Shown: one piece after another, positions 1-64,000 of the stretch
Numbering within the stretch: the stretch's first letter is position 1
Layout of the letters: each line of letters opens with the position of its first letter
NCBI GenBank assembly: GCA_958299035.1
Contig: CATQJL010000112.1
Location: 42,598,833 to 42,662,832, forward strand
Origin: Cylicocyclus nassatus
Lineage: Eukaryota > Nematoda > Chromadorea > Rhabditida > Strongylidae
DNA length: 64,000 bases
Reading direction: 5' to 3'
Made by a program: the position numbers and the translations under genes
Notes under the pieces: generated by a model
The model's database searches: none
The model's input: only the letters and a program-made list of their open reading frames with translations
Told to the model about the DNA's origin: nothing

Positions 1-411
1 TACTTTCCTGTATAGAGGCGGGAAAGCATGGCTAGTCCGCTAGGGAAGCGGCATACATTCTCTCGCGCGAACCTGAACGGGAAGAATGAACAGCTCTCCA
101 TCACAAGTGATTTGATGCCATTTCTGTCATACTGTCACTTATAGATATCATCTCCACTACTACTTAAGCTGTCCATATCGGTCAGCTATAGTCTTTTACC
201 ACCAGTGGAGTTTGAACGTGTCGTTGCGCTGTCGGTGGAGATCTTGGTATGCTACTTGTCGTGTAATGTCTCCGCTTGTTTGCTCCTAGGGCGTCGAACC
301 AGGCTAGTCAAGAGGAGAGATTTGATCACATAGGGCAAAAAACTAATGTGAGAATTTCTTTCAGGTCTCTGAGGAAGGCATTATTGCCGAAACGTTAGAC
401 CTAATAAATAT

Positions 412-890
412 CTTAAAGGCAGCGTCCACCCAGAATTTGGCCTCCTATGTTTTCGTCATTCTGGGGCCTTTCCGTGGTTCTGGTTACAGTTCCGCACTTC
501 AAACTTTCTAAAATTCACAAAAAACCCGATCCTTGGGGACCCAATCTTGAGGGTGCGGACGAGTTTAGAATTGCTCGTCCCCGTCGGCAGGCCAGCGGGA
601 AGGAGCTGCAACTGCATGGTTGCAGTTGCATTACAGTGTGCAGTGTGCAGCTTCTGCTCACTACCTTGTCAATACGTGTCGGAGGCACGTATTGACAAGG
701 TAGTGAGCAGTCCCTGGTGGGCGGAGTCTGATATCAGACTCCGCCCAGCCAGGGACTTTCTGGCCCCTTATCTCCATTCAGAGACAACGTTAGAAGACCG
801 GACCAACGCAGATGCTCCTTTTCTGTTGCCTACATTCAGGATCGACACTAATCGGAGGGGGTTAGGTTTAGCCTGGACACTGCCTTTAAC
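412..890. mobile_element. TIR element, CTTAAAGGCA family, copy 1
   Basis: The left end reads CTTAAAGGCAGCGTCCACCC. The right end (870-890) is an imperfect inverse (GGACACTGCCTTTAAC). A second copy at 19020-19395 has better-matched ends, which defines the family. The interior carries three consecutive hairpins (599-765). No transposase is visible, so it is non-autonomous. No clear target duplication was found. Confidence 0.6.
599..766. repeat. Three back-to-back perfect hairpins
   Basis: Three inverted repeats follow each other without unique spacers. The first is AGCTGCAACTGCA with TGGTTGCAGTTGCA. The second is about 28 bp of GCTCACTACCTTGTCAATAC and its complement around a short loop near 681-688. 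The third is a near-perfect palindrome of TCCCTGGTGGGCGGAGTCTG centred near 734. They make up the core of the TIR element at 412-890. Confidence 0.8.
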
Positions 891-1712
891 AAACCTGCGT
901 GGCTCACAAGAAAGTTCATGATTACAAGACAATGCCCAGGTTTCATGACCAGAGAACATTTAAAATATTACAAGAAAGATCGTCGATCTCTTGCGCTCCA
1001 GTCGCTGATATTAGAAACATTGTTTGCCTCTTTTAGATGTTCAGATAAACTTTGATAGCACAGTCGCAGCGCAGTTGTTGTCTGTTCAAAGAGATTCCAA
1101 GAGCTCAGCTTAATCTCTTTGATCTCATCAAAAATGTGTGAAAGTACATGTGTGATACTTCCGCAGTGACCCCTCTCGAAAGCCTTTGCCGAAAGCGAAA
1201 CCTTTTGTCGTTCAACATGTCGGCTTGCTGGATGATGAGCGTTCTTTGACAGATTTCTCCTAAAAATATTCGAGTGTAGCTCTCAGAGTATGCTGCACGA
1301 ATGCCGCCGCCTGCAGATCCTACGATGCTGAATGAGGACCTCTCGCTAATTTTTCGACACCACAAAATCTGAGAGACCGCTCGCAAGAAGCCCGACTTTG
1401 CGATTTGCGTGTCTCGGCGACTCTCTGAACATCTAAGCGAAGCGCAATTGCTGCTTCTTTAGGCCTAAGATATACTTTCCGCGATTTCGCCAGATCGACA
1501 TACTCACGCGTCTTGACGAACTGCCATATGTCTACAAATTAACCTGTGTGGATCCCAAATGCATAAGCGCGTAGCTCCTGCAAGCTGTAGCAGAACACAT
1601 CAAGTTTGGGAGGGGCAAAGCGCGCTTACGATAATTATGGGCGGTCGCTGCATTCCAAATGCCCCAGCGACTGATGTAGCTTGAAGCATGTCTTAAGGGC
1701 CGACCATACTCA
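891..1712. other. No recognisable gene or element
   Basis: I see no convincing coding exon, RNA gene or terminal repeat here. A weak inverse similarity between about 1040-1060 and 1420-1440 (TTAGATGTTCAGA against TCTGAACATCTAA) may be the remnant of an old foldback. Confidence 0.4.
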
Positions 1713-1920
1713 CACGATTTCAGTCGCGACGCTAACTGGCAATATTCCATAACTCATTGTAAGCACATTCTAAATGTAGAGAAGATGATATAATAATGCA
1801 GAAGATACGACATTTCATCCAATCCACGTAAGTTATACACGCTATACAAGTGCAGTTTGCTAGCGTTGGATCTAAGACATCTGATGAATTGCCAGATCGC
1901 GTCGCGACTGAAATCGCGTG
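1713..1920. repeat. Short foldback element
   Basis: CACGATTTCAGTCGCGACG at the left is mirrored by CGTCGCGACTGAAATCGCGTG-like sequence at 1900-1920. The inner ends also match (TGGCAAT with ATTGCCA). A partial relative, GCATTTCAGTGGCGACG, occurs at about 11715. This is a small non-coding foldback or MITE. Confidence 0.55.
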
Positions 1921-2317
1921 GAGTTTGCCCGGCTTCTTAGGCATCAACAACTTTTAGCACAGTCATAGCCAGTCGTGTCTTCTCGCAGACTTTTTAGAGC
2001 TCTGCATACTGTGGGAATTACGCGGTTTTTCGTCAAAAACCACATGGTATGTACAAGGCTTATCAGTTGCAATGTCGGCTGCACCAGCATCTCTATTCCG
2101 GCGCGGGACTCTGCACATATTCCGTAAACATGCTCTCTAGTCTTATCCAGTCGTTGAAGGTCCGTCTTTCCCACGCTCGCCCTGGGAAAGTGATCAGAGA
2201 GAATGTTCGCGAAAGAGGCGCAGAGTTCAGGCGAAGTGGCCGCGCGGGAACGGAGATGCTGACGCCTCCGACACTGCAGTTGCTAAGCTGTATAAGAATC
2301 TTCCATAAAGAAAAAGT

Positions 2318-2345
2318 ACCTCAAACATAGGTAATGAATCAACCC
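2318..2345 (-). other. SL-like 22-25 nt segment (weak)
   Basis: The minus strand reads GGTTGATTCATTACCTATG followed by TTTGAG and GTAC. This resembles a nematode SL exon next to a 5' splice site. I see no stem I partner, no Sm-type site within about 100 nt and no CTCAGA ends around it, unlike the copies at 10.3, 12.5 and 45.2 kb. It could be a diverged SL copy or chance. Confidence 0.2.
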
Positions 2346-2369
2346 GGGGTCGGTATACGTGCGAAACTA

Positions 2370-3118
2370 TCAGGTTGGTGCAAAAATAATGCGTGTTTTG
2401 CAAACTTTTACCTTGAAGTGCTACAATCTCAAAAACAATCTATATCATTTGATGTTATAAAAATTATCAAAAGCAAAAACCACAACACAGCGCACCACCT
2501 TATATGATATTACAAGCAGACAAAAAATGTGGAATGCTTCCTGAAACGTTTTTCGCAAATCATACTCACTTTATTTGTTATTATATGAGACAAGTAGTCG
2601 AACTTGTAGCCGGAATCGCTAGTACAAATGTCGATGGAAAGGCTTTGGACGAAGGAGATTTGCGAAAAGAAAGAAATCGAAAATCTGAAGTTATCGCTAT
2701 TTCCAACATTTGCGGAAGGCCTCAAAGTACCGAATTACGGAATTTCCGACTCCGTACTGAATAGTTGAATTTTCTGCAAAACTTTTAATATAATCTACTG
2801 CCCTCACACTTACAGAAATGGGCAAAACAAATTCAAAATAGTAAGTGCGTAGTGTAGGCATTCTATCACGTACTATGACAAATTCTGCAAAGAAAGTCAT
2901 TTGCGCATGAATTCTGGCCAAAAAAGTAGTCATCGACTCTGATTCAGATGCGATTTGAAACAAACTCTGTTAATTAATGATAAGGCTAGAAGGCCATCTC
3001 AATCATTAACTAGAGCATAAGAGAAGCTCTCAAAAGTTGCTGAATTTTTTGAAAAAAGGTTGATGGAAAATGTTGTCTGGAAAGGCCTAAAAAAGCACGC
3101 AATATTTTTCCAACCTTA
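2370..3118 (-). mobile_element. Mariner-type relic, same family as 16634-17552
   Basis: The left end has CAGGTTGGTGCAAAAATAAT and the right end GCAATATTTTTCCAACCTTA, the inverted mariner-type TIR. Internal blocks match the element at 16634-17552 in opposite orientation, for example GGCCAGAATTCATGCGC read on the minus strand. No transposase frame survives. The ends have diverged from the TTAGGTTGGTGCAAAAGTAA consensus, so this is an older copy. Confidence 0.65.
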
Positions 3119-3397
3119 GTGCTAGAAAAATGTCAGAGCTACTTTCCTTCAAGGTGATTTTGCTTTTCTAAGTTGCTCATAACCGTATTTTCATTAAATT
3201 TCGAATCTAAAACTGATTTTCTGCCCATGCCTAGCTTTTATATGAAAATCTACTGTCTATTTTTTTAGAAGAGACAAGTACTTTTGGTGACTTAGGCCTT
3301 TAAACATGAGATGTATAGAAATACTTGTTTTGATATGTTAATCTCAAATCTATGTTCGAAGTCTACGCTTCTCTTGACAAAGTGTTAAAAGCATACA

Positions 3398-4000
3398 CTC
3401 AGACATTCGCGGTTAAGTTCCGCAGGGGATCCACCCACAAAATGAGAGATCGCGAGAAAATCGGGATTCTTGCTCAACACCCAATTTTGTCCCGACTTTC
3501 GGGATTATCCCGACAGAAAATTTGAAGCGGGAGATTATCGGGAGTCGCGATTTCGGGGCGCGCTCCCAGTGTCTGAGCGTAAAGGATACTTGCGTGGTCA
3601 GACTACCGTCAATGTCCACAACTTCGGATGTGTTTCCAATCTTACAGGCAAGAACACTGTCAATATGTTGTCAACGGATAAACTTTGATAGGATCTTAGC
3701 GTTATCCAACCTTGAACTTGGACTTGGTTTCCCAAGCCGCTGTACGGTGGCTCCAATCGATCTTTGTATATGAGCGGGAGTCCCGCCGGTGATTGGATCG
3801 CGACATTATCGGGACTCCCGCAGGAGCTCCCGGTTTTTTCAGTAGAAAACACTTCGGAACAAAAGCGCGTGTCGCGCAGTATTATCCCGAACGAAATGCA
3901 GGAGTCCCGGTTTTCTCGCGGAGCATTTTACTTGAGTCCCGCAGTCATTCCGTCGGGACACACCTTTTTCACCGGCGGGACTTAACCGCGAATGTCTGAG
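3398..4000. mobile_element. CTCAGACATTCGCGG TIR element
   Basis: Both ends carry CTCAGACATTCGCGGTTAAG in inverted orientation, and the element is flanked by CA on both sides (3396-3397 and 4001-4002). The CTCAGA terminus and 2-bp duplication match the SL-carrying elements at 10.0, 12.2, 44.9 and 55.3 kb, so I place it in the same superfamily. The interior is rich in GGGAGTCCCG-type short repeats. No transposase and no SL exon are present. Confidence 0.75.
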
Positions 4001-4039
4001 CATCTCCAAAAGTGGAGCGCTTTAAATGGGGAGTCAAAG

Positions 4040-4112
4040 ATGCGGAATGGGCGTGTCTGATGTAGAGGTGAGCTAGTCTGCCGAACAAGATATCCTGGGT
4101 TCAAATTCCCGG
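4040..4112 (+). other. tRNA-like segment
   Basis: GGGTTCAAATTCC at about 4097-4109 is a good B-box or T-loop, and AGAGGTGAGCTAG about 35 bases upstream is a weak A-box. The spacing is short and I cannot pair an acceptor stem, so it is at best a tRNA relic or SINE promoter. Confidence 0.25.
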
Positions 4113-4810
4113 TGATCTAGCAGATTATTTCTATGTTCAACACTTTTCGGACCTTGCTACACACGGTGAATCATCGGATCCATATGATGTTCTTGGATCC
4201 CAGTATATGTATTATTGAAATCTAACCAAGTCAATCCATATATTCAAGTCGAAGCTTCCGATACCACCCCTTGGGCCAGCTACATTGGTGTAGACTAGAT
4301 AATTCAACAATAGTCACAATAGCGGCGATGCGAACATCGCCAGCGACGTCGCACGGCTTTTCGGCTAGATTCTTGGAGAAGACTTGCGCTTGTGGTAACA
4401 GTAAGACTTTCGTGCGTCTTAGGCAGATTCAGCTTCCATCTGAGGCATATTAATCGCTCATGTCTTTTTAAAGTGTATTGGTCACTTTTTCGTGCAAAAT
4501 TTCAAAGCATTGATTTTGGCTGAAACTTTTAAGAAGGTTATTTGACATTTTACGAATTCGTACTTATCACGAGAATTAAGGCATTCCCCCTGGGTAAAGC
4601 TGAAGAAAAGGTTTTTGCGCGCGACCTAGATTCCCAAAACGTGTTAACCTTTTCGGACCCTTTTGGCAATTGCCACCATCAATTCAGAGACAAGCTGTAC
4701 TGCCGCAAGAAAACCATTTGACTACTCAGAGCTATAAAACGCTTCATATAGCCTTTGCCTTCCAAATGCAGCTTTGAACTGCTTGTTCATTTGTTTTCTT
4801 GTCCGCAATA
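4113..4810. other. No recognisable gene or element
   Basis: AT-rich sequence with no convincing exon or repeat boundary. Confidence 0.4.
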
Positions 4811-6218
4811 TAAAGTGCGGTTCATATTTATACGAACACCCAAAATTTTGTAAGTTTTCGGACTTTTTGGGAGAAACTTAAAAAGCCGTTGGTACCACGC
4901 GAAAGAACGCAGCCGAAAACGGTATATGATCCATAAGAATGGAAATCGATGTCAACTGTAGGAGTGTTTTTGCGCCTAATGCGAATTTTTAGCGGCTCAT
5001 AATTATACGAACACCTCAAACAAAAGTCCATTTTTCATTCAAGATTGCAATCATTTGAGTCCAAATTTTTTGTGGGGTTACAGTAAAAAAGTCTGACATA
5101 TCTGCCCTGCACTGAACCGAGTGCAGTTCAAAACGATTACCGTTACTTTTTTCAGAAGGCTCTAAATGCTTTTGGAATGATTGCGCTCCAAAAACATCCG
5201 TTCTTCTGTGGTTTACGCGCTCTAAGTAGCTTCTATAAAAGCTACGAGATAGAATAAGCTCTTACGATAGGTATTTTGTTTGACGCTTGGAAAATCTTTG
5301 CGTTTTCGTGCCGTTTTTCAACCAAGTTCCAACCTTACCACAGAGTTGGCACGATTTCGAGCCTCAAAACTCAGCTTCTCTCTTGCGCAAACATTTGATA
5401 TGAAGCAGCTGCATTGTTTGCATGATCATGTTTCTGTGCCAAAGTTTTTGGGTTTTTTCTAGAACTGATCTTGCGGCTATGGAGCTACAAACCAAATAAA
5501 GGTGTGATTGCAATAGTAAAAACAGTATTTTTTGGTGAAATGACGTCTGCGTGACCAAAACAAACGCTCAACGCTGCTGATTTTTTCTAACCAAATATAA
5601 AGTCTTGTGAACTTCTACACACTTTATGATTACTTCATTGTACGGCTTCAGAAGCTGAGTTTTGAGGCTCGAAATCGTGCCAACTCTGTGGTAAGGTTGG
5701 AACTTGGTTGAAAAACGGCACGAAAACGCAAAGATTTTCCAAGCGTCAAACAAAATACCTATCGAAAGAGCTTATTCTATCTCGTAGCTTTGGTAGAAGC
5801 TACTTAGAGCGCGTAAACCACAGAAGAACGGATGTTTTTGGAGCGCAATCATTCCAAAAGCATTTGGAGCCTTCTGAAAAAAGTAACGGTAATCGTTTTG
5901 AACTGCACTGGGTTCAGTGTATGGCAGATATGTCAGACTTTGTTACTGTAATTCCACAAAAAATTTGGACTCAAATGATTGCAATCTTGAATGAAAAATA
6001 GACCTTTGTTTGAGGTGTTCGTATAATTAAGAACCGTTAAAAATTCGCATTTGGCGCAAAAACACTCCTACAGTTGGCATCGATTTCCATTCTTATGGAT
6101 CATATACCGTTTTCGGCTGTGTTCTATCGCGTGGTACCAACGGCTTTTTGAATTTCTCCCAAAAAGTCCAAAAACTTACGAAATTTTGGGTGTTCGTATA
6201 ATTATGAACCGCACTTTA
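4811..6218. mobile_element. 1.4-kb foldback element with long arms, TA-flanked
   Basis: Ends read TAAAGTGCGGTTCATA and its inverse, followed inward by TTATACGAACACCCAAAATT on both arms, with TA on each outer side. Arms of roughly 570 bp (4811-5385 and 5645-6218) are near-identical inverted copies around a spacer of about 260 bp. The TA flank suggests Tc1/mariner-type mobilisation. It has no coding capacity. Confidence 0.8.
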
Positions 6219-6239
6219 TATCGTCCTCTCCATAACTCG

Positions 6240-6430
6240 TGCTACCCTTGTGGCGTTGCGGACGTGCCACGTGTGACCAACACATTGGCAAGGTTGGCAG
6301 CAACACATTGGCAACATGCAGCAACATGTTGGCGTGGCCAAAATGTTCTGTCAACATGTAGGGGCATGTTGCAAACATGTTGTTGCCACGTTGCCAACAT
6401 GTTAGCCACACGTAGCAGGTCTGAGATGCA
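6240..6430. repeat. CAACATGTTGGC-type short repeats
   Basis: The core CAACATG/CATGTTG recurs at least eight times, often as the palindrome CAACATGTTG joined to GCAACA or GGCGTGGCC. It is an irregular array without a strict period, bounded by the 4811-6218 foldback. Confidence 0.6.
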
Positions 6431-7106
6431 GACCAAGGATAGCACGAGCTGTGAGAGGACGATACATTTCTGTACACATTTCTGTAAGTGGGTTGCAAAC
6501 CAATCAGTACTTTGCGCCAGCTTCAGCACTGTTTGAGGATCTCGTTTATTAGCCAAAAAATAACCATAAAATTATCAGAATGTTCGAGTACAATGTCAAG
6601 AAAGTGTAACTGCTGATTGTTCGCGGGTCCATATGTATTGAGGAAAATTTGAAAATCCAAAATAAACGCAAACACAAAAAATTAAAAAATCAAAAAGAAA
6701 TTTTTTATGTGGTTGAAAAGATTTCAAACTCCTTCGTGAGGTGTTGTAGTAAGTATAAACAGTGAGAGTGAGGCTTCTCTGCTTACTCGGAACTCAGGTC
6801 CGATAGGGTTGAGACTTCACGGCAATTCCGAAGGGTCGTAACATTGCGTTTAAGAGCGCGCAATGAACAAAGAAAATCTAAAAACTTTACAATTCTTTCG
6901 AGAAGATCGTTTTCCAGATTTTGAACATGAATTTTCGCTCAACAAAACAAAGGCTGTCGTGCAAATCTTGTTGACATCAAATGTATTTGCTCATCGGAGC
7001 AATGTAGCAAAAACTTTTGATGTGTTGGCCTTCCCTTGATTATCCTTTGCACTCATTTGTTTCTCAGCGTTTATATCTTGTTCCTTGATTCTTTACGCTC
7101 AGTATA
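6431..7106. other. No recognisable gene or element
   Basis: AT-rich, and no exon or terminal repeat could be supported. Confidence 0.4.
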
Positions 7107-8774
7107 TTAGGCTGCTGCATAAGTTCTGTCCGATTTTTTTGCCTTACGTTTGAAGATACTGCATTAGAGATGAAATTCTAAAAGAATTTCATCTCTAATG
7201 CAGTATTGTTTGTATCCTTAGAAAGTGCTTTTCTTGCTCTTTCTAACGCATATCAGATTTCAATAAATTTCCTAGTATACGGAGATTTCAAGCCTAAAAT
7301 CTCTAAGGGCCGCATGCACTAACCTTTCCGCTGGGGAGGGGATCGCAGCTTCAGAAGAAAGCTTCATATCCTGAAGCTCCGGATATCTGGATTTCACGCT
7401 GTCTACCTGTCTTTAAGTACTCTCCATCCTTCACTATGAACATATTGAGCAGAAGCGAGAAGCTGTACAAGCCGCATTTTTCAGCTTTTTGTAGGATCCC
7501 CTGATGATCCCTGGGGGACGAACATCTATTCTTCAAAGTCATTTTTCTTTCTCTGAAGTCAACGAAAACCTTCCAAAATTATACTGAACATCTAACACAA
7601 CAGTTCTAAGCATGTTGCTGATGAGAACAAATGAATTTTTGAAAAATCGAATTTTTCGGTATACCCCAAATTTCGACCTGTGGATCATCGAAAAAAACAT
7701 GACTTCAAAACATCATTTGTTCTTATCAGCAACATGCTTAGCATTGTTGGGTTAGATATTCTGCACAACTTTGGAAGTTTTTCGTTAACTTCGGAGAAAG
7801 AAAAATGACTCTAAAGAAAAGCGCCGGGGATCGTCAGGGATCATACAAAAGCTGGAAAATGCGGTTTGTACAGCATCTCGCTCCTGTTCAACATGTTCAT
7901 AGTGAAGGAAAGTAGGAATACTTACGGATAGGTACACAACGTGAAATCCAAGTATCTGGAGTTTCAAAATATGAAGCTTTCTTTTAAGCTCCGATCCGCT
8001 CCCCGCGGCCATGTTAGTGCATGCGGTCCTAAGTGGCCGAGGTACGTTCTCACCTTAGATAGATGTTCTTGCGAGGAAATCTCCACAATGCGCCCTTCAA
8101 GTCAAGTTCTTTCATTGGCTGCGGAATAAGGGTGTACAAGGCTAGTATACGCAGAAGTTCGGTTGCGTGAAGAAAACGTCTTTCTAGTAAAATTTATCGT
8201 CGAACATTAATTTTTTTATATAGATGTTTTACAAGCAATAACTTTCTGGGAATAGAATTATCCGATAAGCTCAAAGTTGGAGGTGCTAGAGCAAAGAAAA
8301 AGCTAGCAGGTCCTTTCCACCAGTTCCTTTTCGACGCTCACGTCATTTGTAAAATTTCCATAATTCGTAAATAGGCATGCACACATGCGCTGAAGCGAGG
8401 TCAAAAACTGGCTTCTTTTTTGCTCGGTCAAAAAATCTCTCGGCAGCGCACACCCTATGGGCTCTTTTACATTGCATAATAATCTACGAAAATTTGTTTA
8501 TCTATCTGTTGTTAGATAAGATGTTTATCAATTCTCGTAAGGGAGCGTTGCCATATCAAAAAAGCAGGTCTGAAGAAAAACGCTGTAAAGTTTTGCATTT
8601 CTGCTTCTTCCTTAACAAGGATTTACGCAGATCTCAATATGTGTTTCATAGCCAAGGAACTGCTCAACACATAAAAACTAAGAAAAAAGTCTTGAAAAAA
8701 GTTGACTTTGAAAGAAGTTACGACGTTTTGAACTCATAAAATTCAAATCGGACAGAACTTATGCAGTAACCTAA
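7107..8774. mobile_element. Mariner-type TIR element with internal foldback
   Basis: The left end TTAGGCTGCTGCATAAGTTC is mirrored at the right end (GAACTTATGCAGTAACCTAA), flanked by TA duplications. Inside, 7149-7208 is a perfect hairpin (ACTGCATTAGAGATGAAATT and complement), and about 7290-7660 and 7680-8045 form a second inverted repeat. The 1.67-kb length is longer than a standard mariner (about 1.3 kb), which suggests that the foldback at 7290-8045 is a nested insertion. No intact transposase is seen. Confidence 0.7.
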
Positions 8775-8823
8775 TAAATCGTTGGATTTGTTTATTATCT
8801 TTCGGTTATTATCTTTTGTTTAG

Positions 8824-8964
8824 ATGGGTAAACATAAACGTAAGTAACATGATCGATGAAAATGACGATGTGACACTTTTGCAGTGTTCTTTACGTTCAA
8901 TCACAAGAAAGTCTGCAAAGGACGATTGCCTGGCTTTCTAGAAGTTGAATTGCTACTTGAATAA
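8824..8964 (+). CDS. Possible 31-codon two-exon gene
   Basis: The ATG follows directly on a TTTTGTTTAG acceptor, as expected for a trans-spliced nematode message. Exon 1 is 8824-8839 (MGKHK and the first base of the next codon). A 45-bp intron follows, GTAAGT...CTTTTGCAG (8840-8884). Exon 2 is 8885-8964 and ends in a TAA that overlaps an AATAAA polyadenylation signal at 8960-8965. The 31-residue product is lysine-rich at the start and hydrophobic at the end (FLEVELLLE). I recognise no family. It could be a microprotein, the remnant of a larger gene, or chance alignment of splice signals. Confidence 0.35.
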
Positions 8965-8965
8965 A

Positions 8966-9592
8966 GAGCTCATTGGATCTCATGCGCCCAAAAGTATTCC
9001 ACGAGTTGAAAAACCTGCATCGTTATCCCTGCGCAGAGCGATATGACATTAAGGAAAAACGCACGTGGGTACTTTATTACCTCTCAAAATCTGACCGATC
9101 GCTCGCATAAAAACTCGTATTGGGGTCCGCTTACACCCAGCAAGTGTCTGAAAAAAGTGCAAAATCCTGGAGAGGGGTAGCCGGTACAACAGTTTTCAAA
9201 TGATGTATGACGTAATGCTCCTCAAGGAGCACATACAATCGAACCTCATAGCTAAAATTTGATGTTCGTTTCTATTTTTGAGGGGGAACGCATCAGCGCT
9301 GAAGCATCAGAATTTCAAACAGAAAATCAATGAAGTACAATATAGATGGTCACTCAGTGCTTACAAGAGTTCGTGCGTGCCTCTTTAGTGAAAGCTGGAA
9401 ATGATGAGGTGAAGATGGCGTCTACAGTTGCCCATGCGCAGACATGCCGCAAAATACTTCGCGCGTCGTATGCGATGGTGTCCTTTTTGTTATCTTACTG
9501 CGTGCGCCACGAGGCGCGGCGTCCTGTGCCGGCGTGTGAAGGGATTACGCTGGCACACGGACAACGATGAATGCAGCCTGAATCAACTGGTA
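8966..9592. other. No recognisable gene or element
   Basis: The frame at 9346-9570 has no homology I recognise, and I treat it as chance. Confidence 0.4.
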
Positions 9593-9882
9593 CTCAGATA
9601 ATCGCCGGGGGCAGGCGGGCACCGGAAAAATAGATGGCTGATTTCTTGCACCCCGCTCGCGGATTTTTCAGAAAGCAATCACGACTTTTTGGGACGCCGC
9701 TTGCTGATTTCTCGATTCCTCAGAGATTCAGCAATATGTCTGCAAAAGACAAGAGCGAAAAAGGATTCAACAGGCGGTCTCTCAAAATCTCGCTGTACAT
9801 TTTCCTGAAATTTGCGAGCGGAATGCGAAATTCCAGCAACGCCCATTTTCCGGCGCCCGCCTGCCCCCGGCGTTTGTCTGAG
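9593..9882. mobile_element. Short CTCAGA element (290 bp), no SL gene
   Basis: Inverted ends CTCAGATAATCGCCGGGG / CCCCCGGCGTTTGTCTGAG are flanked by TA on both sides (9591-9592, 9883-9884). Length and sequence match the 290-bp copy at 43483-43772. The interior differs from the long, SL-carrying members apart from the terminal 35 bp or so. It is a MITE of the same family. Confidence 0.85.
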
Positions 9883-10213
9883 TAGTTGTCAGAGCGCAGC
9901 TTGCTAGCAACGCTGTTTGAAGATGAGAATATCAACAGTGCTTGCAGCAGCAGTTTTTTCTTCACTTCTTCTAGATTGGTCAGAGTGTTGCCGAGGCATT
10001 CAAATACTGTTGCACGGCGAAACTGAATTTTTTGCAATTCGTGCTCAGACAATCGCCGGGCGCAGGCGGCCATGCGATTTATGGGCGGGCGGGCACCGGA
10101 AAAATAGTTCGCTGATTTCTTGCGGTCCGCTTGCAGATTTTTGGAAGAATTTTAGCGAAATTTCAGACTAATGCCTAGAGAACAATCGCAGTTGCCTTAT
10201 AGATTAGCTGCGG

Positions 10214-10335
10214 CGCGCGGACTTTCCGCGAGAATATGCAAAATTTTCGGAGTCCGCGCGGTTCTTTGTGGAGGACCGCACAGCCGTAGGTACTTTCCGC
10301 TGAAAGAAGGTACCTCAAACTTGAGTAATTAAACC
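10214..10335 (-). ncRNA. Spliced-leader (SL1-like) RNA, copy 1
   Basis: SL RNAs donate their 5' exon to mRNAs by trans-splicing as Sm-class snRNPs. Exon 10314-10335 begins GGTTTAATTACTCAAG and ends TTTGAG, followed directly by the GT of the splice site. It differs from canonical nematode SL1, as I recall it, by one base (ACTCAAG for ACCCAAG). Downstream on the minus strand, stem I pairs AGGTAC/GTACCT across the splice site. Stem II is largely GTGCGGT/ACCGCGC, the Sm-type site is AAAATTTTG (about 10239-10247), and the 3' hairpin is CGCGGA-AAG-TCCGCG (10216-10230). Length is about 122 nt. Whether it is transcribed is not shown. Confidence 0.8.
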
Positions 10336-10392
10336 ACCTCTATGTGACACCTCTGCGACATAGAGTCTCATCTTTTCTCGGCGTACGTCCGA
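10336..10392 (-). promoter_or_regulatory. Conserved block upstream of the SL exon
   Basis: The 50-55 bases upstream of all four SL copies share TTCGG(G/A)CGTACGCCGAG and then GAGACTCTATGTG(N)CAGAGGTGTCA. Position and conservation fit a snRNA-type proximal sequence element. The assignment is by position only. Confidence 0.5.
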
Positions 10393-10631
10393 AACTGCTT
10401 AAAAAGAGTCCGAGCGCCTGCTGAAAGTTCGACCAGCATTTGCTGAAAGAGATTATTTGACGAGCGCCTGCAGAAAATTCTGTGTTGCTGCCCGCTGGCA
10501 GGATATTAGACAGTAAAGGAAGTATCGCTCGCTGAAGGTTTGGCCACGCCCCAAAAATCTGCGGTCCGCAAACGTGCGCTTGCAGAAAAGCGCAGTTTGC
10601 GGACCGCCTGCCCCCGGCGATTATCTGAGTG

Positions 10632-11017
10632 GTAGCTGGCACAGCCCCCAACTATGAAAACAGTGCAGATGCGGGCATAATTTGTCCTCCCCTGCCGACG
10701 AAGTTGCCGCCGAACAATCTGCGCAAGCCGCTTTGATTTGCTCTCAGGGGAGTCAAACACCCTATTGCCTTGAAGGAGCATGCAGCGTTTTTACAAGTGT
10801 TCAACTCTGCGTTTCCGACCAACGATGAACTATCATTCATTTAAACTCATGGGCCTGTAAGGTTGTTTGTTTCCGCAATACTTCGCTCCTAAGGTTTTCG
10901 AGATCAGAGCATTGAACCACACTAAGTGAGCAAAATCTTTGGGTCGAGGATCTGTCGAACTATTGCCTTTGATAGAAAATGTTGATGCCCATTCCTCTTG
11001 CAACCTGATCAACTGCT
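10632..11017. other. No recognisable gene or element
   Basis: Short spacer between the CTCAGA element and the TTCGAATA-arm element. No exon or repeat is supported. Confidence 0.4.
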
Positions 11018-11036
11018 CAGTATACTTGGGTAATTC

Positions 11037-11255
11037 GATAATTTTTCATCGAGTGAATGAATATCGAATAAATTCGAAAATAAAAAAATCTCGAATAAAC
11101 GAATATCGAATAAATTGGAAAAATCAAAAATATCGAATGAATGAATTTCGAATAAATTCGGAAAATCAAAAATATCGAATGAATGAATATCCAATATATT
11201 CGAACACTGGAAGTCGAATTTCGAATAAATATTCGAATAATTTATCGAATAACTA
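11037..11255. repeat. TTCGAATA array, left arm
   Basis: Units such as ATCGAATAAATTCGAAAA and ATATCGAATGAATGAAT repeat with drifting spacing of about 18-36 bp. Each is a near-palindrome of ATTCGAAT. Confidence 0.8.
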
Positions 11256-12443
11256 AAGCAATCACATCTCAAACTTTCCGACATATCTGGCTAAAGCCGA
11301 TCCAATCATAATCAGCCCCCTAGTATCCCCTATACCAACTCCTAGCTCAAATTTTCCAAAAATTGCTGAAATCAATAAAATAGATTTCAGTTTTAATCAG
11401 CACCCTCACTTACCCTCTTGCATCCCCTTAGCAGAGTATAGATAAAATTGGCTGGAGCTAAAAACTAAAAATGAGAAACATTGCAACTTGGTGTAAGCAC
11501 CTAACGACCTGTTCGGATTCATAGCGCTAGGTGTGCGATCTTTAGAATCAATAAGGTCGCCACATATGTACTTAAATTCCACAAATGCTACGATACATTG
11601 CCTGTTCATCGGAGACTTTCGTCTTGTGTGGTATTAGTTAGTCGTGGACGAAGGCATGTGGTTTCCTCCGCGAAGCGAGCACGAATGCCCCTATAGCCCC
11701 GGGCATACTGCAGGCATTTCAGTGGCGACGTGGTATGGCAATACTCAAATTGTCCAAAACCTATTCTGAAAGTACAGAATGCAGGGCATTTATCTTTTTA
11801 GTATGTTGTACACTTGGTAAGCTGCCATTACATCTGAAGGCATCTCGTAACTGGCAAATCGCGTACGGCGATCTAAACCGTCTGATCCTGCACTACAACT
11901 GCGATGTCCTTTACTCACTATACACCTATTCGCAAAAAACTCCAAGGTAACGAATAGGCAGTTTTGCAATAATTTATGCAAGCAAGAGCGCTCACTAGTG
12001 TGGGCTTCGCGTACCGCAAGCATGAGCAATGCAAAGAAAGAAGAACAGCCATTTCAGCTCAGTTTGAACTCAGAACATGAGCTTGAATTTGATATCTTCT
12101 TTGCTGATTTGGTGCCAGTAGCAGTGCGAACAATCTCATTGATCGAAAAAAACATCAACTGAAATCCCATATGATTTTTTTACTGTCGCAAGCAGTCGGA
12201 AGAATGCGACTCTCCACTCAGATAATCGCCGGGGGCAGGCGGTCCGCAAACTCGCGCTTTTCTGCAGGCGGTCAGCAAAATTTTGGGGCGTGGCCAAACC
12301 TTCAGCGGGCGGCACTTCCTTTACGGTCGCATATTCTGCCAGAGGGCAGCAATACAGCATTTTTTGCAAGCGCTCGGCAAATAATTTCTTTCAGCGAGCG
12401 CTGGCCAAACTTTCAGCAAGCGCTCGGACTCTTTTAAGGCATT

Positions 12444-12497
12444 TTCGGGCGTACGTCGAGCGCAAGTAAGACTCTGTGTGGCAGAGGTGTCACCGTT
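12444..12497 (+). promoter_or_regulatory. Conserved block upstream of the SL exon
   Basis: TTCGGGCGTACGTCGAGCGC followed by AGACTCTGTGTGGCAGAGGT ends just before the SL exon. It is the counterpart of the block at 10336-10392 and a candidate proximal element for snRNA-type transcription. Confidence 0.5.
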
Positions 12498-12619
12498 GGT
12501 TTAATTACTCAAGTTTGAGGTACTTTCTCTCAGCGGAAAGTACCTGGGAGTTGCGCGGTCCTCCCAAAGGACCGTGCGGCCCTCGAAATTTTTGCATATT
12601 TTCGCGGAAAGTCCGCGAG
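12498..12619 (+). ncRNA. Spliced-leader (SL1-like) RNA, copy 2, best preserved
   Basis: Exon 12498-12519 (22 nt) begins GGTTTAATTACTCAAG and ends GAG before GT at 12520. Stem I is a perfect 10-bp hairpin, AGGTACTTTC (12518-12527) with GAAAGTACCT (12536-12545), burying the 5' splice site. Stem II pairs GCGCGGTCCT (12553-12562) with AGGACCGTGC (12568-12577), 10 bp with one G-U. An Sm-type site AAATTTTTG lies at 12586-12594. The 3' hairpin is TCGCGGA-AAG-TCCGCGA (12602-12618). This order of exon, stem I, stem II, Sm site and stem III is the standard nematode SL RNA plan. It looks functional by structure; expression is unproven. Confidence 0.88.
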
Positions 12620-12916
12620 AATGCGGCCACTGCGCCGCAGCTAATCCATAAAGAAACCGCGATTGTTCTTCAAGCATTCTTCTTTGATTTCGCCAACTTT
12701 CTTCCAAATTTCTGCAAGCGGGCCGCAAAAAATCAACGAACTATTTTTCCGGTGCGCGCTTGCTCAAAATTCGCATGGCCGCCTGCCCCCGGGGTTATCT
12801 GAGCATACAGTTCAAAGGTATACCGGCTGCAAAAGATGCATTACCGAGTTTTGCGAAAAAAAACGCGACGAAGTGAGCTTGATACTCAGCAGTTGGCTCT
12901 GCAGCAAAGTCGAATA

Positions 12917-13200
12917 ATCTGAATACGGAGTACATTCGAATACGAATTCGAATAAACATTCGAATAAAACATTCGAATAAAATCTATTCGAAACCCCGTT
13001 TTTTGATTATTCGAGTTTTCGAATAATATTCGAAACCTCGGTTTTTGATTATTCGAGTTTCGAATTTTATTCGAAACCCCGTTTTCTTAATTATTCGAGT
13101 TTCGAATGTCATTCGAAAATGGAAGAGCTCCGAATATCGAATTTCGAATACGAATATATTCGACTGTTTTATTCGAATGATCGAATTTCTATTCGATTCG
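12917..13200. repeat. TTCGAATA array, right arm
   Basis: This array contains three to four units of about 48 bp with the order TATTCGAAACCCCGTTTT then TGATTATTCGAG. It is the inverted counterpart of 11037-11255 but with a different higher-order unit, so the arms have evolved independently by local amplification. Confidence 0.75.
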
Positions 13201-13215
13201 GACCCAAGTATACTG

Positions 13216-14180
13216 CTCAGTACTAACAAATGATTTCTAAGTCATTGCATTTCGACTCTAAAGAAGACTAAGCCAGCAGTCTAAAAAATTCTTTATCAGC
13301 TAATTTCCTCACTTCAACAGCCGATTTTCTGTTACAAAATTCGATCTACCACAAATTGGCTTCAAATCAAATAGCCACATAGCTTAATCTAATGTTTTTC
13401 ATTTAGATATAAGTTGAGTAACAAGCCTCGCACTCTACTATAGAGAGACTAGTATAGGCAACATGCAACATGCCGGATGGTCATTGGGAAGAAGATGTGT
13501 ATCGCAGATTACAGATGCTATCATTCCAAATGTGGAACGCAGTATGAAAATACTATTTTAAAATTTGCGTGGTGCGCGTCAAGGAAAGATTGAGTGAGGA
13601 TTGATTCTGATGTTGCTCAGAATATGCGTATGAGTAAAAGCTGTTATGTTATCCAGAGAGTTTTAAATATAGCTTAGAAAGCCATGATACACGGGAGACA
13701 TTCTACCATAAGCTTCGAGAACATTGGCTAATTCTGAAATTTTTGTCATCTAAGGGGCTTATCAGTTTTCTGTACAAGAAGAGGCTTCCGTAAAGAACAC
13801 AACCCGTATGCGGGCATGCCAAGAACGGGTGACATAAATTTTATAGATAGCAAAACCCATCTTTATCATTTTCATTCTTTCTTCTTTCCTTTTCGCTCTT
13901 CAAGCAAAGTTAATGTGCTGGCATGCTTACATACACGTCTACTAACCTTGTTAATTGTAGAAGAGCTAGGATGAAGGAGTCAGCTTTTTATATTATGTCC
14001 GTGACTTACTGCCAGAGATCGGAACGAGATGGCTCTGGCAACTTTTTGAAAATATAATATTGACTTTACCAAAAAATAGACATCCCCTATGACACGCTCA
14101 TAAGTGAATAAAACATGAAACGAAGGAGGCAAAAAAGAACACCGAGAAACATTAAATGAACTCTCCAAAAACTTGTGATA
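13216..14180. other. No recognisable gene or element
   Basis: AT-rich unique-looking sequence. Nothing could be supported on either strand. Confidence 0.4.
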
Positions 14181-14181
14181 T

Positions 14182-14300
14182 TTATATTCTCCGAAGTGGC
14201 GGCATGCTGTGTTTGGCGCGAACCAACGCGCGCTTAAAGCAGGATTGCGGTCACCATTTAAAATCTTTGGAGGGCTGTAACTAGGGCGGGGAGGGGGCGG
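14182..14300. repeat. Dispersed repeat shared with 50085-50225
   Basis: TATTCTCCGAAGTGGCGGCA, GCGCGCTTAAAGCAGGATTG and TTTGGAGGGCTGTAACTA recur in the same order, inverted, at 50085-50225. About 120 bp is shared. The class is unknown. Confidence 0.6.
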
Positions 14301-15265
14301 TTCAGGAAGGCACGAAAACTAGTTTGTAATGTTTCTAGTTTAAATTGAATTTATGTAACAAGTGTGGAAGTTTTACCTGAAAAGAGATAAATTTATGACT
14401 TTGTTTCCTCTGAGCTATATCAGGTGGCACTTCATGTCGTTTGGAAGCCATCTGACTCCGAACAAAGTTTGCCACGTCTCCAGTTTGCATGCTTTTTTTC
14501 TGTGGTCCGTCCCGGACCCCTTGAATATAATATCCCATGCCTTTTACCTCCAGAACAACATCCAGCCTGCCTGTTAGCCTCCTTTGCAGACGCTTGCTTA
14601 CCACATATCGTTATTGATTGCACAACAATTCACAGCATGATGTAAGGTTGCAGGATTTTGCATACTAAAAGATAATTCTTTCGGAACAGATTGATCAGTC
14701 CTGAAGGGCGGTGATTGTTAATTGGTTTAGGTCCTTTGTTCTGTCTAACCAGTTAGGTGATATCTTTTAAATCTAATATATGTATTTCTAGCCATGTAAG
14801 TACTAATCGTTAGCGTTTTTGCAAAGCGATGCTTGCTTCTCGCAGTTATTTAAAAATTTCAAAATCCTTACACTTACAGCTCATAATTTTGAATAGCTGT
14901 GAATTGACTCAGAAGGATGGGCAATATCGCATTTACGATTGTAGCCATATTTCTCAACCTCTTGTCAAGATAGAACAAAGCTTTAAAAGAGAATTCTGAT
15001 ACAAGAAAAAGAAATAAGTTTTAAAGTTTACAAATGAGGTCAGCAAAGTTTTTGTTAGAGCTACATTCATTAGCTAAGTGTATTCTGTCTGAATAGCAAA
15101 ACAGTTTTATTTTAATGGAGTCCAACGCTATAAACAACAATACAAATCAAATCGTATAAGTTGGGAAGGCTGTGATTGAGTTACACTAATTTTTTCAATA
15201 ATCCATCATTTTCGTATCTGCTTGCACAAAATTAGCGCAAAGCGGGGCTTTTGAGTTCCATCTGG
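14301..15265. other. No recognisable gene or element
   Basis: The open frames here overlap on both strands without coding character or splice signals that I could connect. Confidence 0.4.
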
Positions 15266-15343
15266 CAAGTTTGGTTATGTCGGGCACGGCGGGCCCGATC
15301 CCGACAGAGTTCGGGCCTGCAGTGCCCGACATAGCCAAACTTG
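15266..15343. repeat. 78-bp near-perfect palindrome
   Basis: CAAGTTTGGTTATGTCGGGC at the left and its near-complement at the right enclose GC-rich inner repeats (GGCGGGCCCGATCCCGACAG). It is probably a very short MITE or hairpin. Confidence 0.7.
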
Positions 15344-15396
15344 AGGTCTGCTGCCCGTTTAAACCATGCGCCGTAAGCTTTCTAAATCACACAGTG

Positions 15397-15545
15397 CTCA
15401 GACACTCGCACCAGCCGACGACCTGCCGACGACGGCCTTCCGGTCGGAGGCCGTTCCATCATTTCGGGCGGAGCCAAATGCCGGCCGGCCACCGGACAAA
15501 TAAATCACGCCGGCCGGCGGCCGTTCCACTGTGCAAAGGCTCGGA
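15397..15545. mobile_element. GC-rich CTCAGACAC element, one end recognised
   Basis: The left end is CTCAGACACTCGCACC, preceded by TG. The interior is GC-rich with GCCGGCCGGC and GCGGCCGTTCCA. The right terminus is not found (truncated or diverged). It is related to 18576-18699 and by its terminus to the CTCAGA superfamily. Confidence 0.5.
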
Positions 15546-15630
15546 AAGCGCACAAGATTGCGCGTACAGTATAAGAAAATAATTTCACATGTTGGCGCGT
15601 CGTGTCTTCTAAGCAGGAGACTTTTCGGTA

Positions 15631-16462
15631 CTATTCCACAAATAGTTGACCCAAAAAATGAAAATCGTGAATTTCGCTAAAACTTCGTCTTGGGGGGTTA
15701 TTTTTTATTATGCTGAACACGAATATGATTTTTATTTCTTGCGACAGCGCCATCCGCTGGAATCACGGTAGGACTGCTGTATGGGGCCAAAATCACGGAT
15801 TTGCCCGAAACTTGGCCCAGAGAGGTTATTCGGCCCGCTGATGCCAAATATCACATTGGTTTTGAACCGTAGCGTCATTTTCACGGATTACGGTAGCTAC
15901 ACGGTAACGGGTGCAAAACATAGTTCTGCCTGAAAAGGGTGTACGGCAACTGGACGATCGTGAATCTTTGCACACGACCACCGCCGCGCGCTACACACTC
16001 TGCTGCGGCTTTCGCCTAAGCAAAGCACAGGGAAAAATACATTTGCCGATTTATGATTCTGACTCCTACCGTAAATCTGCCGTAACCATGCAGGGAGACG
16101 TTTTCGTGTGGAGAAAGTGTGACTTTTAAAATCAGCATGTCGAATAACCCCTCAGTGCGAACTTACAGCGGATTTTGAGATTTGGCCCCCTACCGTATAC
16201 CCACCGTGACCCGAGAAAATGACGCTACGGTACAAAACCAATGTGATATTCCGCGTCAGCGGGCCGAATAACCCCTTTAGACGAAGTTTCGGGCAAATCC
16301 GTGATTTTGATCCCCTGCCGTAAACCTACCGTAACTCCATCGGATGGCACTGTCGCACGAAATAAACATCATATTCGTATTCACTGTACCAAATAACTTC
16401 CCTAGACGAAGTTTTAGCGAAATTCACGATTTTCATTTTTTGGGTCAACTAATGTGGAATAG
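15631..16462. mobile_element. Foldback element, CTATTCCACA ends
   Basis: CTATTCCACAAATAGTTGAC at the left is mirrored by GTCAACTAATGTGGAATAG at the right. Arms of about 280 bp share, inverted, blocks such as TTTCGCTAAAACTTCGTCTT, CGTAGCGTCATTTTC and AATATCACATTGGTTTT. The centre is 15920-16130. It is non-coding. The arms are about 80% alike by eye, so they are older than those of the palindromes at 25624 or 57018. Confidence 0.75.
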
Positions 16463-16633
16463 CGCCGACTTTTCTTTATTGATTTTTCTTTGTTATTAGG
16501 GTTTTCCACTTCGGTTACGTTACTTTCTATGTCCGAATTTGATAGTTGTGTAGCCCATTATCATGATTACGCTCATTCCACTCTCTTTTCAGATTTAATC
16601 AAACTCAATGGTGTTCGTTATCTCTTTTTTCTA

Positions 16634-17552
16634 TTAGGTTGGTGCAAAAGTAATGCGCGTTTTTTTAGCCCTTGTTTCAAGATAGCTTCTCTCCACCAAA
16701 GTTTCTCCTATGATACTTAGCCAGCATATTGTCAAAAAGCTTCTTTCATGCTCTATTCAATGGTGGTTAAAAAAGCTTCTAGCCTCATTCATTAAAAATT
16801 TATAGAGCTTCATACAACCGCACTCAAAACCAGAATCTCACTGCACTTACTTTTCCGGCCAGAATTCAAGCGCGAGTAAAGGCATTCTTTTGAAAATTTA
16901 AATACTGTATGTAGTAAAAATTTTCTACGATACGCACGCTTTACTGTTTCTCCAGAAATTACTTAGACTGAGATCTCGGCGCCTCAACATGAGTGATGGT
17001 TTTAGCCATTCTGTGGCCCATAGATTTTCTTTGAAGAGGGTAATCGCCAAGGTTTTGCTCACTTCTGTAAGCGTAAGGATGGACCTCTTGTTGACAGTTT
17101 TTGCAGAAGCGTGGAAGCCGTTCAGTACACAGAAAATCAAAAATCTCCATATTTTGGAATTTTGAGGGCTACAGAAAATGTCGAAAAAAGCGGAAAATTT
17201 TGAATATTATTTTTTTCCTCTTCGCAAATACTCTTTATTTGAGCCCTTTTGTACTTTTTTTGTACTACTGGCTTGCGGCTACAAGACAGTCAACTTATCA
17301 TTTATACCCGACAAATCTTGAAGGAAGTTATGATCAGTTAAAAACGAGGTTTCCGAAAAAGATTTTTTCTGCTTATCAATCCATATTTTCCCACCGATTT
17401 GCGAAATTAACCTAAGGCAATGTGCGCTGTATAAAGAAAGGTTTGATGCCTCTGATGAACTTTGCCGCACTAAAAAATATGGATTGTTTAGAAAGTTATA
17501 GCACGTCAGAGTAAGAACTCGCAAAACGCGCATTACTTTTGCACCAACCTAA
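16634..17552. mobile_element. Mariner-type element relic (919 bp)
   Basis: The terminal repeat TTAGGTTGGTGCAAAAGTAA (continuing TGCGCGTTTT) is inverted at 17523-17552, with TA on both sides. The end sequence resembles the well-known mariner terminal repeat of the Hsmar1/MADE1 type. At 919 bp it is shorter than an autonomous mariner, and no frame shows transposase motifs. A diverged inverted copy is at 2370-3118. Confidence 0.8.
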
Positions 17553-17639
17553 TATATTCTTGCTTACTTCAACTTATTGGCGAACTTATTTTGACTTTAA
17601 TGGCGAACTGCTTATTTTGATTTGGATGGCGAAAAGGCC

Positions 17640-18403
17640 GAACGTTATGCCTATTTGCTGTAATGTTAATTCTTTGTGTCGCATAACGTTTTTGGGTAAG
17701 AACTTATGAAGTACAAATTGAATGTTCCCTATTTTCAGGGGACAGATGCAATATGTACGTTGTTTGCGTTCTTGTCTTTCTGAAGACTACAGCGAATGGT
17801 TAACTGCTCAGTTGTTATTCGTAAAATCGAGTATTACTCCTAATGGGTGCTCCTTCACATACTCACATTTCTTGATTTCTGGACTATTTCTAGTTGCTGG
17901 GTATTCTAAAGTTCATATGGATACCGTTCATCTGGCAGTTGCTACTATGCTGACAACACTTACGGCTCGGAAAGCTGTCTGATATCCAACCGCATTTCTG
18001 CTAATCTGATGGTCACGGCTGCTGGACACACTCCAAAAAGATGTAAGTTTTTTTGAACATCGTGTAAAAATAGCATTGCGTGTTTTCCAGAGACTGATAC
18101 AATTATCCATTCTAACCGTCTACTGTAATGTTCATTTTTTGGTATTGTTCTACTAACAAACATTATTGCAGCTCTGTGCATAGCATGTAAGTTCCTATGT
18201 CAGTTAAAAATTGGCAATAGTTTGTTTCATTTACAGGTCATCGAATGCAGCTTGTTATTGCTTACATGTGCGTTTAGAAGTACAAGTAGAACATGCTGTG
18301 ACCCACCGGCGCGTTCGGAACGCTTGTCCAACGATGTGTGAACCTGCTGCTTCAAATGATCTTTCCTTATAGATAAAAAGTTCCTAGCTTTGTAGTCAAA
18401 TGT
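17640..18403 (+). pseudogene. Probable multi-exon gene, frame uncertain or broken
   Basis: Four short GT-AG introns lie in register: 17695 onward (GTAAGAAC...CTATTTTCAG), 18043 onward (GTAAGTTTTTTT...TTTTCCAG), 18125 onward (GTAATG...TTATTGCAG) and 18187 onward (GTAAGT...TTTACAG). Each is about 45-60 bp, typical of nematodes. The last three exons read in one frame to a TAG near 18373, and an AATAAA lies at about 18471. Two problems remain. The exon at 17740-18042 keeps frame only if a further intron or frameshift is assumed (the piece with GSCYYADNTYGSESC is in another frame from the first half), and joining at 18043 gives an in-frame TAG. I recognise no family; the middle part is Cys-rich and may be secreted. 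It is either a decayed gene or one whose exons I have mis-joined. Confidence 0.4.
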
Positions 18404-19019
18404 ATTCTTCATGGATCTGTCTTCTGATGCTCTTTTTTGTCAATGTTTCTTTGTATTGTATAGTGTTGTAATAAATATTTCCACGTAGATTCTACCACCC
18501 TGTATTGAGATTACAATGCTGAAAGCTAGAATTTAGAGAAAGAAATATTGTGGCCCATGCCATTTCGCTGCGCCCCTGACGCATACCGTCCGGCGGCCGT
18601 TCGAGTACCGGCTGGTGGCCAGTTGGCCACCGTTCCGGCCGAAATGTAGGCGGCGGACCAGCCGGCCGTCGAACGAGCGCCAGACGGTGAGTGTCTGAGT
18701 GGGTGCTGTCGCCTGTCCAAGGACTGCGTATCAGTCTCCCTTTCGAATAAGTGTTCCTGTTCGGGTCGTAATCTTGATAGCACGCAGGAATCCTCCTCCC
18801 ACGGTGCTCAAACATGGCGCCTAACCGTGCAAAAGCCCGATCAAACATATTAAATCAGCAATACGTGCAAACCTCCCAGCCTTTTAATCGTAACGTCATC
18901 TGAAATAGCTCCTAGCTTAGGCGCTCGAAAATGTTAGTAGATCGAAAAATTCGTTCACTAATTTAAAAGCAAGATTTGCTTTTTTACAAGAGTTTTGCAG
19001 TGATTTGATCTGACTTGAT
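18404..19019. other. 3' flank of the candidate gene, plus a GC-rich relic
   Basis: This stretch holds the AATAAA near 18471 and the GC-rich element at 18576-18699. Otherwise nothing is recognised. Confidence 0.4.
18576..18699. mobile_element. GC-rich CTCAGACAC MITE (124 bp)
   Basis: The right end, read inward, is CTCAGACACTCACCGTCTGG. The left end CTGACGCATACCGTCCGGCG is its diverged partner. The interior GCCGGCTGGTCCGCCGCC and GGCCGTTCGAGTACCGGC is mirrored around the centre. It is related to 15397-15545. Confidence 0.55.
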
Positions 19020-19395
19020 CTTAAAGGCACCGTCCACCCAAAATTTCGACCTCCATGTTTTTGCCGTTCCAGGGCCTTCTCATACCCCTGATTCCGAATA
19101 TCAAGTTGGAAATCCTCGAAAACCACGAAAACCCCTGTTTTCAGAACCCGCAGAGCGATTTCTTCGGTACGCTGCTTGGCTGGACGCGCACGGATGGGCG
19201 GGACGAACGTCACGCCCACTCCGAAAGGGGAGGAGCCAGCGCAGCGAAGCGGCCTGAAGCGATTTCCGAGGCAATTTTCTCGGTTCGGAAGCAACTTCAG
19301 GCAGCGCGAGTTGGGCAATCATACAGTTGGGGGCCCCGCATCTGCTAGGTATCATAATCTCACCAACCCCAATTTGGGTGGACGGTGCCTTTAAG
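19020..19395. mobile_element. TIR element, CTTAAAGGCA family, copy 2
   Basis: CTTAAAGGCACCGTCCACCC at the left and its inverse GGGTGGACGGTGCCTTTAAG at 19376-19395 form a 20-bp perfect TIR, continuing AAATT inward. The 376-bp interior is non-coding, with a GC-rich centre. It shares ends with 412-890. Confidence 0.8.
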
Positions 19396-19591
19396 ATTTG
19401 CAAAAAAACTCAGAGCCCCTCTTTCCAGCGCGAGCTCTACTGCTCGTCAGGGTCAGCAGCCCAGAAGGTATAAGTCGCTCAAAGTGAGGTTTAGCTAAGG
19501 GCAACATATTGGGAATCAGCGTTACAAGCCGCGTCCGCGGAGGAGTACGGGGCCCGCGCGGTCTGATCAGGGTTACGGTCTGAGCGAACAC

Positions 19592-19830
19592 TTAAAGGCA
19601 CCCTACACCCTAAGATGAGGGCGTTGAGCCTTTGGCAGCATATAACAGTAGGGTCTCCTACCAAGCCAATGCCGAAGTTGCGGCGCAAAATGCCGCTTCG
19701 AAGCGAGAAAATCGCCAATTGCACCTGTGCCAATTTTTCACTATTGCGAGAGGTAAGAAGCGAAACTGATGTGAAAAATGATTGTGAAAAAAAAGTGAAA
19801 AAAAGTGATGCGACATTTACGACATGAGCC
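19592..19830. mobile_element. Single end related to the CTTAAAGGCA family
   Basis: CTTAAAGGCACCCTACACCC at 19592-19611 matches the family terminus, but no inverted partner is found downstream. It may be a fragment or an element whose other end was lost to the insertion at 20332. Confidence 0.45.
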
Positions 19831-19845
19831 GAATGTAGCAAAGCT

Positions 19846-20391
19846 ATGGTAGCCACTTTTTTAGGGGTTATACTGTGTTATAATCCTGTTTCAAAAAATG
19901 CTTTTCTACATTGGATAGCTTTGAATTTTTCAGTACTTGATTCTAGTTGTATTGCAAGCGGTGAAACTGCACCAGCTAAACTGATTCAATGGCCTTCAAA
20001 AGGAGTGGAAATTGTTGAAAAATGCGATGGTCTGAGCCTTCACAGACTTCCGAATTTGCAAAGAAAATTGGAGCGCAATTTTCAGGATGGTTGCATTGAG
20101 CGAAAAAAAGCATTCCATGAAGTTCGAGACAACACTAATCATCTTGAAAAAGACTCACTCGAAAATTTGAAAGAGAAAAGAGCGCAGCAGGAAGAGCTGA
20201 AAGCTTCTAACGCTGATAGAAAATGTTGTTGCTTGTTTCCAACTCCATCTATAAAAATCCTGTGTTTTATTCTGACCGCTATCAGCGATCCCTGGTTGTG
20301 GAGCGCGACACCTAGCGCTTTGCTCTTTCTATTAGGTGGGTCCGAAAGTTTTGTCAGTTTTTTTAATCCATCGGCAAACACGCTAGAATGA
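19846..20391 (+). CDS. Longest open frame in the window (181 codons), doubtful
   Basis: The frame is open from ATG 19846 to 20391 and has a charged Lys/Glu-rich middle (KEKRAQQEELKASNADRK) that could form a short coiled coil. Its last 20 codons run into the mariner-type palindrome at 20332, so the natural 3' end was either replaced by the insertion or the frame is accidental. No family is recognised and no splice or trans-splice site was chosen. I include it only because of its length. Confidence 0.2.
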   Translation: MVATFLGVILCYNPVSKNAFLHWIALNFSVLDSSCIASGETAPAKLIQWPSKGVEIVEKCDGLSLHRLPNLQRKLERNFQDGCIERKKAFHEVRDNTNHLEKDSLENLKEKRAQQEELKASNADRKCCCLFPTPSIKILCFILTAISDPWLWSATPSALLFLLGGSESFVSFFNPSANTLE

Positions 20392-21351
20392 AGATAAACA
20401 AACGCTCTAAAATGTATCCAATGCAAAATTTCTTGCTCTTCCCAGCTGCTAAACTCCCATTGTGTTTCGTTGCGAGAGCGACGAGATATTTGCTGAAAAT
20501 TACAACCACTCGTATTTACCATGTCCAAATTTCGCTAATTTCAAAATTTTCGTATGAGACTTTCGGAGGAGCCCTAATGACCAGCAGATAGGGCAAACTT
20601 TTTGCCAACTTAAGCAACTTTTTCTTTTTTCCAGCTGCTTTCTCAGATTTTTGCTAAATAATTTTCTAAAAGTCTTGTGTTTTGGAAAAACCGCACGACC
20701 TGTTATTGCATCAAACACTGCAAAACTTACAGAAAACTGAGTTTTCAACACGCAACTATTACTACCGCTACCATTACAAAGTAAATGAGCGATTTTAGCT
20801 TGAAATTATGAAAATTTTGAAACACAGGTTACGTCAGTGCGCACTCCTGAAATTGAGAAATATTGCGATTTTCCCCACAAATTTCGCCTATCTCGGCAAA
20901 AAAAGACAAGTGTTAGAAAGAGGAGAAAAGTTTGCATTGAATGGTGACTGAAATGCTTAATATTTTATGTTCTACGAGGTTAAAATATGCTAAATGTAAA
21001 ATTTGGTCACTTCAAAAAATAAATCGCAGAAAATCTGAAAGACAAGCCACAGGGCTACAAAAAATTGTGCAAGTTGGCAAAAGGTTTGTCCTATCTGCTG
21101 GTCATTAGGGCTCCTCCGAAAGTCTCATACAAAAATTTTGAAAATTAGCGAAAGTTGGACATGGTAAAAACGAGTGGTTGTAATTTCCAGCAAATATCTC
21201 GTTACTCTCGCAACGAAACACAATGAAATTTTAGAAGCTGGAAGGAGAAAAAAATTCTGCATTGGATGCATTTTAGAGCGTTTGTTTATCTTCATTCTAG
21301 CGTGTTTGCCGATGGATTGAAAAAACTGACAAAACTTTCAGACCCACCTAA
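20332..21351. mobile_element. Mariner-type foldback (1.0 kb)
   Basis: TTAGGTGGGTCCGAAAGTTT at the left is mirrored at 21332-21351, with TA on both sides. The outer arms of about 295 bp (20332-20626 and about 21058-21351) are near-identical inverted copies around a spacer of about 430 bp. It is non-coding. Confidence 0.85.
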
Positions 21352-21870
21352 TATAACCTGAAATGATATCATGCAAATTCAAGCAGTGCATTCTTCCATT
21401 TTCGAGGCACATCGTGCAGAAATACGTATAATAAGAGGTAAATGAGGAAGCATCCATTCTTTCAAGGTTCCTTCTAACCCTTCTTGCAATTAACAATGGT
21501 TAGTGGGCAGCGAAGTCGAGCCCTCATAAAGAGTTTGATTAAATGGTAGCTGTTTACTTGACAGATAAAACAAGAAAGACACAACTAAACCTCATGTGAG
21601 CAAACCCCTTGGAATCAAATAGCAACTTCTTGAAACTCTGAAAACAGAGAATACAACATGAGATTGAAATTTTAGAGACAACAATTCTGCTATCAGAGCA
21701 AATAGCTCCTTACTTTATCGAACTTGAACAATCTACAAATTGGTACAGGCTACTATACAGTGCTGGACATAATTATAGAGGCACTCTAGAAATCACTGTA
21801 ATTTACGTTGTTCTTGATAAATTTGTTTGAAACTTTGCTGTATAGTGTGCATGTAAGCTTTTCATAAATC

Positions 21871-22089
21871 TGTAGGGACGCAGCTATTACCCAACAGCTG
21901 CTCGCGATGGAGGTTGGCCTAAGATAACGAACCTCTGGCAGTGACCTCCGCCCGCCGTCAGGAGACGGTTCCCTCTTCCCCCCTTTCCTTTTCCTTTCTG
22001 TATATAGTTTGTATCATAAAGATTATAGTAATACTAATGTAAACCCCGCTACACATCAGATAAAGGGAGTCGACGCCTTTATCCTGACA
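21871..22089 (+). repeat. 5' LTR (219 bp)
   Basis: Starts TGTAGGGACGCAGCTATTAC and ends GCCTTTATCCTGACA. It differs from the 3' LTR at about three positions by eye (A/C near the start, one C in a C-run, G/A near the end). It contains TATATAG, a possible TATA box. Confidence 0.9.
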
Positions 22090-22107
22090 TGGAAGTCCCA
22101 GGGAGAT
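22090..22107 (+). other. Primer-binding-site candidate
   Basis: TGGAAGTCCCAGGG immediately follows the LTR end and starts with the TGG that pairs with a tRNA CCA tail. I could not assign the tRNA. Confidence 0.6.
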
Positions 22108-22282
22108 ATTTTTTTAGAATTCTAAGATGTGATTTTATTCTAAAGAACTTTTGATACGGGATATAAAAGAAAATTTTCTAATCTCCCCCCCTCCTCTTCT
22201 ACAACCCTCCGATCGTATGGAAGGAGTCGCTCATTAACGAATGAGAGAGAGTGTGTGAGTTTTATAGCACTCTATTTACTTA

Positions 22283-22881
22283 TCTTATATATAAAGCTGA
22301 ATGTCTGTTTGTCTGTCTGTCTGTCTGTATGTCTGTCTGTCTGTCTGTCTGTATGTACGTATGTTCCGAATAGAAAATTCCATTTCTGAACCGATCCGGA
22401 CCAAACTTGGCACACATACACTACGGGCCCCGGCGGGTGTCATAGGCTACTTTTCGTCATCGATCGATATCGATTTTATCGATTTTTATCGATTTTTTTG
22501 CTGAGTTCACCTACGGGGCTGGGAGTTGGCACAGGGGGGTAATCGAGCATGGGGATTCCGAATACAATATTGGTTTTCGGGATTATCGATTACTATTATC
22601 GAGTTTATCGATTTTTTTGCAAAGTTTGAGCTAGGGGGCTGGGAGTTGGCACAGGAGTGTAATCGAGCATGCTGATCACCCCCCTTGGGGGTGATCAGCA
22701 TGCTCGATTACCTCCTGTGCAAAATCCCAGCCCCGTAGGTGAACTCAGCAAAAAAATCGATAAAAATCGATAAAATCGATATCGATCGATGACGAAAAGT
22801 AGCCTATGACACCCGCCGGGGCCCGAAGTGTATGTGTGCCAAGTTTGGTCCGGATACGGCGGAGCCGGGTAAGCCAGCTAG
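22283..22881 (+). mobile_element. Non-autonomous Helitron, copy 1
   Basis: The 5' end TCTTATATATAAAGCTGAAT and 3' end GAGCCGGGTAAGCCAGCTAG, preceded by a CCGG...CCGG hairpin, fit the Helitron rule (5' TC, 3' hairpin plus CTRR), inserted between A and T. A GTCTGTCTGTCTGT microsatellite follows the 5' end. GATCCGGACCAAACTTGGCA near the 5' end is inverted near the 3' end, and ATCGATATCGAT tracts are mirrored. No Rep/helicase is encoded. Confidence 0.85.
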
Positions 22882-22974
22882 TTTACAAATAATTATACAA
22901 ATATCTAATCATTTCAGAAAAATAAAATAATATAAAAATATACAGTCCTGCGAACAGTCCCATTATGTCAATTT

Positions 22975-23205
22975 TCGCTTAGTAAATTTCCGTGATCCGT
23001 GAAAATCTAGATTAAATTCCGCGAGCCGTGAGTCCGTGAACGCCCGTGATTTTTTTTTTGAAAAAGAAAAGCTCATCCGTGACTTTTTTGGTAAAAATAC
23101 ATGTCCGTGATCCGAGCCGTGATCCGAGCCGTGATCCGTGAAAATCTAGATTAAATGCCGAGCCGTGATTTTTTTTTCTTCGCAGCCGTGATCCGTGATC
23201 TTCAG
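22975..23205 (+). repeat. CCGTGATCCG short-repeat array
   Basis: GAGCCGTGATCCGTGAAAAT and TCTAGATTAAAT recur twice as a larger unit, with many interspersed CCGTGAT motifs and poly-T tracts. It lies in the 5' internal part of the LTR element where gag would be expected, and no gag frame is visible. Confidence 0.6.
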
Positions 23206-24064
23206 TTAATTTTTTTCTTCTTCAATAAGACAATGGACTTGTTCGCAACCGCTAGCATAATTATTCAGATCTGTGTTAATTGCTTCGATCCAGCTAGCTA
23301 CTGGCCCATATACAGAAAGCCTCTGATGGGATAAGTCGATCAATTAGCGTCGCTAGTGATATAGCGCAAATGCTGTGTTGACCTTCTAGGCATTATAACA
23401 AACGAGTGCAACTGTCCGAGCGTGTGGACCTTTTCTGGTGATAAGGTAGCGCAGCAGCTTGTCAGTGGTGTAAGCATTTGACCTCGCCGCAGACTAATAA
23501 TATTTGCGCGCCACGGTCTAGCAAATGCATTAATTGCGCATACTGACCTTTTATGATTGTGATAAGCGTTTAGCAACAACAATCGTGACCGTTATTTGCC
23601 GCAACGTCTACTCTTAAGTAATCTGGTTTAATACACTAGTTACCTAGGGGCATTACTATCTCAAGTCGTACAAATAAGCATCCATCTGAAAAAGATAGTA
23701 ACAATGATGATCTTCAGATCAACGAAACTACTTAAAAAAAAACTTATTTTTCCAACTTTTGATGAAGTACCACTCTGCTTTTGTCATCCATGATGGTGAT
23801 TAGGTCCCTATAAAGGTCCTTTACTATTCGCATCAAATTTGTTTCTGGCATAACTCCAAATAGCGACCGTACCGTGTCCCACTGGAAGAAAGAAATGAGA
23901 TATAGCTCCAAATTGATAGAATTTTAAGGAACGTTCAATCGAACCTTGCAGCAAGTTGACTTCCCTCACAGCTTTTGTAAAGAAAGGATTTAATAAAGAT
24001 CAATGATTTCTTTTACTGGTTTTCTCTTCTATTCACAAAACTTGAAATAAAGTTAACCTCTCAA
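23206..24064 (+). other. LTR-element interior without recognisable coding
   Basis: Position suggests former gag, protease or the start of reverse transcriptase, but I cannot support any motif. Confidence 0.4.
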
Positions 24065-24560
24065 ATGCGCATTCTTTTTCAAACTGGAGTGCAACATTTG
24101 GATGTACAATGCAGAAAGGGTACACGCCCTAACCACAAAAAAAGAAAGGTCGAGAGTATAGCTAATATAATTCCGCGCCCCAAAGACAGTAAAGCGCTAA
24201 AATCATTCTTAGGTCCCATCGTACTTTCGAAGATTTACGCACGTTTTGCCTTAATTGCCATCCATTAACCACTCTTCCCAAAAATGTTGAGTTTATTTGG
24301 AAGGAGGAACATCAGCATTTGAAACATTAAAACAAGCCCTAGTGGATGCGCGTGTTTTAATGCTCCTATTTTAGGAAATTTTTAAACATCCACACCGACG
24401 ATGCATCTGCACTCGGTTTCGTCGCATGCCTCCTACAAGTCTAACCGGTGGCTAGTAGTGAATTTCATCTCAAAAAAAGGCATCCGCTTTCTTACCAAGC
24501 ACGAAAAAAAGATTATGTGGTATCAGAAGCACTAACACTTGTTGCTAACAGCATAATCAT
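24065..24560 (+). pseudogene. Reverse transcriptase / RNase H remnant (Ty3/gypsy pol)
   Basis: A frame at 24065-24268 shows the region after the RT catalytic core, with IIPRPKDSKALKSFLG, typical of Ty3/gypsy RT connection sequence. Shifted frames continue with LKQALVDARVL and then HTDDASALG (about 24391), the start of gypsy-type RNase H, and a SKKGIRFLTKHEKK-like stretch. Stops and frameshifts separate these pieces, so this is a dead gene. No integrase or envelope-like region is recognised downstream. Confidence 0.75.
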
Positions 24561-25623
24561 CTCTGTTACAGCTTCTATCACTTTAGTCGTTGATGATGCT
24601 GAATTAAAAACCTCAAGCATCAGTCAGATTCCGTGCCCGCCATACTAGCCAATGGAGAATACTCATAAGCTTTTTAGGGTTAACCATGACGATTCTGTTA
24701 ACCTCAACCATAGGGAACAGATAGCATGACTCAAAGTTAGATGATATTCAGCTTCTGCTTGAAGCGAAAAAAAATCCAGTAGTCTTTGTCGTTCGAATCT
24801 AAAGTCACAAAAGCGCGCTATAAAATATGTAAATAACTGCATTTTAACATATGCGAATGAAAAAAAAAACAACAGAGCTTGCTTTATAAATGCAATCCCA
24901 ATCGCGTTGGACACTCCGTTATATCATGCTTAAACTTGAAGTTTTGGAATTAGCTCAAATTTTGAAGTGAAATTTAAAAAAAAATCGACATGATCTGAGT
25001 TATTAGAAAAAAATTCCGTCAGTTTTCTTCTAACATTCCATCAATGTACCAGTTGACTATACTCATAAATAAAGATATCATCAAATTCTTGTTGTAAAAA
25101 AAAAGACAAATTTACTGATCCTTTGTTTGAAACTTTGATTTTGGCACTGAAAGATAATATTTCAGTCGAGTTGGAAATCTTCAGAACAGCTTCTAACTAA
25201 AACTCCGAAGTCGGGAATACCTTGTTATCACATCCTTCTGCTGTAACAATTTTCCTACAATCCATAGAAGAAATTCTAATATAGTTCTTCAGCTCGAGAA
25301 TAAACCTTAGAATTACAAAAAAATTTTTTTTTGGAATTTACCTTTCTTTCGGCAGGTAGGAAACTAAGAAAAAAAATCTTCAAACTCTAAATTTCAGAAG
25401 TAATCTACAACGTATTTGTATACGTTATAGTCCTCATTTTTTTGCTCCTACTACTCGCACTTGGGAACATGTTTTAAACTTTCTTTTAATAACGGACATC
25501 CTTCAATACGCATTGCAAGAAGTTTTTTTTCTCAATGAAGATAGCTCTGATGCCAATTTGAACTAACTTTTCAATTTCAGTCAAAAAAAATTTTTTTCTC
25601 CCATTTCAAAAAATCTTTTTCTA
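24561..25623. other. LTR-element interior without recognisable coding
   Basis: AT-rich, with many A and T runs. If integrase was here it is beyond recognition by eye. Confidence 0.4.
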
Positions 25624-26567
25624 TTAGGTTGTCAAGAAAATAATGTCCGTTTTTATTTGCTTGCTTTAACAAAGCAACCAGACTGAACCCAACAAAGGGT
25701 AAGGGGTACTGTTCGATAGAGCAAAGCAAGCTCTACAAGATGGCACTCATGTCTTTGCGCCAAGCTCGATCCACGGAGAGTTCGAACTCAAAACCTAAAG
25801 ATTTCCAAATGCCCAAAAAATCGAAAAAATCAGATCTTCGTCCAGATAATTTCCACGGACCTCCCACTCGCTCACATCAATACTATCGATATCAGATATC
25901 CATATGTGCGATTGGCGTATTTTTTCCTTGACTAGAAACTGAGAAAACGAAAATTTCCCTGATTTTCTCAAAGCAATGCTGAGCCGTTTCTGCATATGTA
26001 GTTTTATACTACAAGCCTAGGTAAGCATAACTGTAGGTTTTCAGCCTATTTCGAGCGGTACTTTTCGAGAAATGTCGATTTTAGCACTGAAACTGAAACG
26101 AAAAAATCCGAATTCGTTATTTTTCGAAAACTACCGCTTGGAATGGGCTGAAAATCTACAGTTATACTTACCTAGGCTTATAGTATAGAACCACACTTGC
26201 AGAAACGGCTCAGCATTGCTTTGAGAAAATCAGGGAAATTTTCGTTTTCTCAGTTTCTAGTCAAGGAAAAAATACGCCAATCGCACATATGGATATCAGA
26301 TATCGATAGTATTGATGTGAGCGAGTGGGAGGTCCATAGAAATTATTTGGACGAAGATGATTTTTTTCGATTTTTTGGGCATCTGGAAATTTTTAGATTT
26401 TGAGTTCGAACTCTCAGTGGATCGAGCTTGGCGCAAAGACATGAGCGCCATCTTGTAGAGCTTGCTTTGCTCTATCGAACAGTATCCCTCACCCTTTGTT
26501 GGGTTCAGTCTGGTTGCTTTGTTAAAGCAAGCAAATAAAAACGGACATTATTTTCTTGACAACCTAA
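25624..26567. mobile_element. Near-perfect mariner-type palindrome (944 bp)
   Basis: TTAGGTTGTCAAGAAAATAA at the left is mirrored at 26548-26567, with TA flanks. Almost the whole element is an inverted repeat: the same 45-residue frame appears on opposite strands at 25795-25995 and 26197-26403. The spacer near 26080-26110 is very short. It carries the GCCATCTTGTAGAGCTTGCT block shared with 40413-40862 and 51601-52106. It sits inside the LTR element. Confidence 0.88.
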
Positions 26568-29500
26568 TATGTAGTATTTCACACGATTTGTGGAAACATA
26601 TGCTTACTTTTTGATTATACCACAAGGCTATGCAATTATTGATAAAAATGTGTATATGGCGTTATTCTTCGCTTATATGTGCGGAGAGCAGGACAAGACC
26701 TTTTTATTTTTGTTTTCTAGATTATACAGCTAACATTCAATATGTTCACACAGTAGAAACATGAAGCAGAAATGTTTTCAGAGAACATTTTCGCTGACAG
26801 TTTTGGAACTACAAACGAAATCAGGTTTTCTTGAAAAATTGGAATTCTTTATGGCTTGTGTGAAGGAAAAAAGTGGACCATTACATCCATACTTCTTATT
26901 GCTAGTATTCTAGACTCATTACCACACGAATTAATCCAAAAAAAATTTTTTTTGCAGGTTTGATCATGTCATACCAGATGACAAGGTATTAATTTATCAC
27001 ACCAAATTTTCCGCAATACGAAAACACCATTTCAAACTCAGAAATCAAATCCTATTCCTACACGGGATTCTTTGTTAAACTCCAGCTGGACATTTATTCT
27101 GGTGTTTAAGCGGATCGATTTTCTTCTGAAGAAGAAAGCTCTTAGCATATTTAAAAAATAACCAAAAAAAGGTTTTTCTGAAGATATTGTGAACGAATCG
27201 ATCATCAAATCATTTGAAGTGTCCAGACTTCACATCTAGTACCTTCAAAATGAAAAATCAAACATTTACTCAATTCTTTATTTAATCCACCTATGAAAAT
27301 ATCATACTGAATTACTCAGAGAAAAGCGATGTCCCTTCATTGCAATTTTCACAAATTTTCACCAATTACATGAATTATTTTGATCAGAAAGAATTCTTGC
27401 CTATAGACACTGAATCTCACAAACAATTTACGACAGTGGAAATCTCAAGTTGAGATTAGGTCCTCTTCGTAGGAGCCACAAATTTTTTTTCAAATTATAA
27501 ACTACTCTCGGAGTTTTCTTCAACATCATTCTTTTGCTAGAGCATTCGTAACTCTAAAGAACACTTGACAGCGGTCGCACATAAAAAAAGACCTCTGGAG
27601 TAAAGAACCGATCCCTAAACTTTTTACATTTTTTCAACATTGTGAAAAAAAATTTTTTTTGAGGATGAAGCGATAAGTGAAATTAGCCCACTAAAACAAG
27701 AACAAACTTATTACAAATCACACTTATAGATGCCTTACAGTATGAATTATCTGAAAATTCCAAGGCTAATAATTTAACCAAAAAAATTTTAAGCGAGATG
27801 TCATTGTCAAAATAATTGATTTTTGAGTACTTTCACTTTAAAAGCTCAGTTCAAATTCACCTCATTTTACATCTTAAACAAACCACCAGTCCATACCAGT
27901 TTATGAATTCACACCTTTTTGCAGATCTTACTCTTGGGGTGTGTGATCAACAGCATAATGAAGCTCGAAATCACTATTAGAGCTTTAGCTACCCTTGAGT
28001 TCAATGACAGAAACAAATAGCTCGGCCAAGCTTCAATTTCTACATGTCAATTCAGTAGAAAGTGTTTTTAGGTCATGTTCTGGATGAGCATTTTTGAAAG
28101 ATTCGGAATCGTTTCCATAACATATTTTTTTTTCTGCCGATTGTGTACAAGTCTGGAAAAAAAACAAATTCTTCTACAAAATGCACTCATTGTTTGGACT
28201 GACCCTTGAATTCAACTACCCAAAAGAACACAAAAAGCTTTCTCTAGGTGATCCAAATTGGCTCATTACCTGAGCTCTTCTGAAGTATATCCTGCTAACG
28301 GAATACACACCAAATAAAGACGCTCGCAAATTGGTTGTAAAACACGTATCGACTGCAATAGTTTTTTTTGAAAACCGCGCTCATGACTTAGATTCGAAAT
28401 AAGGGACATAATATTGGTAGAACAATGGAAATAGCAGTTCCTCCAGTTTTGTGCAGTTGCACAAACTAAGTCTGCATTACGTTGAAGAAACGTAGAACTA
28501 CAGCGCAATATTCTCAGAGGATATTGCTTGTAGCTGAGTGAAGATTGTTTTCAGAGGACAATTCTTTTGCAATCAAAACGGCGTTTGAACATATGGGGAT
28601 ATCCAGATAGATGTTTTGCTTAGAAGCAATGACCGCATTTTTTTCTGAAAAATGTTTAGCCGAAGCTGACAATAAGCAATGAAGGCATGGTTTTTTAATT
28701 TCAGTCTGATATTCATTCTTCGAAATGATTTAGAACGCTCTACGTCACCCAGTCCTCATGTTTCTCCTAGAAAAGAACGGTAATGATTCCTTTACAGATT
28801 TCAGCAGAATTCAGGAACTATCACTCTATATTTCTATATTGGATTTGGACGTTGAAGAAACATAGACAGCCTTACACATTGCATGTTAGTAGTGAATTAA
28901 CACACATGATGTTGGGATCATTTCCGCTGAAGTTTTCATACTTATAACCCATAAGCTACATATTGTAGTTTTTGCAGCGGAAGCGTTCTGGTAGTGAATT
29001 TCTATGCTGACACGATTGTTGTGTTTTTTCAAGCTGTATAGTTCGATCTGCATTTCCGTTTTGTAAATGTCGGTTATCGGTTAATGTTTACCAAACCTAA
29101 TTTCGAAAAAAAATGCTAAAAAAAGGAAAACATCAGAAGATAAACGATATCATGTTTTTTTACTTATGATGGTAGTCTTGAAACCAGTTGCAAAACCACA
29201 AGACAATTTTTCAACGCAATCAGTTCAAAAAAAAACTGATTAACAGCGTTTCTTTTTGCACTCGCAAGATTTTTCCGATGTGAGTTTGTTTACAAATATC
29301 TTGCCGCACCGCTGCGTTTACCTATAAGCATGAAATTCTTTGAATCGGCAATTCAAAGAATGAAAAAAATGAAAAAAATATTTCGTATTAGGCAGCGAAA
29401 AAAAAATCCCCATTTTTCTAACACTCAAAATTTACCAACATGTTGAATTAAACACAGTTTGTTGTGCTTAATTGAGCATATCTTCCTCTTGGTTATGTAA

Positions 29501-30159
29501 ACAATGGCATTTATTTATATATTGTACAATTATGTGTCACTTAATTCAAATTCAGTGTACTATTATTACAGTCCCGAAATTCCACATGTCGTTTAACTAC
29601 TTATGTAAAATATAACTTCAGAATTGCTATCATTCAGTACCATCTAATACTTTGTTAACTACGTATTTTTCGCTCGCCAAGCTGTTTTTATTATCGAGTT
29701 CTACAACAAAAGTCGTTTCCTCACCCGATTTCCATCGTTTCCCTCACCCGATTCCCACCTACTACTCTTCAAAAACCAGTCACGTCATCACACTTGCAGA
29801 ATCTCCATCTAAAAGTAATTCCATCCGTCAGTCTCCGAAAGCATGACTTATCACCCATGCAACTACATGTCACTACCAATTCCAAACAGTCCCCAACGCC
29901 ACATCCTTCATTTTTCTATATCTCTCAGCTTGAGGGCAAGCTTACTCAGTACCCCAGGATGAGGTGAAGGTCGTTGGTTGGTTATCCAGCTCGCCTAAAC
30001 CAAATTCCCCACTCGATCGATGAATCTGAGGATAATGGTACCGAAGTCGAAGTTCTTCATGGTCTCGCCTTATCACGTGTACTCCTTACACTCGTTACTC
30101 GAAAGACATTCAACAACAGCTAAACAAGCTCGAGGACGAGCTTTCTGAAGGAATGGAGA
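26568..30159. other. LTR-element 3' interior, no recognisable coding
   Basis: About 3.6 kb of AT-rich sequence with frequent A/T homopolymers (7-9 nt). I see no integrase HHCC or DDE pattern, no intact frame beyond about 80 codons and no further complete element. Confidence 0.4.
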
Positions 30160-30377
30160 TGTCGGGACGCAGCTATTACCCAACAGCTGCTCGCGATGGA
30201 GGTTGGCCTAAGATAACGAACCTCTGGCAGTGACCTCCGCCCGCCGTCAGGAGACGGTTCCCTCTTCCCCCTTTCCTTTTCCTTTCTGTATATAGTTTGT
30301 ATCATAAAGATTATAGTAATACTAATGTAAACCCCGCTACACATCAGATAAAGGGAGTCGACGCCTTTATCCTAACA
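30160..30377 (+). repeat. 3' LTR (218 bp)
   Basis: Starts TGTCGGGACGCAGCTATTAC, ends CCTTTATCCTAACA, and is followed by the AATC duplication. It is nearly identical to the 5' LTR. Confidence 0.9.
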
Positions 30378-31853
30378 AATCCTCAAAACGTCTCCCAATC
30401 CCGTTGATTTCGAACGGAGAAAAATGGAAAAAATTTGAAAAGGGCGGTTGAAAGCTGGACAAAATCGTAAAGACACCTGGTCTTTTTGAACATTATCACA
30501 GTCTTTGATTCTCATTTTTTTGTAGAGTTGCATCCCAAAATATGAAATTTTTGCAACACCTACGACTTGTAATCCTACTCAATGGAAAATAATTACTGCA
30601 TTTTTTGTTTTCAAAGGCATCAAAAGCCAAACTGCTTCAAGCTCTTGTTCATTTCAAATAACAGTCCTGGAATTCACTGAGCCATTTCGATAGATAAAAC
30701 GAAGAGCGTTTTCATATATTCTGCGTAATCGCTGGTATTGGCGGATAAACTTCAACCTCACCACAGGGTTGCCGCACTTTTGCATCGCAAAACTGGATTT
30801 TCAAGTTAGAGAAACTGCTGCAATGTAGCCACTGCGCGGGCTGTAAACGATAAACACGTGGTCTAGTCAAGAAAAAATTTTGGGGTCGAACATTCTGGTT
30901 CAGCCGCAGTTGTCATCCCTTGAAAGTTCAGTGGGGCATCCTGCACAATTATATCAAACTCAAATCACGAATTCGAACAGGAGACCGCTTGGAAATTCAA
31001 AATCTTGGCTAATCTCAGCTATCGCGTAAAATGTGACATGAAACAGAAAGAAAGATAGTGTGATTTATAATTTTGTAGAATCTACTGCTCGCGAAGAATT
31101 GTGGAAAGTTTTTCAGGGTCTAAATCGCATTTGCATCACTAGGGAAAATCCAGAAGTTGTTGCGAAAGCTGCATCATCATGTAGGCAATGTAATAAATCG
31201 AGTCCATCACTTCAAGAAATGAAAAGCGAGTTTTGTGGTGTAAAAGCGTGACAATCCTAGGTGAGGTTGGGGTGTGTCCGACAATATCAGCGATTACGCA
31301 GAGTTTGCAGAAGCGTTCTTCACCTTGTCTATCGAAAAAGCTCAGTGAATTTGAGGATTGTCATTTGGCATGAACTAGAGCTTGAACTCCTCAAACCTGT
31401 TGTTTGTTGAAGCTTCACTTTTAGTGCCTTTGTAAACAAAAAAATGCAATGTTTTTTTTTGAATAGGATTAAGGTCGTAAGTTTTGCAAAAGTTCCATAT
31501 TTTGAGATGTAACTCTGCAAAAGAATTTGAGAGTTAGAGAATGAGATAATGTTTAACAAAAACCTAGTGTCTTTGTGATTTTGTCCAGCTTTCCAAACGC
31601 GCTTTTTCGAGCACAGCAAAGTTTCAAACGAGTTCACCCATAAGAACGTAATCTATAGTGATTTCTAGAGTGTCTTTATAATTATGTTTAGCACTGTAGT
31701 ATATTTCTCCAACGATTGTTCTCATGCGATCTGCTTTACTAGATCAGCATGATCTTCATAAGCCGTTTCTTCTCCACAAATACTTTGATTTGTTCTGACT
31801 GTATCTGTTGATGTCCGTTTGACCTTCTCGTGGATCTCTCAACTATTAGGTTA

Positions 31854-31884
31854 ATTCATAATTAATGCACGTTTTTCTCACCTC
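31854..31884. mobile_element. Single mariner-type end
   Basis: TTAGGTTAATTCATAATTAA followed by TGCACGTTTTT resembles the mariner-type termini elsewhere in the window. No inverted partner was found before 32829, so it is a truncated copy or chance. Confidence 0.4.
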
Positions 31885-32828
31885 TTCTTCCAAGAGCTGG
31901 TATTTGATGTGTAGTCAATTCCCTCAAAAACTTTTTAGGCTTTCTAAAAAAGCGTTCTTTCTAGTTTCTTATGCGGGCCTTCGCTTTCGTACATCTCCGT
32001 TCATTTCGAAGTTCTGAGCCTTCAAATAAAAGAGACTAAATCAGGAAATTTTTGCTTTTCACTCTTTTTGCTCAAATTCATGAGGAATTGCCGTAATTTT
32101 AAAAAATATGCATAAGGATTAGGAAACTTTGTACTACAAGATGCTTCTTGAACAAAATTCTCCATTTATTCTGAGCCGAGAAATTCGATTGCAAATTTGA
32201 ATGATCGTCGCGGCCCTTCCGTGCCATATAAAACTTTGAAGCAAAAGGCAATTGCAGGTCTTCTACACTATTGAGCAAGGGTAGACTTAGTTCATTTGCA
32301 GGTAGGAAAGCGTTAGGGCTTTCTCGCTTTCCAGCGGAAAAAAGGAAATAATTTTAAAATGACCGGTTTTTGAACCCGCCGAGATGCCAGAAAAAAGTGA
32401 GTACTTTCGACTTCTTCGCGATAAATTCTTTCAAAAATTTACCGTAACAAGCTTGGCATCACTGCTCAAGAGACCCTTGGCTACACGATGAGCGAAGTCT
32501 GCTTTATCCTACATTATTTCAACCATACCCTCCATACATAGAGCCACGTACTCTGGTAATCTTCACTTTGAGGGCTATGAGGGGAAACAACCTTCACCTG
32601 GAAACAGAAGTCATCCGGCGCAAAGCCCCGGATGTTATCATCCTGACTATTTCGGAACGAATGCTAGTGAAGCAAACTTAGGGAATAATATCGTTAGTTT
32701 ATCTCAGCGTAACCGAAAATTTGCGTTTTATAGCTTTTACGTTAAAAGGAAAATTTCTGTGGAATTTTTGCCAGAATTCAAGACGAAATTTCTCTGTCAA
32801 CTTCTCATTTGACCAAAATTGAGTATCA
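31885..32828. other. Unassigned sequence
   Basis: It may be the body of the truncated mariner-type copy. No coding is recognised. Confidence 0.35.
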
Positions 32829-33014
32829 GGGCCGATAGTAATCTACCCTACCTGGTGGCATCATAGATGCCGGCAAGTTGGCACACATCGCGGAAAGATG
32901 CCAACTCCGCCGGCAGCTCGCGGAGTGATTGTAGGTTTCAATAATCCTATGTAACCTTGGCACGCAATCATTTCGCCCATTAAGTTTTGATGACGCAGAC
33001 AGCCGCAAAATGCT

Positions 33015-33088
33015 ACCTTGCGCGCGGTCGAACCTATGTGCGTTAGCTTGAAGTGCCACCACGTTAACCATTCGACCACTCGGTCACC
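33015..33088 (-). other. tRNA-like segment (Ser/Leu-like A and B boxes)
   Basis: The minus strand begins GGTGACCGAGTGGTCGAATG, an A-box, and contains AGGTTCGACCG, a B-box, 74 nt in all. The first and last seven bases do not pair into an acceptor stem, so it is not a functional tRNA. It may act as a pol III promoter inside the TIR element. Confidence 0.5.
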
Positions 33089-33469
33089 CATTGCCTTTTG
33101 CACCAGCAATAGGAGGAACGCACTGGTGAATGGCTGCCTATAAAAGGGATCGATACATTGCGTGAGAGACTTTGACCTGAAAGAACAGCTGATTGATATG
33201 AGCGAGAGAGGAGCGAAATCGGTGCAAACTGAGATTTATAAGGGATTGCCAAAACAGTTCGTGTTCTATATGATTCTAAGGCATTAGTGGATTTTTTCTC
33301 TGTAAGAAAATCGTCATTTTAAAAAAGAAAAACCCATATAATGAGAAAAATGATAGTTTTTTCATGAAAAGTAGAATTTTTGATTTTTTCGCCTGACGTA
33401 AATTGTGTGATATCGCCGCAATTCGCAAACTCGCAGACGCCGTCGGCAAAGGTGCCACCACCTCGACGT

Positions 33470-33640
33470 GGTAGGGGCACGTCGAGATGCCGGCAGCTCG
33501 CTCTCTCAAAAGAGCACGCTATTTCCCGTGCTCTCTGACCTGCCGGCAGCTGCCATCTCGCGGATTCCGGCAACCTGCCGGCAGGTTGCCGGCAACTGAC
33601 ATCGCGAAGTTGCCGGCAGCTCCTCCTGGAATTCCAGATA
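33470..33640. repeat. Dense GCCGGCA palindrome cluster
   Basis: TGCCGGCAG, GTTGCCGGCA and related palindromes occur about eight times in 170 bp, interleaved with CTCGCG. They can form many alternative hairpins. Confidence 0.65.
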
Positions 33641-33960
33641 TTTTACTAAAGGAGGAGTTCTGGAGCCGCAGATTTTTATGAAGTTTTCTACTGAGTCGAG
33701 GCGGCAACTTTATCGAGAAAATTTTTTGAAAAAAGGCCTGGGACGGCCTAAATTTCGGTTCTTAGTTTCTGGCCACCTCGCGGAAAGGTGCCAGCAACCT
33801 GCCGGCGAGACCTGCCGCCAGGTCGGGGGGATTACTACCGGCCCAGAAGTTTAGGAAAGCTGTTGGAGTTATATTAAAAGAGAAACTGCGCTTAAATCTT
33901 TCGCAGAGGGTCGCGCATGAGAACGCTGGTCTATCTCGCTAATGAGTGGCATTAAAAGCT

Positions 33961-34256
33961 TGGGACGTTGTCAGTTCTCCTCGCCATGTCATGACGATCA
34001 GAATGATATATAATGTTGCAGGGTTTCGTTGAGACCCCGCAGAGATCCACGACCAGAGCCAAATGCCCCGTCGGCTCTGGTCTGTCTCCGCTGCTCGTCT
34101 GCGTCTCCGCGCGCTGCGCGCTACCTCGCTACCCCAAACGCGGGGCGCGGGGCATTTGGCTCTGGTACCCTTTTCTTCGCTGTTTCGAATCCAATTTTAG
34201 CAAGCTATATATCATTTTGAAGCTTTTGATCTCTATTTTACGCTGACAACGTCCCA
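33961..34256. mobile_element. TGGGACGTTGTC TIR element
   Basis: TGGGACGTTGTCAG at 33961 is inverted at 34243-34256. GAGCCAAATGCCCCG and its inverse form a second, inner hairpin pair. A further copy of the end (GACAACGTCCCA) at 34552-34563 may be the real right end of a 600-bp element or a neighbouring relic. Confidence 0.6.
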
Positions 34257-34563
34257 GAACCACATTCTTTGATTTGATCGAGAAATCCAGCAAAAACCTT
34301 GTTTTTGAAAATCTCTTGTTTTTCTTCTAGTTTAACTCTTTTCAAGCGGTTTTTTCGTGCATTCTATAGATCTTGCTTCTGCTCATGATGCAGACAACCA
34401 CCCAGCCCTTACTTCTTCGATTATGGTGGAATTTTTTGCGAAAAATCTTCAAAAGGGAGTTTTTCTTTACCTTGTTCTGTTTCAGTGCTTTCGCAGCGAT
34501 TTTTTTCCATCTTGGGCGATTGTTGCTCAGAACAATAAGCGCAACAATTTAGACAACGTCCCA

Positions 34564-35079
34564 GGAAACAGGAACGTCAATGCGGGGGTAAAAATTTAAA
34601 GGACGCATCAAAAATCAAAACCCATGTTGCGAATTGCTGGTCCTGGAGCGAAAGCTTGCACCTTGAAAAGCTGCCAATTGAAAGATTTCAAACCTTTTTG
34701 CAGCGTTTTTATCCGGTTTTCAGCCGTTTCTTTTGCTTTTTATATCCGTTTTACGTCATTTTCTCATCTCTGATCTTCTTTGGACAACCTTCACTATTTA
34801 TGACGTCAGATGTTCAAACAACCTTCACTTTTTACGCCCTGTCTCTAGACTATCGAAGCTATGATTTCAACATAAGTTATGCTCTCTCAAAGTCGAGGGC
34901 TCTGAAAAAAGTCGTTGGCAATCTTCAGGCCAGAAAATCTTTCTTATGATAATACAGTCTCGCAAAAGTATCTTTTATAGCCACTGATTTGGTGCTTACA
35001 GGAGTTTTTATTGCGCTCAGAAATGTCTTTTCAAAAAAGAATTATTTCGGTTGAAAGTTGAAATAGAAAACGTGCATTA
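34564..35079. other. No recognisable gene or element
   Basis: The frame at 34656-34949 is Phe/Tyr-rich because of T-rich DNA, and I do not consider it a gene. Confidence 0.4.
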
Positions 35080-36038
35080 CACGGTGGGGTAAAAGTCTGG
35101 GAGCCTAGTACTTTTTCAAATAAAATAAGAAGGAAAATGCCTAGGAACAAAAAATTTGGTGCACACATAAATTGAACCTTTACAAAAACAGCGCTAGTCA
35201 CAAATTTTGAGATTACCTCTTCTGGCTTCAAAGCAGCCCTTCGAAATCTTGGCGAGTCCTCCTGTCGTGGCACGCGGACAGTCATGATGAAATTCGTCCC
35301 ACGCCTTTAGGGTAACTGTTTCTTTCACAAGGAAAATGTGCGGTGTGATAGAGCAAGCTTTTGGCTACAACGTACAGCAAAGAAATCTTTTTTGCAGTGT
35401 TTAGGAAAAAAAATTTGGAATTTTAATTGAAGGCAAGTGTACAATGTATACTGGAAACCTGGATGCGATTGCGCGCACGGGAGCGAAGAACCGTAAACTA
35501 AAAAGTATTGAAATTGCTTGATCGATCGAACTCAAGTGCATGCTTGCATAGAAGACTCATGGAAGGAATATAGCCTAGAATTCAGCGCCTGCTGTGCTCT
35601 TATAGCCTTCAAATTTATTTTAAAGAAAAACGGCCACTGGCACGCAGGTAGTATTCACAAATTTTTATTTTGCATTTCCGAAAGAATAGTCTCTGACAAC
35701 CGCAACGACTGCGAATTGATAGCGCAAAGTCTCCTCTACATAGTGTGCATCGAAGCGCTCTACAATATAAACTGTATCTTTAGCTACGAAATATGTTCTG
35801 AAGACCAAAAATTTCGATTTTCTCGCTTTGCAGAGCACTTGTTTGATAAATGCAACTCCTACAAAAACATATGGCAAGCATTTTCAGCCAGCCAAAGTGT
35901 GATTTGTAGAGTATGATCGCAGCAATTTTATAGAGTATGATCGCAGCAATATATGACACAAATTTAGAGCCAAAATCATCAGTAGTTTCTTTATTTACAG
36001 CACTGCAAAGTAGGCTCCCAGACTTTTGCCCCACCCTG
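35080..36038. mobile_element. Tc1-like TIR element (959 bp)
   Basis: CACGGTGGGGTAAAAGTCTG at the left pairs with CAGACTTTTGCCCCACCCTG at the right, both flanked by TA. GGAGCC continues the repeat inward. A 132-codon open frame (35518-35916, plus strand) lies in the middle, but I see no DDE transposase motifs in it, so the element is probably non-autonomous. Confidence 0.75.
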
Positions 36039-37613
36039 TATTTATGAATCAAGCTAATATTAGGCCATTCAGAAAGTTTTTTCGTTTTCGCATCTTCAAA
36101 TTCAATAAAGTACGATTTTTTCCAGATTCAACTTTTTTCCATCAAATGAATCGCATTGTGTTCAGCAAATTTTTGGTAAGTGTGGTGCTCTTGTGTTTTT
36201 CTCTTGCAAAATAATATAAAGGGAATCAATAAAGCCTAATAAGGCGTTTTTGACTAGCCGGTCTTTATTGGGTCCTATTATTCTTTTAATAGGCATCGAG
36301 GAATTCGAAAATTTGTTTATTGTTGAAGGAAGGTCTAAAGAGTCCGAAAAATAAATAGTGACCTCGCTTCGCGGTCAACCCTCTTTTTTTGAGAGCCATC
36401 TTTCTTACATGTGGTTTGGCGGCGCCCATGGGCGAGGATAGCATCTCTCATAGCTCACACGTGCAAGTCTGCTCACTTTCAAAATTTTGACAAGCGCTCT
36501 TCACAGCGATATCACACTAGTCTGCTCTTACAGTACAGTTGCATCGTAGCAAGTTTATAGCGTGCAAGACTGGAAGGATTACATTAATTTGATTATATCA
36601 ACCTTTTGGAATGCCTGATTGTTCTGGCCTTGCATTCAGTGCTTACTGCGATTGATTTACCACAATGTCGCTTCTTGTAGCCGTACTTATCCAACTTTTT
36701 GCTGTAATCAATAACACAGGCCAAAAAAAAAACGATTGCTCCATCAAATCATGAGCAACGAAAGCAGAGTCAACGCGCCCTCAATTTGCGAGTGCGACAA
36801 TCTGTGGGGTATATGTCACTGACATTTTTCGGTATTGCAGCTCTAGCGAAGGTGGCTTTTGATGGGGCTATTTGGCACTTCAACGCCTGCTGTTATGCAG
36901 CTATATTAAGATTTACTCTCAAGGACCCTCTGAGATGCTCGTTTATATGGCAGGAACACTTTTCAGAACACTGCAAAACATTAGATTTTACATCTATAGA
37001 TCAGAACTTTTTGAAGTAAACTTGAACCTACCTTAAGAAAGGCTGATCTTGGCAAACGCAGTGCGCACAATGATGGTTTCCTCAACTGTCTTACTCAAGT
37101 TTAAGCTTGGAGAATGCAAATACTCGAAAATCTCGTTTTCATATGTCGAATTCAATGCCGCGTAAAGTTTCCTATGAAGCGCTTTCAGCAATTTCGGTGG
37201 GATCCTCGTAAACTAGAAGACTTTCTCTACAGATACATATATAGCAACCCCTATCAGTCCTCTGGCACTCTCTTGAAATATGACACCAACATCAAGGGCG
37301 CGAAAAGCGAAAAAAACTTTCCGAATGACCTAATATTTTCTACTTCACCTTTGGAACCAGAAACACAATTGCAGAGGTAGTTCAATTTTATTGAAACCTG
37401 GGATATCCAACTTCTCTCGATTCCTGTCGCCATAATGTGATAGAACTCTCCATCCCTTTCCAATTCTATGACATTCTCCTGCCACTGTGTCACTTCTACA
37501 TGCTCAATCCTCACCTATTAATCAGCACGCTCAATTAATCCCTATCACCTCTCAGCAATCCATCTCAAAGCTCGCTATAAATGGTTCGATCAGTGCAACA
37601 AATTTTATTAAAA
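36039..37613. other. No recognisable gene
   Basis: This stretch contains a small hairpin-like segment near 36232-36290 (AATAAAGCC / GGTCTTTATT) and two unremarkable frames (36786-37019 and 37114-37380). No exon model could be supported. Confidence 0.35.
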
Positions 37614-37690
37614 ACTAATACTGTACTCGTGATCAGCATGCTCACTTATCCTTTCATAACAACGTTATGAAAGGATAGGGGTTTGGAATA
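37614..37690. mobile_element. Helitron internal fragment
   Basis: AAAACTAATACTGTACTCGT then GATCAGCATGCTCACTTA matches the internal repeats of the Helitrons at 22283 and 46255. A TTTCATAAC-AAC-GTTATGAAA hairpin follows. Confidence 0.5.
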
Positions 37691-38448
37691 AATCAATAAT
37701 TAATGTATATCGATAATGAAAGCAGCCTGTAAGACCTGCTCGCCCGGTGAAGAGATCCAAATTGCCGGATCGGCTAAGAAGGCTAACTATACATATGGAC
37801 GAATAGACATACACGCAATGAGCTTCATATATAGGTTAACTAAAGTATTCACAGAATGCAAACAGGCTAACCGCCAGAGCTAGAAATCCAGAAATTTGAG
37901 ATGATGGCGATGCGGGATGATGACTAGATGCAGGCGCAAAATCGTACGCTTTTGCGTATAGAGAACAGCGGAAGTCTTCCTGAGTACAAAAAGGAGAACA
38001 CAGCTGTCGGTAATGTTGTTGAGAAATTCTCATTTCTTTCAAAGATTGGACAAACAAGAAAGAAGAGCAGGTGAATAAAAGGAGTTTCTTTGAGTGTTTT
38101 CAAGTGTTAGGGTAATGAATCGATGACTATGTGGACAGGATTGAACCTTGATACATGCGCTTTTATATAGGGCAAACAATGTGATCTTTATATAAGAACA
38201 TCAAATTCTGCCATTCTTTCTCCATTGGCTGTCTCTTACCTAGGAAGGAATAATGCATGTCATTACCGTAATGATACGCCTTGAAAGTGATTCACCGCTT
38301 ATATTAAACCCTCTTTCGAAATGTTTCGAAAAAACAATGTTTCGAAATGTTTCTCTGATTTCTTTAAGCTCTTCGTTATGTATATAGTATAACATCCTTT
38401 TACATCATTGACTGGGTCGCGTAATTTTTGATAGTTACTTACATGAGT
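37691..38448. other. No recognisable gene or element
   Basis: Nothing could be supported on either strand. Confidence 0.4.
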
Positions 38449-38590
38449 TATAGAAATGTGCAATTAACTTGTTCATACTTATGGGCCCGCGAAAATTTTA
38501 GGAAGCATATCAAAAAAATACTTCTTTTGCCCCCCCCCCCCTTGACGGAAATCTGGGTACTTCCCTGATAGACAAAACAGCCATGTTGCT
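38449..38590 (-). repeat. Dispersed repeat shared with 50385-50640
   Basis: ACATGAGTTATAGAAATGTG, GGGCCCGCGAAAATTTT, a C-run of ten or more and GAAATCTGGGTAC recur in the same order at 50385-50640. The class is uncertain. Confidence 0.6.
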
Positions 38591-39310
38591 GTGGATGCCT
38601 ACATTCAATTTTTAATAAAAAAAAGCGGTGCTTTCCAGTAAGGAAAGAGTTTGTGACCAGGCTGACGCTTTGACGTCTAAATGCGGCCAAGATCGCGCTG
38701 GTGGACTGCGTGACGCTGGTGGGCTGCGTTGCCGAGTTTTTATGCTCGGATATGCAACGCCGTTTGGCTTATCAGGGTGGCATTTGACAAACTTCGTTAT
38801 GGAGTGCCTTAAGTTGAGCAATTCTCACGGTCTATTTTACAGATGTTGATCCCATCTAAGCTCCAAAATCAACTTTGTGGCAGGATGATGCGTTACATTG
38901 TATTATAAACTGTCTAAAGATCAATGCCATTTTAATTAAAGAAACACAGTCGGTCAAAGATCTGATTGGGAAAGAAAATGAATCGCAGAACGCTGGGTTT
39001 GGACGAACCAAGTCTTCGTCAACGAAAACAAGATACAGCTACGCTTGCCTTCTGGTCTGCACTTTACCTAAACGCAGAAAGTTGCCGCATAACAGACCGC
39101 TCCAGCCATTCACGGAATATCCTTTAAAAATGTACGAAGACGATAAATCCTCGCGCTGACCTCCGTTACTTCTCACATATGCATTATACAGATATAATCA
39201 GAAAATCAAAAATTAGTTATACCACTAATTAAGTTATCATACAATTTGTCCAGTACAAAGCAGTATAAATGCCATCCAATAATTCTTCTACTCGGTGTCA
39301 GTTCCATATA
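38591..39310. other. No recognisable gene
   Basis: The frame at 38875-39159 (94 codons, Lys/Ser/Thr-rich) has no family I recognise and no clear acceptor before its ATG. Confidence 0.35.
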
Positions 39311-40162
39311 TTAGGTTGGCTAGAAAGTTCTTGCGTAATTCAAACAAAATTCAATAACTTTTCAATGACTAAACCTAAATTCACATTCTTGTTCTCTAAA
39401 AATATTAGAAGGCCTGCGCTCCAAGATGGATGTTTAAGCGCAAGATTTCATGAGCTAGTTCCCGAGAACGAAGCTCTCAAATATGGGACTTCAAAATTTG
39501 CAATTTTGAGTGTGGTGCCAGAAAATCGCAGAGTGTCGCTAGCTAGCCGAAAAAATCTGTAAAAATTACTTACACTGCAGAAGTCCATAAGTTACTTTGG
39601 AAGGCTTTGATCTTGCACGGTGAAGCAAAAACAAAAAATTCGTGAAATAGTCATTTTGCGGAAAAAATCCACTCATTACCGCAGTTTTTCGGCAAAAACT
39701 ATTTTTCACACTCCAAAAAACGTCGCAAAGTTCTAAATAGGCAACATGTCTCATTTCTGGTTGCAAACTGTGTTTTTGTGGAAAAATTACATCGATAAGG
39801 GGATCTATCCTGTAAAATGACAATTTCCACAAATTTTTTGTTTTCGCATTCCCATGCGAGTTTGAAGCCTGCTAAAATAATGTATGGGCTTTTGCAGTAT
39901 AAGTAATTTTTGCAGATTTTTTTCGGCTAGCTAGCGACACTCTGCGATTTTCTGGCACCAAACTCAAAATTGCAAATTTTGAAGTCCCATATTTGAGAGC
40001 TTCGTTCTCGGAAACTAGCTCATGAAATCTTGCGCTTAAACATCCTTCTTGGAGCGCGGGCCTTCTAATATTTTTGGAAAACAAGCTTGTGAATTCAGGT
40101 TTAGTCATTGGAAAGTTATTGAATTTTGTTTGAATTACGCAAGAACTTTCTAGCCAACCTAA
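39311..40162. mobile_element. Mariner-type foldback (852 bp)
   Basis: TTAGGTTGGCTAGAAAGTTC is mirrored at 40143-40162 with TA flanks. Arms of about 285 bp are near-identical inverted copies around a spacer of about 270 bp. Confidence 0.88.
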
Positions 40163-40412
40163 TAGTTCTGTGTACATATGTGCTTGCGTGTTTGACACAA
40201 TAGAGCATTCCCTCCAAAAGACGACGATTTCGACGTTGTTTTGTGATTAAACACAAACACAATCACATTTATTACTCGCTTGTACAACGCTTCATGATTC
40301 CTTCCATTTTGTTATATCGACACTTGTTTGGAAAGAGATCACACGTAAGCGAAAATCACCATTGCGTTCAATATAAACAGAGTTTAGTGCGAGTATTACA
40401 TATGACAATATA

Positions 40413-40862
40413 TAAAGGTGTCCCATGATTTTTTACTATTTTTATTTTAAATATCAGCATTTCTCGGGAACTGAGGTCACATACAAAGTTACAAAAACAT
40501 GGTCGTACTTCTGTACGTATGAGCTATATGATCACGTGCATGGGATGAGCTCATGACGTAGGGGCGGAGTTAGCTTCTTTACCCCATTCTTTTTTTTCTT
40601 TCAGCCATGGAAGAAATACGAGGAATGCACAACTGAATGTTCGATGTGTCAAGCACATGCTAAGATAAATGGGGAATTTTTGAGATTTTTTGGGGCGAAG
40701 ATATGATTTTTCATTAAAAAAAGTTGTTTTTGACTGCTATCAGATTCCAGCTCAAAACTTCGTGTGAAATACGGTTTTGACAGGTTCTTGATAGCCATTT
40801 TGTACAGCTTGCTTTGCGCTCTTAAATAATTACTCAAGCCTCAAAAATTATGGGACACCCTA
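40413..40862. mobile_element. Mariner-type element (450 bp)
   Basis: TAAAGGTGTCCCATGATTTT at the left pairs with AAAATTATGGGACACCCTAA at the right, with TA flanks. It shares GCCATTTTGTACAGCTTGCT with the other mariner-type elements. Confidence 0.75.
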
Positions 40863-42435
40863 ATACATTCCACAACATCAATCTCTAGTCAACATCATGT
40901 TCGTTGAATATAAGAGTACCTCCGAATGAGGATTTATCAGATCACAAAAGTCGGTTCCAATGTTGATTAGTATCAAAGCACCGGAAAAGTTGCGTAATCC
41001 GGCATGCAAGCTTCCACCAGGCCTCATGTTTTCCATTCGTTCTCTGATGAAGGGGCTGAAATGGAATCAATTGAAGAACGTTCAGTATCAGTTAGATTGA
41101 TACCGTAAACTCTTTAAACTCAAATTTCTCTAGCTTGTTTAACAAGTTCATAGCGTTTTCGTCCGATTAGAGCTTTCAACGGCATTACTTGCATGAAATC
41201 AAATCATATAATCTATTGAAGCGAAAATAGTGAAGCAGCTTGATTTTTATGCTTCAAAATTCTACATTCGATTATTATGGGGCGTCAGCGAAAAGGCATG
41301 AGAACGGACATTGGCCCCGCTCTAAGCGAATCGTCACGACTCAAAGGGGTTTCTTCTTTCTTTTCTTTGGGGTGTTATTGTCCGAAGCCCTTCGTTTTCA
41401 CCTCATCCTGTCCTGCAGGACTCAATAACGTCTGATTCTGAAAGACGTATGAATGCTTTCACACATCTGCATTCCATGCAATAGGAAAAATAACTTGCCT
41501 TTTAGATATCTCCACGTCGGACAATATTCGGTCTTTGTCCACTCCCTCAAAAACTTCAGCTTCGTTGACTCTTTGTGTATCCGTCAAAAGGATCTCCTCT
41601 ATTATTCGTTGGTTATTCAGCCACTGCTGAAAAGACAAAGGTCTGCAAGTGGTCACACAGTTGTAAAATTTGCTGGTATTCTGTTTTTAGTGCTTGAAGA
41701 CAGAGAAAATAAGGAATGTTAGCAATTTGGATGAAATCTTGGATATGATTACATCGTTAACCATAACCATTTCCTGACTGTTTCTATGTTGAATCGTTCG
41801 CACAATATTTGGAAACGAGCAAGAATCAGCAGAAACTATGCTTGCTTTGTAATGGTGCAATGCCAAGCCAAGCTCTGAAGTATCCAGCAGCTCAACATCA
41901 TTTCTTAGTTAACACATAGAGTAATGGAAATAGCACTTCATTGATGTAAAACACTGTTCTAAATAAAAAAAGACTGAACGCTTCTGTATTCTAAAGAACG
42001 ACAGTTTCTAAACGTAAAGAGAGGTGAAGGGAATTCTGTCGTTTTAATTTATGACGAGACTCATTTGATGACACATACCAGACTCAACCAAAATTTAAAG
42101 GACTACGGGGTAAAGTAGCTGGGATTTTCATCCAAACTGAGATTCCCAGGCAACATAGGTTACACGTTTACAGGCTTTTGACATGATCCTCTAGGAACAA
42201 GCAAGAAGTTAAAAACAATAGCCGAATTTCAGGCAAAAGTACCAGGAAAGCGAAGCATGCCAAACTGCCTCAACAACTGTTCCTTCAACTCTCGCTTTCC
42301 ACTGCATGCCACAGGAAAGCGATATTTGAAGAAACAAAGAAACCTTGCGCCAGTTCATTCAAAATAAGCCAGTCCTTTTGAGTGTTTTATTCATTTTCTC
42401 CATAATCCTACATCAACTTCTTACAACCACTTCTA
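40863..42435. other. No recognisable gene or element
   Basis: About 1.6 kb of apparently unique sequence. I could not chain any frames into a gene. Confidence 0.35.
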
Positions 42436-42444
42436 CATGTCTTT

Positions 42445-42590
42445 GGGTGGAGGACATTAGGTCGCCGAATTTGGAAGAGTCCCGCGCGGATTCCCTGCAG
42501 GAACGCATGTCCGCGCATGTACAAGGGTGCGTATTTGTCGCAAATGACCGCGGGGACCGCCCTTTTTCGGCGACCTAATGTCCTCCACCC
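42445..42590. mobile_element. Mutator-like MITE (146 bp) with 9-bp duplication
   Basis: GGGTGGAGGACATTAGGTCG (continuing CCGAA) is inverted at the right end. CATGTCTTT flanks it on both sides (42436-42444 and 42591-42599). A 9-bp duplication is characteristic of the Mutator superfamily. The TIRs and duplication are perfect, so insertion was recent. Confidence 0.85.
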
Positions 42591-42599
42591 CATGTCTTT

Positions 42600-43482
42600 T
42601 CTTCTCATGAGTTTCATATCCAAGTTCCTTCGAAAAGGAGCGTTATTCTTTCAAGTAATTTCGCGGAGTTCTAGGTTTTTCATTTCGGTAGAGTTTATTT
42701 CCCATACATCAGATACAGTGTGGACCCCGCCAGCTTTCCGTATGCACCTCAGGGCCGCGCACGCAGCGCATGCCTTCAGTGCGCTTTTCATCCCGCCTCT
42801 ATTGGATTTTAGGCGTTTTTCTATCTTTACTAACTCTGTTTTTTCTGTAATTTCTTTATTTTAGGGTTAAGCGACCCACGACAGCTGATGTCTAAAAGCA
42901 TTTACAAGCCTTAGAGGTCTTGAGGAGCCTTTATCTCAGAAAGTTCTAGTTTATTCCTTCGGTAGTGGAGATTGAGTGCATTTTAGGAAGAGCTATCTGC
43001 AAGGGTTCCTATGACGGACCTAACGTATCTCTCCGAATGGGTTTGTTTTGTATAAGTGCTTTTAGTTCCTTTTCGATGCGACATTGAACCTTCTTTTTTG
43101 TACAATTACGTTCTCAAGCTTACACTTCTCATGTTTATTACCTACCGAAGGAAAACGTTTCAGAAATGCTCCCTTCTCTCTAGCTTCTATGATTTTCACA
43201 AATGATTAGTAATATCATACATATATTATTATTCGTGAGATTGACTAGAAACTAAGTGTTAGTGAAAGTTGTGAAGATTATCTTCTGCTTAGGACGTTCT
43301 CGAGCTGAGATTAGGGGGTTTCCACTTCTTATTTTTCTCTTATCTTCATGTAAAAATGTTTTTTGTTCAAAAGTGAGATGAGGAGCGCCAAGAGAGCGCG
43401 CGTTGGCTCGCGATGCGTATGCGCCGTGGAGGTTCCTATGGGAAGCTGGCCCGGGCTCCCACTACATTATCTTGACGCTTAG
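42600..43482. other. No recognisable gene or element
   Basis: Nothing could be supported on either strand. Confidence 0.4.
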
Positions 43483-43772
43483 GTCAGACAATCGCCGGGG
43501 GCAGGCGGGCACCGGAAAATATGCGTTGCTGAAATTTCGCATCCCGCTCGCAAATTCCAGGAAAATAGTTAGCGAATTTTTGAGCAACCGCCTGTCGAAT
43601 CTTTTTTCGCTCTTATCTTCTGCAGATATATTGCTGAATCTCTGAGGAATCGAGAATTCAGCAAGCGACGTTCCGAAAAGTCTTGATTGCCTCTCAAAAA
43701 ATCCGCGAGCGGGATTCGCGAAATCAGCCATCTATTTTTCCGGTGCCCGCCTGCCCCCGGCGATTGTCTGAG
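43483..43772. mobile_element. Short CTCAGA element (290 bp), no SL gene
   Basis: The ends GTCAGACAATCGCCGGGG and CCCCGGCGATTGTCTGAG are inverted (one mismatch at the first base), flanked by AG on both sides. It is the same length as 9593-9882 and matches it in inverse orientation. Confidence 0.85.
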
Positions 43773-43789
43773 AGGGGATCCGTCATACT

Positions 43790-44518
43790 CAAGGCCCGGC
43801 ACAGATCGTCTGGAAGCAGGCTGGACTTCGATTTTGGAGCAAAAAGCAAAGGAGACATCGTTTTTGACGAATCGAGGCCGAGCACCAAGAAAGGCGCCAT
43901 TTAGTCGAACACAAGCTTTTCGGACAGGTTATCACACAATTGAGTGCTCTATGGCGAAAAGAGGGCGCGATTTGAAAGCAAGGTTAAGTTAGACAAATTG
44001 CTTGTTTACAGCGCACATAAAATCATATGACACCAAAATTGAACTGTATACATAAAATATTATTTTCAAAAGAATAATTATGCAAAAAGATTTGAAAACT
44101 TATTTGAAGCATTACCTTTTCCAAAATTCCGTCCCCAGACGGTCACCAGACGATCTGAGATCGCCTGGAGCATATAATTCTGTTACTTCACATAGGTCTT
44201 ATGTGAAGTGTCTTCATTTTTTCTATGACGGATTCCCCGTCAAAAATCTATCCCTGAGCATGAAGAAATTTTCATTTCACTGCCTTTCCTTTGTTTGCCT
44301 TAATTTCTTCATGAATCGCTTTGTTAGATATCGCGCTCCAACGCCAAATTCTTGAGCATGCGTAACCTCTAACCTCACGTATTTTACTTCAGATTAGTAA
44401 ATTTTTCTTGTTTTCATCTTCTTCCAAGTAGGTAGGTCAAAGAGGAAAACTGTAAAACTTCCGAAGGTCAAAGGATACGTTTTCAGAAATCCTAGAAACC
44501 GATTCGTGCCGGGCCCTG
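43790..44518. mobile_element. hAT-type MITE (729 bp)
   Basis: The left end CAAGGCCCGGCAC and right end GTGCCGGGCCCTG are inverted, and GTCATACT flanks both sides (43782-43789, 44519-44526). The 8-bp duplication and CAGGGCCCGGCAC-like terminus are typical of hAT elements. The inner sequence (AAAGCAAAGGAGACATCG, CTTGTTTACAGCG) matches the element at 48708-50705. No transposase is present. Confidence 0.85.
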
Positions 44519-44526
44519 GTCATACT

Positions 44527-44874
44527 TCGCCGAAGAAGGTCCAAAAGCGCCAGAAAGACTCCCAAAACGCTCCCTTAGAACTCTCACTCGCAGAAAGCTA
44601 GTTCATTGACAAAAATAGTCATAGAACGAACCTACACCACGAAGTGGTGTTTTGGGCACGGAACGCGGATATGAGAGTTCTGATAATTGGAGCCCTGCAC
44701 CGTCAACATGCCTTGAACAATATTTTTCAGACACTTCTCAGATTTGAAAAAAAGTGTAACTGAAACTATCCATCACATTGATGTTTTCCTTTTTCGGCTT
44801 CTTATTATAAAGCGCTAAGTCCTCAACCAACTTAATGGCTTAAGAGATTAGTGAATTTGCCTCTAGGGATGCCA
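44527..44874. other. No recognisable gene or element
   Basis: Spacer between the hAT MITE and the SL-carrying element. Confidence 0.4.
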
Positions 44875-45095
44875 CTCAGATAATCGCCGGGGCAGGCTGT
44901 CCGCAAAAACGCTGCTTTTCTGCAGGCGGCCAGCAGAATTCTGGGCGTGGCCCTTCAGCGGACGGCACTTCCTTTACGGTGGCATATTCCGCCAGCGGGC
45001 AGCAATACAGCATTTTTTGCAAGCGATCGGCAAATAATTTCTGTCAGCGAGCGCTGGCTAAACTTTCAGCAAGCGCTCGGATTTTTTTAAGCAGT

Positions 45096-45149
45096 TTCGG
45101 GCGTACGCCGAAAAAAGATGAGACTCTATGTGACAGAGGTGTCATCGAT
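45096..45149 (+). promoter_or_regulatory. Conserved block upstream of the SL exon
   Basis: TTTCGGGCGTACGCCGAAAA and GAGACTCTATGTGACAGAGG are the counterparts of the blocks at 12444 and 10336. Confidence 0.5.
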
Positions 45150-45270
45150 GGTTTAATTACTCAAGTTTAGGGTACCTTCTTTCACCGGAGGGTACCCTGA
45201 GCAGTGCGCCCTTCACAAAGGACCGTGCGGCCCACAACAATTTTGCATAAGATAAGGATAAGTCCGCGAG
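45150..45270 (+). ncRNA. Spliced-leader (SL1-like) RNA, copy 3
   Basis: Exon 45150-45171 begins GGTTTAATTACTCAAG and ends TTTAGG, against TTTGAG in the other copies, with GT at 45172. Stem I reads AGGGTACC with GGTACCCT, so the A-U pair of copy 2 has become G-C: a compensatory change. Stem II (GTGCGC...) is weaker, with AGGACCGTGCGG retained on its 3' side. The Sm-type site is CAATTTTGC (about 45237-45245). The 5' half of the 3' hairpin is damaged (ATAAGGATAAGTCCGCG), so this copy may be failing. Confidence 0.7.
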
Positions 45271-45457
45271 AGTGCGGCCACTAAGCCGCTACTTATCCAT
45301 AGAAAAACCGCGATAGCTCTCCGAACGTTCGTCTAAAAATCGGCCAAAATTATTCCAAATTTCTGCAAGCGGAGCGCAAGAAATTAGCAAACTATTTCTG
45401 CGGTGCCCGCTTGCTCAAAATTCGCATGACCGCCTACCCCCGGCGATTATCTGAGCA

Positions 45458-46254
45458 GAAACGAAGACTATGCTTGAGGGGAGAGAAGAGGAGTGAAGAA
45501 GAAAGACAGTAGTTTTTCGCGAGTTGCGGAGCTTACGCCAGCATTCAAACTCGGTATTTAGCTCACGTTGTGACCTACTAGATCCTGCGTAATTGTCCTT
45601 TGCCCATTTGAAAACCCACATTGCATCGCGAGCGCACAGCCTACTTGACCGAACAACAACCTGATGCGCTTAATCAACAGTTAAGCACCCAAGTCCGCAT
45701 CAGGCGACAGGACCCAGCACAAAGGTGACAAATGGACAAAACGACTTCGCCTTTTCAACAATTTTTACGATTTGCTACTTGATTTCGTCTGCTTCGCAGG
45801 ATATTCGATTGGCGCGTGCTTCCTTCCTCAAAATGACCACGCTGTTGCTATTTTGTTAACAAAAAAGAGAGAAGGAGTTTTGGAAGCGAAATATTACTGT
45901 ATATTCAATTTTAGGTGTAGAACAGATAGAACAGCTTCATGTTAAATGAAAAACTTACGTGAATTGAAAGTTGCCTAAATTTTGTCTACCTCAGATGTGC
46001 ATGGAGTGGAAAAGGAGGTTTCTACTTTAAATTTTTAGTCATATCGTTATAATAACTTGTCGAGAGAGTGTCTGTATATGTAAACGTACCTAAATGTAAG
46101 ATATCCCCTCCATTCAAAACGATTTCCAACACGACATTTGCCCACTTCGCGCCGTGTCTTGTCAGACGACTGGCTAGCTCAAAAGGTTTCGACTGCGGAC
46201 GTACCTACCTCTCGTGTTCAACGGACGCAAAATTATATGCTGGTCTACTTGTAA
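45458..46254. other. No recognisable gene or element
   Basis: Nothing could be supported on either strand. Confidence 0.4.
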
Positions 46255-46927
46255 TCTTATACATAAAGCTGAATGTCTGTCTGTCTGTATGTCTGTCTGT
46301 ACGTATGTTCCGAATAGAAAATTCCATTTCTGAACCGATCCGGACCAAACTTGGCACACATACACTACGGGCCCCGGCGGGCCTCCCAACTGCCAACACC
46401 CCTGTGCCAAATTCCAGCCCCCTAGCTCAAATTTTCAAAAAATCGATAAAATCGATAAAAGTAATGGACGATCTTGAAAACTAATATTGTATTCGTAATC
46501 TGCATGCTCGATTACCCCCTGTGCAAACTCCCAGCCCCGCAGGTCAAACTTTACAAAAAAATCGATAAAATCGATAAAAGTAATGGACGATCCTGAAAAC
46601 TAATATTGTGTTCGTAATCAGCATGCTCGATTACCCCCCTGTGCAAAATCCCAGCCTCGCATGTCAAAATTTACAAAAAATCGATAAAATCAATAAAAGT
46701 AATCGGTAATTCTGAAAACTAATATTGTATTCGGAATCCCCATGCTCACTTCCCCCCCCCCTGTGCCAACTCCTAGCCCTGTAGGTGAACTCTGCAAAAA
46801 AATCGATAAAAATCGGTAAAATCGACATCGATCGATAACGAAAAGTGGACTGTGACACCCGCCGGGGCCCGAAGTGTATGTGTGCCAAGTTTGGTCCGGA
46901 TACGGCAGAGCCGGGTAAGCCAGCTAG
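46255..46927 (+). mobile_element. Non-autonomous Helitron, copy 2
   Basis: Begins TCTTATACATAAAGCTGAAT after an A and ends GAGCCGGGTAAGCCAGCTAG before a T. Inside are three tandem units of about 120 bp, each with AAAACTAATATTGT, GCATGCTCGATTACCCC and AAAAATCGATAAAATCGAT. The ends match copy 1. The expanded internal unit distinguishes it. Confidence 0.85.
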
Positions 46928-48699
46928 TAATTAATAATTTTAATACTTGCTGAAATGCAACAAGTCACTTCGAAATTATGAAAAAATTTTAAACTTAAAA
47001 ATTTTAAACTTTTAAACTTTGAATCATGAACTTTGAACAGCATCTGCGCAATGAAACATGTGAGACCCCAAAGTACCACTGCTGAAGTGGGTGGTGGGAC
47101 AGTCACCAAACCCACAACGGCTTCGTGGCCTCAACTTTCAAAGTCAGGAAATATGGCCATTAGCAGCTCCGAGAAAAACGATACGCGTTATTCAATTCTT
47201 TGCAGGTGAACGCATGTTTTCTAGGTACCATCTGATAGAGCTTTTTACGCTCTATCCATCCCTATGTAGCATATCCCAAATTTTATCTATCTTTGGAAAA
47301 TATAGGGCAAAACATGATTTTTTGTTTTTTATTGCGCCAAAAATTGCTATTTTCAGGTTTTTTCGCTTTTTTCTAAAATTGAAAAGAAATCTCATGCATT
47401 TAACATATCATTTGAAAGAGCATAAAGAGCTCTTTCGAATGGTACTTCATCTTCTTTACGACTTTATGATATAGCAATGCAAGATTGCGAACTGTTCCAA
47501 AATTCTGTCTGAGTTCTTCACGGCGCCACGCGTACGGTTATGAGAGAGCAGCGGTAACGCGCTGCCAGAATAATAGGTGAAGGTCGGTTATGTGAGCGAT
47601 GTTTGAGTTGCAGCCCGCTTGTTGTTGGTGAGAACAAAAAACCTCAAAATGTAATAAAAAACAAGCTGCCCCATTTTTTACCGTTCACTCTAATACAATA
47701 GGAAAATCAAAAAAACTTTCACGCGCGTGTAATATAATGGAAGGATTATTTCTTGGCAATAACTGGCAGTGCAGATCTAAGCTGTGACCTGAAGTTTCCT
47801 AAAATTGGAAGTCAAAGCCCAAGTTCGTGGAGAGCCATCTTCTATGGTAGTTTCGAAAAATCTCAAAGCAAGCAAGCATGGAGATGACGTTTAAGTTTGT
47901 TAGTTGTAAGAAAGAAAGTTAGGTGATAAATCTATACAGTTGTAGTAAGTAAGCATACTTCGAAAGTGAATAGGTTCTAATGACTTCCACGAGCAAAAGT
48001 AGTACACGAAATCGTCGGTTTATTTGTAGCTCTTAATCATTCAGCATCAAGAAAACGGAATATGCTCTACAGTAGCTTGTTACAAAGAAGTTTCATCGAG
48101 AAGTCTACACATACAAAAAGTTACAAGAATGAGTCATCTATATCATCTCCCACTCTATCATAACTGCTATCGCTGCCACCTCCAGTATTAATAATGCATC
48201 TAGATAGGCAGACCATCATTTACGCAATAAAATCAGTTGCTTTTCTTGTCATTATTCCTATAAAATGAGTTATTTCCGTTGAGAGCCAATTTTCTCGCGA
48301 TGAAACTTATAGAGTGTGCGCAACAAGTCGATGGGAGTCCAGCGCGGAAGCGAGATTTGCATTGGGGCAAGGGGCGCGTTTTTCGCAGCCATTTGTAACT
48401 ATAGGTATATTTGAGCGAAAAATTCACAACATGCACAATTCATTTGTCTCTGCAGTGCCACAGTAGATCTCACTACAACTTTGAGGCGTTTTCTTCAATT
48501 TCTCGAAAGAAGACGACTTTGAAGACAAGGAGTGATCTCCTGAGAATGAATTACACGAAACAGTGAAAATTTCAGCTTGTATAGCAATGTTCTGCCATTC
48601 AAGCACAAGTATCACGATGTAAGAACCTTTGTAACATAGACTACAAAGAAGAATACATTTATCCAGAGTAGCGAAAGATGAGCGTCCCCCTCATCACTG
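46928..48699. other. No recognisable gene; weak foldback at 47225-47455
   Basis: TAGGTACCATCTGATAGAGC near 47221 has a partial inverse near 47420-47450 (AGAGCTCTTTCGAATGGTAC). Otherwise nothing is supported. Confidence 0.35.
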
Positions 48700-49419
48700 G
48701 TCAGATCCAGGGCTCGGCACAGGTGGCCCAAGGAGCAAGCTGATGTCGTTTTGGAATAAAAAGCAAGGGGGATATCGTTGGAGCGGAAACCCCAGCCCTC
48801 CCCCCCCTCCCCCACACAATCGCCTTCTGCCTTTATGTCACCCATCTTCTACGGAAGACGCAAACTGTCATTTCTGCCTTATCGATCTGCAAAAACCAAA
48901 AATTTCCTGTTTCAACATGTTCGCCGGTTGAGCGCGCGAATTCAAACCTGTCCCGAAATAAACAAAAGACTTGTTTACAGCGAAGAGAAAATGAAATACC
49001 ACCAAAATTGGTGTATAGATAGGCAATAGGGAGTTAGGACTATGTGCGAAAAATTACGAAAGAACTATGTGAATTGTAGGCCGTGGCAAACTTTTTTCGG
49101 AGTTAGGCGGCTTTCCAGCCACCTGGACAGCCACCTGAGATGGATGTGAAAGAAAAGTCATATATTTTTTCCTTCCTTCACATGATTTGTTCACATGTTT
49201 AACACCTTGTACATTAAAAAGCCTACAACTGAAGAGGAAGGTACTTTCAATGGCCGTGGCCTTTTAATATGAGATGCATATCATCTGAAGCAGCTTCGAA
49301 CGCTGATTTCAAATCTGATTTCTTTTTCTGGGGAGCGCTCTTCTGAAGAGAGTTATGGAAGCCTGAAAATCCTATTTTGGGGACGATCCTTAAGTTAGAG
49401 AGCGCTGCTACGTGCGTTT

Positions 49420-49490
49420 GTGGTGCAGTGGTGTAATGGTTAGTTGTTGGCATTAGAGGCGAAAGCCCGATGGTTCGAATCCAGTGCAGA
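49420..49490 (+). other. tRNA-like segment, left arm
   Basis: TGGTGTAATGGTTAG fits an A-box and GATGGTTCGAATCCAGT a B-box with a T-stem of about 4 bp. The acceptor ends do not pair well, so I treat it as a SINE-type pol III promoter rather than a tRNA gene. Confidence 0.5.
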
Positions 49491-49823
49491 GCGTAGCATT
49501 TTGCACTACGAATGTGATTAAAAACCACTCTAATTCGTCTGCAGACACTTGCTGTAATGCCCTTGGCAAATGGACTTAAGGAAAAAAAGATTCAGGCAAA
49601 CCGCCTGCTTGTTGAGATTTGGTTTTCTCCGCAAAAAATTCATGTACAGAGGTGAAGCAAATTTACAAATTGAGCAAACACAGACATTTCTCACAACGAC
49701 AACAGCGTAGAAGAAACCCTCCGCGCAATTCTTGTGCTCGCGAGTACCCATTAAGTTATTGGAGAAACAATATTGGAGTGGCGTTTCAAATAAATTCAGA
49801 ATCTTTCAAATGACCTCAATTAA

Positions 49824-49892
49824 ACCGGATTCGAACCATCAACCTTTCACCTTTAATGCCAATAACACTAACCATTACACCACTGCATCACC
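49824..49892 (-). other. tRNA-like segment, right arm
   Basis: This is the inverted counterpart of 49420-49490, with GATGGTTCGAATCC and TGGTGTAATGGTTAG on the minus strand and diverged flanks. Confidence 0.5.
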
Positions 49893-50084
49893 AACGTACG
49901 TAGCAGCGTCCTCAAACTCAAGGAGCGCCCCAAAACAGAATATTCAGACTTTCCATAACTCGCTTCAGAAGATCGCTCCGCAGAAAAGGAAAGCAGATTT
50001 GAAATCAGCGTTCGAAGCTGCTTCAGATGGTGTGCACCTCACATCAAAAGACCACGGCCATTGAAAATACTTCCCTTGTGAGTT

Positions 50085-50225
50085 CTTAAATCTTCCTAAA
50101 CCCCCTCTTCCTCGCTTAGTTACGGCCCTCCAGATATTTTATATGGCGGCGGCAAGCCTGCTCCAAGCGCAAAAGGGTGCGCGCCGAACACAGCATGCCG
50201 CCAATTCGGAGAATACGAATATCTT
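50085..50225. repeat. Dispersed repeat shared with 14182-14300
   Basis: Inverse orientation of the copy at 14.2 kb, including CAGCATGCCGCCAATTCGGA. Confidence 0.6.
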
Positions 50226-50384
50226 TAGTTTTTTTTCCGTCTGTTCGATGTTGCTTCTATGTTTTGTTCCATTGTTTTTCATTACTCGTTTTGATCCATT
50301 CATGATAGTTCCATAGGTGATGTCCAGTTGCGTACCGAGAGGGGGCGGGGAGGGGCGCGAGAACGGGTCGCGAAATTTTTGAAA

Positions 50385-50640
50385 GTTACTTACATAAGTT
50401 ATAAAAATGTGCAAGTGACTGTTTATTTTTGTATACAACAAAAATAATTTTTTAAATTTTTTAAAAATTCGAATTAGCCTCACAAAAAATTTTTTTCGGG
50501 CCCGCAAAAATTTTGCGAAGCCCCCCAAAAATTTTCCGGAATACGTGGCTGACGCCACGCCCCTTCATTTGAAAAAATTTTTGCCGCTCCCCCCCCCCCC
50601 CCGAGCCGAAATCCTGGGTACGCCACTGGTGATGTCGTAT
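50385..50640 (-). repeat. Dispersed repeat with CAGTGGCGTACCCAGGATTT end
   Basis: The minus strand starts CAGTGGCGTACCCAGGATTT, followed by a C/G-run, a GTGGCGTCAGCCAC hairpin and GCGGGCCCG. A partial copy lies at 38449-38590. It may be the end of a DNA transposon. Confidence 0.55.
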
Positions 50641-50713
50641 ATTTGTGGCGAAGTTTAGGGACTTCGTTTTCAAAAAATTAAAAAGCCACGTCATGCCAAG
50701 CCCTGGTCAGATC

Positions 50714-51600
50714 ATCTCTCTCCCCAGCGGGAATGTACGTGCGTACGGGCTTCCGTATAATTCACGCCCTTTCATTGAAGGTCATCAAAGTACGTGAATC
50801 TGATTATCAAAAATGCAGTGCATCTTCAAAGCTGCCAAAAGGAAGCAGGATTTGTCTTGCGCATGTTCTGTTCTGTTCATGATTTGTTCTATGAAAATGA
50901 GTATTTTTCGAAGTTTGTAGCTTAGCGTGTTTATCACATGTTTATGTTTAACTGTTCATCCACTTCATTTTATAAACAAACACGTACCATAATCAACTTA
51001 TTGATCCCTTTCGATGAGATGTAAGGAGCTTTTATACGAAGACAGTGTGCTCTGAGAAGGGATAACTGATCATCGCTGACCGCAACCATTGCTTCAGTAT
51101 CAAACTCAGGGGCCTGCCGCACCTAAAGACAAAAATGTTGTCTACATATCTATAAAGTCCCCTGACCGTAAGTTACCGCTTCTGAATCACAGAATGCTGA
51201 ATCCATGAAAATCTCTTCAGAGAAAGGATCCAAGTTATAAATGTTTAGCCCGCAACCAGGAGACACAAAGCGAAGGAGAGATGGCGCAAGAGTCTTACTT
51301 TCTGCGCGAATGGTGAGCGTGCCGCAGATAAGAGGAAAGACTGGTGAAAGCTCACCCAGTACTCTCTCGATTTCCGCATTTTCCGAAGTCTGAGCAAAAA
51401 TTCTTCATCAATGAGACATCAAGCCTTTATGTAACTCACCATCTCAATGGAAAGATATTGCGCCTTGATATTTTTTGTTAGCTGGAAGAATACTCGCACT
51501 GCCGCAGAAGCACTCTTCTCGTTTTGGTATCTAACGCCGTTTGTGACTATTGATCTCCCTCTTTTATCTTTTCTCCTGAATTATTCTATTCGCTTTAGTA
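50714..51600. other. No recognisable gene or element
   Basis: Nothing could be supported on either strand. Confidence 0.4.
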
Positions 51601-52106
51601 TTAGGTTGTCCCATAAGTCTTTTCATATTCGGACCTTCAATTCGATTTTTCTCAAGAACTACAGCACCTAATAGGCTGCAAATTTTTGACAGTAATTCTG
51701 AATGAATAAGCTATATAATCAACCATTTGCGGGGTACACAGAAGTGATACAGGCAAAGTATGAAAATTGAGCGCATTATTTTTTTCTTGGTTTCTAGCCA
51801 TCAGAAAAATGCAGCAAGCGCATGTATAGATATCCGATGAGGAGAGTATATGCATGAAAAAGTGGAAAATTTGCAGAGCTGTTTTGGACTGAGATATGAT
51901 GATTTCCGTTTTTTCGGAAATTCGGAAAATTTTTTATTTTGGCTTGGAACTTGTTGCGGATTGAGCTTGGTGCGAACTTTTGAACGCCATCTTGTAGAGC
52001 TTAGTTTGATCTGTCGAACGGTATCCTGCATTTTATCAGCAGTTCAAGAAGAACTGATTTATGCCGCTTAAAATTCAGGTATGAAAAGACTTATGGGACA
52101 ACCTAA
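51601..52106. mobile_element. Mariner-type MITE (506 bp)
   Basis: TTAGGTTGTCCCATAAGTCT is mirrored at 52087-52106, with TA flanks. It contains GCCATCTTGTAGAGCTTAGT, the block shared with the elements at 25624 and 40413. The arms are short (about 29 bp), unlike the long-armed relatives. Confidence 0.85.
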
Positions 52107-52907
52107 TAGTTGCACGATTATGAACTGCCGCCTCATTTCTGATCACTTTTAAGCTTTTTCGTTTTTTTTCTGTAACTTTCTCCAAAATGCGTAGCTGGAA
52201 GGTTTAGTATTCTTACTAAAGAAGAGGTTGTGCGCAGATTTGCATCACCTAAGGTTGTAGTAATGGATCATAACGCGGGCGACAGCTTTCAGCTAACGCA
52301 GGGAAATCAAAATCTGTAAATTTTGCTAAATTCAAAACTCATTCTCTACTAAAGCAAGATAAGGGACTACACGAAGTATTCACATTTCAAAATTTTCCTC
52401 AGAACCCTCTGAGAAAATTCTATGTAAGTAATTTCCGGTGCACCTGATGGTTTAAATACTTGGTTTTAAATAGTTTCACAAAGATCGGTATGGAAAAAAT
52501 ACATTGGAGGTTTCAAATAGTGAGAAATGTCACACCGCAAATTGCAATATTTTAAAGTTATTCATAAGAACTCAGCTTAGATAAAGAAAAGCAATGATCT
52601 ATCTATCTACGCATTTTAACATTCTTTTGACCGTTAGTTAATTCCGGCAAGTTTGGTTTCATTCAAACTTGGTAGAATAATCGGAAGCACTTTTGAGGTG
52701 ACCTAATAACAAAAAACTACTGCAATCTTTCACTGCGATCTATGTGAAGGTTGGCAAGACCGTTTATGAGCTATGACGAAACAGTACAAATTTATATTTT
52801 CCTGCCGAAAAGGCTACCTAAAGAAAAGCCATTCTTAGCATTTCAGTAAGAGAGCGCAATTCGTGCAATTTATTTTAGAAGCACAAATTACAGAAAACTT
52901 TTTGTTC
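52107..52907. other. Possible 3' region of the F-box gene, exons not found
   Basis: Lies downstream of the F-box exons on the minus strand. A TTTTCTTTAG acceptor near 52810 would add one Arg-completing base and then an immediate stop. I cannot say whether that is the true gene end. Confidence 0.3.
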
Positions 52908-53707
52908 TAACAAGGGAACGATCCCAGCTTAAGGTGGCGAATTGGAATGAACCGCATACCATTAGATTCGTCTTGATGAGACTGCAAATCTACCTCCCAT
53001 ATCTGCGACAACGTTATTTGTAAAAAGTTATGAGCGGTTGAAAATGTGAAGTTATTGGGGTTTAAATGCATAATGTGCTTCAAAATCCAACTTTAATGTG
53101 CACGACTAGCATGATATTGAGTTTACTGATTCCACGGAATGCTCACATTCTAAAGAAACACAAATAAGTGTTTTTGAACAGCTAATGTTCGAGAAATGGC
53201 GCTGTATATTTGCCAAATTTGGATTTTTCATAGCTCATAGCTTTTACCAGAGCTTTTACCTTTAGTTGCTTTTTAGCTGTTCAAAAACACTTATTTGTGT
53301 TTCTTTTGAAAGTGAGCATTCCGTGAAATCAGTATAGGCGATTCACAGCACGCAAAGACTGCGGACCTATCAGCGTCTCCGTGATTAAGCTGTTTCGTTT
53401 CTCTTGCCATCTGCTGTCTCTCCTATGCACAAGCTATTTCGGTCGGACGCAACGACGCCCAGTCTTTGCGTGTCATGAATCGACGATACACTCAATATCA
53501 TGCTAGTCGTGCACTTTCAAGTTGGATTTTGAAGCACATAATGCATTAAAATCGCAATAACTTCACATCTTCAACCGCTCATAACTTTTTGCAAATAATG
53601 TTGTCGCAGATATAGAAGACAGATTTGGAATCAGCTCATCAAGACGCATCTAATGGTATGCGATTCATTCCAATTCGCCACCTCAAGTTGGGATCATTCC
53701 CTTATAA
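52908..53707. mobile_element. Foldback element with a nested MITE, in the F-box intron
   Basis: AAGGGAACGATCCCA at the left is mirrored by TGGGATCATTCCCTT at the right. Arms of about 300 bp share GCACATAATGCATTAAA-type blocks and GCTGTTCAAAAACACTTATT in inverse order. The right arm is interrupted by the insertion at 53337-53485. It is non-coding. Confidence 0.82.
53337..53485. mobile_element. 149-bp MITE inside the right arm
   Basis: Comparison with the uninterrupted left arm shows this segment is extra. The ends CGATTCACAGCACGCAAAGA and its near-inverse TCTTTGCGTGTCATGAATCG form the TIR. ATA flanks both sides, suggesting a 3-bp duplication as in PIF/Harbinger elements. Confidence 0.7.
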
Positions 53708-53787
53708 GAAACAGAATTGAAATTTCAAAAAAAGGAAGGCGCAAACTATTCAAGCTGTATCTATGCAATTTGGTAGGAAAAGATCAC

Positions 53788-54337
53788 CTTTTCACTACAC
53801 AACCTCCATCCTCAACGTCGACAAAAGTGAGTGTGTAAGGCTTGTGCGAATCTGGAATACCCACTGCTTCGGGTGGTATGTAATAAATGATGATAGTCGC
53901 TGATGCCTCTTTGCTTTCCACCTGAAAATTACGCCAATTTCTTTGCTTTTGAGACTCCTACTCCAAACAAAGTTGTTTAAAGATGACGGCGAAAAAAGCC
54001 CAAAAAACAACGATTTTCCATGGGAACTTGCAAACAATGGATGGAGGTTTCATAGACCTTATGATTTTTTATTGTTTGTACACCAAAAAATACTCACATA
54101 CTCTGAATAACCTAAGAAGGGATCGTTCTGCAAATAAACACCGTATGCTTGAGTCTTCACAGATGAAGTCAAAGTCATACATTCTTTGCTGAGAAACATG
54201 AAGCTTCTCAAAGTTGGATACGGAAGATTGCGTAGAATCTGGACTTTCAAATGAGCTGGCAGATTGCTCCAGTAAATGAAGCTGCTCTCAAATACATCAC
54301 TGTCAAAGTTCAAAGCAAAATTAGCATCTTCTTCCAT
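53788..54337 (-). CDS. F-box protein, 5' exons (3' end not found)
   Basis: Exon 1 (54337-54098, 80 codons) starts with an ATG four bases after a TTTGCAG acceptor, as for a trans-spliced or internal exon. Residues 22-60 contain YWSNLPAHLKVQILRNLP then LRSFMFLSKEC, the F-box pattern that binds Skp1 in SCF ubiquitin ligases. Intron 1 (54097-53922, 176 bp) runs GTGAGT to ATTTTCAG. Exon 2 (53921-53788) stays in frame for 44 codons and includes YTLTFVDVEDGGCVVKR, reminiscent of the substrate-side region of nematode F-box proteins. It ends at AAAAG/GTGATC. The foldback at 52908-53707 lies in the next intron. Nematode F-box proteins are usually much longer, so either 3' exons lie left of the foldback or the gene is truncated. 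Confidence 0.7.
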
Positions 54338-54350
54338 AGACCTGCAAAGT
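54338..54350 (-). promoter_or_regulatory. Splice acceptor before the F-box start codon
   Basis: The minus strand reads ACTTTGCAG then GTCT and ATG. The 4-nt leader fits SL trans-splicing, although an upstream cis exon cannot be excluded. Confidence 0.5.
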
Positions 54351-54360
54351 ATTGATGGTC

Positions 54361-54615
54361 ACTATACTTGGGAATATCCGAGATTTTTTCAAATAAGCCA
54401 AGAATATCGAATAGTCAATCTTGAACATTTTCGAAGACAGAAAAACGCCGAATATTCGAATACTGAATGTTTTACAAGTCAAAATCGTCGGATAATCGGA
54501 TATCATATTTTTCGGAACGGAAATTGTCGATCGATCGAATATCAAACTTTTAGAATAAAGAGATTTCGAGCAATCGAATATATTCGAAAGAAGAAATTGC
54601 GAACAAACGAATAAT
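54361..54615. repeat. TTCGAATA-type arm, third copy
   Basis: Begins ACTATACTTGGGAATATC, the same edge as at 11018, then runs through drifting ATATCGAATA / TTCGAATA units. It abuts the F-box exon, so it may have replaced upstream sequence. Confidence 0.6.
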
Positions 54616-55201
54616 TTGTAGCGACTTGTCAAATATTCAGACAAGAATTTCAGAACTGGCACAATGAAAGAATCCATGTAGTATGGAACTTGTGGTAATA
54701 TGGAATCCATGTAGTATGGAACGGATTTTGCTGATACGGCAGTCAGAAATGTGATATGTTATATCAAGCTGATTGGCAGAGTCGATTCTGCTCGATCCTT
54801 GTATGCATATCACAATGAAAGACACCTAAGTACCCATACACAAACCCGTTTTCTAATTTCACAGTTGAAAGCTCGAAATCATCAACGCAACATGCTTATT
54901 TACGCCTACAGAAACACCTACTTTGCTCAAAATTCGAAATCTTCAAATTAATAATTATAATTGTAAGAGTAATCGTCATTAGCCTATCCCACGTGTTGCC
55001 CGTCCATTCCTATGCTCTCTTACTCCATTCATTCCCAGTTCTCTCGCGACATACTCACTCAGACCTATACACAAGCTCCCAGCTTCTCAGCTTCAAGTTC
55101 AAAAGCTTAAGCACTTGTCAAGCTCAGGAGTCTTCTTGTATGGTACACTCGTAAATGCGTACAAAAAAGATAACATCATGCAAAGAGTTTTCTCAAAGGC
55201 A
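54616..55201. other. No recognisable gene or element
   Basis: Contains two direct copies of ATCCATGTAGTATGGAAC near 54675 and 54706, and otherwise nothing. Confidence 0.4.
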
Positions 55202-55253
55202 GCGGCTCGGCAGAATGAAAACTTTGAGATATTCAGTGTTCTTGGTTTCCCTG

Positions 55254-55829
55254 CTCAGATAATTGCCCGGGGCAGGCGGTCATGCGATTTATGGACAAGC
55301 AGGTACCGAAAAAATAGCTCGCTGATTTCTTGCGGGCCGCTTGCAGATATTCGGAAGAATCTTGGTTAAATTCTGGAGGAATGCTTGAGGCACAACTGCG
55401 GCTTTTTCATAGATTAGTTGTGGCCCATGGCCGCATTCTCACGGACATTCCGCGAAAACATGCGAAATTATTGGTGGCCGCATGGCCATCTGTGAGGGAC
55501 AGCATAGCCCGTAGGTACCTTTCGCCGAGGGAAAGTGCCCCAAAGTCGGTAATTGAAACTCGGTGACATCTCTGCCATGTAGCGTCTCACTTTTGCTCGG
55601 CGTACGGCTCAAACTGCGTAAAAAGTGTTCGGGCGCTTACTGAAAAGACCAGCACGCGTAGAAAGAAACTATTTGACGACCACTCGCAAAAAATTTTATA
55701 TTGCTGCCCGCTGGCAGAACATGCGACAGCAAAGAGCACCGCTAGTTGCAAATTTGGCCACGCCCCAAAATTCTGCTGGCCCCTGCAAGAAAGCGCGAGT
55801 TTGATCGCCTGCCCCGGCGATTGTCTGAG
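55254..55829 (-). mobile_element. Long CTCAGA element with a degenerate SL gene
   Basis: CTCAGATAATTGCCCGGGG and CCCCGGCGATTGTCTGAG are inverted ends, flanked by TG (55252-55253, 55830-55831). Same body as the other long copies, more diverged. Confidence 0.85.
55438..55562 (-). pseudogene. Degenerate SL RNA, copy 4
   Basis: The minus strand reads GTTTCAATTACCGACTTTGG where the SL exon lies in other copies, and the splice GT has become GC. The 3' hairpin is imperfect (TTCGCGGAATGTCCGTGAG), and the Sm-type site has become AATAATTTCG. The upstream conserved block is still recognisable. Unlikely to be a functional trans-splicing donor. Confidence 0.65.
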
Positions 55830-56160
55830 TGGATGAGCTAAATCCAAGAATGTGCTTGCAGCTTCAAGAGATATCGATAACCCGCTTTTGCAGACGTGAA
55901 AAGTGCTGTTTTGGCGGGTCGCGAAAGTGGCTGCTGGAGCCAACAATCCAATTGCCGTCGAGATGGGTACGGTGTTCTCCACTCATCAGTCAATCGCGCT
56001 CTAAACAGCAGGCATACGCCGTCGCCCAAATAGCACTTTTCACGTCTGTAAAAGCGGGTTATTGATATCTTTTGAAGCTGCAAAGCACAGTCTTAGACTT
56101 AGCTCATCCAGAGGAACCGAAAACGATGAATATTCTAAAGCTGTCATTCTGCCGAGCCGC

Positions 56161-56863
56161 ACACTTTAACACATGGAAGGCAAATTTGATAGGCACTGAA
56201 GATATCCGCGGCCTCACACACTTTTAAATCCTTTTCAATTGAATAACTCTTCATGGAGCTTTGGTCCAATGAATCCATGCGAGAAACTTTACACATTTTA
56301 CTTTTTGTTACCCATCCAGTGGCCGTATCATCAAAGAACCCCGAGGGTCAATCTTGTCCTTAAGGGTAAGTTCTATCCTAGAAAGCATGAAACACGTATT
56401 CACGAAGCAAAGGTAGGCTTCACCTCAAGGGTTGAACGTGTTCTTGAGGGTAAATTACCCCGAAATCGATAAATACAGCCACAGATTAATCAAAAGATCC
56501 CATTAACAAAAACATGTAGTTTCTCTCCTGTTCGTCCGAATACTCAAGTATGACTTTTCTGAAGTATAAGCTGCGCCCTACAAGAATCATATACAGGGTC
56601 AAGCCTGGGGTGCACGCACATCTGAGGGTCGTGATCAGGAGTCCCGTTGTGGCGGTTCCGTGGCTTACTGAGTCAGACGACCTGCATGGGTGCAGTACTA
56701 GAATGCTGGCGAATGCAGGCGTGGCGAAGTAATGTTACAGACGTCTGGGGGACAAGATACTTATGTTACAGCAGGTCATGGTTATGGCATGGCCTTTACG
56801 GTTCTCAGGCAGGAGTAGTAAGATGCTTGAAAGGAAGGTGCCGACAAAGTCGGCACACCCGTC
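56161..56863. other. No recognisable gene or element
   Basis: Contains a GGTGCCGAC/GTCGGCAC hairpin at 56838-56855 and otherwise nothing. Confidence 0.4.
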
Positions 56864-57049
56864 CTAAACATGTTGCGGATGACAGCAAGTTTGACAGCTA
56901 GATGCGCGGATTTGCGTGCAAAAATGATGTTATATTTTTGTTATTTTCTTCTTGATAACATTTTTATCGAGCGTTAGTCAGCATCAGTTGCGTGTATCAC
57001 ATACAGTGCGGGACATACAATACCGCTCATAACTCGTCAAAAAAGTCGC

Positions 57050-57175
57050 CGGACTGCTGCGCACTCCGCCACACTCCGCCGCAGTGCGCGAGAGTGCGAC
57101 GCAGTCCGCTAGAGTGCGGCGGAGTGCGCCAGAGTGCGGCATAGTGTGCAACACTCCACTAGAGTCCGTCGGAAT
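57050..57175. repeat. GAGTGCGGC degenerate tandem repeat, left arm
   Basis: About eleven units of 10-12 bp around GAGTGCG(G/A)CG(G/C) or its complement. The unit is itself partly palindromic. It is mirrored at 60108-60235. Confidence 0.7.
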
Positions 57176-57262
57176 GATCGTCAATTTGGCCACATCTCGC
57201 TTCAGAATGGACGAATTCTGAATCCGAGGACACCGTTCGATTCAGCTCGGCGAGACGCATCA

Positions 57263-57538
57263 TCTTGTATATGAAGCTGAACGTCTGTTTGTCTGTTTGT
57301 CTGTACGTATGTTCCGAATAGAAAATTCCATTTCTGAACCGATCCGGACTAAACTTGGCACACATACACTTCGGGCCCCGGCGGGTGTCATAGGCTACTT
57401 TTCGTCATCGAGCGATATCGATTTTATCGATTTTTATCGATTTTTTGCAGAGTTTACCTACGGGGCCGAGAGTTGGCACAGGGGGTAAGTGAGCATTGGG
57501 ATTCCGAATACAATATTAGTTTGCAGAATTATCGATTA
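57263..57538 (+). mobile_element. Helitron 5' fragment, left arm
   Basis: Starts TCTTGTATATGAAGCTGAAC and continues with GTCTGTTTGTC, GATCCGGACTAAACTTGGCA and ATCGATTTTTATCGAT, as in the Helitrons at 22283 and 46255. It lacks the CTAG end. An inverted twin is at 59740-60014. Confidence 0.75.
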
Positions 57539-58869
57539 TTATTTTGGTTGAATTCAGTGTGCTGATAACAGTATTACCATTGATCTGTCGCTGATGACAC
57601 ATAGACAGTATACTACAGGAGTATGGTAGAGAGCCACTCTGATCGAATTTGTTCTAAGATCTGCGCAAGATCACAATACCGCCCACAGAATGTCAAAATT
57701 CCGTGGACTTCGCGGAATTCCGGGATTTTCGCCAGAGTGCGCGATAATCCGGGAAGTTCGCGACATTTCAGGATCCGCGAAACCATGCGAATCACGCAGA
57801 GTACGCAACGCCATAACTTCCTTCGAAATGAATATATTCCAAATCCAGAAGCAGCATTGTGTTCAGATCGTCGAGGCAAATATTTTGATATACGATATGC
57901 TCTCGATATTCCATTTCCAGTTTTTTCAAAATTTTTCTGTGGAGGTCCTTTCGCAAGGATGTAACGCAGCGTCTGTGTAACATAAAAGATTCCAGTAAGC
58001 ACTGTTCGATAGTACTGTCCTTGTAGGTTATCGTGCGTTCAAGAGTAGCTGCAGACTGTCTTCCAAAAGAGATAGAAGCGTTGGTGAATTTTGGAAAAAT
58101 GACGCGTTTCTACAATACGTTACGTTTCTACGAAATTCCACCGTGAGTGCTTGTATGACACTCGCATTGCGGATATTATGTTCGCTTCTCCCAATTACTC
58201 CACTGTATTGAATATGGTGCTTGCATGTGCTTCAGCAATTGAATATCAAAGCTGTTTTGTGGCTAGAGCTCAAACCACCAAATCTAACACAATAAGATTC
58301 ATTAAGAATGTGAAAAGATTTGAACATCGTGTTGTACAAGCACTCATGGTGGAATTTCAACGAAATATGTGATCTTTACATTATGGGCAAAATTCATGTG
58401 AACGTGTTTTCGTACTCTCGTAACTCGGCGAATTTTATAGACTGGAGCCTGAGTCATGCGCCATTCGATAGCACATCTCCTAGTAACTTTGACTAGAAAA
58501 GCAACCAGGCAGGTTTTTTGACAGATACGTGAGAGGCGGAGGCGAAGTTACGAGCTTTCGTAACTTCGCCTCCGTAATCCGTCGCAGTTATCTCACCATA
58601 TCTCTGCAAAAAGACCCTATACTTGACAGAGAACAGATTTTCATAAGCAGCGTGTTCAAAAACCTCCTCTATGAGCGGCGTTTCTTTACAATTCAAGATC
58701 ATCAACATTTTGACCAAAACCCACCGGCCAGCTTCAGAGCGTCAGACAAGAAGAAATGAAATCACCCGACATCTCGAAAAACTTGTTCATAAGGATTATC
58801 CGACCTGGTGATACAAAAATCAAATCCGCTTAGCAAGATAGCCTCGTATGAATTTGGGACAACGAGATT

Positions 58870-59160
58870 TTTTTTACGATTTACCAACCTTTCTACCTCC
58901 ATTGGAAAGATGCCTGTGACTACTTTTTAGCGCTACGTAATCTACAGAAAAATTGCTATCGAAAGATCCTTGCTGGAGTCTACAAGGGGCAACGTGCGTT
59001 GCTTTACACCTTCGCGAAAAGGCGTCTACAGAAAGATTTGAGAATATTGAAATCGGAATATCAAGGATATGCTGTATAAAAGACTTACCTTGATGAACTG
59101 AGCACAGAACTTTCTTCGGATTCAGAATATGTTCATTCCGAAGGAAGTTACGGCGAGTAG
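58870..59160 (+). repeat. Diverged tandem copy of arm sequence in the spacer
   Basis: The order ACCAACCTTTCTACCTCC, CTATCGAAAGATCCTTGCTG, TTACACCTTCGCGAAAAG and TTCATTCCGAAGGAAGTTAC repeats with about 70% identity by eye at 59190-59475. So a unit of about 280 bp was duplicated before the palindrome formed. Confidence 0.6.
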
Positions 59161-59739
59161 AATGTAGAAACGCGTCATTTTTCCAAAATTCACCAACGCT
59201 TCTATCTCTTTTGGAAGACAGTCTGCAGCTACTCTTGAACGCACGATAACCTACAAGGACAGTACTATCGAACAGTGCTTACTGGAATCTTTTATGTTAC
59301 ACAGACACTGCGTTACATCCTTGCGAAAGGACCTCCACAGAAAAATTTCGAAAAAACTGGAAATGGAATATCGAGAGCATATCGTATATCAAAATATTTG
59401 CCTCGACGATCTGAACACAATGCTGCTTCTGGATTTGGAATATATTCATTTCGAAGGAAGTTATGGCGTTGCGTACTCTGCGTGATTCGCATGGTTTCGC
59501 GGATCCTGAAATGTCGCGAACTTCCCGGATTATCGCGCACTCCGGCGAAAATCCCGGAATTCCGCGAAGTCCACGGAATTTTGACATTCTGTGGGCGGTA
59601 TTGTGATCTTGCGCAGATCTTAGAACAAATTCGATCAGAGTGGCTCTCTACCATACTCCTGTAGTATACTGTCTATGTGTCATCAGCGACAGATCAATGG
59701 TAATACTGTTATCAGCACACTGAATTCAACCAAAATAAT

Positions 59740-60014
59740 AATCGATAATTCTGCAAACTAATATTGTATTCGGAATCCCAATGCTCACTTACCCCCTGTG
59801 CCAACTCTCGGCCCCGTAGGTAAACTCTGCAAAAAATCGATAAAAATCGATAAAATCGATATCGCTCGATGACGAAAAGTAGCCTATGACACCCGCCGGG
59901 GCCCGAAGTGTATGTGTGCCAAGTTTAGTCCGGATCGGTTCAGAAATGGAATTTTCTATTCGGAACATACGTACAGACAAACAGACAAACAGACGTTCAG
60001 CTTCATATACAAGA
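59740..60014 (-). mobile_element. Helitron 5' fragment, right arm
   Basis: Inverted twin of 57263-57538, ending at the reverse of the TC terminus at 60013-60014. Confidence 0.75.
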
Positions 60015-60107
60015 TGATGCGTCTCGCCGAGCTGAATCGAACGGTGTCCTCGGATTCAGAATTTCGTCCATTCTGAAGCGAGATATGGCTAAATTGACGA
60101 TCATTTC

Positions 60108-60235
60108 GACGGAATCTAGTGCGCCAGAGTGTGGCACACTCTGCCGCACTCTGGCGCACTCCGCCGCACTCTAGCGGACTGCGTCGCACTCCGACGCACT
60201 GCGGCGGAGTGTGGCGGAGTGCGCCGCAGTCCGGC
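60108..60235. repeat. GAGTGCGGC degenerate tandem repeat, right arm
   Basis: Inverted counterpart of 57050-57175. Unit number and order differ slightly, showing local drift after palindrome formation. Confidence 0.7.
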
Positions 60236-60707
60236 GACTCTTTTGACGAATTATGAGCGATATTGTAATTAGAAAGACACTTGCAAAATCGTCGCAATTT
60301 GCGTCTTGTTGATAAATTTGTACGAAATTTGGCTGTATAGTGCGAGTGTTAGCCTAAGATGACTTCTCAAAACGGCTTCCAATCTCGCTGAGTTTGAACA
60401 GAGAAAAATAGAAAGATTCGAACAAGCCCTTACCGAAAGCTGGACACAATTATAGAGTCACATGGTCTTTTAATCATTATCGCATCCCCTGGCTCCAAAT
60501 ATTTTTATACAGTTACATAATAAAATGTAAAACATTTGCAACATTTGCGACCTGTCATCTTTTGCAAAGAGAAATGATCACTGCATTTTTTGCTTTAAAA
60601 GCGCCAAAAATGGATGTGCTTCAACAAACAGTTGGTTTGAGGAGTTTTCAAGCTCTTGTTTATTTCGGAGATAGTCATGGAATCCAGTGAGCCAATGAGA
60701 TGAGTCA

Positions 60708-61421
60708 ATAATCATGACTTATAATAACGGGCTAAGGGTTGTTTACGTCTTTTTGTGTGTCTGTGTGTCTGTCCGTTACGAAATTCGTAGAACATGTTCC
60801 AGCCAACCTCCTGAGCCCAAATTTTGCACGGCGCATGCTAGCAGCATGAAAGTCCAATTTACAAAAGCGCGATCAAATCCGTCGAGTGGATCCCTTGTAA
60901 ACTGCGCGTCAAATGGGTCCACTTGGCTTCTGATCAGCAAAATTTGGCCTGTAGCACCACTTTTTGCAATGTCATGGATGCTTGACAAGTTAGTGTGCAA
61001 GCAAAGGACCTTAGCTCAAGAAAGTAAACAAAACATTATTGCTTTACAAAAATGGCGCCAGAAATATTGGGTGTATAAATGTTCAATTTGCCATGATTTT
61101 ACTTGATCATTTGTGAAGATTTTTGCATAGAGATGTAGCCCACGGTGATTGTTGCCGTTATGGCGACTATCAGGCCAAAAAAGTCCAAATATCGATTCAA
61201 ATTCGCATTAATTCTTCTCGAAAAAGTTTCATCCACGCTAAAATACCGATCCCACACAAAAAAGCTCTAGAAATGAGTAGTTGTGTACAATCATTTGTGA
61301 TAGCCTGCATGGCGCGGTGAGTTTTAATGTCATTACTATGCGAAAATAAGTTAGGCATACAGAAAGTAGAGCCAGTGCGAGCCTCTGCAAAGCAGAGGTG
61401 ACGCACTGGTCCAGTGAATAA
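60708..61421. mobile_element. 714-bp insertion with 8-bp duplication
   Basis: ATGAGTCA occurs at 60700-60707 and 61422-61429, and the sequence between is absent from the related element A. The 3' end carries two hairpins (GCCTCTGCAAAGCAGAGG and CACTGGTCCAGTG). No clear terminal inverted repeat is seen. A 130-codon frame (60714-61106) has no recognised family. The 8-bp duplication suggests hAT, but the ends do not fit well. Confidence 0.6.
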
Positions 61422-62947
61422 ATGAGTCAAAGAGCGTTTTCGTAAATTCTGCTAATCGCTGATATGGAGGGACAGACTCTAGCCTCAACATAGGGTTGTC
61501 ACTCTTTCAAACCACAGAACTCACTTTTCAAGCAGTAGAAAATACTGTAATGTAGCCATTACGTTGGGCTGTACAGTGAACTCATGTGCATAGTTAGAAA
61601 AGAATGAAAGTTAGCATTACAGTTCAACCGCAGTCGTCGTCTACTGAATATTGAGTGAAGCACCCTACACAGTGATAGCCAACTCGGATTACGAGATAGA
61701 GCAGGAGAGCGCTCGAAACTTCAAAATCCCACAATTAGCTGATATCATTAAAATCTGGCATAAAACGGAGAGCAAAATAGTGGATTTGTAACTATGTCGA
61801 ATCTACTGTTCGCAGAAAATTCTCCGGGAAGTATTCTATGTCTAAATCGCGACTGCATCACTAAAGAAAATCTGAATTTGTAGCAAAGCTGCATCACTAT
61901 ATATGCAATGTAATAAGTCAAGTCTAGCACTTCACTGCAAACTGACAAAAGAAGCGTGTTTAGTCGAAGTGGCCTTTCCACATGTCACCTATATCACTTT
62001 GTAGAGCATTCAACGGTGACTCCTAATCCGTCTTCCTTATCTGCCAAGCGCTGTAAGCCGAGTTATGAGCATATTCAATGTCGAAAAATTAATGCGCAAC
62101 TGTGACATAATCGTCCAGAATTGCTCAGATGGTCAAGTGATGATTATCAAAGCACTGCATTCAATGAAGACCTTCTATTCAATAGCTTTACGCTCAGCAC
62201 TGCTCTAGCTGGCAGAAGAAAACATTATAACCATTAGTTTTGCATAGATTCTGCGTTCATGTTTTGCTCCAAAAAACACTCATAATTCGGCGTCTAGAAG
62301 GGCGTGGCAGATAATAACAGCATACCTGGATTCAGCGTTCGATGCTCTGCAAACTGGTATGAGACTCAAATGGAAAGGCCACTTCGACCAGACACGCTTC
62401 CCTTGTGAGTTTTGTGGTTCAGAAACGTGATAAGCCTATTTTGAGGGTGGAGTCTGTCCGTCCATATAGCAAGTACGCAAAGTTTACGAAAGCGTTCTTT
62501 GCCTTGTTTATCGAAAAGGCTCAGCAGATTCCATGACTATCATTCGAAATGAACAAAAGACTAACTTAAAAACTCAAATCAAATAAGCCATTTGTAGAAG
62601 CTCGTTCACTTTTGATGTTTTTGAAAGCAAAAAATGCAGTAATCATTTCTTAAAAAGAACGGCAGGTCGCAAATGTTGCAACTGTTTCACATTTTAATAT
62701 GTCGTAAAAAAAATTCAGAGCCAGGGATGCGGTAATGATCAAAAACGGTGTGGCACTATAAGTTTGTCCAGCTTTCGGCAAGGGCTTTTCTTTCTATTTT
62801 TCTTCGTTCAAACTTAACAAGATTTTAAGCCTTTTTGATGGCTTATGGTAGGCTAGCATGCGCATATACAGCAATGTTTCGAAATCATCAACAAGAACGA
62901 AAACTACGACGATTTGCAGAGTGTCTTTATAACTATGTCCAGCACTG
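61422..62947. other. Body and right arm of Tc1-like element B
   Basis: Matches the centre and right arm of element A (for example AGAGCGTTTTCGTAAATTCTG). No coding is seen. Confidence 0.6.
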
Positions 62948-63516
62948 TATAGAATTTAGATTTCCTTCATATGCCAAAAATCACTCGCTTCTAATGATAA
63001 GGCACGATTTCGAGCTGCCCGTCAGAAGGACGCTGCGCGCGGTAATCGCTTTGCCGCCCACGCCGCGTTCATATGTTGGGACCCACTAAACTCTCCGCCG
63101 TTAGGGACTCTGGGGGGAGGGGAAGGGGGCATATACATGACTAACTGCCATAAGTAATACCGAGCTAGGGCGGGTTGCATTGGCTGAAGTGTGCTGCGGC
63201 GTCGCTTCCAAAGAATCCGCGTCGATCGTACCTTCTGACCGCTCCCCACATTCCGACTCCACCCTGAGATCCTCACGTCAGGTTTGCCTGGATGCTGCCT
63301 TTAACGCATACAGTTTTGCCGCGGAAGCAGCCTTAGAAACAAGTAACAGTTTCTACGCATATGAAGAAGAGCTAAATCTCATATGATATACACGCAACTG
63401 ATGTTGACCAACGCTCGATACAGATGTTATGAAGAAGAAAATAGGAAAAATATCATTTTGCATGCACAATCCGCACATCCAGCTGTCGAACTTGCTGTCA
63501 TCCGCAACATGTTTAG

Positions 63517-64000
63517 AATGGCGATACGTCTGCAAGCAGATGAGAACGACGAAAATTGTTAGAAGTTGCAACGCTTATATCGGCAATATACAATACGCAA
63601 CCCAGACGTCCAAAAAGGTGTGCAGCAAAAGCGAGCAAATCTTGTGCCCCCCCCCCCATTTTCGAAAAGGTTACCACAGCGACAAAACCATATCTACACA
63701 ATCACAACTAGAAAACGATATTATTTTGGTGATTATTTTACGAGACACTCAGGAATACGAAATCGGCTTGATAGTGTTTGTTTTACACGGGACTGCATAA
63801 CCCTCCTGGTAGATCAGTGGTCTGCGCAAAGTCTGATCTCGTCTATTAAATTCCACGCCTAGAATGCAATGCCATTTGTACAGATGCGGCAGGGCCGCAG
63901 AGCGTACGCCCAAATTATCATTGGGCTAGCAAATAGGGAAAAGTCTGGGTCCACTGAAAAAGCATAGAAACTAAAATATGATGGTACTGACTGCCAGAAA
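63517..64000. other. No recognisable gene or element
   Basis: Contains a C-run of about 11 at 63646. Frames here are short and overlap on both strands. Confidence 0.4.

Follow-up and report, generated by a model that had tools for sequence, protein, structure and literature searches.

A family of transposons with terminal inverted repeats (TIRs) in the nematode Cylicocyclus nassatus, present in very high copy number, has an SL1-like spliced-leader (SL) RNA gene in its body, and the evidence for this structure is strong. Exon, GT donor, hairpins and Sm-type site form one unit that moves within fixed ends, and about 1,000 exact copies of exon plus donor are scattered over the genome, with every sampled one lying in the element. 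In our interpretation, a non-autonomous TIR transposon carries an SL1-like RNA gene and makes it mobile, a reading that includes a putative donor role of source copies and to which we assign a probability of about 0.85. A non-autonomous TIR element (about 587 bp, TIRs of about 26 bp, target site duplications (TSDs) mostly of 2 bp) would have taken in an SL1-like RNA gene and would move this cargo inside itself, mobilized by a transposase acting in trans. Source copies would make an Sm-class SL RNA able to donate a leader that begins with ACTC, most copies would be decaying passengers, and the bulk SL1 supply of the host would come from separate tandem arrays with the ACCC exon. A previous sequence-only reading had proposed that an SL donor is cargo of a mobile element and that transposition could expand, disperse or diversify SL genes; this is borne out only as far as DNA copies are concerned, donor activity being putative.

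Four SL-carrying elements in the window

The window, that is, the whole stretch of 64,000 nt analysed, corresponds to C112:42598833-42662832 in the genome assembly searched (514,686,895 bases in 369 contigs). It contains the following elements.

12217..12803 (+): E12, full-length SL-carrying TIR element, young subfamily member, CA (2 bp) at either side
12217..12242 (+): left terminal inverted repeat of E12, about 26 bp
12779..12803 (-): right terminal inverted repeat of E12
10044..10629 (-): E10, SL-carrying TIR element with an intact exon at 10314-10335 and a deletion that removes some of the hairpin 3 region and the sequence after it
44875..45455 (+): E44, SL-carrying TIR element, exon at 45150-45171 with 2 substitutions
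55254..55829 (-): E55, SL-carrying TIR element, decayed exon at about 55540-55561
9593..9882 (no strand): CTCAGA-ended element without SL part, TA flanks
43483..43772 (no strand): CTCAGA-type element without SL part, first base changed, AG flanks

The same inverted ends, 2-bp duplications and collinear bodies had been claimed for E12, E10, E44 and E55, and all of these were recovered. In blastn comparisons the four elements are collinear end to end with 72-83% identity across their full length, they have CTCAGA...TCTGAG ends in an inverted repeat of about 26 bp in common, and the 2-bp repeat flanking each of them is CA when read in SL orientation. In the same orientation, CCA precedes the left end and CA follows the right end in 4/4 window copies; as TSDs vary genome-wide, this pattern looks like a target preference or a coincidence. 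The 600-bp flanks of the four elements are mutually unrelated, except for stretches that overlap two adjacent SL-less elements. The left and right flanks of E55 match each other over 52 bp in inverted orientation.

An SL1-like exon had been attributed to each of the four elements, which holds for three of them and is weak for the decayed E55. The exact exon GGTTTAATTACTCAAGTTTGAG is found in E12 (12498-12519, +) and E10 (10314-10335, -), and in three window elements the mismatches to canonical SL1 amount to 1, 1 and 3. No transposase was detected by a Pfam scan among 299 distinct of the 330 window frames of at least 62 amino acids, and a protein search with the longest frame of the element gave no match.

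Layout of the SL cargo

Within E12, the cargo consists of the following parts.

12498..12519 (+): SL1-like exon GGTTTAATTACTCAAGTTTGAG, differing from the host SL1 exon at one position
12520..12521 (+): GT splice donor; the intron opens with GTACTTTC, 8 bases that are identical in the SL1 gene of the C112 host array
12518..12545 (+): predicted hairpin 1, 11 bp, includes the donor site (fold; also in majority sequences)
12546..12583 (+): predicted hairpin 2 (fold)
12587..12594 (+): Sm-type site AATTTTTG, in the unpaired stretch that separates hairpin 2 from hairpin 3, its start 67 nt past the donor
12597..12623 (+): predicted hairpin 3, 12 bp, would close the proposed SL RNA at its 3' end (fold)

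The predicted succession of donor, two hairpins, Sm-type site and terminal hairpin is the layout of an SL RNA. Folding of E12 into the three hairpins gave a z-score of -6.25, with 0/200 shuffles as good, and values of -3.02, -1.80 and -1.45 were obtained for E44, E10 and E55, respectively. Low z-scores along E12 and E44 fall on the SL part, the lowest ones of E10 on its left end (-3.2) and SL part (-3.0), and the lowest of E55 (-3.9) on the end of the SL part and beyond. Old and young copies alike have majority sequences that fold into the same three hairpins. No covariation signal above shuffles emerged from the four window copies: 81.6% of cells were paired versus 81.8% in shuffles (36-48% in slid versions). 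In the minimum-energy fold of E12 the donor is paired with the intron instead of the exon (stem I), and when stem I is aligned to the Rfam model, some pairs are broken, both in the element and in the host gene.

Among Rfam families, SL1 (RF00198) was the top family on E12, matched over its full length but weakly (16.1 bits, E = 1.2) and below the gathering score of 75 bits, and it was absent for E10 and E44 at E <= 10. The gathering score is not diagnostic here because the host SL1 arrays miss it too, reaching 37.5-53.8 of the 75 bits (33.7 for one N-interrupted unit).

The SLIDR motif (PMC7986045) has A(C)T4-6G as Sm site, followed by a terminal hairpin, and a donor spacing of 40-55 is used there for C. 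elegans; the Sm-type site of the element fits this motif, and its spacing of 67 nt exceeds that range. A stricter consensus, purine-AU4-6G-purine, is given elsewhere (PMC6362198), and E12, E44 and E10 depart from it in having C after the G.

Copies of the element across the genome

A genome search with 12217-12803 gave 3,247 first-look candidates, 40 of which were scored. These best-scoring copies (L010-L049), among them the one in the window, were selected for their similarity to E12 and do not sample the family at random. They are full-length matches with 97-99% identity (100% for the own copy) and lie on C1, C90, C112, C223, C305, C316 and C326. Identical 2-bp flanks, made up of 11 different dinucleotides, border 33/40 of them, compared to 14% in a crossed-flank control, and their bodies differ from the consensus by about 1.1% substitution. 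Matching flanks together with a divergence of about 1% indicate that the family moved recently and that this subfamily is young; the family also has older subfamilies. One copy, L032, is nested in an older SL element, and the joined flanks restore the older copy once a 3-bp GTA duplication is removed. This is the one case of an empty pre-insertion site, and its 3-bp duplication indicates that the TSD is mostly, perhaps not always, 2 bp long. An exact exon, the GT and the Sm string are all retained in 34 of the 40 copies, and hairpin 1 in 36.

The 24-mer of ACTC exon and GT donor occurs 1,047 times exactly in the 514.7-Mb genome, and 1,517 occurrences were counted when either base was allowed at position 12; the reversed control gave 0 in both cases. 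From the exact ACTC occurrences, 27 places (7 + 20) were taken in order along C1, a positional sample that is hence selected for an exact exon. All 27 lie inside the TIR element, the 24 bases of exon plus GT align on the consensus exon in each, and identity to the young consensus ranges from 82.6 to 99.7% over the aligned part. One end is absent from the alignment in five copies (L095, L125, L129, L137, L138), and L096 begins at base 3; of the 21 copies with both ends seen, 20 show a 2-bp duplication. Thus, other CTCAGA elements carry the exon as well, and in all aligned copies it lies inside the element boundaries; neither of the two refuting conditions proposed along with the sequence-only reading was borne out.

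Host SL1 genes and dispersed ACCC exons

A genome search with Rfam SL1 yielded 171,898 first-look candidates. Among the 50 that were scored, 37 matched SL1 at E <= 0.001, 35 of them in a tandem array of about 455-bp units at C112:45918876-45935396 and 2 on C224. A second SL1 tandem array starts at C1:30138576 (L099) and extends to at least 30157187; it has 680-bp units with a diverged SL1 intron, and two of these score 37.5 bits with Rfam SL1. The scans of L050, L051 and L099 gave no 5S rRNA match, and neither array had a 5S gene in the stretches covered. The host SL1 exons at L050-L079 and L099 have ACCC, and the arrays are separate from the element. At C224:1901026 (L050), the SL1 gene is closely preceded by a partial SL1 copy, and near it there are repeats roughly 170-200 bp apart that contain AGTTTGAGGTACTTTC and may be another SL-derived array.

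Element and SL1 gene of the C112 array have 30 bases in common with 1 mismatch, a similarity that ends 8 bases into the intron; alignments of the remaining intron with host SL1 are no better than those of shuffles. Since 30 bases are alike and the rest of the intron shows no such similarity, the SL1-like cargo would derive either from an old capture or from capture of another SL gene.

ACCC exons followed by GT also occur dispersed in the genome. The 12 such places fetched (C1, L080-L091) all lie outside the TIR element, with no TIR ends and no match beyond the exon region, and Rfam SL1 gave no match in the 9 of them that were scanned. AATAAA precedes 6/12 of these exons and GATAAA 3 more. Two pairs are closely similar, L083/L084 with 98.8% over 339 bases at a distance of 7.9 kb and L087/L088 with 99.7% over 657 bases at 7.8 kb. 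Judging by this LTR-like spacing, the dispersed class is perhaps an LTR retrotransposon family with an SL exon in its LTR.

Upstream region

SNAPc motifs are described upstream of nematode snRNA genes (PMC6436959). The element has one promoter candidate.

12452..12458 (+): TACGTCG, candidate core of an snRNA-type promoter, suggestive only, at -46; motif picked post hoc

For comparison, 141 bases were taken from each of 20 host U2 genes (of 46 listed), giving 19 distinct upstream regions, among which a stretch around -58 to -36 is conserved. The motif TACG[ACT]CG was picked after the sequences had been seen. Its position is -46 in the consensus of the element and -45 in the C112 SL1 gene; 6/20 U2 regions have it at -44 or -45, and it is missing from the C1-array unit. 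A weight matrix derived from the 19 distinct U2 regions does not single out the upstream site of the element: the best register of the element consensus scores about 0, which 1.2% of window positions equal, and scores of up to 7.9 occur elsewhere in the element. The same matrix gave only 3.3 and 4.5 on the host SL1 arrays. The similarity between the upstream regions of element and host SL1 was reached by 101/5000 shuffles and by 9/852 window stretches.

Decay, constraint and alternative explanations

An SL RNA gene that was captured once might have been amplified as inert sequence, with no copy transcribed or trans-spliced, and we give even odds to such a silent cargo. It would agree with structures that are weakened in 3/4 window copies, with the lack of a clear match to the proximal sequence element (PSE) and with decay within subfamilies, where exon, SL intron and body change alike. 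Among the best 40 copies, exon (6/880 cells changed) and SL intron (55/4,160) do not differ from the body (135/12,480; p = 0.31 and p = 0.21, respectively), and the upstream 98 bases are more changed (64/3,920; p = 0.007). Similarly, in the younger positional copies the intron is changed about as often as the body (49/1,135 versus 155/3,972; p = 0.55), the upstream region being less changed (19/717). In 14 copies of less than 90% identity, selected for the exact exon, intron and body have decayed equally from the majority of these copies (6.1% versus 6.8%), and in 19 old-copy pieces chosen without regard to the exon, the three older window copies included, such decay amounts to 8.3% for exon, 11.0% for intron and 9.1% for body. 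No purifying selection on individual copies was found; within subfamilies, copies decay at about body rate. The upstream 60 bases of old copies are even more changed than the body (167/885 in positional copies below 92% identity), which likewise speaks for silence.

Against silence stand differences between subfamilies, with p-values that are optimistic because copies share ancestry. In the positional copies below 92% identity the intron is less changed versus the young consensus than the body, 125/1,402 versus 664/4,806 (p = 6e-7, for cells that are not independent). For the 14 exact-exon-selected copies, majority and young consensus differ at 4/101 SL-intron sites versus 41/352 body sites (p = 0.02), and at 11/60 upstream and 1/52 TIR sites. 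In the 19 exon-unselected pieces the exon is spared, 20/241 versus 477/3,344 in the body (p = 0.009), but the intron is not (166/1,268; p = 0.32); here the majority differs at 0/22 exon, 6/103 intron and 32/352 body sites (p = 0.42 for intron versus body). After one-sided stem changes, pairing was kept in 61/95 cases versus 39% expected under a simple model, with inherited changes counted repeatedly among the cases. As judged from these alignments, the pattern fits neutral decay after insertion, with mixed hints that source copies may have been under constraint. We put forward only tentatively the idea of a selfish trans-splicing donor: functional SL RNA would be made by source copies, and its ACTC leader would end up on host mRNAs. 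In that case, the SL RNA would be kept intact in the source lineage as it helps host or element, and the transposon would have become an additional SL gene system, mobile and coexisting with the arrays.

Other origins appear very improbable. If the exon were a fossil from a reverse-transcribed trans-spliced mRNA or a retrotransposon RNA, and no SL RNA gene, it would have a counterpart in the dispersed ACCC exons, which are of another kind, lie outside the TIR element in all 12 cases and include two LTR-like pairs. However, the element has donor, host intron start, Sm-type site and hairpins downstream of its exon. As a trans-spliced RNA would have lost the donor and the downstream parts, this origin is largely refuted; it was rejected for the ACTC class and kept as possible for the dispersed ACCC class. 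Scarcely any weight is given to a chance resemblance between an SL gene and a hairpin-rich miniature inverted-repeat transposable element (MITE): there are many palindromic elements within the window, but 30 bases are in common with a host SL1 gene at 1 mismatch, the SL part of E12 and E44 has low fold z-scores, and the best canonical SL1 match had at least 5 mismatches in 60/60 first-order Markov versions of the window. It is just as improbable that ordinary SL genes were hit by transposons or spread by segmental duplication. Some copies do seem to be duplicates of one insertion, since L092 and L093 have flanks in common, as do L014 and L017 among the best 40. Yet the exon has a fixed position in elements of about 587 bp and the 2-bp flanks vary between copies, and these fixed boundaries and varied TSDs rule out that explanation for the family.

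Comparison with known systems

The mobile SL1-like RNA gene resembles nematode SL1 RNA genes (RF00198; the host arrays on C112 and C1) in its 22-nt exon, GT donor, Sm-type site and terminal hairpin, and the C112-array gene also in its intron start GTACTTTC. It differs from the host genes in its ACTC exon, in a longer intron with strong hairpins that include the donor, in an Sm site that lies 67 nt from the donor and has C after G, and in the dispersal of its copies within a transposon, host genes being arranged in tandem arrays. With MITEs, the element has in common its short length, the lack of detected coding capacity, TIRs, TSDs, high copy number and nested insertion; unlike them, it has 2-bp TSDs of varied sequence and carries a cellular RNA gene. 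Tas of Ascaris is a nematode LTR retrotransposon that contains the SL1 exon. Such retrotransposons are alike in having an SL exon within a mobile element, and a similar-looking class is present in this genome, but that dispersed Tas-like class has the canonical ACCC exon. Cassandra elements are plant LTR retroelements that carry 5S rRNA genes transcribed by Pol III; these, too, are mobile elements with an essential small RNA gene, in their case a Pol III gene in an LTR retroelement of plants.

A thin and partial literature search retrieved no description of an SL RNA gene within a TIR element. The exon pattern had 0 matches in the genome_contigs and viral_contigs collections. Nine matches to a TIR 18-mer were obtained in bacterial or viral contigs, and neither a second TIR nor an exon with up to 4 mismatches was seen in the sequence available around them.

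The common view of SL RNA genes is one of small gene sets, often confined to arrays. In this genome, a transposon has spread about 1,000 copies that have exact exon and donor, a variant leader and an intron resembling that of an SL RNA. If even some of them are active, transposition can rewire SL repertoires. The one-base leader difference, ACTC ...ATTACTCAAGTTTGAG versus ACCC ...ATTACCCAAGTTTGAG, makes donor use readable in ordinary RNA-seq. Furthermore, genome-based counts of SL genes in such nematodes could be misled by copies of the element.

Other features of the window

A weak SL-like stretch with 5 mismatches at 2320-2341 (-) is followed by GTACTTTTTCTT, and no part of the element was detected around it by blastn. 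Long inverted repeats with 90-97% complementarity are located at 4808-6221, 25622-26569, 39309-40164 and 20327-21356, and Rfam miRNA matches below the gathering score (25958-26234) fall inside one of them. A foldback at 57016-60267 has 901-bp arms that are 100% complementary and outer arms of 141 bp. An F-box-like frame at 54062-54358 (-) makes a strongylid host most likely: of its three matches, the two named proteins are from Strongylus vulgaris (73% identity) and Necator americanus (61%).
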